Shown here piece by piece: positions 1 through 64,000 of a stretch of 64,000 nucleotides of DNA. Every line of letters begins with the position of its first letter. The first letter of the stretch is position 1. Origin of the DNA: Candidatus Sulfopaludibacter sp. SbA3 (lineage in GTDB: Bacteria > Acidobacteriota > Vicinamibacteria > Vicinamibacterales > UBA2999); assembly GCA_945903265.1 (NCBI GenBank), contig CAMDNQ010000004.1, positions 1 to 64,000 of the forward strand, read 5' to 3'. The notes under the pieces were generated by a model that did not search any database, was not told where the DNA came from, and was given only the letters and a program-made list of their open reading frames with translations. The position numbers and the translations under genes were made by a program.

Positions 1-5
1 GATCG

Positions 6-893
6 CTAGCGCGTCTCCTCGCACTGCGTTCCGCTCAACGTCGCAATCAGGATGAGCGGACGCCTGCCGCGGCGCAGAATCGAGTGCGCCGTACCCCGTG
101 GGACGGACACGAAGCCGGTCGTGGGGAACTGGACGTCCTTCCCGTCGATCCGCAGCGCGCCTTCACCGCCGACAACGTAGTAGGTCGCTTCGGCCGTGTC
201 GTACAGCCGTTCGGCCTGATCCTGATTCAGCTGCACGAGCGTCGTGCGCGTGTTGCCGCTGCAGGATAAGAGCGATTCGCGGCGCGGCTGATTCCCGACG
301 TACTCCTTTTCGATCAGATCGACCACCGACAGTGCCAGCGGCTTTCCTGGCGGGCCGACGGCCGGCGCCGCAGGTGCTGCGGGGGCCGGCGGGGCGGGTG
401 GCGGCGGTGGTGGAGGTGGCGGCGGCGGGGCCGGGCTGAGCGTCACATCCACATCGGCGACCTGGCCGGCACGGACCACCACCTCACGTTCGAACGTGAT
501 CACCTCGTCGCCGCTGAAGCGCACGCGATAGGTACCAGCCTGCATCGCGGTGAAGTTGATCTGTCCCAGTGCGTTCGTGTTTCCCGAGCGCTCCGTGATG
601 CCGATGACTTCGACGCGGACATCGGGAATCGCGGTCCCTTGCGAATCCGTCACGGTCATCGCCACTCCGGCGCGGGCTGCCGGCGCGGCGGGACGACGCT
701 GGGCGGGGACGGGAGCCGCGGGCCTGGGTGTTGACGGAGGAGGCGCGGCCGCGGGTGCCGGAGCCGGTTTTGCGGGCGCCTGCGCGGCTGGTTTCGGCGC
801 GGGAGCCGGCGCGACCGTCTGTCCGATCGCCGCGCTGTCCGCGATCAGCCATCCACCGAGCACCAGCACGCTGAGCCGGATCACGGTCCTCAT
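6..893 (-). CDS. Exported proline-rich protein with CnaB-like and C-terminal cupin domains
   Basis: About 295 residues. A signal peptide (MRTVIRLSVLVLGGWL...) is followed by an Ala/Pro-rich linker. Next comes a carboxypeptidase-regulatory/CnaB-like beta domain around residues 75-155, which includes 'TDSQGTAIPDVRVEV'. A second polyproline linker leads to a C-terminal cupin-like barrel containing 'GEGALRIDGKD' and 'SVPRGTAHSI'. The role is unknown; a periplasmic sugar- or ligand-binding cupin is possible. I chose the ATG at 893 because it starts a clean signal peptide and a TATACT box lies six bases upstream; longer upstream reading frames run back into the riboswitch. It is divergent from thiC. 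Its stop is almost at the window edge, so nothing can be said about downstream genes. Confidence 0.75.
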   Translation of the reverse strand: MRTVIRLSVLVLGGWLIADSAAIGQTVAPAPAPKPAAQAPAKPAPAPAAAPPPSTPRPAAPVPAQRRPAAPAARAGVAMTVTDSQGTAIPDVRVEVIGITERSGNTNALGQINFTAMQAGTYRVRFSGDEVITFEREVVVRAGQVADVDVTLSPAPPPPPPPPPPPAPPAPAAPAAPAVGPPGKPLALSVVDLIEKEYVGNQPRRESLLSCSGNTRTTLVQLNQDQAERLYDTAEATYYVVGGEGALRIDGKDVQFPTTGFVSVPRGTAHSILRRGRRPLILIATLSGTQCEETR

Positions 894-899
894 CTGGCG

Positions 900-905
900 A
901 GTATA
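900..905 (-). promoter_or_regulatory. -10 box of the cupin gene, predicted leaderless
   Basis: On the minus strand TATACT is followed by six bases (CGCCAG) and then the ATG at 893. Transcription would therefore start at or within one base of the start codon. There is no Shine-Dalgarno sequence and no clear -35 box. The box overlaps the opposite-strand -10 of thiC. Confidence 0.55.
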
Positions 906-907
906 AT
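902..907 (+). promoter_or_regulatory. -10 box of the thiC transcript
   Basis: A perfect TATAAT lies just upstream of the TPP riboswitch, so transcription would begin at the first bases of the aptamer. No convincing -35 element is visible. The shared core AGTATAAT also provides the minus-strand TATACT of the divergent cupin gene. Confidence 0.7.
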
Positions 908-911
908 CGTC

Positions 912-990
912 ACCGGCCGCCAGGGGTATCCCACCGGGATTGAGAGAAACCCTTGGAACCTGAACCGGTTGAAACCGGCGGAGGGAGCGC
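912..990 (+). ncRNA. TPP (thiamine pyrophosphate) riboswitch, THI element
   Basis: The conserved THI-box elements occur in order: CCAGGGG near 920, TGAGA at 941-945, ACCC at 949-952, GAACCTGA at 956-963, a CCGGTT/AACCGG hairpin and GGAGGGA near 980. These are the aptamer core known to bind thiamine pyrophosphate. A short hairpin (CTACT...AGTAG, 997-1011) lies between aptamer and start codon and could be part of the expression platform. It sits directly upstream of thiC, the classical target, so it should repress thiC and the overlapping downstream gene when TPP is abundant. Confidence 0.93.
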
Positions 991-1011
991 GGCGAACTAC
1001 TGGCCCAGTAG

Positions 1012-3802
<2,791 letters not shown>

Positions 3803-3806
<4 letters not shown>

Positions 3807-4330
3807 CGCGCGTCCGGAACCGGCGGGACGATCATGATGATCGTCGCGAACCGAGCCGGTTGTGCTCCAGGACGCGGGTTGGGATAGCCGGCGGATCCGC
3901 CCCACGTCCAATCCTTGACCGTCACTCCGGGCGGAAACGCCATCGTCTCTTCCCGGAATCGCCCCACCTCGAACATATGCGTCGGCGGCTGCGTGAAGAC
4001 CTGGTCGCCACGCTCCTTCAGAACCGTTCGGTAATACGCGACGAGTTCAGCAAACGGCGCGCTTGCGCCGAACACGTAATACCGCTGCGCTCGTCCGGCA
4101 TCGTACGAGGTGATGAACTGGGCGGTTGGATAAATCGGTACTCCGAGAGTGGCTTCCGTTGGCACCGAAGGATCCAGCGGCGCTGAGGCCGTGGGGGGCG
4201 CCTGTGGCGCCGGCTGCGCAGTGGGCACGGCAGGCGCGGAGCCCGGCCGCGGAAACGGCTGCGGCGTTTGCGCCAGCGCCGCGGTCGCCGCCACGGCAGA
4301 GATGGCGGTCACCCAGATCGCACGCGTCAT
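3803..4330 (-). CDS. Exported protein of unknown function
   Basis: About 175 residues with a signal peptide (MTRAIWVTAISAVAATAALAQ) and a Pro/Ala-rich linker. The folded part includes 'IYPTAQFITSYDAGRAQRYYVF' in two segments and 'YYRTVLKERGDQVF', a pattern seen in small exported proteins of unknown function that carry a YYR...K stretch. I do not recognise the family. The start at 4330 is preferred over upstream codons because a TATAAT box lies seven bases before it and the signal peptide begins there. The stop codon overlaps that of the convergent FAH-like gene. Confidence 0.65.
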
Positions 4331-4337
4331 GCCGACC

Positions 4338-4343
4338 ATTATA
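4338..4343 (-). promoter_or_regulatory. -10 box of the exported unknown gene, predicted leaderless
   Basis: TATAAT on the minus strand is followed by GGTCGGC and then the ATG at 4330. The spacing puts the transcription start at the start codon. No Shine-Dalgarno sequence is present. Confidence 0.55.
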
Positions 4344-4479
4344 GGAGCCACCCTCGTAATAGACGGTAACAGACGCCACTAACCCCGACCTCATGTCTGG
4401 CCCGCCTCTTGCCTCCGCGATGGGGCAGGACTCGATTCATCCCCACCAACGGGGCACGAGTTCAGGAGGCGGCGGACCG

Positions 4480-6777
4480 GTGGAAGACTTTGATATTGCG
4501 CCAAGCAAGATTGGCGAGTCGGCCCAGCGAGTTGTCGATCGCGCGGTCGAGGAAACGCGGCGCCGCGATCACGCGCTGCTGACCAACGAACATATTTTCC
4601 TGGCGTTCGCCCAGGTCGAATGGGACACGTTCGCGCAGGTGATGCGCGATCTCGAGCTGAATCCGCACGAGATCCTGCAGGCCCTCGAGGAACAGCTGCA
4701 GGTGCTGCCCGCGTCGACCGGCCGCGAACTCCGCATTGCTCCAGCCACGAAGCTCGTATTCAAGCTGGCCTTTCATCAGGCGAGCCGTGCGGGACGGCAA
4801 TCGATCGAATCATCCGACCTGTTCTCGGCCATCTTCGAGGAAAGCCAGGGAGGCCCCGTTTCGATCATCCGCCGCCACGGCGTGGAGCCGGAAGTGCTCG
4901 TCACCCGCGTGGCCACGCGCATGCGCGATAACGAGCTCCGGGAAGAACGGCTGCGCAAGCGATTCGAGCTCCCGCCATTCCTGAAGCACTTCGCGACGAA
5001 CCTGAATCTGCTCGCACGGCAGGACAAGCTCCCGCCGGTGTTCGGGCGCGACCACGAGATCCAGCAGGTGCTGGAAGTCCTGTGTCACCGCGAACGCTCC
5101 AATTCCGTGATGCTGATAGGCGAACCCGGTGTCGGCAAGACGGCCATCGTCGAAGGCCTCGCGCGGCGCATCGAGTTCGAGCCGGATTCAGTCCCCGTAC
5201 GGCTCCGCGACTGCCAGGTGGTCAACCTGCAGATGAACACGATGGTCGCCGGCACGATGCTGCGCGGCATGTTCGAGGATCGGATCCAGAACGTCATCCG
5301 CGAGATCAAGGAGCGGCCGAACCTGATTCTCTTCGTCGACGAGGCGCACACGATGGTGGGCGCCGGATCGGCGCTGGGCGCGCCGTCGGACGCGGCCAAC
5401 GTCTTCAAGTCGGTGCTCGCGCGCGGCGAAGTGCGCATGATCGGCGCGACCACGCTCAGCGAATACAAGGAATACATCCAGGAAGACGAAGCGCTGTCAC
5501 GGCGGTTCCGCACCGTCTTCGTGGCTGAGCCGTCTCTCGAAGAGACTCGGCGGATTCTGTTCAGCCTCCGCCCGAGGCTCGAGCGGAATTACTCGGTGCG
5601 GCTCCTGGACGATGCGATTGAGACGGCCCTGCAGATGTCGGAGCGGTACCAGCGGCATCTCCACCTGCCGGACAAGGTGATTGGCTGGCTCGACACGGCT
5701 GCGGTGCGCGCCGAGATCGATCGGCGCTGGGAAGTGCGCAGCGAGGACGTGATTGAAGTGATTTCGCACGCCTCACAGATTCCGGAAGACATGGTGTTCC
5801 GCGATGTCGGGGACCGTTTCAAGGACATCGAGGATCGGCTCTCGCGCCGCGTCATCGGCCAGAAGAACGCCATTTCGGCGGTGGCACGCCGGCTCGTGCT
5901 CAACAAGGGACCGCTCAAAGACGGTTTCGATCGCCCCGACGGCGTCCTGCTGTTCCTCGGGCCGACCGGTGTCGGCAAGACCGAGCTGGCGAAAGCCTGC
6001 GCGGAGTTCCTCTACGGGGACGAGAAGAAGATGATCCGCATCGACATGTCCGAGTATCAGGACGGCGGCGTGTCGGTCGACAAGCTGATCGGCATGCCGC
6101 GCGGCATCGTCGGCAGCGAGCGCGGCGGACTGCTGACCAACCAGCTGAAGGACAACCCGTGCACCGTGATCCTGCTCGACGAAATCGAGAAGGCCTCGCC
6201 GAGCCTGCTGAATCTCTTCCTGCAGGCATTCGACGAAGGGTGGCTGACGGACGGCCGCGGCAAGCGCGTCTATCTGTCCGATGCGATCGTCATCATGACG
6301 TCGAACGCGGGCTCCGAGCACTTCCGCCGGCTGACGACCCCCTTCGGGTTCCGGTCTGGCAAGACGCCGATCGGCGAGATCCAGTCGGAGATCACCCGGG
6401 AGCTGGAGCGCCGGTTCCCGCCTGAATTCCGGAACCGGATCGACGAAGTCGTCCTCTTCCAGCCGCTGACGATGGACGAGGTGCGTGAGATCGCCCTGAA
6501 GTGCCTGGCCGAGACGTCGGCAACGCTGAAGGAGACCGGGAAGTCGCTGACGGTGGAGCCAGAGGCGCTGGAGAAGCTGGTGCTCGAGGGCTACAGCATG
6601 GCCTACGGCGCCAGGTTCCTGAAGCGGGTGATTGACGCGAAGATCAAGCTGCCATTAAGCCAGCAGTGGAAGGACTCGAACGCGTTCCGCGCCACGCTAC
6701 AGGACGACCGGATCGTGATCGAAGCCGTCGGTCCGCGCCTGGTGGCTTCGCCGCATCCGGACGCGATCGCGGTGTAA
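4480..6777 (+). CDS. ClpA/ClpC-type AAA+ unfoldase (Hsp100)
   Basis: About 765 residues from the GTG at 4480. I chose this start because AGGAGG (4464-4469) lies ten bases upstream and the Clp N-domain begins directly after it. An in-frame ATG at 4393 would add 29 low-complexity residues. Domain order: Clp N-terminal repeats (about 1-150), AAA1 with Walker A GEPGVGKT (about 214-221) and Walker B 'LILFVDEAH', a short middle region, and AAA2 with GPTGVGKT (about 494-501) and 'TVILLDEIEK'. There is no long ClpB-type coiled coil. 'TTPFGFRSG' in AAA2 resembles the LGF/IGF loop that docks on ClpP, so it probably feeds substrates to ClpP. No clpP or clpS is in the window. Confidence 0.88.
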   Translation: MEDFDIAPSKIGESAQRVVDRAVEETRRRDHALLTNEHIFLAFAQVEWDTFAQVMRDLELNPHEILQALEEQLQVLPASTGRELRIAPATKLVFKLAFHQASRAGRQSIESSDLFSAIFEESQGGPVSIIRRHGVEPEVLVTRVATRMRDNELREERLRKRFELPPFLKHFATNLNLLARQDKLPPVFGRDHEIQQVLEVLCHRERSNSVMLIGEPGVGKTAIVEGLARRIEFEPDSVPVRLRDCQVVNLQMNTMVAGTMLRGMFEDRIQNVIREIKERPNLILFVDEAHTMVGAGSALGAPSDAANVFKSVLARGEVRMIGATTLSEYKEYIQEDEALSRRFRTVFVAEPSLEETRRILFSLRPRLERNYSVRLLDDAIETALQMSERYQRHLHLPDKVIGWLDTAAVRAEIDRRWEVRSEDVIEVISHASQIPEDMVFRDVGDRFKDIEDRLSRRVIGQKNAISAVARRLVLNKGPLKDGFDRPDGVLLFLGPTGVGKTELAKACAEFLYGDEKKMIRIDMSEYQDGGVSVDKLIGMPRGIVGSERGGLLTNQLKDNPCTVILLDEIEKASPSLLNLFLQAFDEGWLTDGRGKRVYLSDAIVIMTSNAGSEHFRRLTTPFGFRSGKTPIGEIQSEITRELERRFPPEFRNRIDEVVLFQPLTMDEVREIALKCLAETSATLKETGKSLTVEPEALEKLVLEGYSMAYGARFLKRVIDAKIKLPLSQQWKDSNAFRATLQDDRIVIEAVGPRLVASPHPDAIAV

Positions 6778-6876
6778 CGAAAGTCAAAGGGTAAAGGTCA
6801 AAGGTCAAACGCCGGCTGGTCTGAAGGCAGGGTCGCTGGCTCGATTTCACCTTTGCCTTTTGACCTTTTCCCTTCG
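6778..6876. repeat. Long imperfect inverted repeat rich in GTCAAAGG units
   Basis: The left arm (about 6778-6805, units such as AAAGGTCAAAGG) is largely complementary to the right arm (about 6850-6876, units such as CCTTTTGACCTTTTCCC). The two are separated by about 45 bases. The repeat lies between the convergent Clp-type and radical SAM genes, so it may act as a bidirectional terminator. The last codons of the radical SAM gene are read from this repeat. A related motif occurs at 60733-60766. Confidence 0.6.
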
Positions 6877-7835
6877 TTATCCCGCTCCTTCACACCGTAT
6901 TTCTCGCGTAGTCCGCTGACCACCGTCTGTACCTCCTTGCGGTAGCTGTCGGGCGCGTACTTCCGCGCGTAGAGCGGCCCGTAGCCCTCGACAAGATGCG
7001 GAAACTCCTTCTGCAGCCAGCCCATGAAGTGCTCCCGCGTGCCGCCCTCGAGGAACATGACGTTGCAGCTCACGAAGTGTGCGCCGTGGTCCGCGATGGC
7101 TTTCATGGTGCGCTCGAGCAGCGCCGGCTTCGATGTGATTCCCGGCACGATCGGATTCATCAGGACGCCGACGCGAATGCCGGCGTCCGCCAGCTCGCGG
7201 ACGGCGCGCAGCCGCTTCAACGGGGGAGCGGTGCCCGGTTCGAGGAGCTGCCATGCCTCTTCATCAACCGTCGGCACGCTGATATAGACGCCGCAGCCGG
7301 GGCCGCGCGTCAGGTCCTGCAGGACATCCTTGTCCCGGACGATCATCGGGCCCTTCGTGATGACGCCCGTCGGGTTATTGAAGTCGCGCAGCGCTTCGAG
7401 CGAGCGGCGCGTCAGCTTGTAATGCCCTTCGATGGGTTGGTAGCAGTCGGTCGCGGTCCCGACGGCAACGTATGCGCCTTTCCAGGACGGCCGCCCCAGC
7501 TCGCGCCGAAGCACCTCCACGAAGTTTGTCTTCACGAAAATGATCGACGCGAACTCGTCGCCAGAGCCGAGCTCAAACTGGGTCTGGTAGCGCCGCGCGT
7601 AGCAGTAGTGGCAGCCGTGCGTGCAGCCGCGATAGGGATTGAGCGTCCACTCGAACGGCATGCCCTTGACGGCGTTCAGCGCCGATCGGCACCGCACCTC
7701 CTGGTAGCGCGCCGCGTCGGCGCGGCGTTCCGCCTCCGTCAACGCCTCCGCGCCGCCGGCCTTTACGAGGTCAGCGATCTGGCGCGTCGTCGGAGACTGT
7801 TTTCCGAGATCGAAGAGAAGCGGGGCGATTTGCAT
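6798..7835 (-). CDS. Radical SAM protein, spore-photoproduct-lyase-like (PA0069/Rv2578c type)
   Basis: About 345 residues. The radical SAM cluster motif is 'YRGCTHGCHYCYAR' (CX3CX2C). Preceding 'SALNAVKGMPFEWTLNPYRG' and the later 'VAVGTATDCYQPIEG' and 'LMNPIVPGITS' are typical of this uncharacterised family, which resembles spore photoproduct lyase. It presumably cleaves S-adenosylmethionine to make a 5'-deoxyadenosyl radical; the substrate is unknown. The C-terminal tail, from about 'RDNEGKRSKGKGE' on, is encoded by an intergenic inverted repeat and is probably not conserved. The start codon sits inside a separate inverted repeat (7833-7870). Confidence 0.85.
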   Translation of the reverse strand: MQIAPLLFDLGKQSPTTRQIADLVKAGGAEALTEAERRADAARYQEVRCRSALNAVKGMPFEWTLNPYRGCTHGCHYCYARRYQTQFELGSGDEFASIIFVKTNFVEVLRRELGRPSWKGAYVAVGTATDCYQPIEGHYKLTRRSLEALRDFNNPTGVITKGPMIVRDKDVLQDLTRGPGCGVYISVPTVDEEAWQLLEPGTAPPLKRLRAVRELADAGIRVGVLMNPIVPGITSKPALLERTMKAIADHGAHFVSCNVMFLEGGTREHFMGWLQKEFPHLVEGYGPLYARKYAPDSYRKEVQTVVSGLREKYGVKERDNEGKRSKGKGEIEPATLPSDQPAFDL

Positions 7836-7870
7836 GGCAAAAATGACGACGTTCGACGTATTTTCGCCAT
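7833..7870. repeat. Imperfect inverted repeat spanning the radical SAM gene start
   Basis: The arms ATGGCAAAAAT (7834-7844) and ATTTTCGCCAT (7860-7870) are complementary at 10 of 11 positions. The first arm is the reverse complement of the region at the start codon. The position over the translation start suggests an operator or an mRNA hairpin. No regulator can be named. Confidence 0.45.
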
Positions 7871-7913
7871 GCTATCACGCTTACCGGAATGCGGGCGCCG
7901 ACGCCCGAAGACG

Positions 7914-8849
7914 TCAGAGAGGCTGGCTGCGCCAGTACGCGAGGAGATCGTCGACCGTGCGATCGAACGGGAGCTCAGGCGTCCATCCGGTGGAGGCGCG
8001 CAGGCGGGATGGATCGCCGACCATGACGGGATTGTCCTGCGGTCGCAGCCGCTCCGGATCGACGACGATCTCGACCGGGACATTCGATCGGTTGATGAAC
8101 GCCTCGAGGACGCTGCGGATGGTTCGGCCGATGCCCGACGCGACGTTGTAGACGGTGCCGGGTGTCCCGCGGTCCATCAGCAGCGCGTACGCTCGCACGG
8201 TGTCGCGGACGTCGGTCAGATCACGGATCGTGTCCACGTTGCCGACGCGGATCACCGGTTCGACGGCGCCGCGTTCGATCATCGCGATCTGCCGCGCAAA
8301 GCCCGGCGCGGCGAAGGAGGCTTGCTGCCTCGGGCCAGTGTGGTTGAACGTTCGCGTCACGACGACCTCGAGGCCATCTCCCGCCAGCACGTCGAGGGCA
8401 ATCTGTTCCTGGGCGAGCTTGCTGAGGCCATAAGGGCTGGTGGGCCGTAACGTCTCGCCTTCCGTCAGCGGCGAAGTCGAAGGGGCGTACACCATCGCGG
8501 AGCCCGTTATCAGCACACGACAGGCCACGCCAGCGCGTCTCGCCGCATCCAGAAGGTAATGGGTGGTGAGCGCGTTGCTGCGCAGCGGCTCGGCGGTGTT
8601 GTGAAATGAGGTTCCGACGTGCGCCGCGCCCGCGCAGTGAAAGATGCGGGCCGGACGAAGCTTCGCGATCTCGTGACGGACGCGATCGCGATCGAGAAGA
8701 TCGACATGGGTCCATGTGGCGAGCGCTGCGGATGCAGGGGGAGGATCCGATCGGGTCCAGGCGTGGATGGGGACGGTCCCGGACAGATGCTCAATCAGGT
8801 GGCTGCCGGCGAATCCCGCGCCGCCGGTCACCAGGACGGGGCCGCTCAC
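7914..8849 (-). CDS. NAD(P)-dependent sugar epimerase/reductase, GDP-6-deoxy-4-keto-mannose reductase-like
   Basis: About 311 residues of the extended short-chain dehydrogenase family. The N-terminal Rossmann motif is 'VLVTGGAGFAGSHLIEHL'. The catalytic triad elements are 'ITGSAMVY' and 'SPYGLSKLAQE' (YXXXK). 'TRTFNHTGPRQ' and 'VGNVDTIRDLTDVRD' match the Rmd group, which reduces GDP-4-keto-6-deoxymannose to GDP-rhamnose. The start is a GTG at 8849, seven bases after the rmlB stop, so the gene belongs to the nucleotide-sugar operon. Because its neighbours make dTDP sugars, the true nucleotide specificity is uncertain. Confidence 0.82.
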   Translation of the reverse strand: MSGPVLVTGGAGFAGSHLIEHLSGTVPIHAWTRSDPPPASAALATWTHVDLLDRDRVRHEIAKLRPARIFHCAGAAHVGTSFHNTAEPLRSNALTTHYLLDAARRAGVACRVLITGSAMVYAPSTSPLTEGETLRPTSPYGLSKLAQEQIALDVLAGDGLEVVVTRTFNHTGPRQQASFAAPGFARQIAMIERGAVEPVIRVGNVDTIRDLTDVRDTVRAYALLMDRGTPGTVYNVASGIGRTIRSVLEAFINRSNVPVEIVVDPERLRPQDNPVMVGDPSRLRASTGWTPELPFDRTVDDLLAYWRSQPL

Positions 8850-8855
8850 GGCAGC

Positions 8856-9866
8856 TCAGCGCCTTCCGTACTGCGCTTCGTAATAGGAACGGAACGCCGG
8901 GTCGGCTTCCTTGATCGGCCGCCACCACCAGTCATTCGTCCGGTACCACTCGATCGTGTCCGTGAGCCCGCGTTCGAACGGCATGCGCGGCGCCCAGCCG
9001 ATGCCCCGGAGCTTCGTCGTATCGAGCGCGTAGCGCCGGTCGTGTCCGGGCCGATCCGCAACGGGCTTGATGAGCGTCGACGGTTTGCCCAGCGTCGACA
9101 GGATGCGATTCGTCAGGTCGACGTTCATCACTTCGTTGCCGCCGCCGACGTTGTACACCTCGCCGCTCGTACCCGCATCGATCAGGAGGTCCAGCGCGCT
9201 GCAGTGGTCCTCCACGTGCAGCCAGTCGCGGACGTTCTTCCCGTCGCCGTACAGGGGAACCGGAATGTCGTCGATGGCGTTGGTCACGAAGAGCGGAATG
9301 ACCTTTTCGGGGAACTGATAGGGGCCGTAGTTGTTCGACGCCCGCGTAATGATGACGGGGACGTTGTACGTGGCCCAGTAGCTATAGGCCAGTCGATCGG
9401 CGCCCGCCTTGCTGGCTGCGTACGGATTGCGCGGCTTCAATTCGTCGGTCTCACGGCTGGCGCCGGCCGGCACGCTCCCGTACACCTCGTCGGTCGAGAT
9501 CTGGACGAAGCGCCGGAGCCGTGCCGCGCGGCGCGCCGCCTCGAGCAGCACGAACGTCCCCTCGACATCGGTCCTGATGAATTCACCGGCCGACTGGATG
9601 GAGCGGTCAACGTGAGTTTCGGCCGCAAAGTGAACCACGATCTCGGACTGTTCGACGAGCGGTGCGCTGACGGCGGCGTTGCCAATGTCGTCGTGGACGA
9701 AGGTGTGCCGGGGATGATCGATGACGTCGTGCAGATTCTCGCGGCGGCCGGCGTAGGTCAGCTTGTCCAGCGTGGTGACATGCCAGTCGTCATGGGACCG
9801 GAGCGCGTAGCGGACGAAGTTGCTGCCGATAAACCCGGCGCCGCCTGTGACAAGGACTTCAACCAT
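8856..9866 (-). CDS. rfbB: dTDP-glucose 4,6-dehydratase RmlB
   Basis: About 336 residues. It converts dTDP-glucose to dTDP-4-keto-6-deoxyglucose, the branch point to rhamnose and other deoxy sugars of the cell surface. Visible features are the NAD-binding 'VTGGAGFIGSNFVRY', 'FAAETHVDRSI', 'QISTDEVYG' with the catalytic Asp-Glu pair, 'YAASKAGADRLAYSY' (YXXXK) and 'RASNNYGPYQFPEK'. The ATG at 9866 shares one base with the TAA of rmlA (TAATG), which implies translational coupling and makes longer upstream starts unlikely. Confidence 0.96.
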   Translation of the reverse strand: MVEVLVTGGAGFIGSNFVRYALRSHDDWHVTTLDKLTYAGRRENLHDVIDHPRHTFVHDDIGNAAVSAPLVEQSEIVVHFAAETHVDRSIQSAGEFIRTDVEGTFVLLEAARRAARLRRFVQISTDEVYGSVPAGASRETDELKPRNPYAASKAGADRLAYSYWATYNVPVIITRASNNYGPYQFPEKVIPLFVTNAIDDIPVPLYGDGKNVRDWLHVEDHCSALDLLIDAGTSGEVYNVGGGNEVMNVDLTNRILSTLGKPSTLIKPVADRPGHDRRYALDTTKLRGIGWAPRMPFERGLTDTIEWYRTNDWWWRPIKEADPAFRSYYEAQYGRR

Positions 9867-10933
9867 TACCAGCGGATCCCAACTTCGGAATTGTCGCCCA
9901 GCATGAACCGGTAGGCGCTCGGCTTGACCGGCATCCTGTAAATCTTCACGTTCTTGCCAATCAGGCTGTCGATGACGCGGTTGGCCAGGTCCCGGACGCA
10001 TGAGCCTTCGAGGACGATGCTGTGCTCGATTTCGGAGTCCTGGATCTCGACGTCATTGCCAATCGACGTAAACGGCCCCACGTAGGCGTGGACGATACGC
10101 GCCCCGCTGCCGATGATCGCGGGACCGCGAATGACGGATCGCTCCACGACCGCGCCGGCCTCGATGACCACCTTGCCCTCGATCCGGCTCTCGGCGTCGA
10201 CGGTCCCGTCAATCCGGCGCTCCTGCAGATCGAGAATCAGCCGATTGGCCTCGAGCATGTCCTCGAGCTTGCCGGTGTCCTTCCACCATCCCTCGACGAT
10301 ATGGGGTCGGACCGTGAGCCCGCGATCGATCAGATCCTGAATCGCGTCGGTGATTTCCAGTTCGTTGCGGAAGCTCGGTTTGATCCGGTTGACCGATTCG
10401 AAAATCTCCGGCCCGAACATGTAGACGCCGACCAGCGCGAGGTCTCCGATTGGTTCTTTCGGCTTTTCCACGAGCCGCACGACCTGCCCGTCCTTCAGCT
10501 CGGCAACGCCGAACATCTGCGGATCCGGCACCCGCGTCAGCAGAATCTGCGCGGCCGGGCGTTCGCGGGCGAATTCGTCCACGAACTGCGAGATGCCTTT
10601 GCTGAGCAGGTTGTCTCCGAGGTACATCACGAAGGGATCGGCGCCGATGAACGGCTGGCTGATCTTGACGGCGTGCGCAAGACCGCGCGGGGCGTCCTGC
10701 TCGATGTAGACCACCTTGACGCCCCACCGCGAGCCGTCGCCGACCGCCGCCCTGATCTCGGCCTGCGTATCGCCGACGACGATGCCGATCTCGCGGATCC
10801 CGGCGGCCGCGATCGCTTCGATGCCGTAAAAGAGGACGGGCTTGTTGGCGACCGGCACGAGCTGCTTGGCGCTCGTATAGGTCAGCGGACGGAGACGGGT
10901 GCCCTTGCCGCCGCTGAGAATCAGACCCTTCAT
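9866..10933 (-). CDS. Glucose-1-phosphate thymidylyltransferase, long form (RmlA)
   Basis: About 355 residues. It makes dTDP-glucose from dTTP and glucose 1-phosphate. The nucleotidyltransferase motif 'ILSGGKGTRLRPLTY' and the substrate loop 'SAKQLVPVANKPVLFYGIE' are clear. The extra C-terminal part (about residues 245-355) has left-handed beta-helix repeats ('IIGSGARIVHAYVGPFTSIG'), typical of the long RmlA form. It lies one base after the lptD stop and overlaps rmlB. rmlC and rmlD are not in the window; the third gene is a GDP-sugar reductase homologue. Confidence 0.92.
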   Translation of the reverse strand: MKGLILSGGKGTRLRPLTYTSAKQLVPVANKPVLFYGIEAIAAAGIREIGIVVGDTQAEIRAAVGDGSRWGVKVVYIEQDAPRGLAHAVKISQPFIGADPFVMYLGDNLLSKGISQFVDEFARERPAAQILLTRVPDPQMFGVAELKDGQVVRLVEKPKEPIGDLALVGVYMFGPEIFESVNRIKPSFRNELEITDAIQDLIDRGLTVRPHIVEGWWKDTGKLEDMLEANRLILDLQERRIDGTVDAESRIEGKVVIEAGAVVERSVIRGPAIIGSGARIVHAYVGPFTSIGNDVEIQDSEIEHSIVLEGSCVRDLANRVIDSLIGKNVKIYRMPVKPSAYRFMLGDNSEVGIRW

Positions 10934-10934
10934 G

Positions 10935-13235
10935 TTATTGAGCGCCCATCAGACCGCCGAACGCGCCGAGGAAGTTCGAGAACGTCCCGACACCCGCGAG
11001 TACAAACGATACGTTGAACCGTCGATCGGAAGGAATAGGAAAATCGGCGCGCGACTGCGGGTACTTGAATTTCTGGAATTCCGCCTGGATCCCGCAGCAT
11101 TGCGCCAGATACGAGAACCCGACGCTCTGATTCATGATGCCGGCACGGCCGATGTCCCATGTCAGCGAATACCCTCCGCGCGCCCGATTGTCGAGGAAGG
11201 AGAGCGCGGACGACCACGAGAGCGAGCTCTCTGGCGTGGCCGTCGGTCTTTTCCGGTACCGGCTGTAGTTGACGGTCGACGAACTGGCCCCCACGCGCGT
11301 CGTGCCGCTCGTCGACATGACATGCAACCCCTCGCCATGCACGTCGTACTCGAGCCGCGTCGTCGAATCGAGCTGCGCCGACGGCGTCAGCTTCACCGTC
11401 AGCGCAACGTCCGACAGGTCCACGGAGCGGGGGCGGAACTGCGTACTGACGTACTGCGTGTCGTTCAGACTCGAGCGGGGCGTGAGGTAGTAGGTCTGCT
11501 GCACGCCGACGGTGAGCATCTGCACCGTCGATCCCGTTCCATCCGCCGTGCGGGTCCGGTACAGGATCCGGTTATTGATGCCATAGGTGAAGCGCGCGGT
11601 ATCCCCGTAAATCTGGTCGCTGGCATCCGAGAGCGTCAGGACCTGATTGGCGTTGTGGATGGCAGGCACGTACTCGAACGCGTACGTCGGCTCGATCAGA
11701 TGCTTCATACGCTCAGCGTAGCCGCTTTCGGGCGTGTCCCAGATCTTCGAAAACACCGGTCCGATCACGTCGGATCGCAGCGTGAGGTACCGCCGCGTCA
11801 GGGGTTCCTCGATGATCCGGCCCTGCTGGTCGGCACTGCGCGAGTAGTGCGTGGTCCGGTAGGACGCGCTCGTATTCAACGTCAGGAAGGTGAGGCGCGA
11901 CAGCGCCGCACGCACGCTGGGAAGGACGTCGAGGCGATCCAGTGTCTTATCGCTGGTCACGCGTCCATTGCTCATCTGGCGGAATGGGAGATGGCTGAAG
12001 TCGTTGTTCAGCGATACGTAGACGGGAAGCCCGAAGACGCGGCGAGGCGCAATGGCGGCGGTCAGGCGGGGGGTGCTGCCGTACAACTGCGAGCTGTCAA
12101 CGCCGGTGAAGGTTTCAGTGCGTTGAAACAGGGCGCTGGTCGTCAGCCCGCCCCAGATGCCTTGAATCCCGCCTTCGATCGTGCGCGTCGCATTTGACGC
12201 CTGGTACAGGCTCTGCTGATAGAGCTGCTGCGTCAGGATGCTCGTGCTGTAGTCGATCCGCTGGTGCAGGCGGATCGACTGGCCAATCATGTGCGTGCCC
12301 GCGCCGTTGACCTGATACGACGACTGCGCCGGCAGACGCGCCACGCGTCCGCCGAGCCGGAATTCCGATTCGCGCTGCTCCAGACGATAGAACTTGACGT
12401 TGCCGTACGAACCCTGGCCGGCGATGTATCGATACTCCGCGCCTGCCCCCTGCCCGACTTTGGTGAACCAGTCGTGAAAAAAGGTGGCGTCGTGGCTGTC
12501 GCCCATCGCCCAGAAAAAGGCGTTGCTGATCGTCTGGCCGCGCAGAGTGGACGCCCCGTATGTCGGGAGCAGAAATCCGGTGGCGCGCTGATTTTCTTTG
12601 ATCGGGTAGTAGAGAAGCGGTAGATACAGCAGCGGGACACCCTTCACCCGCAGCACGGTGTTCCGCGCCATCGCGTACTCGCCCAGCGTGAGCATCACCG
12701 AGCCGCTCGTGATCTCCCACCGGGGCGTCGGCTGGACGCAGGTGGTGAAGCCGCCGCGCGTGAGCCGATACTTGCGGTCCTCCAGCTTCTCGATCGTGTC
12801 GCCGTAGAAGTAGACCTCGGGTTCCTGCCCGCCGAATTCGGCGCGGTCTGCTTCGTCGCCGAGCGCAAGAATTCCGGAGGCCACATGAAACGTTCCGGTC
12901 CCTTTGGCGATATTGAACTCGACGCTCTCAGCGGCGATTCGACCCTCCGGGTTGGCGAACACCACATTCCCGCTCGCCACGAGACGCAGCTCGGGCTCGG
13001 TATAGATATCGATGGCGTCCGCGAAGAAGCTCATCTGCGGACATTCGACCTGCACCTGGCCGGTCAGCCGCAGATGCGTCGATGACACACGCTCGAATTG
13101 CCACTGGGTTGTCCGCGTGCAGGTGCCGAAGAACGGGTCCTGCGCGACGCCCGGCACTCCGGGCAGCGGAATCTGTGCGCCGGCGGGGACGGCAATCGCG
13201 CACAGACACAAACAGAGACAGATACGCAAAAACAT
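10935..13235 (-). CDS. lptD: LPS-assembly protein LptD
   Basis: About 766 residues, the usual size. LptD forms the outer-membrane beta-barrel that inserts lipopolysaccharide at the cell surface. It has a signal peptide ('MFLRICLCLCLC...'), an OstA/LptA-like beta-jellyroll N-terminus ('LVASGNVVFANPEGRIAAESVEFN'), and a barrel segment with 'VPLLYLPLLYYPIKENQRATGFLLP'. I chose the ATG at 13235 because it begins the hydrophobic signal; an in-frame TTG at 13247 abuts the folC stop and is possible. Its place before nucleotide-sugar genes suggests an outer-membrane glycolipid operon. Confidence 0.93.
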   Translation of the reverse strand: MFLRICLCLCLCAIAVPAGAQIPLPGVPGVAQDPFFGTCTRTTQWQFERVSSTHLRLTGQVQVECPQMSFFADAIDIYTEPELRLVASGNVVFANPEGRIAAESVEFNIAKGTGTFHVASGILALGDEADRAEFGGQEPEVYFYGDTIEKLEDRKYRLTRGGFTTCVQPTPRWEITSGSVMLTLGEYAMARNTVLRVKGVPLLYLPLLYYPIKENQRATGFLLPTYGASTLRGQTISNAFFWAMGDSHDATFFHDWFTKVGQGAGAEYRYIAGQGSYGNVKFYRLEQRESEFRLGGRVARLPAQSSYQVNGAGTHMIGQSIRLHQRIDYSTSILTQQLYQQSLYQASNATRTIEGGIQGIWGGLTTSALFQRTETFTGVDSSQLYGSTPRLTAAIAPRRVFGLPVYVSLNNDFSHLPFRQMSNGRVTSDKTLDRLDVLPSVRAALSRLTFLTLNTSASYRTTHYSRSADQQGRIIEEPLTRRYLTLRSDVIGPVFSKIWDTPESGYAERMKHLIEPTYAFEYVPAIHNANQVLTLSDASDQIYGDTARFTYGINNRILYRTRTADGTGSTVQMLTVGVQQTYYLTPRSSLNDTQYVSTQFRPRSVDLSDVALTVKLTPSAQLDSTTRLEYDVHGEGLHVMSTSGTTRVGASSSTVNYSRYRKRPTATPESSLSWSSALSFLDNRARGGYSLTWDIGRAGIMNQSVGFSYLAQCCGIQAEFQKFKYPQSRADFPIPSDRRFNVSFVLAGVGTFSNFLGAFGGLMGAQ

Positions 13236-13250
13236 CAGTAAGTACAAGGA

Positions 13251-14540
13251 TTACCGCAGGATAGCACGCCCTCTCAGACGGCCGCGCACGGCGCCGACGA
13301 GGAAGATCGACCCCGCCACGCAGACACTCTGACTCATCGACAGGGCGCGTTCGACCGCCGCAACCGGATCCGGCTCCGCCTGGACGTGCGCCGCGCCGGC
13401 AGACGTCACGCGCGCAGCAAGTTCGTGCGCCGGCACCGCACGCGGACTATTCGCCGCAGTCGTGATGACCGTCGAGACGACCGGAAGAAGGGCCTCGACG
13501 ATACCGGCAACATCCTTGTCGCGCATGACACCCAGCACGAGGGCCGGCCGCTCGGGATGCCATCGCTGGAGATAGGACGCCAGCGCGCGCGCGCCTTCCG
13601 CGTTGTGCGCGGCATCGAGCAGCACTCGCGCGCCGCCGCCGACATCGAGCAGCTCGAGTCGCCCGGGCCAGTTCACCTGCCCGATGCCAGACTCGATGGC
13701 CGCCTTCGGGATCACGAGACCCGCGGCCCGCGCACATTCGAGCAGCCTGATGGCGACCAGCGCGTTGCCGACCTGGTGATCGCCCCGCAGCCCGAGCGTC
13801 ACCGGCCCGTACCGGTCCACGGGCGTCTCGACGGTGAGTGTGGCGCGGCCGTCGTGCACGTCACTCTCGAGCTGCGTCCCGGCGAGCGACTCGATCACGC
13901 GAGCCTCGAGGCCGGCCGCCACGCCGGCGATCACGGTACGCGCCTCAGCCGGCAGGGCGCCGGTGACGAGGGTCATCTTCGGCTTGATGATGCCGGCCTT
14001 CTCGAAGGCGATCGCCGCAATGCTGTCGCCGAGGAGTTCCTGATGATCGAGCGCGATCGAGGTGATGGCGCCGATCGTGGCCGGAACCACATTCGTCGAG
14101 TCGAACCGACCCCCGAGACCCACTTCGATGACCGCGACCTCGACGCCCTTCCGCCGGAACAGCTCGAACGCAATCGCGGTCGTCGCTTCGAAGAAGGTCG
14201 GGTGCACCTGCAGGTCGCCGGATCGGATCAGGCCGTCCGCGCAGTCGAGGACGTCGTTGCTCACAGCGTCGAGGAGAGATGCCTCCACCGGGTCTGCGCC
14301 AATCACGAACCGTTCGGTGAGATCCACCAGGTGCGGCGAGATGAAACGGGCCGCGCGGAGGCCCGATGCCACCAGCCCGGCGTGGGCCATGGCGGTGACC
14401 GACCCCTTCCCGTTCGTACCCGCGACATGCAGGCTGATGAATGACCGCTCGGGGTGTCCCAGCGCGGCACACAGGCGGGAAATGTTTTCGAGCCCCAGCT
14501 TGATGCCGAACGTCTCGAGCGCGAAGAGTCGCTCGAACAC
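13251..14540 (-). CDS. folC: Bifunctional folylpolyglutamate/dihydrofolate synthase FolC
   Basis: About 429 residues. A Mur-ligase-fold enzyme that adds glutamate to folates and, in many bacteria, to dihydropteroate. The ATP-binding motif 'HVAGTNGKGSVTAM', the folate-binding 'FISPHL' and 'TERF', 'EVGLGGRFDSTNVV' and 'LLDAAHNAEGARAL' are all present. The start is a GTG two bases after the stop of the kinase gene, so it is read in the same transcript as the kinase and lptD. Confidence 0.94.
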   Translation of the reverse strand: MFERLFALETFGIKLGLENISRLCAALGHPERSFISLHVAGTNGKGSVTAMAHAGLVASGLRAARFISPHLVDLTERFVIGADPVEASLLDAVSNDVLDCADGLIRSGDLQVHPTFFEATTAIAFELFRRKGVEVAVIEVGLGGRFDSTNVVPATIGAITSIALDHQELLGDSIAAIAFEKAGIIKPKMTLVTGALPAEARTVIAGVAAGLEARVIESLAGTQLESDVHDGRATLTVETPVDRYGPVTLGLRGDHQVGNALVAIRLLECARAAGLVIPKAAIESGIGQVNWPGRLELLDVGGGARVLLDAAHNAEGARALASYLQRWHPERPALVLGVMRDKDVAGIVEALLPVVSTVITTAANSPRAVPAHELAARVTSAGAAHVQAEPDPVAAVERALSMSQSVCVAGSIFLVGAVRGRLRGRAILR

Positions 14541-14542
14541 GT

Positions 14543-15181
14543 TTATGTCCGGGGCACGTAGTAGCGCGTTCCGCGGTTCATCGTCCTGATCTGCCGGAGC
14601 AGATCGTCAACCGCCGCGTCGCTCGCCGACAGATCGACCTGCGAGGTCTCGACCACGAGCAGGGGCGTGGCGGCGTAGTGGAAGAAGAAGTGCTGATACG
14701 CCTCATTGAGCTCGCGGAGATAGTCGGCCTTGGGTGGCGGCTCAGGTGACTCCTGTTCCCTCGACCGATCCCGAAGGCGCCGGATCAGGACGTCGGTCGG
14801 TGCCTGCAGGTACACCACGAGATCGGGCGGCGGCACGTCGCGCACGAGCAGGTCGTAGAGGCGCTGGTAAATGAACAGTTCGTTGTCGTCAAGGTTCAGG
14901 TAGGCAAAGATCTTGTCGCGATCGAAGACGTAATCGGAGATGGTCGCCTGCGCGAACAGATCGCCTTGCCGCAGTGTGAGCTGCTGACGATGACGGCTGA
15001 GGAGATAGAAGAGCTGGGCCTGCAGCGCGGCGCCTGCGCGGCCCGCATAGAAGTCCGCCAGAAAGGGATTGTCCGCTTCTTCGAGGACGAGCGCAGCATC
15101 CAGCCGCGTCGCGAGCCGTTCGGCGAGCGACGTCTTGCCGACACCTATCGGACCTTCGATAGCGATGTACTGAAATGACAT
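14543..15181 (-). CDS. Deoxynucleoside kinase (deoxyadenosine/deoxyguanosine kinase type)
   Basis: About 212 residues. P-loop '[16 protein letters not shown]', the substrate motif 'EEADNPFLADFY', the 'DYVFDRDKIFA' segment containing a DRD-like motif and the lid 'RRLRDRSREQE' match the dNK family, which phosphorylates salvaged deoxynucleosides. It is the first gene of the minus-strand run through folC, lptD and the sugar genes. It is divergent from the cyclophilin lipoprotein gene with only about 50 bases between the two starts; a TAGCAT box on the minus strand near 15213 may be its -10. Confidence 0.9.
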   Translation of the reverse strand: MSFQYIAIEGPIGVGKTSLAERLATRLDAALVLEEADNPFLADFYAGRAGAALQAQLFYLLSRHRQQLTLRQGDLFAQATISDYVFDRDKIFAYLNLDDNELFIYQRLYDLLVRDVPPPDLVVYLQAPTDVLIRRLRDRSREQESPEPPPKADYLRELNEAYQHFFFHYAATPLLVVETSQVDLSASDAAVDDLLRQIRTMNRGTRYYVPRT

Positions 15182-15215
15182 GCAGCGTGAGCCAGGAACG
15201 CCGGTGGGTGCATGC

Positions 15216-15221
15216 TATCAT
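15216..15221 (+). promoter_or_regulatory. Probable -10 box of the HEAT-cyclophilin gene
   Basis: TATCAT lies ten bases before the ATG at 15232. A start six to seven bases downstream would leave a leader of only a few bases. No -35 element or Shine-Dalgarno sequence is evident. Confidence 0.4.
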
Positions 15222-15231
15222 CCGCGAAGAA

Positions 15232-17388
15232 ATGCGTTGGGCAGTAGGCATTTTTCTCTTCGCAGCCTCTTTCACTGCAACGTCCGCCTGCGCAACAATT
15301 CCACCGCCGCCTCTTGAACCGCCTCCCGTCAGCTGGGACGACAAGATGCGGTGGATTATCCGGCTGGAGGATCAGCGCATCCTGCGCGATCCGAATCCTG
15401 CGCCTCCCGTCGTTCTCGTTCCTGCCACCCGCACGCAGCCGGCCGTCGTGGCGCCGCCGCTTCCGTCGGATCTGATCCGGCTGCTGGCTGACGGCGAAGC
15501 ACGTGTGCGCCGGCGCGCCGCGCTGGCGGCCGGGCGCGTCGGACTGCGTGAGGCGGTCGATCCGCTGACACCGCTCCTGACGGCCGATCCCGAGCCCGAC
15601 GTCCGGGCGATGGCGGCGTTCGCGCTGGGTCTGATCGGCGACGCCGCCGCGCGCCCGGCGCTCCTCCAGGCGCTTGCGGATGCCGACCCGGTCGTCCAGG
15701 GACGCGCTGCCGAAGCGCTGGGCGCGATTGCCGACCGTACAGATGCGACCGCCGTCGCCCAGATGGTGCAGGCCCACATCAAAGCGGGCGCGCTGGCGTC
15801 GATCCAGCCAGACGACCTGACGTTTCCACTCGCCCCACCGGTCGAGGCGGTCCGTCTCGCGATCTATGCGCTCGTGCGGCTGGGGTCGTACGACGCGCTT
15901 GCGGCCACCGTCCTCGAGACGAACGGACAGCCGGTCTCTGCCTGGTGGCCCATCGCCTACGCGCTTCGCCGCGGGGGAGATCCGCGCGCGGTGCCGGCGC
16001 TGGTCACGCTGCTGAATACGCCCGGCCGCTACACCGCCGCATTCGCCGCGCAGGGTCTTGGCGCCCTGAAGGCGACGGGCGCGGCGACCCCGCTCCGTCA
16101 GATCGTCGAGCGCCGCACCGCCCCGACCGCCGTCGTCATCCAGGCGATGCGGGCGCTGGCGGCCGTCGGCGACGGGGCTTCCTCGCCGTTGTTATCCAGC
16201 ATCGTCGCCGACGCGGAGGGCGACGCCACGCTTCGACTCGAGGCCATGGCCGCGCTGTCGCAGGTGGCTACCGCGGAGAGCCTCGACCTGCTGCTCGACC
16301 TGGTCACCGACCCGCTGCCGGCGATGCGAGGCCTGGCGATGCGGAGTCTCGCGCGCCTCGATCCGGACACGTTTCTGGTCACGCTGTCCGGGCTGGATCC
16401 CGACCGGGATCCGGCGGTGCGGGCGGCACAGGCGGCGGCGCTCGGGTCGCTTCCCGATCGGCGCGGCGTCCCCGGGCTGATGGGATTGCTGGGGGAGAAG
16501 GACCACCGCGTCATTCCGGCGGTGCTCTCGGCGCTCGTGGCCGCGCGCGCACCCGAGGCGGAAGCCATCCTCATCGAGCGGCTCAAGGCAGACGACTTCG
16601 CGCTGCGGGCCGCTGCGGCCCAGGCGCTCCTGCAGCTGAAATCAGCCCCCGCCGTGCCGGCCCTGGTGGAGGCGTATCGCGCGACGACCGGTGACAGCAC
16701 CTATGTCGCGAGAGGCGCCATTCTGAACGCGCTGATCGAGCTGAATCCCACGGCCGCACAGCCGCTGCTGGAGGAGGCGTTGCGCGATCGCGACTGGGCC
16801 ATCCGGCAGCGGGCCGCGTCGGTCTTCAGGCAGCGCCCGGGCGGGGAGAGCGTGGAGGCGACGATTCGGCCGGCGCCGGCGGGCCGCGCCGTCAGCGACG
16901 CCGAACTGGGGTCGCTCATCAACCCGCAGTTTTCGCCCCATGCCTATATCGAGACCGACCGGGGCACGATTGAACTGGAACTGGCGATTCTGGACGCGCC
17001 GCTGACGGTTGCGAACTTCATTGCGCTCGCGCGCCGGGGGTTTTTCGACGGCATCGCGATCCACCGCATCGTGCCGGACTTCGTCATCCAGGACGGTGAC
17101 CCGCGGGGGGATGGCGAAGGGGGGCCGGGCTACACCATCCGCGACGAGATCAACATGCGGCCGTACCTGCGCGGCACACTCGGCATGGCGCTCGACTGGG
17201 AAGACACCGGCGGCAGCCAGTTTTTCATCACCCACTCGCCGCAGCCGCACCTCGATGGCCGCTATACCGTCTTCGGGCATGTCGTGGCGGGGATGGATGT
17301 GGTTGATCGGCTGATTCCTGGCGACGTCATCCGTCGCGTGCGTATCTGGGACGGCGTCACTGCCCCCAACGCCGCCCCCAACCCATAG
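15232..17388 (+). CDS. HEAT-repeat lipoprotein fused to a cyclophilin-type peptidyl-prolyl isomerase
   Basis: About 718 residues. A lipoprotein signal peptide (MRWAVGIFLFAASFTATSAC) places the protein in the envelope. Residues about 80-560 are tandem HEAT/PBS-lyase-like alpha repeats, for example 'VRAMAAFALGLIGDAAARPAL'. The C-terminal part from about 572 is a cyclophilin: 'GFFDGIAIHRIVPDFVIQDGDP' in segments and 'GSQFFITHSPQPHLDGRYTVFG'. The active-site pattern (R in 'HRIVPDF', QFFIT, H in 'PHLDG') is intact. It probably isomerises prolines in exported proteins, with the repeats binding substrates or partners. The ATG at 15232 is the start that gives an intact lipobox. Confidence 0.9.
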   Translation: MRWAVGIFLFAASFTATSACATIPPPPLEPPPVSWDDKMRWIIRLEDQRILRDPNPAPPVVLVPATRTQPAVVAPPLPSDLIRLLADGEARVRRRAALAAGRVGLREAVDPLTPLLTADPEPDVRAMAAFALGLIGDAAARPALLQALADADPVVQGRAAEALGAIADRTDATAVAQMVQAHIKAGALASIQPDDLTFPLAPPVEAVRLAIYALVRLGSYDALAATVLETNGQPVSAWWPIAYALRRGGDPRAVPALVTLLNTPGRYTAAFAAQGLGALKATGAATPLRQIVERRTAPTAVVIQAMRALAAVGDGASSPLLSSIVADAEGDATLRLEAMAALSQVATAESLDLLLDLVTDPLPAMRGLAMRSLARLDPDTFLVTLSGLDPDRDPAVRAAQAAALGSLPDRRGVPGLMGLLGEKDHRVIPAVLSALVAARAPEAEAILIERLKADDFALRAAAAQALLQLKSAPAVPALVEAYRATTGDSTYVARGAILNALIELNPTAAQPLLEEALRDRDWAIRQRAASVFRQRPGGESVEATIRPAPAGRAVSDAELGSLINPQFSPHAYIETDRGTIELELAILDAPLTVANFIALARRGFFDGIAIHRIVPDFVIQDGDPRGDGEGGPGYTIRDEINMRPYLRGTLGMALDWEDTGGSQFFITHSPQPHLDGRYTVFGHVVAGMDVVDRLIPGDVIRRVRIWDGVTAPNAAPNP

Positions 17389-17422
17389 TCCCCGCGTACA
17401 GACCCATAGTCCCCGCGTACAG
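17381..17422. repeat. Tandem 21-bp direct repeat over the cyclophilin stop codon
   Basis: Two identical adjacent 21-base copies (17381-17401 and 17402-17422), each containing CCATAGTCCCCGCG. The TAG of the cyclophilin gene lies in the first copy. They are followed at once by a terminator. This is a local duplication; no further role is visible. Confidence 0.8.
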
Positions 17423-17460
17423 AAAAAAAGGGGGCGCGCAACAGCACACCCCCCTTTTTT
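17423..17460. terminator. Bidirectional intrinsic terminator
   Basis: A GC stem (GGGGG...CCCCC with inner TGTGC/GCGCG pairing read on the minus strand) is flanked by seven A and six T residues. It therefore has a U-tract in either direction. It can end both the plus-strand cyclophilin transcript and the minus-strand microprotein transcript (17477-17527). Confidence 0.85.
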
Positions 17461-17476
17461 GTACGGCGGTAGCGAA

Positions 17477-17527
17477 CTAACGCTTCTTCGCCGCCTTCTT
17501 CTTTCCGCCCTTTGCTTTCTTTGCCAT
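17477..17527 (-). CDS. Lysine-rich 16-residue microprotein, copy 1
   Basis: An open reading frame of 16 codons encodes MAKKAKGGKKKAAKKR. A G-rich Shine-Dalgarno-like AAGGGGGG lies about eight bases before the ATG, and an intrinsic terminator follows the TAG within about 20 bases. A second gene at 17753-17803 encodes exactly the same peptide. The two copies differ at five third-codon positions (codons 5, 8, 11, 12, 16) and in the stop codon (TAG against TAA), all synonymous, while flanking DNA is unrelated. That pattern indicates selection on the peptide. Nine of 16 residues are Lys or Arg, resembling the tails of histone-like or ribosomal proteins, so nucleic-acid binding is a guess. I know of no described family. 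Confidence 0.72.
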   Translation of the reverse strand: MAKKAKGGKKKAAKKR

Positions 17528-17707
17528 GCTGTTATCCCCCCTTTCGGTGGTCTGGATTGCGATCCGCACAATCACCCGGCGCACTCTGCCGCCTGGCACG
17601 TCGGCCCGGATATTTGCAGTCTCGCTTCGTGGGCTCGCGCGACGCGGAATGCGGCGGCGAGCAGCAACTCAGTTCGTAGGCGCATCCGGAATAGAAGTCC
17701 GGATATG
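17528..17707. other. Intergenic stretch between the two microprotein units
   Basis: About 180 bases with no convincing gene. It should contain the promoter and leader of microprotein copy 1 on the minus strand. I see no clear -35/-10 pair. A Cys-rich 66-codon minus-strand frame across it has no start signal and runs through the terminator of copy 2. Confidence 0.4.
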
Positions 17708-17735
17708 AAAAAGGGGTGCTCCTTCGGAGCACCCC
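17708..17735 (-). terminator. Intrinsic terminator of microprotein copy 2
   Basis: On the minus strand a nine-base perfect stem (GGGGTGCTC / GAGCACCCC) with a five-base loop is followed by TTTTT. It lies 17 bases after the TAA of copy 2, which makes that gene an independent transcription unit. Confidence 0.88.
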
Positions 17736-17752
17736 GTATCTCGGTCGAAGAA

Positions 17753-17803
17753 TTACCGCTTCTTCGCGGCTTTCTTCTTCCCGCCCTTGGCTTTCTTTGC
17801 CAT
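17753..17803 (-). CDS. Lysine-rich 16-residue microprotein, copy 2
   Basis: It encodes MAKKAKGGKKKAAKKR, identical to copy 1 at 17477-17527 but with different synonymous codons. A strong Shine-Dalgarno sequence GAGGAG stands six bases before the ATG. Upstream are a near-consensus promoter (TTGACA-16-CATAAT) and a leader of about 90 bases with a nested hairpin; downstream is an intrinsic terminator. The signals look like those of a well-expressed monocistronic gene. The peptide is highly basic with a Gly-Gly hinge at residues 7-8. The function is unknown; candidates are a nucleoid- or RNA-associated peptide. It is too short for routine gene callers. Confidence 0.8.
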   Translation of the reverse strand: MAKKAKGGKKKAAKKR

Positions 17804-17826
17804 TTTTTTCTCCTCAGGTTAAGTGA

Positions 17827-17872
17827 CTCAGCCTCCGACGGTCCGCTTGGCCGTCACAACGGGTGGGCTGAG
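17827..17872 (-). promoter_or_regulatory. Nested hairpin in the leader of microprotein copy 2
   Basis: An outer seven-base stem (CTCAGCC / GGCTGAG) encloses an inner hairpin (GACGG-CC / GG-CCGTC around a GCTT loop). It lies between the predicted transcription start near 17891 and the ribosome-binding site, so it may stabilise or regulate the mRNA. Confidence 0.5.
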
Positions 17873-17897
17873 CCATCCACCCTCATACCAGATGTAG

Positions 17898-17925
17898 ATT
17901 ATGGGTGAGAAATTTTTGATGTCAA
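17898..17925 (-). promoter_or_regulatory. Sigma-70-type promoter of microprotein copy 2
   Basis: Minus strand: -35 TTGACA (17920-17925), a 16-base spacer and -10 CATAAT (17898-17903). This is one of the best promoters in the window. Two further TTGACA hexamers lie upstream on the same strand (near 17950 and 17995), without good partners. Confidence 0.75.
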
Positions 17926-18039
17926 GCATAAAAGCGCGAGGATTGTCAAAAAAGCGCGCGTTCAACCCACGCTCAATCCCGCTCGACGTGTCAAGTTCTC
18001 ACCGCACGTGAAGAGTGTCGGATCGTCGCGCGTGAAACT

Positions 18040-19236
18040 TCACTGCGCGCGCAGGAACGTGCGCGCTTCGTCGGCGATCTTGAATGGATCGTCGGCGCCG
18101 GCCGCAGTGATCGCGGCTGTGTACGACGATCGCGCCTCGGCGCGGCGGCCGAGATGATCGAGCGCCAGTCCCATCTGGAGGTGTGCGCGCGCGAATGCGC
18201 TGTGAGGGGCGCGCGGCTTCGCGGCGATCACGATGCGAAGGTGGTCGAGCGCCTCGGCGCTGCGCGAGAGCTGATCGAGTTGTGAGGCGATCCCGAGCTG
18301 GGCGGCGACCGCGGTCATCTGTGGCTCCGCCACCGCGCCCCGCCGTGCGGCGGCGAACAGCCGCTCCCAACGCGTGAGACTTGCGGCCGTGTCGTCGATG
18401 TAGAAGTCCAGGATTTCGGCGGCCGCCTGCGCGAAGTGCGGATTGCGCGGATGGCGCGCCGCCAGTTCGTCCAGGAACTCCACCGCGCGGTGCGGCTGCT
18501 TCTCGTACCAGAGATACACGACGTGCAGTTGATAGTCGGCTTCGCTACGGACCAGCTGGCCAGAGCGCCGCGCCCGCAGCATCTCCGCGAGTCCGGCCTC
18601 GCGATCGCCGCCAGGCAGCAGCAGCAACCACCGGAACATCTTGAGCACCGTCGGCGCGACGTCCGCGTAGTACCGATAGAGCCCCAGCGCGAAGTAGGCG
18701 TCGTCCATCGCCGGATCGAGTGCGACCGCGCGCTCCAGCGACTCCTTGATCTGTTTGCCGTCGCGGGCGGCCGCAAGCCGCTCGCCGCGCAGGATCCGCC
18801 ATTGGCCTCTCGCCCCGTACGCGCCCCCCAGATAGAACCAGGCCTCCGCACGCGTCGGTTCGCGGGCCGTCCATGCGGCGGCTGCGCGGATGGCGGCGTC
18901 GGCGGCGGCCACGAACTGCTGGTCGCGCGTCCGGTTGTACGGGTCGAGCTGGATACGCCACCAGATCGCGATCGCCTCCAGCAGCTGGCAGGCTTCCGGC
19001 GGCGCTCCGGCGTTCGGACGGCTCCCGCACGCGCGGGCAGCGAGCGCCGGCACCTCGTCGAACCGGGCGTCGAATATGGCGTTGTAGGCGGCGGACAGTG
19101 GCGGCACGGCCGTCAGTCCCCTTTGGGGCGGCGCCTGGGCCTGCAGTGATGTGAGCGATACGAGCAGTGCGAGAGCCGCGATTCGTGCGAGTGCCCTCGC
19201 ACCTCCGCAGCCTCGCACCCTCGCACCCGTCCTCAC
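18040..19236 (-). CDS. Exported tetratricopeptide-repeat protein
   Basis: About 398 residues. A hydrophobic N-terminal segment ('ARIAALALLVSLTSLQAQA') suggests export. TPR-like helix pairs follow: 'AEAWFYLGGAYGARGQW', 'DDAYFALGLYRYYADV', 'HVVYLWYEKQPHRAVEFLDEL' and, at the C-terminus, 'AHLQMGLALDHLGRRAEARS'. The function is unknown; it is probably a scaffold. I chose the GTG at 19236 because it overlaps the ddl stop (GTGA). A second GTG at 19218 is possible. The N-terminal codons are read from a short tandem repeat (19195-19226), which makes this end uncertain. Confidence 0.72.
   Translation of the reverse strand: MRTGARVRGCGGARALARIAALALLVSLTSLQAQAPPQRGLTAVPPLSAAYNAIFDARFDEVPALAARACGSRPNAGAPPEACQLLEAIAIWWRIQLDPYNRTRDQQFVAAADAAIRAAAAWTAREPTRAEAWFYLGGAYGARGQWRILRGERLAAARDGKQIKESLERAVALDPAMDDAYFALGLYRYYADVAPTVLKMFRWLLLLPGGDREAGLAEMLRARRSGQLVRSEADYQLHVVYLWYEKQPHRAVEFLDELAARHPRNPHFAQAAAEILDFYIDDTAASLTRWERLFAAARRGAVAEPQMTAVAAQLGIASQLDQLSRSAEALDHLRIVIAAKPRAPHSAFARAHLQMGLALDHLGRRAEARSSYTAAITAAGADDPFKIADEARTFLRAQ
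19195..19226. repeat. Tandem 8-bp repeat at the TPR gene start
   Basis: Four adjacent eight-base units, three exactly CCTCGCAC and one degenerate (CTCCGCAG). They are read as Arg/Gly/Ala codons before the hydrophobic signal segment. The unit length is not a multiple of three, so copy-number change would shift the reading frame. Confidence 0.65.
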
Positions 19237-20306
19237 GTGATACTCGTCTTCAGTTTCTGCTTTTCCGCGTGGCGCTCGAGGGCCAGCGTGATCAGCCGGT
19301 CGAGCAGCGCGGGATACGACAGACCCGACGCCTGCCACATCTTGGGATACATGCTGTTGGCCGTGAAGCCGGGGATGGTGTTCAGCTCGTTCAGATAGAG
19401 CGCGCTCGTTCCCCGGGACATCAGGAAGTCCACGCGCGCCATGCCGGCGCAGTCCACTGCCTGAAAGGCCGTGATGGACAGGCGGCGCACTTCGGCGGCC
19501 AGGGCCGGCGTCAGCTCCGCCGGAATGACCTCGGTCGATCCGCCGCCGAGGTACTTCGCCTCATAGTCATAAAACTCTTTCGACGGAATGACCTCTCCTG
19601 GGACCGACGCCTCCGGCTCGTCGTTGCCGAGCACGGCGCACTCGATCTCCCGGGCGTCCGGCACGGCGGCCTCGATGACGATTTTCCGGTCGAACTGCAG
19701 CGCAAGCCGCATGGCGGCGTCCAACTCGGGCTGCGTGCGCGCCTTGGAGATGCCGACGCTGGATCCCAGGTTGGCCGGCTTGACGAAGACTGGAAAGCCG
19801 AGCGTCTTTTCGATCGTCGTGGCGACGCCGGCGGGGTCGTTCGCCCATTGCCGTGCCAGCACCGTGAGGTAGGGGCCGACCGGCAGGCCCGCCGCGAGGA
19901 AGAGTGTCTTCATCACGCTCTTGTCCATCCCGGTAGCGGAGCCGAGCACGCCGGCGCCCACGTACGGGACGTTCGCCAGTTCGAGCAAACCCTGTACGGT
20001 GCCGTCTTCGCCGTACGGTCCGTGAAGGACCGGGAACACCACATCGACGCCGGTCGCCGCAACCGCCGCGGATGCTTCAACGGGCTGAAGCGCCTGGGCC
20101 GGCTCCTGCCGGACGACGTCCGCAGCCGACAACGCCTGCGGCACGCGGTCGCCGAGCGCCCATCGGCCGCTCTTCTCGATGCGAATCGGGACGGCTTCGT
20201 ACTTGGACGGATCGAGATACTTGAAAATCGCCGCGGCCGAAGCCACCGAGACTTCGTGTTCGCCCGAACGGCCGCCGTAGATGACGCCCACGCGAAGTTT
20301 TTTCAC
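19233..20306 (-). CDS. ddl: D-alanine--D-alanine ligase
   Basis: About 357 residues. An ATP-grasp enzyme that makes the D-Ala-D-Ala dipeptide of peptidoglycan. Signatures are '[17 protein letters not shown]', '[17 protein letters not shown]', '[15 protein letters not shown]' and, at the C-terminus, 'ARVDFLMS' followed by '[20 protein letters not shown]'. The start is a GTG at 20306. The leader on the minus strand contains an eight-base hairpin (20319-20338). The gene is divergent from tgt and its stop overlaps the TPR gene. Confidence 0.96.
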
Positions 20307-20318
20307 TATTCGTTGTAG

Positions 20319-20338
20319 AGGCCACCTTTAGGCGGCCT
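20319..20338. repeat. Short inverted repeat between ddl and tgt
   Basis: AGGCCACC-TTTA-GGCGGCCT. Read on the minus strand, all eight pairs form if one G-U is allowed. It lies in the 50-base divergent spacer, in the 5' leader of ddl. Confidence 0.5.
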
Positions 20339-20353
20339 GGTACTTAATAGTAA

Positions 20354-21843
<1,490 letters not shown>

Positions 21844-21845
21844 TC

Positions 21846-23405
21846 GTGAAACAGAACCTCCGCTGGAGACTCATCATCATCGTCGCCGTGATCGCCCTGT
21901 CGGTCTGGGCGTTCTACCCGCCGGGCGAAAAGGTCAACCTCGGCCTGGATCTCAAGGGCGGCGTACACATGGTCATGCGGGTTCAGACGGACGCCGCGCT
22001 GCGCCTGGAAACGGAGACGACGGTCGAGCGGCTGCGTGAAGCGCTCGCGAGTGCGAACGTGGCCCATACGAAGCTGGAAGTCAGCGGGCCCACCGCGTTT
22101 GTCGTCGAGGGCATTCAGAACGACCAGGCCTTCCGTCAGACGTCGATTGAAGTCGACACGGTTTTCGCGCGGTCGGCAGGGGCCGGCAGCTACACCTATT
22201 CGATTCGGCCGAATATCGCGAACCAGCTGCGCGAAGAAACCGTGACGCAGGCGCTCCTGACGATTGAGCGGCGCGTCAACGAGCTTGGCGTGGCCGAGCC
22301 GATCGTGTCGCGCCACGGCGCGGCAAACCAGATCCTGATCCAGCTGCCCGGCGTCACAGACGTGGCCCGCGCGAAGGAAATCATCCGTTCCACGGCGCTG
22401 CTCGAGCTGAAAATCGTCGAGCAGGGGCCGTTCCAGACCGAAGAAGCGGCGCTCCAGGCGTACAACAACGCGCTGCCACCCGACCTGCAGCTGGTGCCAG
22501 GCGGCGAAGACATGGCGTCCACCGGCGGCGGTACGCCGACGACCGTCTACTACGTCGTGCGAAGGGTTGCGCCCATCACGGGACGTGACCTGCGGACCGC
22601 GCGGCCCTCGCTGGACGAAAACAACCTTCCGGCGGTCGGCTTCTCGTTGAACCAGGACGGCGCGCGGCGGTTCGGTCAGCTCACCGAGACGAACATCAAC
22701 CGCCAGCTCGCAGTCATCCTCGACAACCGCGTCATGTCGGCGCCGGTCATCCAGTCGCGGATTACGGACGAAGGGCAGATCACGGGGAGCTTTGCCCAGC
22801 AGGAGGCGCAGGACCTGTCGCTCGTGCTGCGCAGCGGCGCGCTGCCGGCGCCCATGGACTTCCTGGAGGAGCGGACGATCGGACCGTCGCTGGGTGCCGA
22901 ATCGATTCGTGCCGGCGTGATGGCATCGGTCGGCGGCCTCGTGATGGTCGTCCTCTTCATGCTCTTCTACTACAAGCTTGCCGGCTTCAACGCGCTGACG
23001 TCGATTGTCGTCAACCTGTCGATCCTGCTCGGCATGATGGCCTATCTCGACGCGACGATGACGCTGCCGGGATTTGCCGGATTCATCCTGACGATCGGCA
23101 TGGGCGTCGACTCGAACGTGTTGATCTTCGAGCGCATCAAGGAGGAACTGGCAACGGCCAAAGGCGTCCGGGCGGCGGTCAACGCCGGGTTCGAGCGGGT
23201 GTGGTGGACGATTGTCGACACGCACGTCGCGTCGCTCATCGGTGCGCTGCTGTTGCTGAACTTCGGCACGGGCCCCATCCGCGGGTTCGCGCTGACCCTG
23301 ATCATCGGCCTCGCGGCCAACGTGTTCACCGCGGTCTTCGTGTCGCGAACCATGTTCGAGGTGGTGCTGACGGGGCGCGCGCAGCCGCAGACGCTCAGCA
23401 TCTAG
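21846..23405 (+). CDS. secD: Protein translocase subunit SecD
   Basis: About 519 residues. SecD with SecF uses the proton gradient to pull exported proteins through the translocon. It has an N-terminal transmembrane helix, the 'GLDLKGGVHMVMRV' motif, a large periplasmic P1 domain, and five C-terminal helices ('AGFILTIGMGVDSNVLIFERIKEEL' region). The start is a GTG. It is separated from secF by six bases. Confidence 0.96.
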   Translation: MKQNLRWRLIIIVAVIALSVWAFYPPGEKVNLGLDLKGGVHMVMRVQTDAALRLETETTVERLREALASANVAHTKLEVSGPTAFVVEGIQNDQAFRQTSIEVDTVFARSAGAGSYTYSIRPNIANQLREETVTQALLTIERRVNELGVAEPIVSRHGAANQILIQLPGVTDVARAKEIIRSTALLELKIVEQGPFQTEEAALQAYNNALPPDLQLVPGGEDMASTGGGTPTTVYYVVRRVAPITGRDLRTARPSLDENNLPAVGFSLNQDGARRFGQLTETNINRQLAVILDNRVMSAPVIQSRITDEGQITGSFAQQEAQDLSLVLRSGALPAPMDFLEERTIGPSLGAESIRAGVMASVGGLVMVVLFMLFYYKLAGFNALTSIVVNLSILLGMMAYLDATMTLPGFAGFILTIGMGVDSNVLIFERIKEELATAKGVRAAVNAGFERVWWTIVDTHVASLIGALLLLNFGTGPIRGFALTLIIGLAANVFTAVFVSRTMFEVVLTGRAQPQTLSI

Positions 23406-23411
23406 GTCTTT

Positions 23412-24398
23412 ATGCAGATTTTCAAGACTCCGAATTACAACTTCATTCGCTGGCGCTGGCAGGCGATTGCGCTGTCGGTGCTGGTGATTGCGGCCGGCGC
23501 GGCGATGATGGTCGCGCGCGGGGGCATGAACCTCGGCATCGATTTCTCGGGCGGCACCATCGTCGTCGTCCAGTTCGACCAGGCGGTCGGCGAAGACCAG
23601 GTGCGCCGTGCCGTCACGGGCGTCGCCAATGAAGTCGGCGTGCAGCAGTTCGGCGAATCCGCCGACCGGCAGTGGCTGATCCGCCTGCCGCAGACGCAGG
23701 GCGTCGAGCAGGGCGCCAGTCTCGAGGAGGGTGCGCGGCAGATTGTGGCGTCGCTCCAGAAGGCCGGCCTTCCCAGCTTCCAGGTGATCAGCCAGGAGCT
23801 CGTCGGTCCGGTCATCGGCGCCGACCTGCAGCGGCGCGGCATCTATGCGACGCTCGCGTCGATTCTGGCCATCACGGTCTATATCGGCATCCGGTTCCGG
23901 TTTTCCTTTGCCATCGGCGCGATTGTCGCCACGCTCCACGACATCTTCGTGACCCTCGCCTTCCTCACATTCTTCGGCTACGAGATGTCGCTGAACATTG
24001 TGGCCGCGATCATGACGATTACCGGCTATTCAGTGAACGACACGATTGTCGTCTTCGACCGGGTCCGCGAGAACATGCGCGGCATGCGGCGGGAGCCGCT
24101 CGAGGATGTCGTCAACACCAGCGTCAATCAGACGCTGTCGCGGACCATCATTACCGCGGGAACGACGTTCCTGGCGGTGCTCTCGCTGTACTTGTTCGGT
24201 GGAGAAGTGCTCCGGGGGTTTGCCTTCACGATGCTGGTGGGCATCATCAGCGGCACGTATTCCACCATCTTCATCGCATCGGCCATCGCGATTCTTCTCA
24301 GCCAGCGGAGGCGCAAGGCCACCGCGGCGGGGGTCGTCGCCCCTGGCAAGAGCGAGGCGCGTCCGGGCCGCAAGGCGCCAGGCGCTCGAGCATCCTAG
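23412..24398 (+). CDS. secF: Protein translocase subunit SecF
   Basis: About 328 residues, partner of SecD. The signature 'MNLGIDFSGGTIVVVQF' follows the first transmembrane helix. 'ITGYSVNDTIVVFDRVREN' marks the conserved fourth-helix region. It ends with a basic tail ('SQRRRKATAAG'). An ATG start follows secD closely, and uppP lies 15 bases downstream. Confidence 0.96.
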   Translation: MQIFKTPNYNFIRWRWQAIALSVLVIAAGAAMMVARGGMNLGIDFSGGTIVVVQFDQAVGEDQVRRAVTGVANEVGVQQFGESADRQWLIRLPQTQGVEQGASLEEGARQIVASLQKAGLPSFQVISQELVGPVIGADLQRRGIYATLASILAITVYIGIRFRFSFAIGAIVATLHDIFVTLAFLTFFGYEMSLNIVAAIMTITGYSVNDTIVVFDRVRENMRGMRREPLEDVVNTSVNQTLSRTIITAGTTFLAVLSLYLFGGEVLRGFAFTMLVGIISGTYSTIFIASAIAILLSQRRRKATAAGVVAPGKSEARPGRKAPGARAS

Positions 24399-24413
24399 CC
24401 TGAACCAGAACGC

Positions 24414-25202
24414 GTGACCTATTTCATAGCGGCCGTCCTTGGAGTCATCCAGGGCCTGACCGAGTTCCTGCCGGTGTCCTCGACTGCGCACCTGCTCATT
24501 GCTGGGCGGCTGCTTGGCTACGAAGATCCGGCGTTTACCGTGATGATTCAGCTGGGCGCCGTGCTCGCCATCATGTGGCTGTACCGGACGAAAATCGCCA
24601 CCGTGGTCCGCGGACTCGGGTCCGACCCCGATGCACGCCGCTTTGCGTTGATGATCATCGTCGGCTGTCTGCCGGCCCTGGCGGCGGGGGCACTGCTCGC
24701 CGGGTTCGTGCAGACCGTCCTGTACGGGAGTCTTCGCGTCATTGCCGTTGCGTTCATCGCCGGTGGCGTCGCGATGCTGGTCATCGAGCGGCTGCGCCCG
24801 GAGCCGGACGTGCTGGATGCGGAGCGGACCCCGATTGCGAGGGCGTTTGGCATCGGCCTCTGCCAGATGCTGGCGCTGGTGCCGGGCGTCTCACGGTCGG
24901 GCGCGACGATCATGGGGGCCATGCTGCTGCGGCTCGACCGCCCGGCGGCGGCGGAGTTCTCGTTCTTCCTGGCCATGCCGCTGCTGACGGCGGCGTTCGC
25001 GTATCAGTTCGTCGATGTGCAGTCGACGCTGGCGGCGGGGCGCGCCGTCGAGATTGCGATCGGGTTCGTGACGGCGTTCATCTCGGCCGCCGTGGTCGTC
25101 CGGCCGTTTCTCGCGTTCGTGCGCCGCGCAGGATTCGCGCCGTTCGCGTGGTACCGGATTGCGGCGGGCATCGCCATTCTGGCGCTGTTTCCGGCAGGAT
25201 AG
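24414..25202 (+). CDS. uppP: Undecaprenyl-diphosphate phosphatase UppP (BacA type)
   Basis: About 262 residues, polytopic. It recycles undecaprenyl pyrophosphate to the monophosphate carrier used in cell-wall and polysaccharide synthesis. The two family motifs are visible: 'GVIQGLTEFLPVSSTAHL' near the N-terminus and 'LVPGVSRSGATIMGAMLL' in the second half, each with the catalytic Glu/Ser or Arg. The start is a GTG. Its place after secF suggests an envelope-biogenesis operon. Confidence 0.95.
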   Translation: MTYFIAAVLGVIQGLTEFLPVSSTAHLLIAGRLLGYEDPAFTVMIQLGAVLAIMWLYRTKIATVVRGLGSDPDARRFALMIIVGCLPALAAGALLAGFVQTVLYGSLRVIAVAFIAGGVAMLVIERLRPEPDVLDAERTPIARAFGIGLCQMLALVPGVSRSGATIMGAMLLRLDRPAAAEFSFFLAMPLLTAAFAYQFVDVQSTLAAGRAVEIAIGFVTAFISAAVVVRPFLAFVRRAGFAPFAWYRIAAGIAILALFPAG

Positions 25203-25207
25203 CCCCG

Positions 25208-25801
25208 ATGCAGTGGCTCCGCCGACGCTTCATCACCGGTTTCTTCGTCATGGTCCCGCTGGTCGTCAGCGTGGCGGCGCTGGTCTGGATCTTCAGTATC
25301 ATTGACGGCCTCACGGCGCCGGCGCTGGGCCGGGGGGTCCCGGGACTCGGCATTCTCATCACGCTGCTGGCCATCCTCGCCGTGGGCGTGGCCGCAACGA
25401 ATATGATCGGGCGCCGGATCCTGACGCGCGGGGAAGAGTGGCTGATGCGCGTGCCGGTGTTCCGCACGATTTACGCGCCGGTCAAGCAGCTGGTGGCCGC
25501 GTTTTCGCCGGACAACGAGTACGGCTTCAAGCGCGTCGTGATGGTGGACGATCCGCACCGTGGCATGGTGTTCGGGTTTCTCACGAAAGAATTTACGGTC
25601 GATCGCGGGCGCGGCAGCGAGTCGCTGGTGGCGGTGTATGTGCCGACCAACCACCTGTATCTGGGCGACGTCGCCCTGTACCCGCGAACGAGCGTCTTCT
25701 ATCCGGATGTCACCGTTGAAGAGGGCATCCGGATTTTTCTCACGGGGGGGATGTCGATGCCGGATCGCATCCAGGGCAAGGCGGCGTCCCCGCATGCATA
25801 G
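25208..25801 (+). CDS. DUF502 family membrane protein
   Basis: About 197 residues. Two N-terminal transmembrane helices ('FITGFFVMVPLVVSVAALVW' and 'LGILITLLAILAVGV') are followed by a soluble part with the family motifs 'PVFRTIYAPVKQLVAAF' and 'VYVPTNHLYLGDVALYPR'. The function is unknown. The ATG at 25208 lies five bases after uppP, and the next gene follows closely. Confidence 0.9.
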   Translation: MQWLRRRFITGFFVMVPLVVSVAALVWIFSIIDGLTAPALGRGVPGLGILITLLAILAVGVAATNMIGRRILTRGEEWLMRVPVFRTIYAPVKQLVAAFSPDNEYGFKRVVMVDDPHRGMVFGFLTKEFTVDRGRGSESLVAVYVPTNHLYLGDVALYPRTSVFYPDVTVEEGIRIFLTGGMSMPDRIQGKAASPHA

Positions 25802-25820
25802 CAAACAGGAGTATCAGGTG

Positions 25821-28289
25821 ATGAGCGCGTCGTTAAATCGTTGGATGAAGGCCGCGGCGGTGATCGTACTGCTGATGGCGTCGATGGTGGCCCCGCTGGT
25901 GGCGCAGCAGCCGGAAGTGCTGCCGGAACCGGCACAGGCGGAGCGGGCGCCGGGCGGCGAAGCCGCGCTGGTGCTGCCGCCGCTGGACCTCGTGGACGTG
26001 GGCGGCTACAACGGCCGGACGCTCCTCATGGCAGGGATCGGCATTTCCATTCTCGGAATGCTGTTCGGCCTGGTCATCCTCACGCAGCTCAAGAACATGC
26101 CGGTCCACCGGTCGATGCGCGAGGTCTCGGAGCTGATCTACGAAACCTGCAAAACCTATCTGATCCAGCAGGGGAAGTTCCTCGCCATTCTCGAGATCTT
26201 CATCGCGGTGATCATCGTCCTGTATTTCGGCGTCCTCTCCGGAATGGACGCGATGCGGGTCGGCATCATCCTGCTCTTCAGCGTGGTCGGTATTCTCGGC
26301 AGCTACGGTGTCGCCTGGTTCGGCATCCGCGTCAATACCTACGCGAACTCGCGAACCGCGTTTGCGAGCCTCGACGGCAAGCCCTATTCGGTCTATGAGA
26401 TTCCGATCCGGTCGGGCATGAGCGTCGGCATGCTGCTCATCAGCGTCGAGCTGCTGATCATGCTGTTCATCCTGCTCTTCATTCCCGGCGACTATGCAGG
26501 CCCGTGCTTCATCGGATTCGCCATTGGCGAGTCCCTGGGCGCGGCGGCGCTGCGCATCGCCGGCGGCATCTTTACGAAAATCGCCGACATCGGCGCCGAC
26601 CTGATGAAGATCGTCTTCAACATCAAGGAAGACGATGCGCGGAACCCGGGCGTGATCGCGGACTGCACGGGCGACAACGCGGGCGACTCGGTCGGGCCGA
26701 GCGCGGACGGCTTCGAGACCTACGGCGTCACGGGCGTCGCGCTCATCACCTTCATCATGCTGGCGGTGCCGGAAGCCGCGACGCAGGTGCAGCTGCTCGT
26801 CTGGATCTTCGTGATGCGCATCATGATGGTCATCGCGAGCGGCGGGTCGTACCTGATCAACCATGCGATGGCCAAGGCGCGCTACGCGAACGCGACGAAG
26901 ATGAACTTCGAAGCGCCGCTGACCATGCTGGTGTGGCTGACGTCGATCGTGTCGGTGGTCGCGACCTACGTCGTGTCGTGGATCCTGATTGCGGATCTGG
27001 GCGACGGGACCCTCTGGTGGAAGCTCTCCACGATCATCACCTGCGGCACGCTGGCCGGCGCCATCATCCCGGAGCTGGTGAAGATCTTCACGTCGGTCGA
27101 ATCGGCCCACGTGAAGGAGGTCGTCGCCTCTTCGCGCGAAGGCGGCGCGTCCCTCAACATTCTGTCCGGGCTGGTGGCCGGGAATTTCAGTGCCTACTGG
27201 CTCGGCCTGACCATCATGTTCCTGATGGCGATCGCCTACTGGGTGAGCAGTACGAGCCCGTCGATGACGGAGCTCATGCTCGCGCCCGCGGTGTTCGCAT
27301 TCGGCCTGGTGGCGTTCGGCTTCCTCGGCATGGGTCCGGTGACGATTGCCGTCGACTCGTACGGCCCGGTGACCGACAACGCCCAGTCCGTGTACGAGTT
27401 GTCGCTCATCGAGACGATTCCGGGAATCCAGCAGGAGCTGAAGCGCGATTTCAATATCGACGTCCATTTCGAGCGCGCGAAGGCACACCTCGAAGAGAAC
27501 GACGGCGCGGGCAATACGTTCAAGGCGACCGCAAAGCCGGTCCTCATCGGCACGGCCGTCGTCGGCGCGACGACGATGATCTTCTCGATCATCGTGCTGT
27601 TGACCGCCGGACTCACGCAGAACCTGGACAAGCTGTCGCTGTTGCACGCGCCCTTCCTGCTGGGGCTCGTGACGGGCGGCGCGGTGATCTACTGGTTCTG
27701 CGGCGCCTCGATTCAGGCGGTGACGACCGGCGCGTACCGTGCCGTCGAGTTCATCAAGGCCAACATCCGCCTCGACGGGGCGGAGAAGGCGTCGGTCGAG
27801 GACAGCAAGAAGGTCGTGGAAATCTGCACCCAGTACGCGCAGAAGGGGATGTTCAACATCTTCCTGACCATCTTCTTCTCCACGCTGGCGTTCGCGTTCG
27901 TCGAGCCGTACTTCTTCGTCGGCTACCTCATCTCGATTGCGCTCTTCGGGCTCTACCAGGCGGTCTTCATGGCCAACGCGGGCGGCGCCTGGGACAACGC
28001 CAAGAAGATCGTGGAAACCGAGCTGAAGATGAAGAACACGCCGCTGCACGCGGCCACCGTCGTCGGCGATACCGTCGGCGACCCGTTCAAGGACACCTCG
28101 TCGGTGGCGCTGAACCCCGTTATCAAGTTCACGACGCTCTTTGGCTTGCTTGCCGTCGAGCTCGCGGTCCATTTGACGGCCGACGTCGGCAGCGGCGTCA
28201 CGAGCGCGCTGGCGGCCGGATTTTTCCTGATTTCGGTCGTTTTCGTGTATCGCTCGTTTTACGGGATGCGCATCCGATCGGCGGTGTAA
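25821..28289 (+). CDS. hppA: Membrane-bound ion-pumping pyrophosphatase
   Basis: About 822 residues with roughly 16 transmembrane helices. It couples pyrophosphate hydrolysis to proton or sodium export. The substrate-binding loops are 'EDDARNPGVIADCTGDNAGD' and, near the C-terminus, 'GGAWDNAKKIVE' and 'GDTVGDPFKDTSS'. The K+-dependence loop reads GNTFKATAK. The Lys in the place of Ala of the K+-dependent enzymes points to the K+-independent class, but the neighbouring position is Ala rather than the usual Thr. The N-terminus has a cleavable-looking signal and a Glu/Pro-rich extension of about 40 residues. AGGAG at 25807-25811 supports the ATG at 25821 or the adjacent GTG at 25818. Confidence 0.92.
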   Translation: MSASLNRWMKAAAVIVLLMASMVAPLVAQQPEVLPEPAQAERAPGGEAALVLPPLDLVDVGGYNGRTLLMAGIGISILGMLFGLVILTQLKNMPVHRSMREVSELIYETCKTYLIQQGKFLAILEIFIAVIIVLYFGVLSGMDAMRVGIILLFSVVGILGSYGVAWFGIRVNTYANSRTAFASLDGKPYSVYEIPIRSGMSVGMLLISVELLIMLFILLFIPGDYAGPCFIGFAIGESLGAAALRIAGGIFTKIADIGADLMKIVFNIKEDDARNPGVIADCTGDNAGDSVGPSADGFETYGVTGVALITFIMLAVPEAATQVQLLVWIFVMRIMMVIASGGSYLINHAMAKARYANATKMNFEAPLTMLVWLTSIVSVVATYVVSWILIADLGDGTLWWKLSTIITCGTLAGAIIPELVKIFTSVESAHVKEVVASSREGGASLNILSGLVAGNFSAYWLGLTIMFLMAIAYWVSSTSPSMTELMLAPAVFAFGLVAFGFLGMGPVTIAVDSYGPVTDNAQSVYELSLIETIPGIQQELKRDFNIDVHFERAKAHLEENDGAGNTFKATAKPVLIGTAVVGATTMIFSIIVLLTAGLTQNLDKLSLLHAPFLLGLVTGGAVIYWFCGASIQAVTTGAYRAVEFIKANIRLDGAEKASVEDSKKVVEICTQYAQKGMFNIFLTIFFSTLAFAFVEPYFFVGYLISIALFGLYQAVFMANAGGAWDNAKKIVETELKMKNTPLHAATVVGDTVGDPFKDTSSVALNPVIKFTTLFGLLAVELAVHLTADVGSGVTSALAAGFFLISVVFVYRSFYGMRIRSAV

Positions 28290-28442
28290 CGCTGGCCGGC
28301 TACCCGGGCGACAGGAGCGGACAGAGGGGGCTTTTTGCTGTTGCGCTTGAAGAAAATCGATATAGAATGCCCGGTCTGCCCGCGCACGAAACTGGAGCAA
28401 TTCAGGGGTTTGGGTGTCTAACGTTCTCGTCAGCCGGTTTCG
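28290..28442. other. Intergenic spacer after hppA
   Basis: About 150 bases with no gene. A weak promoter-like TAGAAT near 28363 follows a TTGCGC at a 16-base spacing on the plus strand. I see no strong terminator for the hppA operon. Confidence 0.35.
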
Positions 28443-28472
28443 TTGACACGATTTTTTCGGGGTCGATATAAT
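28443..28472 (+). promoter_or_regulatory. Consensus sigma-70 promoter of the tonB-exbB-exbD operon
   Basis: -35 TTGACA (28443-28448), an 18-base spacer, and -10 TATAAT (28467-28472); both hexamers are perfect. Transcription should begin near 28479, at the edge of the tandem repeats, giving a leader of about 120 bases. Confidence 0.85.
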
Positions 28473-28483
28473 CGGCAGCCCTT

Positions 28484-28537
28484 GGACTAGTAGCGGACTA
28501 GCAGAGCACTAGCAGGGACTAGCAGAGGATGAGCAGC
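28484..28537 (+). repeat. Five imperfect 11-bp tandem repeats in the tonB leader
   Basis: Units resemble GGACTAGCAGA: GGACTAGTAGC, GGACTAGCAGA, GCACTAGCAG, GGACTAGCAGA and GGATGAGCAGC. They begin within a few bases of the predicted transcription start. They could bind a repressor or an RNA-binding protein, or be a replication-slippage product. Confidence 0.65.
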
Positions 28538-28588
28538 GGGACGGCCATGTACGGTCCGTCTGCGAGCGGCCAGCGCTCGCGCATTTAG
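28529..28588 (+). CDS. Possible 19-residue leader peptide of the tonB operon
   Basis: An ATG within the last repeat opens 19 codons (MSSGTAMYGPSASGQRSRI). The TAG stop overlaps the AGGAGG ribosome-binding site of tonB. A ribosome terminating here would sit on the tonB initiation region, which suggests coupling. There is no good ribosome-binding site of its own, so translation is unproven and chance is possible. Confidence 0.3.
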   Translation: MSSGTAMYGPSASGQRSRI

Positions 28589-28601
28589 GAGGGTAAGACC
28601 G

Positions 28602-29321
28602 GTGCCACGCGTAGAAAAGATGTTCGGGGACGTCGTCGACCCGTCTGTGAAGGTTGGGTCGAGTCAGTGGTACACCATTCCACTGTCGATCGTCGTCCAC
28701 ACCGCAGTCGTCCTGGCCATCGTGGTGATCCCGCTCATGGCGTATGACGTGCTGCCGACACCGCCCTCGATGATGAGCGCGTTCGTTGCGGCGCCTCCGC
28801 CGCCACCACCGCCGCCGCCGCCCCCCCCGCCGCCGGAGGCCGCGCCGCCGAAGCCGGTCGTCGAGGTCAATCCCGCGGCCGCGCCCGTGGAAGAACCGAA
28901 GGAAATTGCGCCGGAGCCGCCACCGCGGCCTGACTTCGACCGCGCAGCACCGACCGGCGGCGTGCCGGGCGGCGTTGTAGGCGGTGTCGTCGGCGGTCTG
29001 CCCGAGGCGCCGCCGCCCCCGCCGCCGCCACCCGCGCCGGTGCGCGTGGGCGGGGCGATCAAGCCGCCCGTCAAGACTCGCGACGTTCGGCCGTCCTATC
29101 CGCCGATCGCGCAGTCGGCGCGCGTCCAGGGCGTCGTCATCATCGAAGCGACGATCGGACCGACGGGCAAGGTGCAGGATGCACGCGTGCTCCGCTCGAT
29201 TCCGCTGCTCGACCAGGCGGCGCTCGACGCGGTGCGCCAGTGGGAGTTCACGCCGACGCTGCTCAACGGCGTGCCGGTCCCGGTCATCATGACCGTGACC
29301 GTCCAGTTCACTCTGAGTTAG
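28602..29321 (+). CDS. tonB: Energy transducer TonB
   Basis: About 239 residues. One N-terminal transmembrane helix ('IPLSIVVHTAVVLAIVVIPL', about 26-46) anchors it in the inner membrane. Proline-rich spacers with runs of 14 and 8 prolines span the periplasm. The C-terminal TonB domain includes 'PSYPPIAQSARVQGVVIIEATI' in parts, the YP motif that contacts receptors, and 'LDAVRQWEFTPTLLNGVPV'. The start is a GTG with AGGAGG nine bases upstream. It heads an operon with exbB and two exbD genes and probably powers the receptor at 31.8-35.1 kb. Confidence 0.94.
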   Translation: MPRVEKMFGDVVDPSVKVGSSQWYTIPLSIVVHTAVVLAIVVIPLMAYDVLPTPPSMMSAFVAAPPPPPPPPPPPPPPEAAPPKPVVEVNPAAAPVEEPKEIAPEPPPRPDFDRAAPTGGVPGGVVGGVVGGLPEAPPPPPPPPAPVRVGGAIKPPVKTRDVRPSYPPIAQSARVQGVVIIEATIGPTGKVQDARVLRSIPLLDQAALDAVRQWEFTPTLLNGVPVPVIMTVTVQFTLS

Positions 29322-29407
29322 TCAGAAGAGTTTTCGTCAGAAGAGCTGGCTAAGCAGAATAGTTGTCAACCAGAACGAGTTCGTAGAACTACTTCACGGA
29401 GGCTGTA

Positions 29408-30082
29408 ATGGATCTAGTCGAAATGTTCCGCCAGATGACGATTTACGCATGGGCGATCGCCATCATCCTGTTCGTCATGTCGTTCTGGTCGATCGGCGTG
29501 GCTATCGAGCGCTTCTACACCTTCAACAAGGCCCGCGAGCAGTCCAAGCTGTACGCGCCGAAGGTGGCCAAGCACCTGAAGGATGGCCGGCTGAAGGAAG
29601 CAATTGCGCTGTCGGGCTCCAAGGACTTCCGTTACAGCCACCTCGCGAAGGTCGTGCTCGCCGGGCTGCAGGAGTACCAGTTCCAGCAGGAGAGCGGCGG
29701 GACCGCGCTCAACCGCGAAGACGTGCTTGACACCGTGCGCCGCTCGATTCAGCGCGCCAGCGCGCTGACCGCGTCGGACCTCAAGAAGGGCGTCACCGCG
29801 CTCGCGACCATCGGCTCGACGGCGCCGTTCGTCGGACTGCTCGGCACGGTCATCGGCGTTATCAACGCGTTCGTCGGCATCGGGTCGACGGGCACGGGCA
29901 GCATCGGCGCGGTATCGGCCGGTATTGCAGAAGCGCTCATCGAGACCGCGCTCGGTCTGTTCGTCGCGATTCCGGCGGTGTGGTTCTACAACTACCTGTC
30001 GAACCGTCTTGAATACTTCAACGTGGAGATGGACAACTCCTCGTCGGAGCTCGTGGATTACTTCATCAAGAAGACCGCGTAA
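29408..30082 (+). CDS. exbB: MotA/TolQ/ExbB proton channel family protein
   Basis: About 224 residues. An N-terminal helix ('YAWAIAIILFVMSFWSIGVAIE' region) and two later helices ('LATIGSTAPFVGLLGTVIGV' and 'ALIETALGLFVAIPAVWFYNYL') are characteristic of ExbB/TolQ. It forms the proton channel with ExbD that energises TonB. GGAGG precedes the ATG. The spacer from tonB holds a direct repeat, GTCAGAAGAG twice (around 29321-29346). Confidence 0.93.
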   Translation: MDLVEMFRQMTIYAWAIAIILFVMSFWSIGVAIERFYTFNKAREQSKLYAPKVAKHLKDGRLKEAIALSGSKDFRYSHLAKVVLAGLQEYQFQQESGGTALNREDVLDTVRRSIQRASALTASDLKKGVTALATIGSTAPFVGLLGTVIGVINAFVGIGSTGTGSIGAVSAGIAEALIETALGLFVAIPAVWFYNYLSNRLEYFNVEMDNSSSELVDYFIKKTA

Positions 30083-30127
30083 CGGACGACGCGCCGGTCA
30101 GGTTACGAGTAGCCAGGAGTATTCGCT

Positions 30128-30559
30128 ATGTCAATGCAAGTTGGTGGAAGCGGCACAGGCCCGAAGGCCGATATCAACGTGACGCCCCTCGTGGACGTCA
30201 TGCTGGTGCTGCTGATCATCATGATGATCATCGCGCCCCTGCTCCAGCAGGGCGTGGCGCTCACGCTGCCGATCGCAAACAACAGCTCCGAGAAGCCCGA
30301 GACGCAGGAAGACACCCTCGTCCAGATCACCGCCGACGGACGCTTTCACGTCAACGGCAAGTCGGTCCAGGACAACGAGCTCCGGGTGCGCGTCGAGGAA
30401 GCGCTCGAGCTGAAGGCCCAGCGCATTCTCATCATCAAGGCGGATGAGGATACGGCGTACAGCTCGGTCATGCAGGCGATGGACGAATTGCGCGCCGTCG
30501 GCCTCGAAGACATCGGGCTGATCACCGAGCGCCGCGGCGGACAGGCGGGAGGCGAGTAA
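30128..30559 (+). CDS. exbD: Biopolymer transport protein ExbD/TolR, first copy
   Basis: About 143 residues. The motif 'DINVTPLVDVMLVLLIIMM' carries the conserved membrane Asp that takes up protons. A periplasmic domain follows ('QRILIIKADEDTAYSSVMQAMDELR' region). AGGAG lies upstream of the ATG. Its last base overlaps the second exbD (TAATG). Confidence 0.93.
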   Translation: MSMQVGGSGTGPKADINVTPLVDVMLVLLIIMMIIAPLLQQGVALTLPIANNSSEKPETQEDTLVQITADGRFHVNGKSVQDNELRVRVEEALELKAQRILIIKADEDTAYSSVMQAMDELRAVGLEDIGLITERRGGQAGGE

Positions 30560-31026
30560 TGGCTCACCACCAGCATCACGGCGCCGACCGCGTCTACCAG
30601 GGCAAGAAGCTGGAGACGTCGTGCGACATGAACGTCACGCCGATGATCGACGTGCTGCTCGTGCTGCTCGTCATCTTCATGGCGGCGCTTCCGCTGTCAC
30701 AGCGGGGCGTCGACATCAACCTGCCCCCCGAGAGCGAGAACACCGAGAACACGCCGCCCCCCGTGGGGCAGATCGTGCTCAACTACTCGGCCGACCGGCA
30801 GATCACGGTCAACAGCGAGCCCATCCAGCTGAACGCGCTGGAGGATCGCCTCCGGGAACTGTTCGAGGATCGGCGCGAGAAGACGATGTTCATCATGGGC
30901 GCCGGCACGCTGCGGTACGGAGAGATCATCTCGGTGATTGACGCCGCTAAGGGCGCCGGAGTCGAGAAGGTCGGCATCGTTACCGATGGCATGCGGCGCG
31001 CCGCTGGCGGCGCGCCAGCGTCCTAG
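30559..31026 (+). CDS. exbD: Biopolymer transport protein ExbD/TolR, second copy
   Basis: About 155 residues. It begins with a His-rich stretch (MAHHQHHGADRVYQGKK), then 'CDMNVTPMIDVLLVLLVIFM' with the conserved Asp in the membrane helix, and an ExbD periplasmic domain. Paired non-identical ExbD genes are common in such operons and may form a heteromeric stator. It is the last gene before a strong terminator. Confidence 0.93.
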   Translation: MAHHQHHGADRVYQGKKLETSCDMNVTPMIDVLLVLLVIFMAALPLSQRGVDINLPPESENTENTPPPVGQIVLNYSADRQITVNSEPIQLNALEDRLRELFEDRREKTMFIMGAGTLRYGEIISVIDAAKGAGVEKVGIVTDGMRRAAGGAPAS

Positions 31027-31054
31027 GCACGCCGGGACCAGCAGTCGCTATTCA

Positions 31055-31086
31055 GGGCCGCTCCCCAGGGAGCGGCCCTTTTTCTT
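31055..31086 (+). terminator. Intrinsic terminator of the tonB operon
   Basis: An 11-base perfect stem (GGGCCGCTCCC / GGGAGCGGCCC) is followed by TTTTTCTTT. It lies 29 bases after the second exbD. Confidence 0.92.
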
Positions 31087-31171
31087 TGTACGGGTGTGAA
31101 AGGGTCAGCGAATCGGCCTGGTGGTCCTCTGGAGCGATCTTCCCGGCCGCTCGGGGCCCGATGGCCCCCTG

Positions 31172-31705
31172 CTAGGGACGCACGCTGGCGGGCGGAACGA
31201 CGCCATTCAGACGGAGGTAGACGGCCATCTGGCCGTAGATGTCCCACGTGTGGCCGATCAGAAACGTGAACATCCGCGCCCGCGACGACGGGCCCAGGAA
31301 CCCGGGGGGCATCGCGGCCGGCTGCAGGATGGTCTGATCGTTCAGTTCCTTCAGCACCGCAATGCCGTAGTCGAACGACGCGTCCATGGCTGCGATGGTC
31401 GCCGCCTTGCCGGTCGTGTTCGGGTCAATTTTCGGGGCGACCGCCTTGCTACCCACCATCCCCAGGAACCGCGCGTTGACGGTGGCGACGTGCATGACCT
31501 GCTGGCCGAAGTCGCGCTGGGGCGGCGTCGACTTGAACGTGAACTTGTCCTCCGGCATCGCGCCGGCGATCCTGTCCATGGTGCCCTTGAGGTCGGTCCA
31601 GTCCTTGAGCATCTCGGCCTGGATGGAAACGGTCTGCGCCAATGCCGTGTCGGCCATGCACAGGGCGATCACGAACATGCCGATCGTGCGAACGAGCTGT
31701 TTCAC
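31172..31705 (-). CDS. Exported DinB/YfiT-like protein
   Basis: About 177 residues. The four-helix DinB fold is suggested by 'FGQQVMHVATVNARFLGM' and 'FLIGHTWDIYGQMAVYLRLNG', with the paired His residues that bind metal in this superfamily. It begins with a signal peptide (MKQLVRTIGMFVIALCMADTALAQ), unlike the cytosolic thiol-transferase relatives. The GTG at 31705 is supported by AGGAGG about nine bases upstream. The function is unknown. Confidence 0.82.
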   Translation of the reverse strand: MKQLVRTIGMFVIALCMADTALAQTVSIQAEMLKDWTDLKGTMDRIAGAMPEDKFTFKSTPPQRDFGQQVMHVATVNARFLGMVGSKAVAPKIDPNTTGKAATIAAMDASFDYGIAVLKELNDQTILQPAAMPPGFLGPSSRARMFTFLIGHTWDIYGQMAVYLRLNGVVPPASVRP

Positions 31706-31752
31706 CGGTAAGCCTCCTGTCAGGTCCCAGAGCTTACCTCTGTCCGTGCCCC

Positions 31753-31793
31753 AAAACGAAAACGGCCGGCGCTCCCACTGGAGCGCCGGCCGT
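31753..31793 (-). terminator. Intrinsic terminator of the TonB-dependent receptor
   Basis: A 14-base perfect stem (ACGGCCGGCGCTCC with its complement) around a four-base loop. On the minus strand it is followed by TTTTCGTTTT. Confidence 0.88.
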
Positions 31794-31806
31794 CTGACAT
31801 ATGTAG

Positions 31807-31828
31807 GGCGGACCTTGTCAGGTCCGCC
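31807..31828. repeat. Dispersed hairpin, GGCGGACCT...AGGTCCGCC
   Basis: A nine-base perfect inverted repeat with a four-base loop (TGTC), just after the receptor stop codon. The core GCGGACCT/AGGTCCGC recurs at 52287-52329, so this is probably a REP-like family. Confidence 0.6.
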
Positions 31829-31837
31829 GACCGATTG

Positions 31838-34800
31838 CTAGTTGAACGAGTACCGCAGGCTGACCATGAGCCGATAGACGTCAGTCGAAAAGGACGTCGT
31901 CTCCAGCGACTTGGTGAGTAGCTCGTTGTTGACGACGACCAGCCGGTAGGTCGCGCGGCCCTGGGCATCGATGCCAGGGTTGGTCAGGATCTGGTTCCGA
32001 ATCAACCGCTGGCCGACTCCCCAGTCGCTGTTCACCAGGTTCGTGAAGTTGTCGATATCCAGCCTGAGCTGAAAGGCATGGCGCGCGCCGCCGAAGCTCC
32101 TGAAGATACCCTGCGTCACGCTCAGGTCCGCCCGGTGCACCAGTGGGAGAAACACCGCGCCTCTCTCGGCGTATTCGCCCCTGCGCTTGCTGAGGTACCT
32201 GTCCTGCGCGATATACGCATCCCAGGCAGCCGCCTGCTCGGCTGCGGTGAAGGTCCTCGCGCCGGCTGCGAACGCCTGAAAATTCATCTCCGACTGATTC
32301 TTGGGGATGTAGATCAGGTCGCTGCCCGCGCCGCCGTCGCCGTTCAAGTCGCCTGCGAACACGTAGCTGGTGTTCCCGCTATTGCGGGATTCCCAGAACA
32401 CGGAGACGCTGGTGCTTCCGAAGGCGAAATATTCACGCGTATAGGACGCCAGCGCGAAGGCGCGGTGCCCCAGCGAAGCGCCGAAGGGCGTCGAGTACGC
32501 GACGCCGGGATTGTTCGGGTCGCCGGCATGCGGGTTTCCCGCCCAGGATCCGAAGGCGATCGACCCAGCGTCCACGGTGTTCCTGGAGATGTTGTAGCTG
32601 TAGGCGCCGCGGAGCGACAGTCCGAAGGTCGTGGCCTTGGACAGTGTACCGGCGATGTTCCACGCCGAGCCGTCGTTCTGGTTCCTCAGCACAGTTGCGT
32701 TGGCGACATGGGAGTGGATGCGATTGCTCGTCCACCGGGGGCGGGCATCGGCGCCGGCGAAACTGCTCTGCGCGGCCGGCAGGTTCGCGTTGATGTAGGA
32801 AATGCCGTTGACGTCGCGGCTGAACAGGAGCTCGGCCGTCCCGGTGACGCCCCAGGGCAGCCGCCGGTCGACTGCGACGTTGCTCCGCCAGATCTGGGGG
32901 AACTTGAACGTGGAGTTGGTCAACGCCAGCTCGTAGGACGAGGCTGGCGCGCCGGTGACGTTCGACGGCCAGTAGTGCTTCGGATCCGGATGGAACGGCT
33001 TGTTCGTGGTGTTGTCTTCCTGGATGAACCCGGTCAAGACGCCTGTGTTGCCAATCTGGTTCGAGATCCAGACATAGGCGGGCCGGCCGGTGAAGATTCC
33101 CGTGCCGCCCCGTACTTGCGTGCGCTGATCGCCGGCCACGTCCCAGTTGACGCCGACGCGCGGAGACCAGAGCACCTTGGGATCCGGCAACGACCCCGAT
33201 GAGAACTGGATGCTCTGTCCGCGTTCATCCCGGAAGGTCAGGTTGTCGGCGTCGGGATTCGCGAACCCGGTGTCGCCGAAGACCGGCACATCGAATCTCA
33301 GCCCTGCCGTGACGGTGACGTTTCTCCTGGGTCGCCATTCGTCCTGGACGTACGCTCCGCCGTAGAGGACCGTGAGCGGCTGCACCGGCTTTTCGATGCC
33401 CGGGATGTTCATGTAGCGCACCTGAAAACGGCGTAGCGTCACGGGAGACGTCGACCGGTTCGGGTTGGCCAGATAGCCATTGGCGTCGGCGTAGAAATCC
33501 GCCAGCGAGTTGTAGACGTACACACTCTGCGAACCCGGAAAGAACACGTTCTCGGATTCGTAGCGCTCCAGGCTCGCACCGAAGGTCAGCGAGTGTCTCT
33601 CGCCGAATTTCGTGAAATTGTCCTGCAGTTGGAAGGTGTTGTAGCGCAGCTCGTTGTTCGGCGTAAACGGCTCGAAGCCGAATGACGTGTAGGACTGGCC
33701 GGCCTGCCAGATGTCCACGAGCGGGAACAAGCCCGTTCCGGCGCCGCGGCTCTCATCCTGGGACGTATAGCCGGCGATGAGGCTGTTGGACATGGTGCTG
33801 CCGATGATCGAGTTCCATTCTCCGATGGGCGACCGGATATTTTCCAGAAGCACGTAGTTCGAATTCTGGAAGCCGAGGAAGCTGGTCGTGCCCGACCCAC
33901 GGCCCAGGCCGAGCGAGCTGGAGCCCGACACCGTCACGTCGGTCTGTGAATCCAGGTGAAAGTATCGAAAATTGAGCTTGTTGCTGTTGTTCAGGCTGTA
34001 GTCGGTTCTGAGCAGAAACCGTCGGACCGGAGTCTTATCGTCGTAGTCCTGGAACGGCCCCGTCGTGTAGTTGAGGTTCGAACCCAGAAAAGAGCTCAGC
34101 GTCGTCAAGTCCGATTCCAGCACGCGGGTGATGCTGCCGCCGACCGGTTCGCCTCCGCGGTTGGCCCGAAAGGTCGTCAGCGGACGTGTGTCGGATTCGT
34201 CCTCGAAGTTACCGAAGACAAACAGCTTGTTTCTGATGATCGGTCCGGAGGCAGAGCCGCCGGTGTTTCGGAAGGTGAACGTGCCCGGGTTGAAGCTCAG
34301 CCCCTTGGCCTCGGTCCCGACGAAATCCTCGTTGCGGAGCCGGTGGTAGAGCGAGCCGCTGAACTGATTGGTGCCGCTGCGAGTGACGGTATTGACGCCG
34401 GCGCCGACAAAATTGCCCTGCCGTACGTCGTAGGGCGCGACGTTGACCTGCACCTGCTCGATCGATTCCAGGGAGATCGGGGCCACGCCCGTCCGTTCGC
34501 CAGGCGCTCCGGCCAGGCCAAAGGAGTTGTTGAACGACGAACCGTCGACCGTGATGTTGTTGAGGCGGTTGTCCTGTCCCCCGAAGGAAGTGCCGCTGGC
34601 TTGGGGGGTGAGCCGCGTAATGTCGCTGAGCCGCCCGGATACCGTGGGCAGCGTGGCGAGTTCGAGGCGGCTCACGGCGGTTGCTGCGCCGGTACGGCTC
34701 GAGCTGAAGACCGGGTCGGCCTGCGCGCTCACCGTCACCTGTTCGGTGACCGCAATCGGGCTCACGGTGATATTGAGGTCCGTGGCGACGCCGAGGTTGA

Positions 34801-35113
34801 CCGTCACGTCACTCTGCGTTTCGGGCGCGAATGCTGGACCTGCGCCGCTGCCAAAGGCAACAGTCACGCTGTACGGGCCGCCGACACGCATGCCGGGAAT
34901 GGAGAAGCGCCCGTCCGCGCGGGTCACGCTCTCATAACTGGTTCCGGACGGCTCGTGGATGGCGATGACGTCTGCGCCGGCCACCGCCTGGCCCTGAGGG
35001 TTGGTCACGAGGCCGCTGATGGCGCCCGTGGTGACGCCCTGCGCGAATGCCTGGCCCGCAGGCCACGCCATGGCGCAGAACGCAAGTACGGTAAGCCAAC
35101 GTCTGATGTACAT
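31838..35113 (-). CDS. Oar-like TonB-dependent outer-membrane receptor
   Basis: About 1,091 residues. Signal peptide (MYIRRWLTVLAFCAMAWPAG...), then a carboxypeptidase-regulatory-like domain ('GAISGLVTNPQGQAVAGADV'). Next comes a plug domain ('QDNRLNNITVDGSSFNNSFG', 'SGTNQFSGSLYHRLRNEDF') and a large beta-barrel ending 'VYRLMVSLRYSFN' with a terminal aromatic. This Oar/RagA-like type is greatly expanded in Acidobacteriota. The substrate is unknown; large organic ligands are likely. I chose the ATG at 35113 because GGAGAG lies seven bases upstream; ATG 35119 and TTG 35128 are in frame. There is no SusD-like partner. Confidence 0.92.
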   Translation of the reverse strand: MYIRRWLTVLAFCAMAWPAGQAFAQGVTTGAISGLVTNPQGQAVAGADVIAIHEPSGTSYESVTRADGRFSIPGMRVGGPYSVTVAFGSGAGPAFAPETQSDVTVNLGVATDLNITVSPIAVTEQVTVSAQADPVFSSSRTGAATAVSRLELATLPTVSGRLSDITRLTPQASGTSFGGQDNRLNNITVDGSSFNNSFGLAGAPGERTGVAPISLESIEQVQVNVAPYDVRQGNFVGAGVNTVTRSGTNQFSGSLYHRLRNEDFVGTEAKGLSFNPGTFTFRNTGGSASGPIIRNKLFVFGNFEDESDTRPLTTFRANRGGEPVGGSITRVLESDLTTLSSFLGSNLNYTTGPFQDYDDKTPVRRFLLRTDYSLNNSNKLNFRYFHLDSQTDVTVSGSSSLGLGRGSGTTSFLGFQNSNYVLLENIRSPIGEWNSIIGSTMSNSLIAGYTSQDESRGAGTGLFPLVDIWQAGQSYTSFGFEPFTPNNELRYNTFQLQDNFTKFGERHSLTFGASLERYESENVFFPGSQSVYVYNSLADFYADANGYLANPNRSTSPVTLRRFQVRYMNIPGIEKPVQPLTVLYGGAYVQDEWRPRRNVTVTAGLRFDVPVFGDTGFANPDADNLTFRDERGQSIQFSSGSLPDPKVLWSPRVGVNWDVAGDQRTQVRGGTGIFTGRPAYVWISNQIGNTGVLTGFIQEDNTTNKPFHPDPKHYWPSNVTGAPASSYELALTNSTFKFPQIWRSNVAVDRRLPWGVTGTAELLFSRDVNGISYINANLPAAQSSFAGADARPRWTSNRIHSHVANATVLRNQNDGSAWNIAGTLSKATTFGLSLRGAYSYNISRNTVDAGSIAFGSWAGNPHAGDPNNPGVAYSTPFGASLGHRAFALASYTREYFAFGSTSVSVFWESRNSGNTSYVFAGDLNGDGGAGSDLIYIPKNQSEMNFQAFAAGARTFTAAEQAAAWDAYIAQDRYLSKRRGEYAERGAVFLPLVHRADLSVTQGIFRSFGGARHAFQLRLDIDNFTNLVNSDWGVGQRLIRNQILTNPGIDAQGRATYRLVVVNNELLTKSLETTSFSTDVYRLMVSLRYSFN

Positions 35114-35248
35114 CTTCATACTCTCCAACTAGTTAGGCGCGACGAGGAACAAACGGTACGTAGTACTAGCAAAGCGTCGTGACGGTTCCGTGAAGCAAGA
35201 TGACGTGGAAGAGGGCGCATGGCCCGGGGTGCGGAAAGAATTGTACAT

Positions 35249-35281
35249 GAAAAAGGGGCCACTCCCGGGCGGGAGCGGCCC
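35249..35281 (-). terminator. Intrinsic terminator of the TPR lipoprotein gene
   Basis: Stem GGGGCCGCTCCC / GGGAGTGGCCCC with a GCCC-type loop, followed on the minus strand by TTTTT. It separates the TPR gene from the receptor gene downstream. Confidence 0.88.
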
Positions 35282-35318
35282 CTGACAAGTGCGTCGGTCC
35301 GACGCGAACGGTTCGACG

Positions 35319-36287
35319 CTACTCCGTGCCCGCCGGAGCGGCTGCAGCGGTCGCGAAGTTCGCCTTGCGGATCTCCTCGGCGCGGTTCTGGAGCTGGTCG
35401 GCCTCGCGCAGCAGCGCCTGCTGGCGCGCCGGGTTCCGCTCGAGATTCGCCTGCACGCGCAGCAGCAGGTTCTTGTAGACCAGGGCTTCCATGTAGCCCT
35501 CGTTGAGCATCAGGGACTTGTCGATCGCCGCGATGCCCATCTGGGTGTACTTGATTTTCTCTGGGTCGCTCAGGCTGAAGTCGCGGTACGCCTTCTCCCA
35601 GTAGTAGGTGGCAATCGTGTAGAACGCCTCGGGATTGGTTGGCTCGCGTTCTGCGCGTGCGTTGAGCGCCTCGATCGCGCCCTCGAAGTTGCCCTGGCGG
35701 TTGTAGTAGGCGGCGAGATTCGTATAGACGGCCGGCTCGGTCGGACGCGCTTCGCGCGCCTGCACCAGCGTCTGCTCGGCGCGCTCGTAATCGCCGCTGT
35801 CCTCGTAGATACGAGCCAGCGCGAAATAGTTGACCGGGTCGCTTGGATCCATCTCGATCAGCTGCTGGACGACCGGCTCGGACTGCGCCGGGTCATTCAG
35901 CTTGTCCGCGCCGTAGGCGTTCGCCAGGTACTGCAGCGCCAGCTTCCTGAGCTCCGGACGCTGTTCCAGTTCGACCGCCTTCTTGTAATTCGCGACGGCA
36001 TTGTCGATCAAGGCGTCGTTGGCCGCCTCGCCGCGGCGCGTCGGCCGGTACATGTTGTCGTAGCTGTTCCCCAGATAGAAATACGATTCCGTCTGAGTCG
36101 GGTCGGCGGCGATAGCCTTTTCATAGGCTTCGATGGCGCCCCGATAATCCTGCTGCTGGTAGGCCGTATGCGCATCCTTGAGCGCCATACGCGCCTCGAG
36201 CATCTTCACCTGGCCGCATCCGGCCACCAACAGGCTGAGCCCCGTAGCAAAGGCCACGACGGCCGCCCGTAACGCAAACTTCCGCAT
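35319..36287 (-). CDS. TPR-repeat lipoprotein
   Basis: About 322 residues. A lipobox (LLVAGC, Cys at about 24) marks an envelope lipoprotein. Several TPR units follow, for example 'AHTAYQQQDYRGAIEAYEKA', 'YFALARIYEDSGDYERAEQT' and 'VYTNLAAYYNRQGNFEGAIEAL'. The C-terminal helix ('QQALLREADQLQNRAEEIRK') looks coiled. The function is unknown; it probably scaffolds an envelope complex. The ATG at 36287 gives the signal peptide and has GGGGGA upstream. A good promoter is visible at 36349-36378. Confidence 0.85.
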   Translation of the reverse strand: MRKFALRAAVVAFATGLSLLVAGCGQVKMLEARMALKDAHTAYQQQDYRGAIEAYEKAIAADPTQTESYFYLGNSYDNMYRPTRRGEAANDALIDNAVANYKKAVELEQRPELRKLALQYLANAYGADKLNDPAQSEPVVQQLIEMDPSDPVNYFALARIYEDSGDYERAEQTLVQAREARPTEPAVYTNLAAYYNRQGNFEGAIEALNARAEREPTNPEAFYTIATYYWEKAYRDFSLSDPEKIKYTQMGIAAIDKSLMLNEGYMEALVYKNLLLRVQANLERNPARQQALLREADQLQNRAEEIRKANFATAAAAPAGTE

Positions 36288-36348
36288 CCTATCCCCCTTA
36301 GACCTCGGGTCGGCAGGCGTCGCCCGCCGTGAGTCCTGCAAGCGCGCC

Positions 36349-36378
36349 AGTATAGTGATCGCGTTTCAGGTGAGTCAA
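36349..36378 (-). promoter_or_regulatory. Sigma-70-type promoter of the TPR lipoprotein gene
   Basis: Minus strand -35 TTGACT (36373-36378), an 18-base spacer, and -10 TATACT (36349-36354). It leaves a leader of about 55 bases. Confidence 0.75.
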
Positions 36379-36397
36379 GAACTACCCGGCAGTTGCC

Positions 36398-36426
36398 TTG
36401 ACCCCCTCCAACCCCACTCCTATCAT
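36398..36426 (+). promoter_or_regulatory. Sigma-70-type promoter of the Rel/SpoT gene
   Basis: -35 TTGACC (36398-36403), a 17-base spacer, and -10 TATCAT (36421-36426), with a leader of about 55 bases. It is back to back with the TPR lipoprotein promoter; the two -35 boxes are only 20 bases apart. Confidence 0.75.
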
Positions 36427-36487
36427 GAAGATGGCGGCATCCGACAGGGTCTCGGGGACCCGTCACGCAGTTTAGACACCATCCAGC

Positions 36488-38659
36488 ATGATTCGGTTTG
36501 AGACGCTCCTCGATACCGTCCGGAGCTACAGCCCGGAGGCGGATCTCGAGCTGTTGCGGAAGGCCTACGTGTTTTCCGCGCTCGAGCACAAGGGCCAGGT
36601 CCGCCAGTCTGGCGAGCCGTACGTCATGCATCCGCTCGAGGTGGCGGCCATCCTCGCCGAGATGAAACTGGACGTCGTGGCGGTCGCAGCCGGCCTGCTC
36701 CATGACGTCGTCGAAGACACGCGCACGACCCCCGCCAGAATCGCCGAGCTGTTCGGCCCGGAAGTCGCCCACGTCGTCGAGGGCGTCACGAAAATCGGGG
36801 CGATTCCGTTCTCGTCCAGCGAGGAACGCCAGGCCGAAAACTTCCGCAAGATGCTCCTCGCGATGGTGGACGACATCCGGGTCATCCTCGTGAAGCTCGC
36901 CGACCGGCTCCACAACATGCGGACGCTGCATCACCTGCCCGAAGATCGCCGCGCGAAGATTGCGCAGGAGACGCTCGATATCTACGCCCCGATCGCCAGC
37001 CGGCTGGGGATGAGCAAGGTCAAGAACGAGCTGGAGGAACTGGCGTTCCGGCACCTCGAGCCCAGGGCCTACCAGGTCCTCAGCTCGAAGGTCGAAGCCA
37101 AACGCACGCAGGCGGAAAAGGTCATCGACGAGCTGACGCGCACGCTGCGCGGAAAGCTCGAAGAGTCTGAAATCCCCGTGATTCAGCTCGATGGGCGGAT
37201 CAAGCGCCTGTACAGCATTCAGCAGAAGATCAAGCGGCAGAAAGTGGATCTGGAGCGCGTCTACGACTTCGTGGCACTCCGGGTCGTGACGGAATCGGTG
37301 AAGGACTGCTACGCGGCGCTCGGCATCATCCACCAGACCTGGTCGCCGGTCCCGGGCCGCATCAAGGACTTCATCGGCATGGCGCGCCCGAACGGCTACC
37401 AGTCGCTGCATACCTCGGTCGTCAGCGAGCACGGGTTCCCGTTCGAGGTGCAAATCCGCACTGAGGAAATGCACCGGCACGCGGAAGAGGGGATTGCGGC
37501 GCACTGGAAATACAAGGAAGGGCGCGTCGGCGCCAATCGCGACGAGCATTACTTCCAGTGGATGCGGCAGATGCTCGAAGTTCAGCATGAGATCCGCGAT
37601 CCGCAGGAGTTCCTGCAGCATCTCAAGGTCGATCTCTATCCGGAGGAGGTCTACATCTTCACGCCCAAGGGCGAGGTGAAGTCACTCCCCAAGGGCGCGA
37701 CGGCGGTCGACTTTGCGTACGCCGTGCACACGGACGTCGGCCATCGCTGCGTCGGCGCCCGGATCAACGGGCGGATGGTGCCGCTGCGAACGCGGCTGCA
37801 GAACGGCGACATCATCGAGATCATCACGCAGACCGGCCATCGGCCGAGCCGCGACTGGCTGAGTTTCGTCGCGACCGCGCGCGCCCGCAGCAAGATCAGG
37901 CATGTCATCCAGTCGGAGGAGCGCGCCCGGAGCATCGAACTGGGCAAACGTCTCTTCGAAAAGGAAGTCCGCCGCTACGGCCTGAATCCCCAGACGATTC
38001 TCGAGAGCGACGACCTCTCGAAATTCGCCTCCGAATACGGCGCGCAGAAGGTCGACGAGCTGCTCACGCACATCGGGTACGGCAAGCTGTCGGCCCGTAC
38101 GGTGCTGCAGAAGGCTGTCGCGCCCGCGCTGCTGAAGGAGAAGCCGCCGGAAAGCGGCGTCGTCTCGGCAGTCAAGCGCGCGTTCCGGTCTGGCGCCGCG
38201 GAGAATCGGATCAAGGTCAGCGGGACCGATGACGTGCTCGTCTTCCGCGCCAAGTGCTGCAATCCCATACGCGGCGAGCGCATCATCGGCTACATCACGC
38301 GCGGCAAAGGCGTCTCGGTCCACTCGTCAAGCTGTCCGAACGTCCTCAATCTGATGTTCGATCCCGACCGCCGGATCGAGGTCGAGTGGGACACGGACGG
38401 CTCGGATCAGGCGCCGTACGCCGTGCGACTGACGATGCAGGTCGAGGACCGGAAGGGGATGCTGGCGGAAATCAGCGCGCGGGTGTCGGACATCAATACC
38501 AACATCACCAACATGGAAGCGCGCACAGGCGGCGATCACCACAACGCGCGCATCGACATGACCGTCGAGATCAAGGACGTAAAGCACCTCGAGCGGGTGA
38601 TCAAGTCGATCAAGGGTGTCGATGGTGTGTTGGGGGTGGAACGAGCCGCGCGAGCTTAA
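36488..38659 (+). CDS. rel: Bifunctional (p)ppGpp synthetase/hydrolase Rel/SpoT
   Basis: About 723 residues. The N-terminal HD hydrolase domain keeps its metal residues (His34, His48, His72-Asp73 in 'GLLHDVVEDT'). The synthetase domain follows with 'GRIKDFIGMARPNGYQSLHTS' in parts and 'EVQIRTEEMHRHAEEGIAAHW'. The regulatory half has a TGS domain ('IFTPKGEVKSLPKGATAVDFAY' region), a zinc-finger-like 'AKCCNPIRGERIIGYI' and a C-terminal ACT domain. Both activities are therefore probably present. It sets stringent-response alarmone levels; a DksA/TraR-like protein lies 2.5 kb downstream. The stop shares TTAA with the convergent ridA. Confidence 0.95.
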   Translation: MIRFETLLDTVRSYSPEADLELLRKAYVFSALEHKGQVRQSGEPYVMHPLEVAAILAEMKLDVVAVAAGLLHDVVEDTRTTPARIAELFGPEVAHVVEGVTKIGAIPFSSSEERQAENFRKMLLAMVDDIRVILVKLADRLHNMRTLHHLPEDRRAKIAQETLDIYAPIASRLGMSKVKNELEELAFRHLEPRAYQVLSSKVEAKRTQAEKVIDELTRTLRGKLEESEIPVIQLDGRIKRLYSIQQKIKRQKVDLERVYDFVALRVVTESVKDCYAALGIIHQTWSPVPGRIKDFIGMARPNGYQSLHTSVVSEHGFPFEVQIRTEEMHRHAEEGIAAHWKYKEGRVGANRDEHYFQWMRQMLEVQHEIRDPQEFLQHLKVDLYPEEVYIFTPKGEVKSLPKGATAVDFAYAVHTDVGHRCVGARINGRMVPLRTRLQNGDIIEIITQTGHRPSRDWLSFVATARARSKIRHVIQSEERARSIELGKRLFEKEVRRYGLNPQTILESDDLSKFASEYGAQKVDELLTHIGYGKLSARTVLQKAVAPALLKEKPPESGVVSAVKRAFRSGAAENRIKVSGTDDVLVFRAKCCNPIRGERIIGYITRGKGVSVHSSSCPNVLNLMFDPDRRIEVEWDTDGSDQAPYAVRLTMQVEDRKGMLAEISARVSDINTNITNMEARTGGDHHNARIDMTVEIKDVKHLERVIKSIKGVDGVLGVERAARA

Positions 38660-39036
38660 GGGAGGACCGCGATCGCGTCGATCTCGATGCGTGCGTCGCG
38701 GGGCAGCCGTGCCACCTGCACCGTCGACCGGGCGGGCGGCGGATCCGTCACGAACTTCGCGTAGCTCTCGTTCATTGCCGCGAAGTCATTCATGTCCATC
38801 AGAAACACGGTCGTCCGTACGACGTGCCCGAAGCCGGCTCCAGCCGCCTTGAGCAGGGTGCCGATGTTGCGCATCACCTGATCCGTCTGCGCGGCGATGT
38901 CGCCGGTCACGACGGTTCCGGTCTCCGCGTTGAAGGGGATCTGGCCCGAAATGAACAGGAGGTTGCCCGCGCGAATCACGGGCGAGTAGGGTCCGATAGC
39001 GCGCGGCGCACCGGGCGCCGCAATCGCTTCCCGCAC
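38656..39036 (-). CDS. ridA: RidA family reactive-intermediate deaminase
   Basis: About 126 residues. RidA enzymes hydrolyse reactive enamines and imines released by PLP enzymes. Motifs are 'APRAIGPYSPVIRAGNLLF', 'SGQIPFNAETG' and the Arg of 'PPARSTVQVARLPRDARIEI', which binds the substrate carboxylate. The GTG at 39036 lies two bases after the rpmB stop. An upstream in-frame start would overlap rpmB heavily and add a non-homologous tail. Confidence 0.92.
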   Translation of the reverse strand: MREAIAAPGAPRAIGPYSPVIRAGNLLFISGQIPFNAETGTVVTGDIAAQTDQVMRNIGTLLKAAGAGFGHVVRTTVFLMDMNDFAAMNESYAKFVTDPPPARSTVQVARLPRDARIEIDAIAVLP

Positions 39037-39038
39037 GG

Positions 39039-39230
39039 TCAGGCTGCCTTTACGACCTTGCCGCTGCGCAGGCATCGGGTGCACACGCGAATCTTCCGCG
39101 TGGCGCCGTTGATGAGCGCGCGGACCGCCTGGAGGTTCGGCTCGAACCGCCGCGGACTGACGTTATGCGCGTGAGACACGGTCCGTCCCACGACCGGTCC
39201 CTTTCCGCAGATTTCACACCGTTTTGCCAT
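39039..39230 (-). CDS. rpmB: 50S ribosomal protein L28, zinc-binding form
   Basis: 63 residues. 'MAKRCEICGKGPVVGRTVSHAH' region and 'TRKIRVCTRCLRSGKV' carry two CXXC pairs, the zinc-binding (C+) form of L28. AGGAAAGG precedes the ATG, and a TACAAT box lies at 39264-39269 on the minus strand. It is co-transcribed with ridA. Confidence 0.96.
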   Translation of the reverse strand: MAKRCEICGKGPVVGRTVSHAHNVSPRRFEPNLQAVRALINGATRKIRVCTRCLRSGKVVKAA

Positions 39231-39276
39231 ACTGTCCGGCCTTTCCTGAGAGGGCGAAACTCGAATTGTAACAGTT

Positions 39277-39915
39277 CTAGGGGAGGATCAGCGACCCCGA
39301 GGGCGAAGGCGCTGGCTGGGGCTCCGGAGTCGCGGTCTCCTGCAGCAGGCGCCCCACCAGGTCCAGATAGACCCGGTCGCCTTCTCCCGCGGTCGCGACG
39401 GAGCGGCCGCCCTGCTCGATCGCGCGGAGCGCGATGGCCGCCTCGCGGTCGTACACCGTCCCCCCCTGCTCTCGAATCTGCGTCAGCCGCGTTGACAGCA
39501 CGTCCGCCAGGGATTGCGCGGGGAGTGACGCGGGACGGTGATCGTAAATGACACCCCGCGCGGCGGTTTCAAGCGTCGCGGCGAACGACGCTGCCGCCTC
39601 CGCGACATCCGTATCCACAAGCCGCGCGAAGCCCTCGGGCCGATGCTGCGCAATCAGCGAGTGAAACAGAAAGAACAGCTGGTACTGCCGCTCGGTGAGG
39701 TGGCGAATCGTGGGAAGCAACCGCGCGACGTCGCGCTCCTGCTGACGGCGTACGACGGCGGCCGGGTGCTCCCGCGCGCTCGCGAGGTACGCGCAGTCAC
39801 TGGGACACTGGATGTCGATGCGACGCTTCGTGCCGCAGCAGACGGTGCAGATTGCGCGCCCGAGCGCAGGACAGTCGCGTCGTGCCTTTCCGCGGCCGCA
39901 GCTCGGACAGACCAT
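39277..39915 (-). CDS. Conserved-looking protein with an eight-cysteine zinc cluster
   Basis: About 212 residues. The first 41 residues hold eight cysteines (3, 6, 15, 23, 26, 27, 37, 41) in 'CPSCGRGKARRDCP', 'ICTVCCGTKRR' and 'CPSDCAYL', which should bind one or two zinc ions. The rest is mostly helical, and the C-terminus is Pro-rich. I do not recognise the family; a nucleic-acid-binding or scaffold role is a guess. The ATG at 39915 is five bases after TATACT, so the mRNA is probably leaderless; an upstream TTG frame crosses the promoter. It is divergent from the unknown gene at 40011. Confidence 0.75.
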   Translation of the reverse strand: MVCPSCGRGKARRDCPALGRAICTVCCGTKRRIDIQCPSDCAYLASAREHPAAVVRRQQERDVARLLPTIRHLTERQYQLFFLFHSLIAQHRPEGFARLVDTDVAEAAASFAATLETAARGVIYDHRPASLPAQSLADVLSTRLTQIREQGGTVYDREAAIALRAIEQGGRSVATAGEGDRVYLDLVGRLLQETATPEPQPAPSPSGSLILP

Positions 39916-39920
39916 TCCCC

Positions 39921-39928
39921 AGTATAAT
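39921..39928. promoter_or_regulatory. Bidirectional -10 region AGTATAAT
   Basis: On the plus strand TATAAT (39923-39928) suits the gene at 40011, with a leader of about 75 bases. On the minus strand TATACT (39921-39926) lies five bases before the ATG at 39915. The same eight-base core occurs at 900-907. Confidence 0.6.
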
Positions 39929-40010
39929 CCCGCCAAATATTCAGCTTTTCATCGGAATAGGCTTTGCACTCCCGCCCCACGAGAGGTTGCAGACGGATTG
40001 CTGGAGGGCT

Positions 40011-40592
40011 ATGGACGAAGCGATTCGCAAAGAAACGCCGACTGAGTATTTCCGGGAGCTGGTTGAATCCGCCATCCAGCGCCAGCATCTGAATACGCGC
40101 GAGGTCACGTCGTTTTACCTGGTGAATCTCCTCGCCGGTTTCATCCACTGCGATCGATCCGGACCCGACGACGACGAGGCGCTGGGCGTGCGCTTTGTTA
40201 AAGCGCTCGGCACCGCGGGAGCGCGGCAGCGCTATGAGCTGCGGCATGTGGGGGATCAGTCGTTGTTCATCTCCGGCTTCTTCTCGGACAGTCTCCACCG
40301 CAGTCTCGTTGACATCGACTACTACATTCAGCTCGGGGAGCAGGCGTATGGGTCGCTGGCGCGCACGAGCGACCCCGCGTTCGGCGATGTGTTCGACGAA
40401 CTGGCTGGAAAGTTCACCGCCTTCGTCGACGTCCTGGGCGACGTGAGCGAGCGCACGGCGCTGACGTCCAATACCGACCTTCTGCGCCTCTATGAACGGT
40501 GGGCGCGGACCGGCAGCCGCCGGAGCGCGGACCTTCTCGCCGAGCGCGGAATCGTCCCCGTCGCACCTGTCCGACAGCGATTCATTCAGTAA
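40011..40592 (+). CDS. Protein of unknown function
   Basis: About 193 residues, predicted soluble and largely helical. Segments such as 'EVTSFYLVNLLAGFIHCD', 'QRYELRHVGDQSLFISGFF' and 'VDIDYYIQLGEQAYGSLA' look like a conserved family, but I cannot name it. GGAGG lies close to the ATG at 40011. It is divergent from the zinc-cluster protein and precedes a long structured intergenic region. It may be linked in function to its divergent neighbour. Confidence 0.72.
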   Translation: MDEAIRKETPTEYFRELVESAIQRQHLNTREVTSFYLVNLLAGFIHCDRSGPDDDEALGVRFVKALGTAGARQRYELRHVGDQSLFISGFFSDSLHRSLVDIDYYIQLGEQAYGSLARTSDPAFGDVFDELAGKFTAFVDVLGDVSERTALTSNTDLLRLYERWARTGSRRSADLLAERGIVPVAPVRQRFIQ

Positions 40593-41151
40593 CGGCGTCG
40601 ACGCGGCCGATTTCACGCGGCAATATCTACAAAGTGTAGATATTTAGACGCACAAGCGTCTGAGCGCCGAATCCTCCCTGGGAATCGCCTGGGATGCTGA
40701 CCGCCTGGGCCAGCGGTCCACTCTTAGAGCAGATCACAGAAGTCCTTTCAGGGCAGAACGTTATGGATGAGCCATACCGACGGATGATCGGCTGATCCGG
40801 CGTGGCTTCGCCAACACCAAGGTGATGTTGAACAGCCACAGTCAGCCTCAGAAGATGTCCCCATCAAGTGACGCATGCGAATCGAAGACTCCCGGTTCGA
40901 ATGCAGCGTCTAACGGAGTAGCGCCGCAGGGCGAGGAACCATCAGCCTTAGGCAGACAGCCGCAAGTGATACCAGACGCGTGGCTTAGCCATTAGGCATG
41001 ACGGGGTGTTGGCTCTGATCGTGATAGACGACCATGGTGGTTCCCCGATGGGTCGCGAAACGAGGTCTCATCGGCATCCTAGTTGCAATAGGGCGCACGC
41101 ATAACAGCCACCCCGGTATCTGGGAGTGGCGCGGAAGGAGCGGCAGGCATC
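40593..41151. other. Structured intergenic region, candidate non-coding RNA or long leader
   Basis: About 560 bases without a credible protein gene and visibly less GC-rich than the genes around it. It opens with two perfect adjacent hairpins: AATATCTACA-AAG-TGTAGATATT near 40621-40643, then AGACGC-ACAA-GCGTCT. Toward the end are a CCGATG...CATCGG stem (near 41046-41075) and a GCCAC...GTGGC hairpin just before the ribosome-binding site of the DksA-like gene. A T-loop-like GGTTCGAATGC occurs near 40894, but no tRNA stem closes it. It does not match RNase P, tmRNA, SRP RNA or riboswitches that I can recall. It could be an independent RNA or a leader of the downstream gene. Confidence 0.5.
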
Positions 41152-41598
41152 ATGGCGACGACTAAGAAAACGAAAGCACCGGTGAAGTCCCGGTACGAAG
41201 AGCTGAAGCAGATGCTCGAAGACCGCCGCCGCGAGCTGATGAGCGACGTGCAGGGCCGTATGCGCGACGTGCGGGCGGATGGTACCAAGGACCGTGAAGT
41301 GTACGACCAGGGCGAGAGCTCCGAAGTCGACATCCAGGAGGACATCGAGTTCGCGCTGATCCAGATGAAGTCGGAAACCCTCATCAAGATCAACGAGGCG
41401 ATCCGGCGCCTGGAAGACCACACGTACGGGAATTGTTTCGAGTGCGGCGACGAAATCGCCGAGGCGCGGCTGCGCGCGCTGCCATTCGCGGTCCGCTGCA
41501 AGGATTGCGAAGAGGCACGTGAGAACGCGGAACAGCGGGAGCGGATGCAGGCTCGCAAGAGCGGCTCCTCGTCGTTGTTTTTCGACATGTCGAGCTAA
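41152..41598 (+). CDS. DksA/TraR-family zinc-finger protein
   Basis: About 148 residues. A long N-terminal coiled coil ('YEELKQMLEDRRRELMSDVQ' onward) is followed by the C4 zinc finger 'YGNCFECGDEIAEARLRALP' with its second pair in 'VRCKDCEEA'. DksA-type proteins enter the RNA polymerase secondary channel and work with ppGpp. AAGGAG precedes the ATG. The long structured leader suggests post-transcriptional control. It is followed by hairpins before lon. Confidence 0.9.
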   Translation: MATTKKTKAPVKSRYEELKQMLEDRRRELMSDVQGRMRDVRADGTKDREVYDQGESSEVDIQEDIEFALIQMKSETLIKINEAIRRLEDHTYGNCFECGDEIAEARLRALPFAVRCKDCEEARENAEQRERMQARKSGSSSLFFDMSS

Positions 41599-41605
41599 GA
41601 ATCGT

Positions 41606-41681
41606 TCGGACCATTCGGTCCGTGCGTAAGCGTGCTTATCGTTGAGAGGGCGGCCCATATGTGGCCGCCCTTTCTGTTTTT
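41606..41681 (+). terminator. Three hairpins ending in a terminator directly before lon
   Basis: In order: CGGACC-ATTC-GGTCCG, TAAGC-GT-GCTTA, and the nine-base stem AGGGCGGCC / GGCCGCCCT followed by TTTCTGTTTTT. The last is a good intrinsic terminator (41647-41681). The lon start codon lies only 11 bases after its U-tract, so lon mRNA must read through it or start within this region. An attenuator is possible. Confidence 0.7.
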
Positions 41682-41692
41682 CGGAGCTACAG

Positions 41693-44125
41693 ATGAGCGA
41701 GCGTGAGGAGCCTGTCGAGCTGAGCGAAGTGCCCGCCGGGGAGCGCACCGTCGTGATTCCAGACGAGCTGCCGATTCTGCCCCTCCGGGACACCGTCCTC
41801 TTCCCCAACTCGTTCATGCCGCTCGCCGTGGCGCGCGAAAGCTCGGTGAGGCTGATCGACGAAGCGATTTCCGGCGGCATGGTCATCGGCGTCTTCACGC
41901 AGCGCGACGCCTCCGTCGAAGAGCCGCAGAAGGGCGACCTGTACGAGGTCGGAACCGCAAGCCATATCCACAAGATGTTCAAGCTGCCCGACGGCAGCCT
42001 GCGCCTCATCGTGCAGGGCCTCTCACGGCTGACGCTCGACGAGGTGACGGCCACGCGACCGTATCTGCGGGGGCGCGCCAGGGCAGCCGCGGAGACGGTC
42101 AGTGAGGCGGACCACCTCGAAATCGACGCGCTCCTCCGCAACATCAAGACGAACTTCCAGAAGGTCGTGTCGCTGTCGCCGCTCCTCTCGGATGACTTGC
42201 AGACCCTGGCCGCTAACATCACTGACGCGGGCCGCCTCGCGGACTTCATCGCCTCGAGTCTCACGACCATCGACACCGTCGTGAAACAGGAAGTGCTGGA
42301 GACGCTGGATGTGCGGGCGCGGATGGACAGCCTGAACAGAATCCTGATCAAGGAGCTCGAGGTCCTGGAGCTCGGGTCCAAGATCCAGTCGCAGGTGCAG
42401 TCGGAAGTCGGAAAGAACCAGCGCGAATACTTTCTGCGCGAGCAGATGAAGGCGATTCAGAAGGAGCTGGGGGAGTCCGACGATCAGACGAAGGACGTCG
42501 AAGAGTTCCAGCAGAAAATCGAGGCCTCCGGCATGCCGGAAGCCGTACGCAAGGAAGCGCAGCGCGAGCTCGAGCGGCTCGCGAAGATGCCCGTGGCGGC
42601 GGCGGAGTACACCGTCAGCCGCACGTATCTCGACTGGCTCGTGACACTGCCCTGGGAGAAGCGGACCGAGGAGAGCATCGACCTGAAGCTCACGAAGCAG
42701 GTGCTCGACGCCGAGCATACGGGCCTCGAAAAGGCGAAGGACCGGATCCTCGAATATCTCGCCGTCCGAAAGCTCAACCCCGAGGTCAAGGGTCCGATCC
42801 TGTGTTTCGTCGGCCCTCCCGGCGTCGGCAAGACGTCGCTGGCCCGATCGATTGCCGAGTCGCTGTCCCGTAAATTCGTGCGCGTGTCGCTCGGCGGCAT
42901 GCGCGACGAGGCCGAGATTCGCGGACACCGGCGCACGTATATCGGTGCCCTGCCCGGGCAGATCATTCAGGGACTGCGCCGCGCGGAGTCGAAGAATCCG
43001 GTGTTTATCCTCGATGAGATCGACAAGCTCGGCTCTGACTTCCGGGGAGATCCCGCGTCGGCATTGCTCGAGGTGCTCGACCCGGAACAGAACTCAACCT
43101 TTCGGGATCACTATCTCGACGTCGCATTCGACTTGTCTGAAGTGCTGTTCATCACCACGGCGAATGTGCTCGACCCCGTGCCCCCCGCACTGCGCGACCG
43201 CATGGAGGTCCTCGAAATCCCCGGCTATACGGAAGAGGAGAAGCTGGCCATCGCGCGCGAGCACCTGGTGGAAAAGCAGGTCGCCAACCACGGCCTGAAG
43301 CCGGACGAGATAGTGATCACGGACGCCGCGATTGGCACCGTGATACGCGGCTATACACGGGAAGCGGGCGTGCGCAATCTGGAACGCGAGATTGCCGCGC
43401 TCTGCCGCAAGGCCGCCCGCCGCCGGGCCGAAGGAGATCTGGCATCGCTGACGGTGACGCCAGCCGTGGTGCAAGAGATGCTCGGCGCGCCGACGTTCCT
43501 CGACGAGGAGATGCAGGAACGCACGAAGGAGCCCGGCGTGGCCATCGGCCTCGCATGGACGCCAGCGGGCGGTGATGTCCTGTTCATCGAGGCGTCCAGG
43601 ATGCCTGGAACGGGAACCCTCACGCTGACGGGTCAGCTGGGCGAAGTCATGAAGGAATCGGCGCGCGCCGCGCTCTCATGGTTCCGCGCGCATGCGGCCG
43701 CGTACGGCGCCGATCCGGATTTTTTCAAGAACGCCGAAATTCACCTGCACGTGCCTTCTGGTGCGATCCCGAAGGACGGTCCCTCCGCCGGCGTCACCAT
43801 CGCGGCGGCGCTCGCGTCCGAGATCACCCGTCGCCCGGTGCGCGGCGACATCGCCATGACAGGCGAGATTACGCTCTCGGGGCGCGTGCTGCCCGTCGGC
43901 GGCATCAAGGAAAAGGTGCTTGCGGCGCGGCGGGCCGGGATCCGTGAAGTGATTCTGCCGCGGCAGAACGAGAAGAATGTCAACGAGGACCTGACCGAGG
44001 AACTGCGGAAGGAGCTGACGATCCACTTCGTGCAAAGCGTCGACGAAGTGTTGCTTCTTGCGTTAACCCCGGCCGCGAAGGCGTCCGGGGACAAGAAGAA
44101 CCGGGTCCAGCCCAGGGTCCAGTAG
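41693..44125 (+). CDS. lon: ATP-dependent protease Lon
   Basis: About 810 residues. N-terminal LON substrate-binding domain ('[21 protein letters not shown]' region), AAA+ domain with '[18 protein letters not shown]' and '[10 protein letters not shown]', and the protease domain with catalytic Ser in '[17 protein letters not shown]' and Lys in '[14 protein letters not shown]'. It degrades damaged and regulatory proteins. The ATG at 41693 has GGAG seven bases upstream. Longer in-frame starts run into the terminator hairpin. Confidence 0.97.
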
Positions 44126-44134
44126 CGCGCAGGA

Positions 44135-44686
44135 TCAGCCGGCGCGTTCGATCAGCGCCAGCGCAGCCACCGTCTTCATATCGATGATCTCCCCCGAGGC
44201 GATCATCGTCCGGATCGCATCGACCGGAAACGGCCGCGCGTCGATATCTTCATCCTCATCCTGTTCGGCACGCGCGTCGTCCGCGCCCGGGGGACGCAAC
44301 CCGGTCGCGCGGAAGAGATGCATTTCCTCGTCGCAGTAGCCGGGCGTCGGAAACAGGCTGGCGAGCGGCTCGAGCGACGCGGGAATCAGGCCGATTTCTT
44401 CCTGGCATTCGCGGGCGGCCGCAGCCGCGGGCACTTCGCCCGTCTTGAGGCTGCCCGCCGGCAGCTCCCATACCCACCGCTCGATCGCATGGCGATACTG
44501 CCGGACAAGGATGATCTCTCCGGCGTCGTTCACGGGTACCAGCACGACCGAGCCAGGATGCCGGATGATCTCGGCGTCGAGGCGATGGCCGCGCGGCAGC
44601 GTGATGGACTCGACGCTCACGCTGAAGATGCGGCCCTGGAACGCCTTCCGAATCTGCGTCGGGACGACTGGCTCAGTCTTCGTCAT
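44135..44686 (-). CDS. Nudix hydrolase, ADP-ribose pyrophosphatase type
   Basis: About 183 residues. The full Nudix box GX5EX7REUXEEXGU is visible as '[16 protein letters not shown]' plus 'CQEEIGL'. '[19 protein letters not shown]' and '[13 protein letters not shown]' are typical of ADP-sugar pyrophosphatases. An acidic insertion (Asp/Glu-rich '[12 protein letters not shown]') is unusual but plausible. The ATG at 44686 overlaps the end of rluD by 14 bases, so it is the last gene of the ileS-lspA-lgt-rluD run. Confidence 0.9.
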
Positions 44687-45647
44687 CGTCTTTCCACCCC
44701 GGAAGCTCCTCCAGGATCTCCATGAGATCGGCGGGCATAGGCGCGATGAACTCCATCCGGCGGCCGTCGCCCGGGTGCGAGAACGCCAGTCTCTCCGCAT
44801 GGAGGAAGGGGCGTTCGAGCCGCTGCAGCGCGCGCAGATCGCCCGGGATCCTCCGGCGCAGTCCGCCGTACACCGAGTCGCCGACGATGGGGTGGCCGAT
44901 CGCACTGAGGTGCACGCGGATCTGGTGCGTACGCCCTGTGTGGATGGCGACCTGGCAGAGCGTCACGCCGTCCATGTGATGCGCGCGCGTGATCCGGGTC
45001 ACCGCCTCGCGCGCGTGGCGCGCCCGCGCCGACATCTTCTGCCGATGCACCGGGTCGCGCCCGATGGCGGCGTCGATCCGCCGGCCCGCCTGGACCACGC
45101 CCCATACGAGCGCCACGTATTCCTTTTCCACTTCGCGATCGTGAAACTGCCGGGAGAGCTCCTGGTGCGCGGCGTCATTCTTCGCGATGACCATGACCCC
45201 CGACGTTCCACGATCGAGGCGATGCACGATCCCGGGCCGTGTCTCGCCACCCACGCCGCTCAGGTCGCCGATGTGATGCAGGAGCGCGTTCACCAGCGTG
45301 CCCGAGGCATGTCCCGCACCCGGATGAACGACCATCCCCGCCGGCTTGTTGAGGACCGCCAGATCGGAGTCCTGATACAGGATGTCGACAGGCAGCGCCT
45401 CCGGGGCGAGGTCCGACGGCCGGGGTTCGGGCAGATCGACCGAAATGCGATCGTCCGGCCGCACGGCGTAGTTGGTGCGGGTGACAGCGGCGGCGTCCTT
45501 CTGCCCCCGCTGAACGGCGACACGGCCGTCAGTAATCAGCTGCTGGATCTGCGATCGGGACTTTTCGAGGACCGAGACCAGGAACCGATCGAGGCGCTGG
45601 CTGTCGAAGTCGGACGGGACGACGAGTTCAATGGCCACACCCCTCAA
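44673..45647 (-). CDS. rluD: 23S rRNA pseudouridine synthase, RluD family
   Basis: About 324 residues. An N-terminal S4 RNA-binding domain ('QRLDRFLVSVLEKSRSQIQQL') precedes the catalytic domain with 'GIVHRLDRGTSGVMVIAKND' (catalytic Asp) and 'HTGRTHQIRVHLSAIGHPI'. The substrate positions are inferred by family. A TTG at 45647 overlaps the lgt stop as TTGA; a GTG at 45638 is also possible. Confidence 0.92.
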   Translation of the reverse strand: MRGVAIELVVPSDFDSQRLDRFLVSVLEKSRSQIQQLITDGRVAVQRGQKDAAAVTRTNYAVRPDDRISVDLPEPRPSDLAPEALPVDILYQDSDLAVLNKPAGMVVHPGAGHASGTLVNALLHHIGDLSGVGGETRPGIVHRLDRGTSGVMVIAKNDAAHQELSRQFHDREVEKEYVALVWGVVQAGRRIDAAIGRDPVHRQKMSARARHAREAVTRITRAHHMDGVTLCQVAIHTGRTHQIRVHLSAIGHPIVGDSVYGGLRRRIPGDLRALQRLERPFLHAERLAFSHPGDGRRMEFIAPMPADLMEILEELPGWKDDDED

Positions 45648-46456
45648 GCCGCCAGCGGACGTCCGCGTTCGTTCTGTTCCGGCATCTCAGGAGATTGGCG
45701 CGACAGCCAGATCAGCATCACCACGCTGAGAGGCGCGAGGATGAGTGAGATGAACTGCGAGGTCGAAAAGCCGAGGACTTCGCCGCGCGGATCGCCCCGG
45801 TAGATCTCGACGATGAAGCGCGACACGGCATACAGGAACATGTAGGCCCAGAACGTCCGCCCCGCGAAGCGGCGCCCGCGGCGTTCGGTGGCGAGCAGCA
45901 GAACCAGGATCAGCAGTTCCGCTCCCGCCTCGTACAGCTGCGTCGGGTGGAGCGGAATGCCGAGTGGCGTGCCGACATTCGCCGCCGCGAGAGGATTCGT
46001 GAAGATGACGGCCCACGGAACGTCGGTCGGACGGCCGTAGCAGCAGCCCGCCGCCATGCACCCGAGGCGCCCCGTCACGTGTCCGAGCGCAATGCCAGGC
46101 GCAAAGACATCGCACGTCGTCCAGAAGGGGAGACGATGTTTCCAGACGTACCAGAAGCCGACGACCACAGCGAGGATGAGGCCGCCGTAAAACACGCCAC
46201 CCGATCGCGCCAGCGACAGGAGGTCGGCTGTTGACCGGCTGAATTGTTCGAAGTCGACGATGAGGAGGAGCAGCTTCGCGCCGACGAGCGCGGCAATGAT
46301 GATGTAGATGCCGAGGTCGAGGACGCGATTGGGATCGAGGCCCCACCGTTTGGCCCGCCGCATCGCCAGCCACAGGCCGAGCAGATAGGAGGCGGCGAGC
46401 AGGACGCCGTAGGAATAGATGGTGACCGGCCCGATGCTAAACAGCTCTGGATACAC
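45644..46456 (-). CDS. lgt: Phosphatidylglycerol--prolipoprotein diacylglyceryl transferase
   Basis: About 270 residues, polytopic. It adds diacylglycerol to the lipobox Cys of lipoproteins. Motifs are 'SYGVLLAASYLLGLWLAMRRA' region, 'GGVFYGGLI', the signature 'GRLGCMAAGCCYGRPTD' (a Cys-rich variant of the canonical GRXGNFXNGE) and 'HPTQLYEAG'. The start is a GTG. It overlaps lspA by 20 bases, so both lipoprotein-maturation enzymes are made together. Confidence 0.93.
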   Translation of the reverse strand: MYPELFSIGPVTIYSYGVLLAASYLLGLWLAMRRAKRWGLDPNRVLDLGIYIIIAALVGAKLLLLIVDFEQFSRSTADLLSLARSGGVFYGGLILAVVVGFWYVWKHRLPFWTTCDVFAPGIALGHVTGRLGCMAAGCCYGRPTDVPWAVIFTNPLAAANVGTPLGIPLHPTQLYEAGAELLILVLLLATERRGRRFAGRTFWAYMFLYAVSRFIVEIYRGDPRGEVLGFSTSQFISLILAPLSVVMLIWLSRQSPEMPEQNERGRPLAA

Positions 46457-46940
46457 GGCGTCGTCCTATCTGAAGGAGATCGAGAATCATAAGGGAGACG
46501 CCAGCCGTAATGGCAGCGTCAGCCACGTTGAACGCCCAGAAGTGCCAGCCGTTCCAGTAAAAGTCGAAAAAATCCAGGACGTAGCCGTCGACGATCCGGT
46601 CGATGAGATTGCCCCCGGCCCCGCCGACGATGAGCGCCAGTCCGACGCGCGCCAGGCGCTGGTCCGCCGGCAGTGACGCGCCATACCAGGCCAGGGACGC
46701 GAGCGCGAGAGCTGCGACGACCGACAGGATGACCGTCTTGAATGGAAAATCGGCCGAGTTCATCAGTCCAAACGCGGCTCCGAAATTGTGGACGCGGGTC
46801 AGGTTGAAGAAGCCGGGGATGACTGCGACGCTGTCGTGGAGGGCGAAACTTGACCGCACCAGCATTTTGACGACCTGATCGACCAGGATCACCACCGCCG
46901 CGAGCGACAGTTCGAGTTTGAAGCCGCCGATCGCTCCCAT
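46437..46940 (-). CDS. lspA: Lipoprotein signal peptidase LspA
   Basis: About 167 residues, four transmembrane helices. The catalytic aspartates are in 'GGNLIDRIVDGYVLDFF' and 'WAFNVADAAITAG'; 'NFGAAFGLM' is also conserved. It removes the signal peptide after Lgt has acted. The ATG at 46940 shares one base with the ileS stop (TGATG). Confidence 0.95.
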   Translation of the reverse strand: MGAIGGFKLELSLAAVVILVDQVVKMLVRSSFALHDSVAVIPGFFNLTRVHNFGAAFGLMNSADFPFKTVILSVVAALALASLAWYGASLPADQRLARVGLALIVGGAGGNLIDRIVDGYVLDFFDFYWNGWHFWAFNVADAAITAGVSLMILDLLQIGRRRVSRAV

Positions 46941-49726
46941 CAACGGTTGACCGGTTCAGCGAGCGCGTCGACGCATCGGTCGCAGATCCCCGCCCAGTCC
47001 GGTTCGGTACGCACCGACGGGACGAATCGCCAGCAGCGTTCACACTTCACCCCGCGCGCCTTGCCGACGTCCACCGTCATCCCGCCGGCCTCGCGGGGCG
47101 CGCCCACGCGAAGGTCCAGGTCGGACACGATGAACAGCATCGGCAGCTGCTCGCGATAGCGTTCGAGCAGCTCGCCGACCGGTCCGGTCGCCGTGACCGT
47201 GACATGGGCGCTGAGCGAATTGCCTATGACCTTGTCCTTGCGCTGCTGCTCGAGGGCCGCGTTGACCTGGTTGCGTACCGCCAGCAACTGATCCCACTCG
47301 GCCATCAGCTCGCTATCGACGAACCGCTGGACATCCTGGAACTCCTCGAGGTGAACAGACTGGGCGCGCTGGCCCGGGATGTGCCGCCACAGTTCGTCCG
47401 CCGTCATCGGCAGAATCGGCGCGAGCAGCCGCGCCAGGCCGTCTGCGATGAGGTACATCGCCGTCTGCGCGGAGCGCCGGCTGTCCGACGAGGCACCAAG
47501 CGTGTACATCCGATCCTTGGTGATGTCGATGTAGAACGCGCTCAGGTCGACGGTGACCAGGGCATTCAGCGCCTGAAACACGCCGGGGAAGTCGTACGCC
47601 TCATACGCGCGGACGATTCGCTGCGCCGCATCCGCATAGCGCGCGAGCGCGTAGCGATCGGCCGGTTCGAGCTTCTCGTACGGGACGAGATCGGTCGCGG
47701 GATCGAGGTCGTACAGATTGGCGACAAGAATCCGGCACGTATTCCGCCATTTACGGTACGCCTCGACAACGCGCGCGAGGACCTCCTTGCCGAGGCGGAC
47801 CTCCTCGCCGTAATCGACCATCGCCACCCAGAGCCGCAGTATTTCGGCGCCGCTCTGCTTGATCACTTCCTGCGGCACAACGGTGTTGCCGAGCGACTTC
47901 GACATCTTGCGCCCGTGCTCATCCACCACGAAGCCGTGCGTCAGCACCTGCCGGAACGGCGCCTTGGCTCGGGTGCCAAGACCGATCAGCAGTGAGCTGT
48001 GGAACCAGCCGCGATGCTGGTCGCTGCCCTCCAGATACATGTCCGCCGGCCATGTCAGCTCCGGCCAGAACGGCAGCACCGCCTCATGGCTCGAACCAGA
48101 GTCGAACCAGACGTCGAGGATATTGCGGTCGCGCTCGAACTCCCGCCCGCCGCATGAGGGGCAGGCGAGCCCTGGAGGCGTGAACTCTTCGATCGGCCGT
48201 TCGTACCAGGCGTCGGCACCATGCTGTTCGAAGACGGTGGCGGCGCGTTCGGTCAGCTCCGGTGTCAGGACCGGCGTCTGGCAGGCCGCGCAGTTGAGTG
48301 CGGTGATCGGCACGCCCCACGACCGCTGGCGCGAGATGCACCAGTCCGGCCGGAACGCGATCATGTTGTGGATCCGCTCGCGCCCCCAGCTGGGGATCCA
48401 CCGGACGCGCTCGATTTCGGCAAGTGCCTGCTCGCGCAGACGCGCCGTGTCCATCGCGATGAACCACTGCGACGTGGCCAGGAAGATCACCGGGTTCTGA
48501 CAGCGCCAGCAGTGCGGGTATTGATGCGAGAACGTTTCGCGGTGCCAGAGCCGGCCGCGCTCCTGCAGCGCCCGTTCGACGTTGGGATTGGCGTCCCACA
48601 CGCGCTGACCGCCGAACAGTTCTACCGTCTCGAGGAAGTGGCCCCCAGGTCCGATGGGAGCATAGATCTCCAGCCCGTAACGGACGCCGGTCTTGTAGTC
48701 GTCCGCGCCATGTCCGGGCGCCGTGTGGACCGCTCCCGTACCCGCTTCGAGCGTCACGTAGTCCGCCAGGACGGCAACCGAGTCACGGTCGTAGAGCGGG
48801 TGCCGGAACCGGAGATGCTCGAGCTCCGCTCCCTTCATGCGCGCGATCGGGATACCAAACGGACGCTTCACCGCGTCGCTCACGCGTGCCGCCAGCCCTT
48901 CCGCCACGATGACCGCCCGGCCCTCCACGTCGTATGCGGCGTAATCGAAGTCGGGGTGAAAGGCGATTGCCAGGTTCGACGGAATCGTCCATGGCGTCGT
49001 CGTCCAGATCAGCACCGAGGCTTCGCGTCCAGCAAGCTCCGGCACGCGCGCGGCCAGCTCGCCGGCACTGTCGGGGTTCAGGGGGAACTCGACGTAGATC
49101 GATGGCGACGAATGGTCCTCGTACTCGACCTCCGCCTCGGCGAGCGCCGTCCGGCAATGGATGCACCAGTGGACCGGCTTCTTGCCCTTGTAGACCATCC
49201 CGTCGGCGACGAACTTCCCCAGCGCGCGCACGATGGCCGCCTGGTACTGATAGTTCATCGTCAGGTAGGGCTTCGACCAGAGGCCCATGACGCCGAGCCG
49301 CTCGAATTCTTCGCGCTGGATGTCCACATACCGCGCGGCATACTCACGGCACGCCCGGCGGAAATCGGCGACGCTCATCTCGCGCTTCTTCGGACCCAGC
49401 TCCCGATCGACCTTCAGCTCGATCGGCAGGCCGTGGCAGTCCCACCCAGGGACGTACGGCGCGTCAAACCCCGCCATCGTCTTCGAACGGACGATGAAGT
49501 CCTTGAGGATCTTGTTGAGCGCGTGGCCGATGTGGATATTGCCGTTGGCGTACGGCGGGCCGTCATGCAGGACGAACTTCGGCCGTCCGGCGCGGCGGCG
49601 GCGAATCTCCCCGTACAGATCGGTCGTCTTCCAGTGCGCGAGCCACTCGGGCTCGGCCGTCTGGAGATTGGCTTTCATGGGAAAGCCGGTGCGCGGGAGA
49701 TTAACGGTGTCCTTCCACTCGGGCAT
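46940..49726 (-). CDS. ileS: Isoleucyl-tRNA synthetase
   Basis: About 928 residues, full length. HIGH motif '[12 protein letters not shown]', the editing domain, KMSKS motif '[12 protein letters not shown]' and a C-terminal zinc site 'KCERCWRF' ... 'ICDRCVDAL' place it in the bacterial type-1 group. The ATG at 49726 ('[21 protein letters not shown]' region) matches family N-termini. A longer upstream frame is an artefact overlapping the divergent peptidase. It heads the run ileS-lspA-lgt-rluD-Nudix. Confidence 0.97.
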
Positions 49727-49741
49727 ACGACATTCAAATTC

Positions 49742-49747
49742 TATAAT
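49742..49747 (+). promoter_or_regulatory. -10 box of the M16 peptidase gene, predicted leaderless
   Basis: TATAAT, six bases (GCGGGG), then the ATG at 49754. There is no -35. The GCGGGG stretch is too close to the ATG to be a conventional ribosome-binding site. Confidence 0.55.
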
Positions 49748-49753
49748 GCGGGG

Positions 49754-51025
49754 ATGGTCGAAGAGGTGTTCCTCGACAACGGCTTGCGCGTCCTCGTACA
49801 GGAACTGCACACGGCGCCGCTGGCGTCGGTGTGGTGCTGGTATCGCGTCGGATCGCGCGACGAAACGACGGGACTGACGGGCGTCTCGCACTGGGTCGAG
49901 CACATGAACTTCAAGGGGACCACCAACATTCCCCGCGACAAGGTCAAAGGCATCATTGAGCAGTTTGGCGGGTACTGGAACGGGTACACCTGGATTGACC
50001 AGACCACCTATACGGAGACGGCGACCAGTGATGCGCTCGATCGGATGCTTTTTATCGAAGCAGAGCGCATGGCCAGCTGCCTCTACGACCCCGCGGACTG
50101 CGAATCGGAGCGGACCGTCATCATCTCGGAATTGCAGGGCGGAGAGAACGATCCGGAGACGATGCTCGACCAGGAGTTGACGGCGGTCGCGTTCACCGCA
50201 CACCCGTACCGGCACCCCACGATCGGGTGGTTATCCGATCTGCAGACGATGACGCGCGACGATCTGTACGGGTACTACCGCCGGCACTACGTCCCCAACA
50301 ACGCCACACTGGTCGTCGCGGGCGACGTCGAGACGCGCGAGGCGATTGCCGCCGTGGAGCGCCACTTCGGTGCGATCACGCCCGGCGATGTGACGAAGCG
50401 GCCGTTGACGCCGGAGCCGGAACAGGCGGGCGAGCGCCGGATCGTCCTCTCGCGCGGCGGCACAACCGCGTACCTGAAGCTCGGGTATCACGCGCCAGCG
50501 GTGACGGACGCCGAGTTTTTCCCGATGCTCGTGCTCGACGCGGTTCTGACCGGAGCCAAGGGCGTCAACCTGTGGGCCAGCTTTCGGATGCCGCCCCCGC
50601 AGCGGAGCGCGCGGTTGTATCGCGCCCTTGTCGATACAGGCCTGGCATCGGCGATCGGCGGCGGAATCGTGCCGACCGCCGACCCGTTTCTGTACACCGT
50701 CTCCCTGACCGCCGCGTCGGGGACGCCGCTCGCGCGACTGGAAGAGGCGGCGCTGGGCGCCATTGACGAGGTTCGGACGCACGGCATCACGGACGCGGAG
50801 CTGAAGAAAGCCGTCCACCAGCTGCGCGCGCGGCTCGTCTTCGAGAACGACAGCATCACCAATATCGCCCATCAACTCGGGTACTTCGACACCATCGACA
50901 GCTGGCGCACGGTCGCGTCCCTCGAGTCCCGGATCGCGGGGGTGACGGTTGAACAGGTTGCGCGGGTCGCGGCGAAACGGCTGAACGCGACGAATCGGAC
51001 CGTCGGTTGGTTCGAGCCGCAATGA
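49754..51025 (+). CDS. M16 family zinc peptidase, active subunit
   Basis: About 423 residues. The inverted zinc motif HXXEH is intact in '[15 protein letters not shown]', with the distal acidic residues in '[17 protein letters not shown]'. M16 peptidases cleave short peptides or process exported proteins. It starts at the predicted leaderless ATG. The stop overlaps the next gene (ATGA), which encodes an inactive paralogue, so the pair probably forms a heterodimer like mitochondrial processing peptidase. No signal peptide is visible, so location is uncertain. Confidence 0.93.
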
Positions 51026-52296
51026 CAACCTCTGTCTCCGGCGGCCTCGCGCCGGTTCGCGCCGTTCTCGACAACGGCGCGATCGTGACCGCGAAACGCT
51101 CGACGACCACACCGGCGGTGACGATCCACCTCGGATTCCTCGCGGGCTCCGTGTGCGACCCGCCGGCGCACGCCGGTCTGGCACACTTTGCCTCCCGCAC
51201 GATCGATCGAGGTACCGCCATTCGGCCGGCGGACGTCATTGCCGAGGAACTCGATCGGCGCGGCGTGTCGCTCTCGACGATGGTCAATCGGCATGTCACG
51301 GCGCTGATCTGCACCTGTCTCATCGAGGATCTGGATGACGTCCTCGGGCTCCTGGCCGACATCGTCATGCACCCGGTCTTTCCGGACGAGGAGGTGGCGA
51401 CCAAGCGCGGAGAAGTCGTGACGCTGATCCGGCAGGACGAGGACAATCCCGCCGTGATGGCGACCGAAGGGCTGTTCGCGGACCTGTACGGCGCCGATCA
51501 CGGCTACGGCCGGCGGCCGCGCGGGAGCGTCGAGACCGTCGGCGCGATCGACGCCGGCGCGCTCCGGCGGTTCCATAGCGAGCGCGTGCGGCCGGGCGGG
51601 ATGTCGCTGGTGATGGTCGGTGACGTCGATCCGCAGCAGGCGATCGACGCCGCGCGTCAGGCGTTCGGCGGCTGGACGGGAGCGCCATCCGCTCCGGTGG
51701 AGCTGAGCGACGGCGTGCCGGCATCGGTACGGCGCGTACGCACTATCCCGATGATGAACAAGGCGCAGGCGGATATCGCGTACGGGTTCACGGGCATCCG
51801 CCGATCCGACCCCGCGTATTACGCGTACTGGTTGATGAACAACATCCTCGGTCAGTACGCGATTGGCGGACGTCTCGGCGACAGCATTCGCGAGCGGCAG
51901 GGCATGGCGTATTACGTGTTCAGCGCGCTCGATGCCAACCTGATTCCTGGCCCGCTGATGGTCCGCGCGGGCGTTAGTCCCACGAACGTCGACCGCGCCG
52001 TCGCCTCGATTGACGAAGAACTCGAACGGATGCGCGCCGACGGGCCCACTGATCGGGAGATGACCGAGTCGCGGCAGTACCTGATCTGGTCGATGCCCCG
52101 CACGCTCGAAACGAACGTCGGGATCGCCAGCTTCCTGCAGACGGCCGAGTTCTTCGGGCTGGGGACCGACTACGATGTGCGGATTCCTGGACTTCTACAG
52201 GCGGTTACGCGCGATGAGGTCCACGCGGCCGCGCGCCGCACACTTAATCCGGAGACAGCGACGATCGTCATCGCCGGACCGTATACGCGGACCTGA
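51022..52296 (+). CDS. M16 family protein, inactive partner subunit
   Basis: About 424 residues. The same fold as its neighbour ('FLAGSVCDPPAHAGLAHFAS', 'FNDISE'-type pattern replaced), but the HXXEH motif has become HFASR, so it cannot bind catalytic zinc. An Arg/Tyr-containing C-terminal region typical of the non-catalytic half is kept ('QGMAYYVFSALD'). The ATG at 51022 overlaps the active subunit's stop. It probably shapes the substrate chamber. The stop lies inside a hairpin repeat (52287-52329). Confidence 0.9.
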   Translation: MTTSVSGGLAPVRAVLDNGAIVTAKRSTTTPAVTIHLGFLAGSVCDPPAHAGLAHFASRTIDRGTAIRPADVIAEELDRRGVSLSTMVNRHVTALICTCLIEDLDDVLGLLADIVMHPVFPDEEVATKRGEVVTLIRQDEDNPAVMATEGLFADLYGADHGYGRRPRGSVETVGAIDAGALRRFHSERVRPGGMSLVMVGDVDPQQAIDAARQAFGGWTGAPSAPVELSDGVPASVRRVRTIPMMNKAQADIAYGFTGIRRSDPAYYAYWLMNNILGQYAIGGRLGDSIRERQGMAYYVFSALDANLIPGPLMVRAGVSPTNVDRAVASIDEELERMRADGPTDREMTESRQYLIWSMPRTLETNVGIASFLQTAEFFGLGTDYDVRIPGLLQAVTRDEVHAAARRTLNPETATIVIAGPYTRT

Positions 52297-52329
52297 CCCC
52301 TCGGCTAGCTCGGGACAGGCAAGGTCCGC
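52287..52329. repeat. Dispersed inverted repeat GCGGACCT...AGGTCCGC
   Basis: Eight-base perfect arms 27 bases apart, with a loop containing CCTCGGCTAGCTCGGG. It overlaps the end of the M16 gene and lies between convergent genes, so it may terminate both. The arm sequence matches the hairpin at 31807-31828. Confidence 0.6.
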
Positions 52330-52337
52330 GCCGCCGC

Positions 52338-52682
52338 TTACCCGGGCGGCCAGGCGAGCGACCGGCCAGCCAGGAGATGCAGGTGGATGTGGAAGACGGT
52401 CTGGCCCGCATCCCGGTTCGTGTTGAATACGGTCCGATAGCCGGGTTCGTCGTATCCGTGTTCCTTCGCAATCGCCGCCGCGCGGCGAACCATCAATCCC
52501 ACGAGCGCGTCATCGGCGTCCGACAGGTCGTTCAACGACGCGATGTGTTTTTTCGGAATGATGAGCAGATGGAGCGGCGCCTGTGGATTGATGTCTCTCA
52601 GGACGACGACCGCCTCGTCCTGATACAGGATCGGACTCGGAATCTGGCCCGCGATGATCTTGCAGAAGAGACAATCGTTCAT
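52338..52682 (-). CDS. HIT family hydrolase
   Basis: 114 residues. The histidine triad is visible in 'GQTVFHIHLHLLAGR', and the N-terminal 'CLFCKIIAGQIPSPILYQDE' carries the CXXC of the Hint/HinT group. It probably hydrolyses nucleoside phosphoramidates. The ATG at 52682 overlaps the prmC stop (ATGA); longer starts lie wholly inside prmC. Confidence 0.94.
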   Translation of the reverse strand: MNDCLFCKIIAGQIPSPILYQDEAVVVLRDINPQAPLHLLIIPKKHIASLNDLSDADDALVGLMVRRAAAIAKEHGYDEPGYRTVFNTNRDAGQTVFHIHLHLLAGRSLAWPPG

Positions 52683-53530
52683 GCGCCGCGCTGAATGATA
52701 GCCGCTCGCGGAATGCCCTGCAGGTCGGCCCGTACCCGGCGGAGCGTCAGGGGGGCGCGTGCCGCCACGAGCGCCTCGACCTGTTCTTCCTGGCCGTAAC
52801 CGAACTCCATGACGAGCCAGCCGCCGGGCTTGAGCTTCAGGCACGCGGCGTCGAGCACGCCCGTGATGTCACGAAGCCCCTCAACTCCGCCAAAGAGCGC
52901 GACTTCCGGCTCGTGTTTCACCGCAGGGGCGAGCGCCGGCTTGTCGCCGTCTTTGACATACGGCGGATTGGCCGTGATCACATCGAAGGGTCCCGGCACG
53001 TCGTTCAGGTAGGACGTCGCGACAAAGCGAACCCGGTCGGCCACGCCAAGTCGTGTCGCATTGCGCCGTGCGACCTCGAGAGCAGCCGTCGAGATGTCGG
53101 TCGCCGTGATGCGGCAGCGGGGACGCTCATGAGCGAGTGAGACGGCCACGCACCCGCTGCCCGTGCCGACGTCGGCGACGTCGGCCCCGCCGAGCGTGGG
53201 CAGGAGCCCGACGGCCTCTTCGACCAGGAACTCTGTCTCCGGGCGCGGAATCAGCACCGCCGGCGTGACCTCGAATTCGAGGCCCCAGAACTCCCGGACG
53301 CCGAGGATGTACGCGCTCGGCTCACGCCGGCGTCTGCGCTCGACCCACTCCGAGAACTGCGGTTCCAGCTGCGGCGGCGTCGCGGCCTGCCGCTCGACCA
53401 GCAGCCTCGCGCGATCCCATCCGAGGATGGTGCGCGCGTACAGGTCGACGTCGATCGCCGCTTCCGTCTGGGCGATACCCGCGGCAGCGAGCACGCCCCG
53501 CGCTTCCACCAGCCGTTCGTGCAGCGTCAA
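52679..53530 (-). CDS. prmC: Release factor glutamine methyltransferase PrmC
   Basis: About 283 residues. It methylates the Gln of the GGQ motif of release factors. '[16 protein letters not shown]' is the SAM site and '[14 protein letters not shown]' the NPPY catalytic motif; '[17 protein letters not shown]' is also family-typical. The start is a TTG overlapping the prfA stop (TTGA). It lies directly after its substrate gene prfA. Confidence 0.95.
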
Positions 53531-54600
53531 TTGACGGAGGTCGCTTCTTTGAGCTTTTCGGAGTTATAGAAGGTCGAGACTTCCTGGAGAAGCTCGGCCG
53601 GATCGCCTTCGAGGACGTCGTGCAATCGGTGCGTCGTGAAGTTGATGCGATGGTCGGTAATGCGGCTCTGCGGAAAGTTGTAGGTGCGAATCTTCTCGGA
53701 ACGTTCTCCTGTACCAACCTGCCCCCGCCGTTCCTTGGCAATCGCGTCGTGCTGCTTCTGCGTCTCCATTTCGTAGAGGCGCGCGCGCAGCACTTTCATC
53801 GCCTTCGCGCGGTTCTTGATCTGCGATTTCTCGTCCTGCTGCGACACCACCAGCCCGCTGGGGAGATGCGTGATCCGGATCGCGGAATAGGTCGTGTTCA
53901 CGCTCTGCCCGCCGGGTCCGCTGGAGCAGAACGTATCGACGCGCAGGTCCTTTTCGTTGATCTGGATATCGACTTCTTCGGCTTCGGGAAGCACGGCCAC
54001 CGTCGCGGTGGAGGTATGAATGCGTCCGCTCGCCTCCGTGGCCGGCACGCGCTGCACGCGATGCACGCCGCTCTCGTATTTGAGCTTGCTGTACACGCCG
54101 CGCCCTTCAATCGACGCAATCACTTCCTTCAACCCGCCGGAGCTGCTGTCGCTGGTCGACATCACGTCGAGCTTCCAGCCCTGGCGCTCGGCGAAACGCG
54201 AGTACATCCGGAACAGGTCCGCGGCGAAGAGGGCTGCCTCGTCGCCGCCCGTACCGGCGCGAATTTCGAGGATGACGTTCTTCTCGTCATTCGGATCCTT
54301 AGGCACCAGCAGGATCCGGAGCTCGGCGACAATCGCGTCGCGCCGGGTCTGCAGGGACGCCAGTTCCTCGTGCGCAAGCTCCTGCATCTCGGGGTCGCCG
54401 GCACGCACGATTTCTTCGGACCCCTCGATGTCCTTCTGTACGAGCTTGTACTCACGGTGCTTCTCGACGAGCGGCTCCAGCTCCGCCAGCTTCTTGGCGG
54501 CTTTCTTGTACTCGGTCTGATCCGACTGGACCTCGACCGTGCCGAGCCGGGTGAGCAGCTCCTCGTACTCCGATTCGAACGACGCGAGCTTATCGAACAT
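53527..54600 (-). CDS. prfA: Peptide chain release factor 1
   Basis: About 357 residues. The GGQ motif that triggers peptidyl-tRNA hydrolysis is in '[16 protein letters not shown]'. The stop-codon-reading tripeptide, usually PXT, appears as PAT in '[13 protein letters not shown]'. '[15 protein letters not shown]' is also conserved. The ATG at 54600 follows the moaD stop by nine bases. It is encoded between molybdopterin genes and prmC on one transcript. Confidence 0.95.
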
Positions 54601-54609
54601 CAATGCTGA

Positions 54610-54855
54610 CTAACCCCCGGAGACGGGAGGCAGGAATGCCACCTCGTCGCCGTCGTGAAGCGCGACCGCCATCCGCGCGTATTCGGCGTTGACCGCCACC
54701 GACATCGATCCTTCGTACTGCGCCAGCGAGGGCATCTCGCTCGTCAGCGCCGTCCATACCGTCTGGACGGTCGCCGCGTCGGGCACCTCCCGCACGAGTT
54801 CGCCCGCGCCGGCCAGGTCGCGCAGCCGCGCAAACAGCCGGACCGTCACGCGCAT
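54610..54855 (-). CDS. moaD: Molybdopterin synthase sulfur carrier subunit MoaD
   Basis: 81 residues with the ubiquitin-like fold and the C-terminal Gly-Gly ('VAFLPPVSGG') that carries thiocarboxylate sulfur. The ATG at 54855 overlaps moaE by ten bases, so the two subunits are translationally coupled in the order moaE-moaD. Confidence 0.9.
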   Translation of the reverse strand: MRVTVRLFARLRDLAGAGELVREVPDAATVQTVWTALTSEMPSLAQYEGSMSVAVNAEYARMAVALHDGDEVAFLPPVSGG

Positions 54856-55322
54856 GCGGTCTTGTACGCCGCTTGCCGCGCCGACTCGTCGTCGGGATCG
54901 GCGGTCGCCCCTTCGAGCCACACGTCGCCGCCGTCGAAATACTCGCGCTTCCAGATCGGCACGATCTGCTTGACGCGCTCGATGGCGTACCGGCAGGCCG
55001 CAAATCCAGCCGGCCGATGCGGCGATACGGCCACGATGATGATGCTCGCGTCGCCGATGTCGAGACGGCCGGTGCGATGGTGCAGGCCCAGCCGGGTTCC
55101 CGGCCACTGCGCTTCCGCTTCGGTCACGATCCGCTCGAGGGCGCGCACCGCGAGCGCGTCGTACGCCTCGTATTCCAGGAACTGCACCTGCCGCCCCTGG
55201 TTCTGCGCGCGCACCAGACCGGTAAACGTCGCCACCGCTCCATCCCCGCGCGCGCCCGTCGTCAATTCCCGGATGAGTGTGTCGAGCTCGAGGGGCGCGG
55301 CGGTCACCGAGACGCGCGGCAT
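54846..55322 (-). CDS. moaE: Molybdopterin synthase catalytic subunit MoaE
   Basis: 158 residues. It converts precursor Z to molybdopterin with MoaD. 'LEYEAYDALAVRALERIV', 'HRTGRLDIGDASIIIVAVS' and the active-site Lys in 'VPIWKREYF' are visible. It is the first gene of moaE-moaD-prfA-prmC-HIT. The ATG at 55322 is six bases after TATACT, so its mRNA is probably leaderless. The upstream thiD gene ends only four bases away on the same strand. Confidence 0.94.
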   Translation of the reverse strand: MPRVSVTAAPLELDTLIRELTTGARGDGAVATFTGLVRAQNQGRQVQFLEYEAYDALAVRALERIVTEAEAQWPGTRLGLHHRTGRLDIGDASIIIVAVSPHRPAGFAACRYAIERVKQIVPIWKREYFDGGDVWLEGATADPDDESARQAAYKTACA

Positions 55323-55326
55323 GTCT

Positions 55327-56112
55327 TCAGTATACCGACCAGAAATGGTTCATCGGCCCGTGACCGCGGCCCAGTCCCGGAGCATGTTTGATGGCGCCGG
55401 CCACGTATTGCTGCACCTTCGGGACGGCATCTTCGAGCAAATCGCCGAGGGCAAGCCTGGCGGCCAGGGCAGCGGCGAACGTGCAGCCGGTTCCATGTGT
55501 GGAGGTGCCTGCGACGCGCTCGCTCCGGAAGTCGCGGAAACGTTCGCCGTCGTACAGCAGGTCGACAATGTCGCTGGACGGGTAGTGGCCACCCTTGATC
55601 ACGACGGCGGCGGCGCCCAGCGCGGCGATGTTGCGGGCGGCCTGACGGCGATCCTCATCGCTGCGAATCGTCATCCCCGACAGCACTTCCGCTTCGGGGA
55701 TGTTCGGCGTCACCACGCGTGCATGCCGCAGCAATTCCGTCCTGATGATCGCGACCGCGTCGTCGTCCACGAGGGCATCGCCGCTTTTCGCGACCATGAC
55801 GGGATCGACGACAAGGAAAGGAATCTCCAGATCGGCCACTGCCGCGGCGACCGCTTCGACGATGGCGGCTGTGGCGAGCATGCCGGTCTTGGCGGCGTGT
55901 GCGCCGATGTCGGACATCACCGCCTCGATCTGCGCGGTGACCAGCTCCGCCGACAGTGCCTGAAAGGTCGTGACGCCGATGGTGCTTTGCGCCGTCACCG
56001 CGGTGATGGCGCTGAGGCCATAGACGCCGTGTGCGGCAAATGTCTTGAGGTCGGCCTGGACACCGGCGCCGCCGCTCGAATCACTGCCGGCGATGGTGAG
56101 CGCGGTGCGCAC
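55327..56112 (-). CDS. thiD: Hydroxymethylpyrimidine/phosphomethylpyrimidine kinase ThiD
   Basis: 261 residues. It phosphorylates HMP and HMP-phosphate, the product of ThiC, in thiamine synthesis. 'TIAGSDSSGGAGVQADLKTF' and 'GTSTHGTGCTFAAALAARLA' are the substrate and anion-hole motifs. The start is a GTG four bases after bioY on the same strand. No TPP riboswitch precedes this copy, unlike thiC. Confidence 0.95.
   Translation of the reverse strand: MRTALTIAGSDSSGGAGVQADLKTFAAHGVYGLSAITAVTAQSTIGVTTFQALSAELVTAQIEAVMSDIGAHAAKTGMLATAAIVEAVAAAVADLEIPFLVVDPVMVAKSGDALVDDDAVAIIRTELLRHARVVTPNIPEAEVLSGMTIRSDEDRRQAARNIAALGAAAVVIKGGHYPSSDIVDLLYDGERFRDFRSERVAGTSTHGTGCTFAAALAARLALGDLLEDAVPKVQQYVAGAIKHAPGLGRGHGPMNHFWSVY
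55329..55334 (-). promoter_or_regulatory. -10 box of moaE, predicted leaderless
   Basis: TATACT on the minus strand, then GAAGAC, then the ATG at 55322. The box overlaps the last codons and stop of thiD. No ribosome-binding site is present. Confidence 0.5.
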
Positions 56113-56116
56113 CGCG

Positions 56117-56725
56117 TTAACCGGCGCGGCCGAGCAGCTTCCAGAATGCCGGCAGGATTCCGGCGGCGGCGAGCAGCTTCAGAAGGTCGGCCACGATGAA
56201 CGGCGCGACACCGGCGGCAAACGCGGCAGCTACGCCCATACCGGTGCTCATCGCCAGCCACGTCGCGCCGGAGCCGTACACCAGCGCCAGCCCTGCCGCC
56301 ATGGCGACGACGGCGGTGGCGTAGCGGCGATCGAAGCCGCGCTGGGAGAGATAGCCGGTCAGGAATGCCGCGAACGGATATGCCATCAGGTATCCGCCGG
56401 TGGGCCCGAGCAGCCGCAAGGCGCCTGGCGGCAGCGTCGCGGACGCGGCGAACACCGGCAGCCCGACGATGCCGGCGAACAGGTACAGCACCTGGCTCGT
56501 CATCCCGAGCGTCGAACCGAGCGCCAGCCCGCCTAGGAGCACGACCATCGGCTGAAACGTAAACGGCACCGCGGTAAAGGGCACTGGGACGCTGATTTGC
56601 GCGGCGGCAGCCGTCAGCGCGGTCACGAAGAGCACGGCTCCGGCGCGAACCGCAAGTCGCGACTCCGCGCGTCCGGAGGCCAGCGCATCCACGAACGTCA
56701 CGGCGGAAGACATAACCGGCGTCAT
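56117..56725 (-). CDS. bioY: BioY family transporter (ECF substrate-binding component)
   Basis: About 202 residues, about six helices. 'GLALGSTLGMTSQVLYLFAG' and 'LLGPTGGYLMAYPFAAFLTG' are BioY signatures for biotin binding. No EcfA or EcfT genes are nearby. It shares a transcript with thiD, which raises the possibility that it takes up a thiamine precursor, but the sequence reads as BioY. The ATG at 56725 is six bases after TACAAT. Confidence 0.88.
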   Translation of the reverse strand: MTPVMSSAVTFVDALASGRAESRLAVRAGAVLFVTALTAAAAQISVPVPFTAVPFTFQPMVVLLGGLALGSTLGMTSQVLYLFAGIVGLPVFAASATLPPGALRLLGPTGGYLMAYPFAAFLTGYLSQRGFDRRYATAVVAMAAGLALVYGSGATWLAMSTGMGVAAAFAAGVAPFIVADLLKLLAAAGILPAFWKLLGRAG

Positions 56726-56731
56726 CGTTGA

Positions 56732-56737
56732 ATTGTA
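56732..56737 (-). promoter_or_regulatory. -10 box of bioY, predicted leaderless
   Basis: TACAAT, then TCAACG, then the ATG at 56725. It begins directly after the TAG stop of the upstream methyltransferase gene. Confidence 0.5.
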
Positions 56738-57409
56738 CTAGCGGCCAAGGACGAGCAGGTACTGGTACGGAAGGTTCTGCCGTGCGACGACGCGCAGGCC
56801 GGCGGCCTCGGCATCACGTTCGACGAGCGCGCTTGCGACGCGGACACCTTCGGAGGGAGCGGGCCCCGGTCCGCCCCGGCCCGGCTTGTAGTTCACGATG
56901 CCGATGCGTCCGGTGGCTTTGAGCGACGTCGCAAGGCTTTGGAGAAACGTGACGCGGTCGCGGTCTTCCACCTCCGGGTAGACGTCCACGACGAGCACAG
57001 CGTCGAGCGCTCCCGCGGGGAGGTTCGGCGTTCGCGCAGTGCCCAGGCGCGTTTCGACATTCCGCAGTTCCTCGCGGCCGACCCGGCGCCTAACGGCGTC
57101 GAGCATCTCGCGCTGGACGTCCTGCGCGAACACGACGCCATTCGGACCGACCCGACGTGCAAGGCGGATGGTGAACCAGCCTGCCCCCACACCGATGTCG
57201 GCGACGACCGACCCGTCGGCGATGCCGAGGGCGTCCATGATTTGATCCGGCTTCTGCCACGCTTCGCGGTCCGGGCCCTCGAGGAGTCCGAGATCCTGGG
57301 GCGGAAAGAGTCGGCCGTGCTGGGCGGCTGCCTGACCCAACGCGGACGCCTGAAGCCAGGCGCCCGACGCCGACACCGCGAGGGCGAGAGCCACCGCCCG
57401 CGCGTTCAC
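56738..57409 (-). CDS. Class I SAM-dependent methyltransferase with a signal peptide
   Basis: About 223 residues. The SAM-binding motif is 'VVADIGVGAGWFTIRLARRV', followed by 'AQDVQREMLDAVRRRV' and 'DAVLVVDVYPEVEDRD'. The N-terminus (MNARAVALALAVSASGAWLQ) looks like a signal peptide, odd for an enzyme that needs cytosolic SAM. It may instead be a membrane anchor. The GTG at 57409 overlaps the aspA stop (GTGA). The substrate is unknown. Confidence 0.82.
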   Translation of the reverse strand: MNARAVALALAVSASGAWLQASALGQAAAQHGRLFPPQDLGLLEGPDREAWQKPDQIMDALGIADGSVVADIGVGAGWFTIRLARRVGPNGVVFAQDVQREMLDAVRRRVGREELRNVETRLGTARTPNLPAGALDAVLVVDVYPEVEDRDRVTFLQSLATSLKATGRIGIVNYKPGRGGPGPAPSEGVRVASALVERDAEAAGLRVVARQNLPYQYLLVLGR

Positions 57410-58833
57410 GGTTTGTCCGCTCCGGCGATTCCTGGACGCGTCATGTTCTCCGCCGACAGCACGCGATCGAGCTTCTGCTGATCCATCAGTCCACGCTCGA
57501 GGACGATATCGCGAATCGGCGTGCCGGTCTTGACCGACTCCTTCGCGATCTCCGCCGTCGCCGCATAGCCAATGTACGGGCTCAGCGCGGTTGCGGTTGC
57601 CGTACTGCGATCGAGCAGCTCACGGCACCGATCGGCGTCCGCCTCGATGCCGTTGACGCAGCGGGTGCGCAGCGCATTCATCGCTTCGCGCAGGATTCGC
57701 GACATGTGCAGCGCGTTCCAGGCGATGACCGGCATCATGACGTTGAGCTCGAGCTGGCCGGCTTCCGCAGCCGCCGAGATCGTCACGTCGCAGCCGTGCA
57801 CCTGGTAGCAGACCTGGTTGACCATCTCGGGAATCGACGGATTCACCTTGCCCGGCATGATCGAGGATCCGGGCTGCACCGCCGGCAGCGTGATTTCCGC
57901 AATCCCGGCGCGCGGTCCCATGCTCAGGAGCCTGAGGTCACTCGCGATCTTGCCGGCCTCCACCGCCAGCCTCCGCATGGCGCCCGAGTACGTGACCACA
58001 TCCCCCATGCTCTGTGTCACACGGAAGCGATTCGCGGCAGGCTTCAGCGCGAGGCGCGTGTACGAACTCAAATTGTGGATAGCGGCTGCCGTGTAGTCGT
58101 CACCCGCATTCAGTCCGGTACCGACGGCCGTGGAACCCAGATTGAGCTCCTGAAGACCGACAGCGGCATGGTCCAGTTCGTCTGCGCTCCGATCGAGGCA
58201 TGCGGCATATCCGCCGAACTCCTGACCGAGCGTGATCGGCACGGCGTCCTGCAGGTGGGTGCGCCCGACCTTCAGCACACCCCGAAATGCCTCCGCCTTG
58301 CGGGCGAATGCCGTCGCGAGCGCGCGGGTCGATTCCGCGAGCGCGCCGTGCATCATGAGCAGCGCCAGCCGCGTGGCCGTCGGGAACACGTCGTTCGTCG
58401 ACTGTCCCATGTTGACGTGATCGTTGGGATGGACGACGCGGTACTCGCCGCGGAGCGCGCCAAGCAGTTCGCCGGCGCGGTTGGCGAGCACCTCATTGGT
58501 GTTCATGTTGTGCGAGGTGCCTGCGCCCGCCTGGTACACGTCGACGACGAACTGGTCGCGAAGCGCGCCGCTGGCAATTTCGTCCGAGGCGGCGGCAATC
58601 GCGTCGGCGATGCGGGCATCGAGCCGCTTCAGGCCCGCGTTTGCCTGCGCCGCCGCTTTCTTGATCAGGACCGTGGCGAGGATTAGGTCTGCCGGCGCGC
58701 GCAGCCCGCTGATAGGGAAGTTCTCGACCGCCCGGGCCGTCTGAATCCCGTAGTACGCGTCCGCCGGGACAGGGAATTCGCCGAGGGGATCGCGCTCGGT
58801 CCGAGACGGCGATTTATACTGCTCTGATGGCAT
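57406..58833 (-). CDS. aspA: Aspartate ammonia-lyase
   Basis: 475 residues. It deaminates aspartate to fumarate. The superfamily signature 'GSSIMPGKVNPSIPEMVNQV' is present, and 'EFPVPADAYYGIQTARAVEN' and 'GAGTSHNMNTNEVLANRA' favour aspartase over FumC. The start codon overlaps, head to head, that of the class I fumarase at 58827. The two enzymes share fumarate, so shared control would make sense. No clear ribosome-binding site is visible. Confidence 0.9.
   Translation of the reverse strand: MPSEQYKSPSRTERDPLGEFPVPADAYYGIQTARAVENFPISGLRAPADLILATVLIKKAAAQANAGLKRLDARIADAIAAASDEIASGALRDQFVVDVYQAGAGTSHNMNTNEVLANRAGELLGALRGEYRVVHPNDHVNMGQSTNDVFPTATRLALLMMHGALAESTRALATAFARKAEAFRGVLKVGRTHLQDAVPITLGQEFGGYAACLDRSADELDHAAVGLQELNLGSTAVGTGLNAGDDYTAAAIHNLSSYTRLALKPAANRFRVTQSMGDVVTYSGAMRRLAVEAGKIASDLRLLSMGPRAGIAEITLPAVQPGSSIMPGKVNPSIPEMVNQVCYQVHGCDVTISAAAEAGQLELNVMMPVIAWNALHMSRILREAMNALRTRCVNGIEADADRCRELLDRSTATATALSPYIGYAATAEIAKESVKTGTPIRDIVLERGLMDQQKLDRVLSAENMTRPGIAGADKP
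58815..58820 (+). promoter_or_regulatory. -10 box of the fumarase gene, predicted leaderless
   Basis: TATACT, then GCTCTG, then the ATG at 58827. It lies inside the first codons of the opposite aspA gene. No -35 is visible. Confidence 0.5.
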
Positions 58834-60341
58834 CAGCGTTTTTCGACAGCGTACTCGCTCTCATCATCCGCACGTCGACGGATCTGCCTCCCGACGTCCG
58901 CGCGGCGATGAAGGCTGCCATGACGGTCGAGTCGGCGGGTACCCAGTCGGCGCAGGCCCTCTCCATCATCGCGCAGAACATCGATCAGGCGGCGGATTGC
59001 GAAGGCGCTATCTGTCAGGACACCGGCATGCCGACCTTCGAGGTCAAGACGCCGGTCGGAGCCAATCAGATCGAGATGAAACAGCAGATCAGGGAGGCGA
59101 TCGCGGAAGCGACGAAGCGCGGAAAGCTGCGGCCCAACTCGGTCGATTCCATTACGGGCGAAAACTCGGGGACGAATCTCGGGCCCGGAACCCCGATCAT
59201 GCACTTCGAGCAGTGGGATCGCGACGAGGTCGAAGTGAAGCTGATTCTCAAAGGCGGCGGCTGCGAGAACATGAACGCGCAGTACTCCGTGCCGACAGAG
59301 CTTCCGGGTCTTGGCCGCGCCGATCGGACGCTCGAGGGGGTGCGCAAGTGCATCCTGCACGCGGTGTGGAACGCGCAGGGAAAGGGATGCGCGCCGGGCG
59401 CGATCGGCGTCTGCATCGGCGGAGACCGGACATCGGGCTACGTGCACGCCAAGGAACAGCTGTTTCGCACGCTGGATGACGTGAATCCGGATCAACGCCT
59501 CGCGGAACTCGAAGCCTCAATCATGGGCGAGGTCAACAAGCTCGGAATCGGCACGATGGGTTTCGGCGGACGCACGTCGCTGATCGGCTGCAAGATCGGC
59601 GTGATCAACCGGCTTCCCGCCAGCTTCTTCGTGTCGGTCGCGTATGACTGCTGGGCCTTCCGGCGCCTCGGCGTCGTGCTCAACGCGCAGACGGGCGAGA
59701 TCACGCGATGGCTGTACCGCGACGCGGCGACACCGGTTGCGGCGATGGCCGATCAGGCTGGTGTCCAGCGGACCGGCCGCGAAGTGGCGCTCAAGACTCC
59801 GCTGACTGAAGAACAAGTGCGCGGGCTGAAAGTCGGCGACGTTGTGCTCATCACCGGACGCGTCTACACGGGCCGGGACGCCGTGCACGCGCACCTCATG
59901 AAGCATGAGCCGCCGGTCGATCTCAACGGGTCCGTGCTCTACCACTGCGGCCCTGTCGTCACGAAAACAGGCGACCAGTGGAAGGTCACGGCCGCCGGTC
60001 CGACGACGAGCATCCGCGAAGAGCCGTATCAGGCGGATATCATCACGCGCTACGGCGTCCGCGCCGTGGTCGGCAAGGGCGGGATGGGCGCGAAAACGTT
60101 GGCGGCGCTCAAGGACGCCGGCGCCGTCTACCTGAATGCGGTCGGGGGCGCGGCTCAGTTTTACGCCCGCGCGATCGATCGCGTGGAGGGGGTGTCGTTG
60201 CTCGAGTTCGGGACCCCCGAAGCGATGTGGCACCTGCAGGTGACCGATTTCCCGGCGATTGTCACGATGGACGCCCATGGGAACAGCCTGCACAAGGACA
60301 TTGAGCAGGAGTCGGCCAAAGAGCTGGCGGCCATGGCCTAA
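58827..60341 (+). CDS. Fumarate hydratase, class I (fused alpha and beta parts)
   Basis: About 504 residues. An oxygen-sensitive [4Fe-4S] hydratase interconverting fumarate and malate. Cluster cysteines are in 'GAICQDTGMPTF' (Cys63), 'LKGGGCENMNAQYSV' and 'SLIGCKIGVIN' or 'GVCIGGDRTSG'. The C-terminal beta domain includes 'LITGRVYTGRDAVHAHL' and 'YHCGPVV'. Subunits that are separate in some archaea are joined here. It is divergent from aspA with a seven-base overlap. Confidence 0.94.
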   Translation: MASAFFDSVLALIIRTSTDLPPDVRAAMKAAMTVESAGTQSAQALSIIAQNIDQAADCEGAICQDTGMPTFEVKTPVGANQIEMKQQIREAIAEATKRGKLRPNSVDSITGENSGTNLGPGTPIMHFEQWDRDEVEVKLILKGGGCENMNAQYSVPTELPGLGRADRTLEGVRKCILHAVWNAQGKGCAPGAIGVCIGGDRTSGYVHAKEQLFRTLDDVNPDQRLAELEASIMGEVNKLGIGTMGFGGRTSLIGCKIGVINRLPASFFVSVAYDCWAFRRLGVVLNAQTGEITRWLYRDAATPVAAMADQAGVQRTGREVALKTPLTEEQVRGLKVGDVVLITGRVYTGRDAVHAHLMKHEPPVDLNGSVLYHCGPVVTKTGDQWKVTAAGPTTSIREEPYQADIITRYGVRAVVGKGGMGAKTLAALKDAGAVYLNAVGGAAQFYARAIDRVEGVSLLEFGTPEAMWHLQVTDFPAIVTMDAHGNSLHKDIEQESAKELAAMA

Positions 60342-60356
60342 GCACCCGGGGCCAGT

Positions 60357-60362
60357 TATAAT
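60357..60362 (+). promoter_or_regulatory. -10 box of the iron-sulfur carrier gene
   Basis: A perfect TATAAT with a leader of about 30 bases before the GTG at 60402, and AGAGGAG at 60388-60394 as ribosome-binding site. It is therefore a conventional leadered mRNA, unlike several neighbours. Confidence 0.6.
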
Positions 60363-60401
60363 CAATCGAACGGTTTTCACAGGATTCAGAGGAGTTTCAA
60401 C

Positions 60402-60725
60402 GTGGTCAACGTGTCAGAGACCGCAGCGTCGAAAATCAACGAGCTGCTTTCGGAAGAGAACAAGGCCGGCAGCGGTCTGCGCGTGTTCGTGCAGGGCGGC
60501 GGCTGCTCGGGCTTCCAGTACGGCCTCATGATCGAGGAAGCCGGCGGGGATGCCGACCAGGTGTTCGAGTCGAACGGGGTCAAGCTCTACATTGACCCGG
60601 TCAGCATCAGCTACCTGAAGGGCGCCGAAGTCGATTTCGTCGAGACCGTCACGGGCGGCGGATTCACCATCAAGAACCCGAACGCGACCTCGACCTGCGG
60701 CTGCGGCTCGTCGTTCAACGTGTAA
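60402..60725 (+). CDS. A-type iron-sulfur cluster carrier (HesB/IscA/ErpA family)
   Basis: 107 residues. The three cluster-binding cysteines are in 'FVQGGGCSGFQYGLM' and 'STCGCGSSF' at the C-terminus. It hands [4Fe-4S] or [2Fe-2S] clusters to apo-enzymes such as the fumarase upstream. The start is a GTG with a strong AGAGGAG. An inverted repeat separates it from the Fur-type gene, consistent with iron control in this neighbourhood. Confidence 0.94.
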   Translation: MVNVSETAASKINELLSEENKAGSGLRVFVQGGGCSGFQYGLMIEEAGGDADQVFESNGVKLYIDPVSISYLKGAEVDFVETVTGGGFTIKNPNATSTCGCGSSFNV

Positions 60726-60732
60726 GCACGTG

Positions 60733-60766
60733 TAAGTCAAAAGGCAAAAGTTCAACTTTTGACTTA
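60733..60766. repeat. 34-bp palindrome just before the Fur-rubrerythrin gene
   Basis: Eleven-base perfect arms TAAGTCAAAAG / CTTTTGACTTA flank a 12-base centre that itself contains AAAAGTT-C-AACTTTT. It ends two bases before the GTG at 60769. It could be the operator of the Fur-like protein, a terminator for the upstream gene, or both. The right-hand side has no long U-tract. Confidence 0.65.
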
Positions 60767-60768
60767 TC

Positions 60769-61743
60769 GTGACCTCTCTTTCTGACCTCACCCGCCTCAA
60801 GCCGGCGGGCGGCAAGCGGTCAAGCAAACGCGAACATATCGTCAACGTGTTCCTCAGCCAGGAGGGACACCTGAGCGCGGACGATCTCGTCGATCGGATC
60901 CGGAACGAAGACAGCAGAATCAGTCGCGCGACCGTGTATCGCACCCTCCAGTGGATGGTGGAAGCCGGCATCGCGCGGAAGGTCGATTTCGGCGAGGGGC
61001 GCTTCCGGTTCGAGCATTCCTACCGCCAGCCGCGGCATTTCCACCTCATTTGCAAGACGTGTCATCGGTCGTTCGAGTTCCTGAGCTCGGACATCGAAGC
61101 GCTCGTCGAAGAAGTGGCGTCGGCCCGCAGCTTCGCCGCCACGCAGAGCGTCGTCCAGATTTATGGGACGTGCGAGGAGTGCCGCACCGGTCGATCGACA
61201 AACCTGGCTGACGGCCATACGGACTTGCTGTTCGCGCGCGACGCGCTTCGCATTGCCATCGCGACCGAACGCAGCGGCCTCGAGTTCTACAGCCGCGCGG
61301 CGCGGCTGACGCGCGATGCGCGAGGGAAGAAAGTGTTCGAAGACCTCGCCGAGGAGGAGAAGGAACACCTCGGTACGCTCGAAGCGCGCTACAACGAGCT
61401 GTTGCAGCGCGACCCCCAGCTCGAATCGCGGCCGACGTTCCTCTTCTTCAAGGGGGCGGCGAACGGGTTGTTTGCGGAGGGCGCGGATCGCCTGGCCCGT
61501 GGCGTCAACGATCAGCAGGCGCTCCTCATCGGGATCCGCTGCGAGCGGGGATCGCACCGGTTCTTCAAGAAATACGGCGATCGGTTCGAGGATTCCGAAG
61601 GCAAGCAGATCTTCCTGGAGTTTGCCGACGAAGAGCGGCAGCATCTCGAGCTGCTGATTCGCGAGTATCGGGCGCTCGTCAAGCGTCAGGGCCGCGCCCG
61701 GCGTCCCGGGCGTACCGGGTCTCCCACCCGCGCCGCGCGGTGA
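60769..61743 (+). CDS. Fur-family repressor fused to a rubrerythrin-like di-iron domain
   Basis: About 324 residues. Residues 1-140 are a Fur/PerR-type repressor. A winged helix includes 'SRATVYRTLQWMVEAGI'; the metal region is 'RHFHLICKTCHR', and a second CXXC follows ('TCEECRT', Cys135/Cys138). Residues about 155-305 form a four-helix ferritin-like bundle with the complete rubrerythrin iron set: Glu167, Glu197-X2-His200, Glu259 and Glu289-X2-His292. No rubredoxin module is present. The protein probably senses peroxide, oxygen or iron through the di-iron site and represses genes, perhaps through the palindrome at its own start. It overlaps the next gene (GTGA). The two halves are in one uninterrupted frame. 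Confidence 0.88.
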   Translation: MTSLSDLTRLKPAGGKRSSKREHIVNVFLSQEGHLSADDLVDRIRNEDSRISRATVYRTLQWMVEAGIARKVDFGEGRFRFEHSYRQPRHFHLICKTCHRSFEFLSSDIEALVEEVASARSFAATQSVVQIYGTCEECRTGRSTNLADGHTDLLFARDALRIAIATERSGLEFYSRAARLTRDARGKKVFEDLAEEEKEHLGTLEARYNELLQRDPQLESRPTFLFFKGAANGLFAEGADRLARGVNDQQALLIGIRCERGSHRFFKKYGDRFEDSEGKQIFLEFADEERQHLELLIREYRALVKRQGRARRPGRTGSPTRAAR

Positions 61744-62585
61744 TCCCGCGCGTCGATCTTCACCTTCACACCACGGCGTCTGACGGCCGGTGTACACCGG
61801 CGGAGCTGGTCGAGCGAGCCGCAGAGGCGTCCCTCACGGTCATGGCCGTGACCGACCACGACACCACCGGAGCCATCAGCGCCGTGCAACGCATGGCGCG
61901 CGAGCGGAACATCGACGCGGTACCCGGTATTGAAATCACATCGATGGAGGCAGGCCGCGACCTGCACGTGCTCGGGTATTTCTTCGATCCCGCCGATGCT
62001 GCGCTTGGGACATTCCTTGGCATCCAGCGCCGTGCCCGCGTTGCCAGGATCGAGACGATCAGCCAGCGTCTCGCCGCGCTCGGTATGCCGGTCGATATCG
62101 GTCCGCTGCTCGACTCCGCCGATCGAGACTCCGCACGTTCGCTCGGGCGCCCGCAGCTGGCCAGGGCGATGGTCGACGCGGGCTATGTCGTGGATACGAG
62201 CGAGGCGTTCGATCGATTTCTCGGGCACGGGGGGCCGGCCTTCGTCGCGCGGTCCGGACCCACGCCTGAAGAGACGATCGCGATTATTCACGCTGCCGGC
62301 GGCCTGGCCTCGCTCGCGCATCCCGGCGCAGACGACGTGACGCCCGCGCGGATATCCGCACTTGCCGCATCAGGCCTCGATGCAATCGAAGTCTTTCACA
62401 CCGATCACGACGCGGCCATGACCGAGCGTTACGCCGCCCTGGCAGGTGAGCTGAAGCTGCTGATGACCGGCGGCTCGGACTTCCATGGGGATCCCTCGCA
62501 CGGTCTGAGTCCGGGCTCCATCACGCTGCCGGCGGAGGAGTGGGATCGCCTGTGGGCGGCCGGTCAACGGCGGGCGGGCGAATGA
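61740..62585 (+). CDS. PHP-domain phosphoesterase (RNase AM / TrpH-like)
   Basis: 281 residues. The PHP metal motifs 'DLHLHTTASDGRCTP', 'VTDHDTT', 'PGIEITS', 'LAHPGADDV' and 'GGSDFHGDP' are all present. Characterised relatives (YciV/RNase AM, Cv1693) hydrolyse 3',5'-nucleotides and short RNA 5' ends. The start is a GTG overlapping the Fur fusion stop. The stop overlaps the degenerate ABC gene (ATGA), so the three are one operon. Confidence 0.9.
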   Translation: MIPRVDLHLHTTASDGRCTPAELVERAAEASLTVMAVTDHDTTGAISAVQRMARERNIDAVPGIEITSMEAGRDLHVLGYFFDPADAALGTFLGIQRRARVARIETISQRLAALGMPVDIGPLLDSADRDSARSLGRPQLARAMVDAGYVVDTSEAFDRFLGHGGPAFVARSGPTPEETIAIIHAAGGLASLAHPGADDVTPARISALAASGLDAIEVFHTDHDAAMTERYAALAGELKLLMTGGSDFHGDPSHGLSPGSITLPAEEWDRLWAAGQRRAGE

Positions 62586-63298
62586 AACCTCAGGATGCGC
62601 TCGTTCGCCTGAGCGGCGTGCGCAAGGAGTACCAGTCGCTGCGGCCGCTGCGCATCGAGCAGCTGGAGCTCCACCCGGGCGATACGGTCGCGCTCATTGG
62701 GCTGGATCGTGCCGGTGCTGAGGTGCTCGTCAACATGATCACCGCCGCGACGCTCCCTGACGAAGGCGACGTCGTGATCTTCGGCCGTTCGACGCGTGAC
62801 ATCACAAGCACCGACGGGTGGTTCAGCGTGCTCGACCGGGTCGGCATCCTCAGCGAGCGGGTCGTGCTCATCAATGAACTGACCGTTCGACAGAATCTCG
62901 CGTTGCCGATAACGCTCGATCTCGAATCGATGGCAGACGAGGTGAAGCGGGACGTGGACGCGCTGTGCACGGAGGTCGGAATTCCCGCTGACGAGGCCGA
63001 TCGCCCGATGGGCGCTGCCCGTCCGGCCACCACGCTCCGCGTGCGCCTGGGGAAGGCGCTTGCGCTCGCGCCCGAGGTCGTCCTGGCTGAACATCCCAAT
63101 GCCTCGCTTCCCGCCGACGAGATTGCCGCGTTCGGACGCGATCTCGCGTCGATTGCGTCACGGCGCCGGATCGCGTTGCTGGTGTTCACCGCCGACACGG
63201 CATTTGCGTCGTCGGCCTGCCACCGTGTGCTCACTCTGCGTCCGGCCACTGGCGAGCTGTCGGCGTCAACCGGCTGGCGCAGCTGGTTCGGCGGTTAA
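62582..63298 (+). CDS. Degenerate ABC-type ATPase-like protein
   Basis: About 238 residues with the overall ABC nucleotide-binding-domain layout but no usable motifs. The Walker A region reads GLDRAGAEV (residues 40-48), where GXXGXGK(S/T) is expected. The signature region reads 'ARPATTLRVRLGKALALAP' in place of LSGGQ. The Walker B region reads 'EVVLAEHPNASL', lacking the DE pair. 'LTVRQNLALPI' and 'LRPLRIEQLELHPGDTVALIG' keep the fold's spacing. It is therefore probably a non-hydrolysing adaptor or nucleotide-independent regulator. No transmembrane partner is adjacent. The ATG overlaps the PHP gene. Confidence 0.78.
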   Translation: MKPQDALVRLSGVRKEYQSLRPLRIEQLELHPGDTVALIGLDRAGAEVLVNMITAATLPDEGDVVIFGRSTRDITSTDGWFSVLDRVGILSERVVLINELTVRQNLALPITLDLESMADEVKRDVDALCTEVGIPADEADRPMGAARPATTLRVRLGKALALAPEVVLAEHPNASLPADEIAAFGRDLASIASRRRIALLVFTADTAFASSACHRVLTLRPATGELSASTGWRSWFGG

Positions 63299-63312
63299 CA
63301 GCCCAGCCGTTG

Positions 63313-63326
63313 TGTTCCGTGGAACA
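63313..63326. promoter_or_regulatory. Perfect palindrome TGTTCCGTGGAACA before the cold-shock gene
   Basis: Six-base arms around a two-base centre, between the degenerate ABC gene and the cold-shock gene. Its position about 60 bases before the GTG at 63384 fits an operator. It is not a LexA box of the GAAC-N4-GTTC type because the half-sites are in the opposite order. Confidence 0.45.
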
Positions 63327-63383
63327 GAACTTGGATTGCACCTCTATGGATCGTCAGGGGACGGTCTGCGGAGGTTAATCGAC

Positions 63384-63590
63384 GTGGCGAACGGAACGAT
63401 TAAGCGATTGGTGCGCGATCGTGGCTTCGGTTTTATTCGGGACGACGGCGGCCAGGAATGGTTTTTCCATCGGAGTGCGGTCAGCACCGGCAGTTTTGAT
63501 GGGTTGAACGAAGGCCAGCGGGTGAGCTTCGATGAAGAGCCGTCCGCGAAGGGGCCACGCGCCGGGAAAATTCGGGCCGACGCGGCGTAG
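63384..63590 (+). CDS. Cold-shock domain protein, copy 1
   Basis: 68 residues, a single OB-fold. RNA-binding motifs 'RGFGFIRDDGGQ' and 'EWFFHRSAV' are visible, with an alpha-like loop 'SFDGLNEGQRVSFDEE'. Such proteins bind single-stranded RNA and melt structure. The start is a GTG with GGAGGTT upstream. It is convergent with a second cold-shock gene that has about 60% the same residues, around a shared GC hairpin. Confidence 0.9.
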   Translation: MANGTIKRLVRDRGFGFIRDDGGQEWFFHRSAVSTGSFDGLNEGQRVSFDEEPSAKGPRAGKIRADAA

Positions 63591-63625
63591 ATGAGCTCGT
63601 AGCAGCTGAAACGGGAAAACGTGAC

Positions 63626-63648
63626 CCGGCCCCGCCCGGGGGCCGGGC
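63626..63648. terminator. GC hairpin between the two convergent cold-shock genes
   Basis: A nine-base perfect stem, CCCGGCCCC / GGGGCCGGG. On the minus strand it is followed by TCACGTTTTCCC, a weak U-tract; on the plus strand no U-tract follows. It probably serves both genes. Confidence 0.6.
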
Positions 63649-63654
63649 TGCGCG

Positions 63655-63861
63655 TTAGCTTTCGATCAGGCGAACGTCTCCCGCCCGCGGTCCCTTCGTG
63701 GACTCCTCAGTCGAGAACTCCACACGCTGTCCTTCGCGAAGCAGCTCGAAAACTGCGCCGCGAACGGCACTGCGGTGGAAGAAGTGCTCAATGCCGCCCT
63801 CATCGCGAATGAAGCCGAACCCCTTGTCGATGAGCAGGCGTGCGATCGTCCCGGTTGCCAT
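63655..63861 (-). CDS. Cold-shock domain protein, copy 2
   Basis: 68 residues. 'KGFGFIRDEGGIEHFFHRSAV' region carries the two RNA-binding motifs. 'TEESTKGPRAGDVRL' ends the domain. GGAGGA lies about eight bases upstream of the ATG at 63861. It is a convergent paralogue of the gene at 63384-63590. Confidence 0.92.
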   Translation of the reverse strand: MATGTIARLLIDKGFGFIRDEGGIEHFFHRSAVRGAVFELLREGQRVEFSTEESTKGPRAGDVRLIES

Positions 63862-64000
63862 AACCGTGTCCTCCGATGCGCGAGAGCCAGGGACGAAATC
63901 CCCGGCGCTTCCTAACCGCTGGTGAGCGAACTATGAAGCCAGACGAGTGTAGCGGTAAGTGCGCACCGGTGCTCCGAAAGGCGGCCAGTGTAGGTAAGGC
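63862..64000. other. Window end, upstream of cold-shock copy 2
   Basis: About 140 bases. They hold the leader and presumably the promoter of the minus-strand cold-shock gene. I see no clear -35/-10 pair and no further gene before the edge. Confidence 0.4.

Follow-up and report, generated by a model that had tools for sequence, protein, structure and literature searches.

A conserved twin locus for a lysine-rich microprotein behind structured leaders in Vicinamibacterales

Two short genes and their leaders

The window, as we call the whole 64,000-nucleotide stretch analysed here, carries on its minus strand two open reading frames, ORF1 (17753..17803) and ORF2 (17477..17527). The original prediction had described them as twin frames for an identical peptide, separated by five silent differences and a stop-codon difference, each with a ribosome-binding site and an intrinsic terminator of its own, and all of this was borne out. 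Both frames translate to MAKKAKGGKKKAAKKR, a product of 16 residues of which about half are lysine (8 Lys codons). We counted 5 synonymous and 0 nonsynonymous differences between them, with TAA as the stop of ORF1 and TAG as that of ORF2. The Shine-Dalgarno (SD) sequence of ORF1 is GAGGAG (17810..17815, minus strand) and that of ORF2 is GAAAGGGGGG (17536..17545, minus strand). Terminator 1 (17713..17735, minus strand) consists of GGGGTGCTC..GAGCACCCC followed by a T run and is conserved in family f1, and terminator 2 (17426..17458, minus strand) has a folding energy of -25.2 kcal/mol with a z-score of -5.9. The further statement that the flanks are unrelated holds for one copy compared with the other, but not in a wider sense, as each flank is strongly conserved among genomes. 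A hairpin at 17745-17766 on the minus strand (CGAAGAAGCGGTAATTCTTCG) covers the 3' end of ORF1 together with the stop, and a TTCTTC motif 3' of this stop is retained in most f1 loci.

Standard gene callers work with a minimum length that genes of 51 nucleotides do not reach. A degenerate pattern made from the peptide, allowing up to three mismatches, matched only two places in the 3.5 Mb genome, namely ORF1 and ORF2, and the reversed-pattern control gave no match in the same 3.5 Mb. Because the pattern is unique to these two places and recurs, strict as it is, in 34 of 162 genomes of the window's order, a chance origin can be excluded.

Unit 1 is headed by a promoter (17898..17925, minus strand) with the elements TTGACA and CATAAT separated by a 16-nt spacer, matching the consensus at 11 of 12 positions; in f1 it hardly varies, if at all, and most families have a recognisable version of it. 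Between promoter and ORF1 lies leader 1 (17804..17897, minus strand), whose start site we infer near 17893-17890 and to which our covariance model R1 aligns in the window at 17798-17897 (E 4.9e-20). The leader is predicted to fold into an H-type pseudoknot. Stem 1 (17861..17882, minus strand) joins 17882-17877 with 17866-17861 as GGGUGG/CCACCC, and its loop contains the 5' strand of stem 2 (17873-17867, GCUCAGC), which pairs with GCUGAGC at 17826..17832 on the minus strand, 5' of the SD sequence. In an alignment of 59 leader-1 sequences, in which the SD sequence is also conserved, 92% of the cells were paired as compared to 29-47% for slid controls. Individually, stem 1 was paired in 88.7% and stem 2 in 94.9% of cells, with two pairs changed on both sides in each, and both of the crossing helices accordingly carry compensatory changes. 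As the sequences in the leader alignments are related, counts from shuffles are not to be taken as probabilities. The genera of f1 show almost no variation in the -10 region, at the start of leader 1 or in stem 1. Searched with the leader-1 covariance model, the order gave matches in 38 of 42 genomes, and the rest of the phylum in none of 354. In genus g75 of family f14, a near-identical unit-1 promoter and leader precede an ftsZ-like gene (loci L158 and L159 in genomes G124 and G128), and G128 retains an ordinary twin locus about 35 kb from this copy; leader 1 is captured here by a cell-division gene.

Unit 2 is preceded by a region running from terminator 1 to ORF2 (leader 2, 17528..17712, minus strand) that contains conserved blocks in f1. 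When we sought a promoter-like site within 17528..17712, none was recognised. Since a recognisable promoter exists for unit 1 only, two independent transcripts are not demonstrated, and unit 2 may depend on read-through. The structured core of this leader (17574..17611, minus strand) comprises an outer helix, 17611-17606 with 17579-17574, around an invariant GUGCCAGGCGGCAG hairpin, and across 13 f1 loci the pairing of the outer helix is held through U-A, U-G, C-G and G-C types. This covariation is the only trace of structure, single-sequence folding of leader 2 being uninformative (z -0.1). The SD sequence of ORF2 is unusual, reading GAAAGGGGGG or GAAGGGGGGG. In 15 of 18 genomes of the order, the motif is found 5' of a start reading M(A/P)..KK. 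Outside the class, this combination matched six genomes, five at unrelated genes and one, in family f62, at a Lys-rich microprotein. Pairing of this SD sequence with an arm of terminator 2 (AAAGGGGG/CCCCCUUU) is possible, but was without covariation on inspection.

Conservation of the peptide and of the pair

To follow the locus beyond the strict peptide pattern, we used a 5' element, CATAATCTACATCTGGTATGAG, as a second probe with three mismatches allowed. It was present in 116 of 193 genomes of the class, covering all 15 families of the order, and the locus recurs in every family. Among the 31 class genomes outside the order there was a single match (locus L039, family f16), which we judged to be a chance match to the leader motif, as we did one in a Poribacteria bin (L117). 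At nearly all loci that we read, CATAATCTACATCTGGTATGAG is followed 3' by a Lys-rich ORF with a MAK start, mostly MAKK, and usually by two of them. The typical locus of the order encodes twin Lys/Ala/Gly peptides of 14-28 residues that start with MAKK and end with KKR. Thus, MAKKTAKGGKKKGGKKR is encoded twice in family f15, MAKKGGKKKGGKKR twice in f7 and MAKKTAKKATKKAAKKR twice in f4, and the twin of f14 consists of MAKKRKAAKKKKAAKKKGGKKR and MAKKRKAAKKKRKAAKKGGKKR. In family f5, a lone copy behind a fused leader is the rule, and family f8 has a single copy of 35-54 residues resembling an H1 tail. One f6 genome (L138) carries a third Lys-rich ORF, MAKKAAKKAAKKPAKKTAKKR, beyond the twin, 565 nt after the leader motif.

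The original proposal, that selection acts on a tiny, highly basic peptide in a stretch normally passed over by annotation, would have been refuted by a lack of copies in relatives, by frameshifts or by replacement at the neutral rate, and it withstood each comparison. Copies are present in close and distant relatives, changes in peptide length stay in frame, and changes are mostly synonymous, with a pN/pS among similar pairs of 0.17 for unit 1 and 0.08 for unit 2. As far as sequence comparison can establish it, both ORFs are shown to be protein-coding and under purifying selection, and the order conserves with them the twin layout, the near-consensus promoter, both covarying leader structures, the SD sequences and the terminators. 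Together, the order-wide conservation and the structured leaders exceed what had been described initially.

The 161 peptides collected consist only of K, A, G, M, R, T, V, P and S plus three C/N residues, with 49% K, 27% A and neither D, E nor any aromatic residue, and 146 of them end in KKR. These counts are partly circular, as the ORFs were chosen for being K- and R-rich, and most of the loci compared share descent and are not independent. Some relatives (L144 ORF2, L271, L286) have Cys-containing C-termini, ..KKGCKAC or ..KKC, which could permit disulphide or metal links.

Why a genome should hold two copies is best approached through the 57 genomes with both ORFs. Peptide identity averaged 0.87 within genomes vs 0.70 for peptides of different genomes, and the within-genome value was never attained in 10,000 permutations. 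In 17 of the 57, the two peptides are identical, each pair differing by 3-8 synonymous codons. Codon agreement behaved in the opposite manner, being 0.77 for the same unit across genomes vs 0.64 for units 1 and 2 of one genome. Because peptides match within the genome and codons match within the unit, the copies are old, with codons that diverged separately and proteins that changed together. The same codon pattern speaks against recent gene conversion as the source of the peptide match. The pattern fits selection on the predicted shared product. RNA structure inside the ORFs, such as the hairpin over the unit-1 stop codon, could also keep the codons unit-specific.

The locus is flanked by a convergent gene (15175..17388, plus strand) that we read from its sequence as a HEAT-repeat and cyclophilin-type PPIase protein. 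We use it as a synteny marker that lies outside the mechanism; a homologue adjoins the locus in genomes G037 and G128. In families f16, f17 and f19 of sister orders, Lys-rich microproteins are likewise found near a PPIase homologue, in opposite orientation. Several of these are twin (MPAKKKARKKTAKKKTTKKKAAKKR and ...KKK), and those of f16 and f17 have a related leader start (e.g. CTACCCCTAGTATG) and an SD sequence in the style of the window's order. Further away, in another class, where the microproteins stand alone, family f62 encodes MAAKKKAAKKKATKKKK preceded by GAAAGGGGGGATAAAAGAGA, and families f59, f67 and f74 of that class have relatives of 19-23 residues with a promoter-like sequence and a terminator-like hairpin. 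Homology across classes cannot be proven, because the peptides are of such low complexity. The acidobacterial class of f62 also holds Lys/Arg-rich H1-like proteins of 184-274 residues (L262, L264, L265, L274), possibly long-form counterparts of the microproteins.

A polycation acting on nucleic acid, and its alternatives

Our best explanation, held with confidence no better than evenly balanced, is a two-unit gene pair for a polycationic microprotein that acts on nucleic acid, with binding and expression both inferred. The locus would be strongly transcribed, unit 1 would be translated behind its pseudoknot and unit 2 behind the different structured leader, partly via read-through of terminator 1, and one product would be supplied under two controls. 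Being about half Lys, free of acidic and aromatic residues, 14-54 residues long and of low complexity, the product is predicted to be disordered and to work through its charge, attaching to DNA, RNA or other polyanions regardless of sequence, in the manner of a free-standing histone-H1 tail or of a polyamine encoded by a gene. More speculatively, the pseudoknot might let the peptide or another signal tune its own synthesis. We expect charge to count over fold because of this composition and because length varies while the ends are kept. A nucleoid- or RNA-associated role, initially offered as a guess and still one, becomes likelier in view of the composition and of the H1-tail-like homologues of f8. 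The H1-like tail of AlgP has been studied for its association with DNA and polyphosphate granules (PMC9239181). By such analogy, we favour a counter-charge role, in which the peptide would coat or neutralise nucleic acid or another polyanion, a preference that may go either way.

Several points can be raised against this explanation, besides the partly circular composition counts and the shared descent of the loci. H1-like profiles do not match significantly, a 16-residue peptide may be short-lived in cells, and the near-invariant leader 1 could indicate that RNA is the main functional part. In that case the locus would produce a small structured RNA or a regulatory leader, with a short ORF that chiefly regulates or stabilises, as in a dual-function RNA. 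The constancy of the leader start and of stem 1 between genera, the short units with intrinsic terminators and the placement of a leader copy before ftsZ in g75 are what such an RNA would lead one to expect, whereas the strong purifying selection on the peptide, the protein changes paired within genomes and the existence, in sister orders and another class, of Lys-rich ORFs behind other leaders are not, and we regard it as unlikely. A tiny basic protein that is bound to the ribosome and inserted into rRNA, with the pseudoknot leader as autogenous control site, we hold to be quite improbable. The peptide is small, basic and apparently, by inference, strongly transcribed, and pseudoknot leaders are a known mode of autoregulation of ribosomal proteins, e.g. 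of S15. However, a low-complexity sequence ranging from 14 to 54 residues is unlike the ligand of a fixed rRNA binding site, and ribosomal genes are not located beside the locus. Neither a ribosome-bound peptide nor a function at the RNA level is excluded.

Attenuation, toxin and antimicrobial functions fit poorly. With Lys at eight of its 16 sense codons and an intrinsic terminator behind it, ORF1 resembles the leader peptide of a lysine-sensing device, in which terminator 1 would be the attenuator and unit 2 the regulated gene. Yet unit 2 yields an identical peptide, what comes next is the convergent PPIase gene rather than one for biosynthesis or transport, and families f8 and f5 have a single long ORF and a single unit, respectively; we consider this reading very improbable. 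The one candidate pairing for such a device that we inspected, between stem 1 and a terminator arm, is lost in f4, where stem 1 is changed and the terminator is not, and we did not adopt that particular pairing. It is hardly credible that the product is a secreted cationic antimicrobial or a type I toxin, even though it is short and cationic and has its own promoter and terminator: the peptides lack aromatic residues, Leu, Ile and a signal sequence, no antisense partner was noticed, and the locus is inherited vertically at one syntenic place across the families examined.

Returning to the polycation, a wider proposal can be made only tentatively, our judgement leaning somewhat against it. The microproteins would belong to an ancient, unannotated Acidobacteria family of gene-encoded polycations, or "protein polyamines", some 14-30 residues long, of which the Vicinamibacterales have a twin form, alike in protein under two structured leaders, one of these representing a new class of cis-regulatory pseudoknot that the peptide may bind. 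The locus is retained in nearly every good genome of the order examined, a group of mostly uncultured Acidobacteria. Should its product prove to be an abundant polycation, then a major soil phylum relies, for the charge balance of its nucleoid or RNA, on a component absent from annotations. In addition, both structured leaders are new, and the locus lends itself naturally to testing why two copies remain similar in protein when their control regions do not.

Comparison with databases and known systems

Scanned with Rfam at the gathering score, the locus had no match, the window's only one being a TPP riboswitch at 912-1004 on the plus strand (RF00059, 63 bits), and a permissive Rfam scan returned only chance-level matches, mostly on terminators. 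Protein profile scans were feasible for the longer relatives only. For these, Pfam gave nothing significant (HC2 at E = 2, with 8.9 bits against a cut-off of 40), and NCBIfam, including its H1-like models, gave E-values of at least 1.9. Literature searches for lysine-rich small proteins, Vicinamibacter small proteins and the peptide motifs yielded nothing relevant. Single peptide sequences may sit undescribed in the GMSC catalogue, since it predicts ORFs from 30 nt up (PMC11364881). Judged from its sequence record, the locus is a real, overlooked gene family. Its peptides are new as an H1-tail-like variant of polycation, but not a tested member of the H1 family; we do not claim membership because the profile test was not met.

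The closest resemblance is to H1-like proteins (Hc1/Hc2 and the tails of AlgP and PhaF), which share with the microproteins a richness in Lys and Ala, low complexity, variable length and expected disorder, the f8 peptides being similar to short H1 tails. In contrast to them, the microproteins stand alone at 14-54 residues, have Gly in place of most Pro, and are encoded by twin genes with structured leaders. The small basic ribosomal proteins bTHX and mycobacterial bL37 are likewise tiny basic peptides from short genes, but differ in that the microproteins lack a fixed length, conserved non-Lys residues and linkage to ribosomal genes. Like leader 1, the preQ1-II riboswitch and the rpsO/S15 leader place an H-type pseudoknot, with extra sequence in a long loop, just 5' of the SD sequence, whereas leader 1 matches no Rfam family. 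Finally, SgrS/SgrT and RNAIII/hld are, like the twin units, short, conserved and structured RNAs that enclose a tiny ORF and carry a terminator. The twin locus differs from both in giving no evidence of base-pairing in trans, and in encoding one peptide in two tandem units whose leaders differ.
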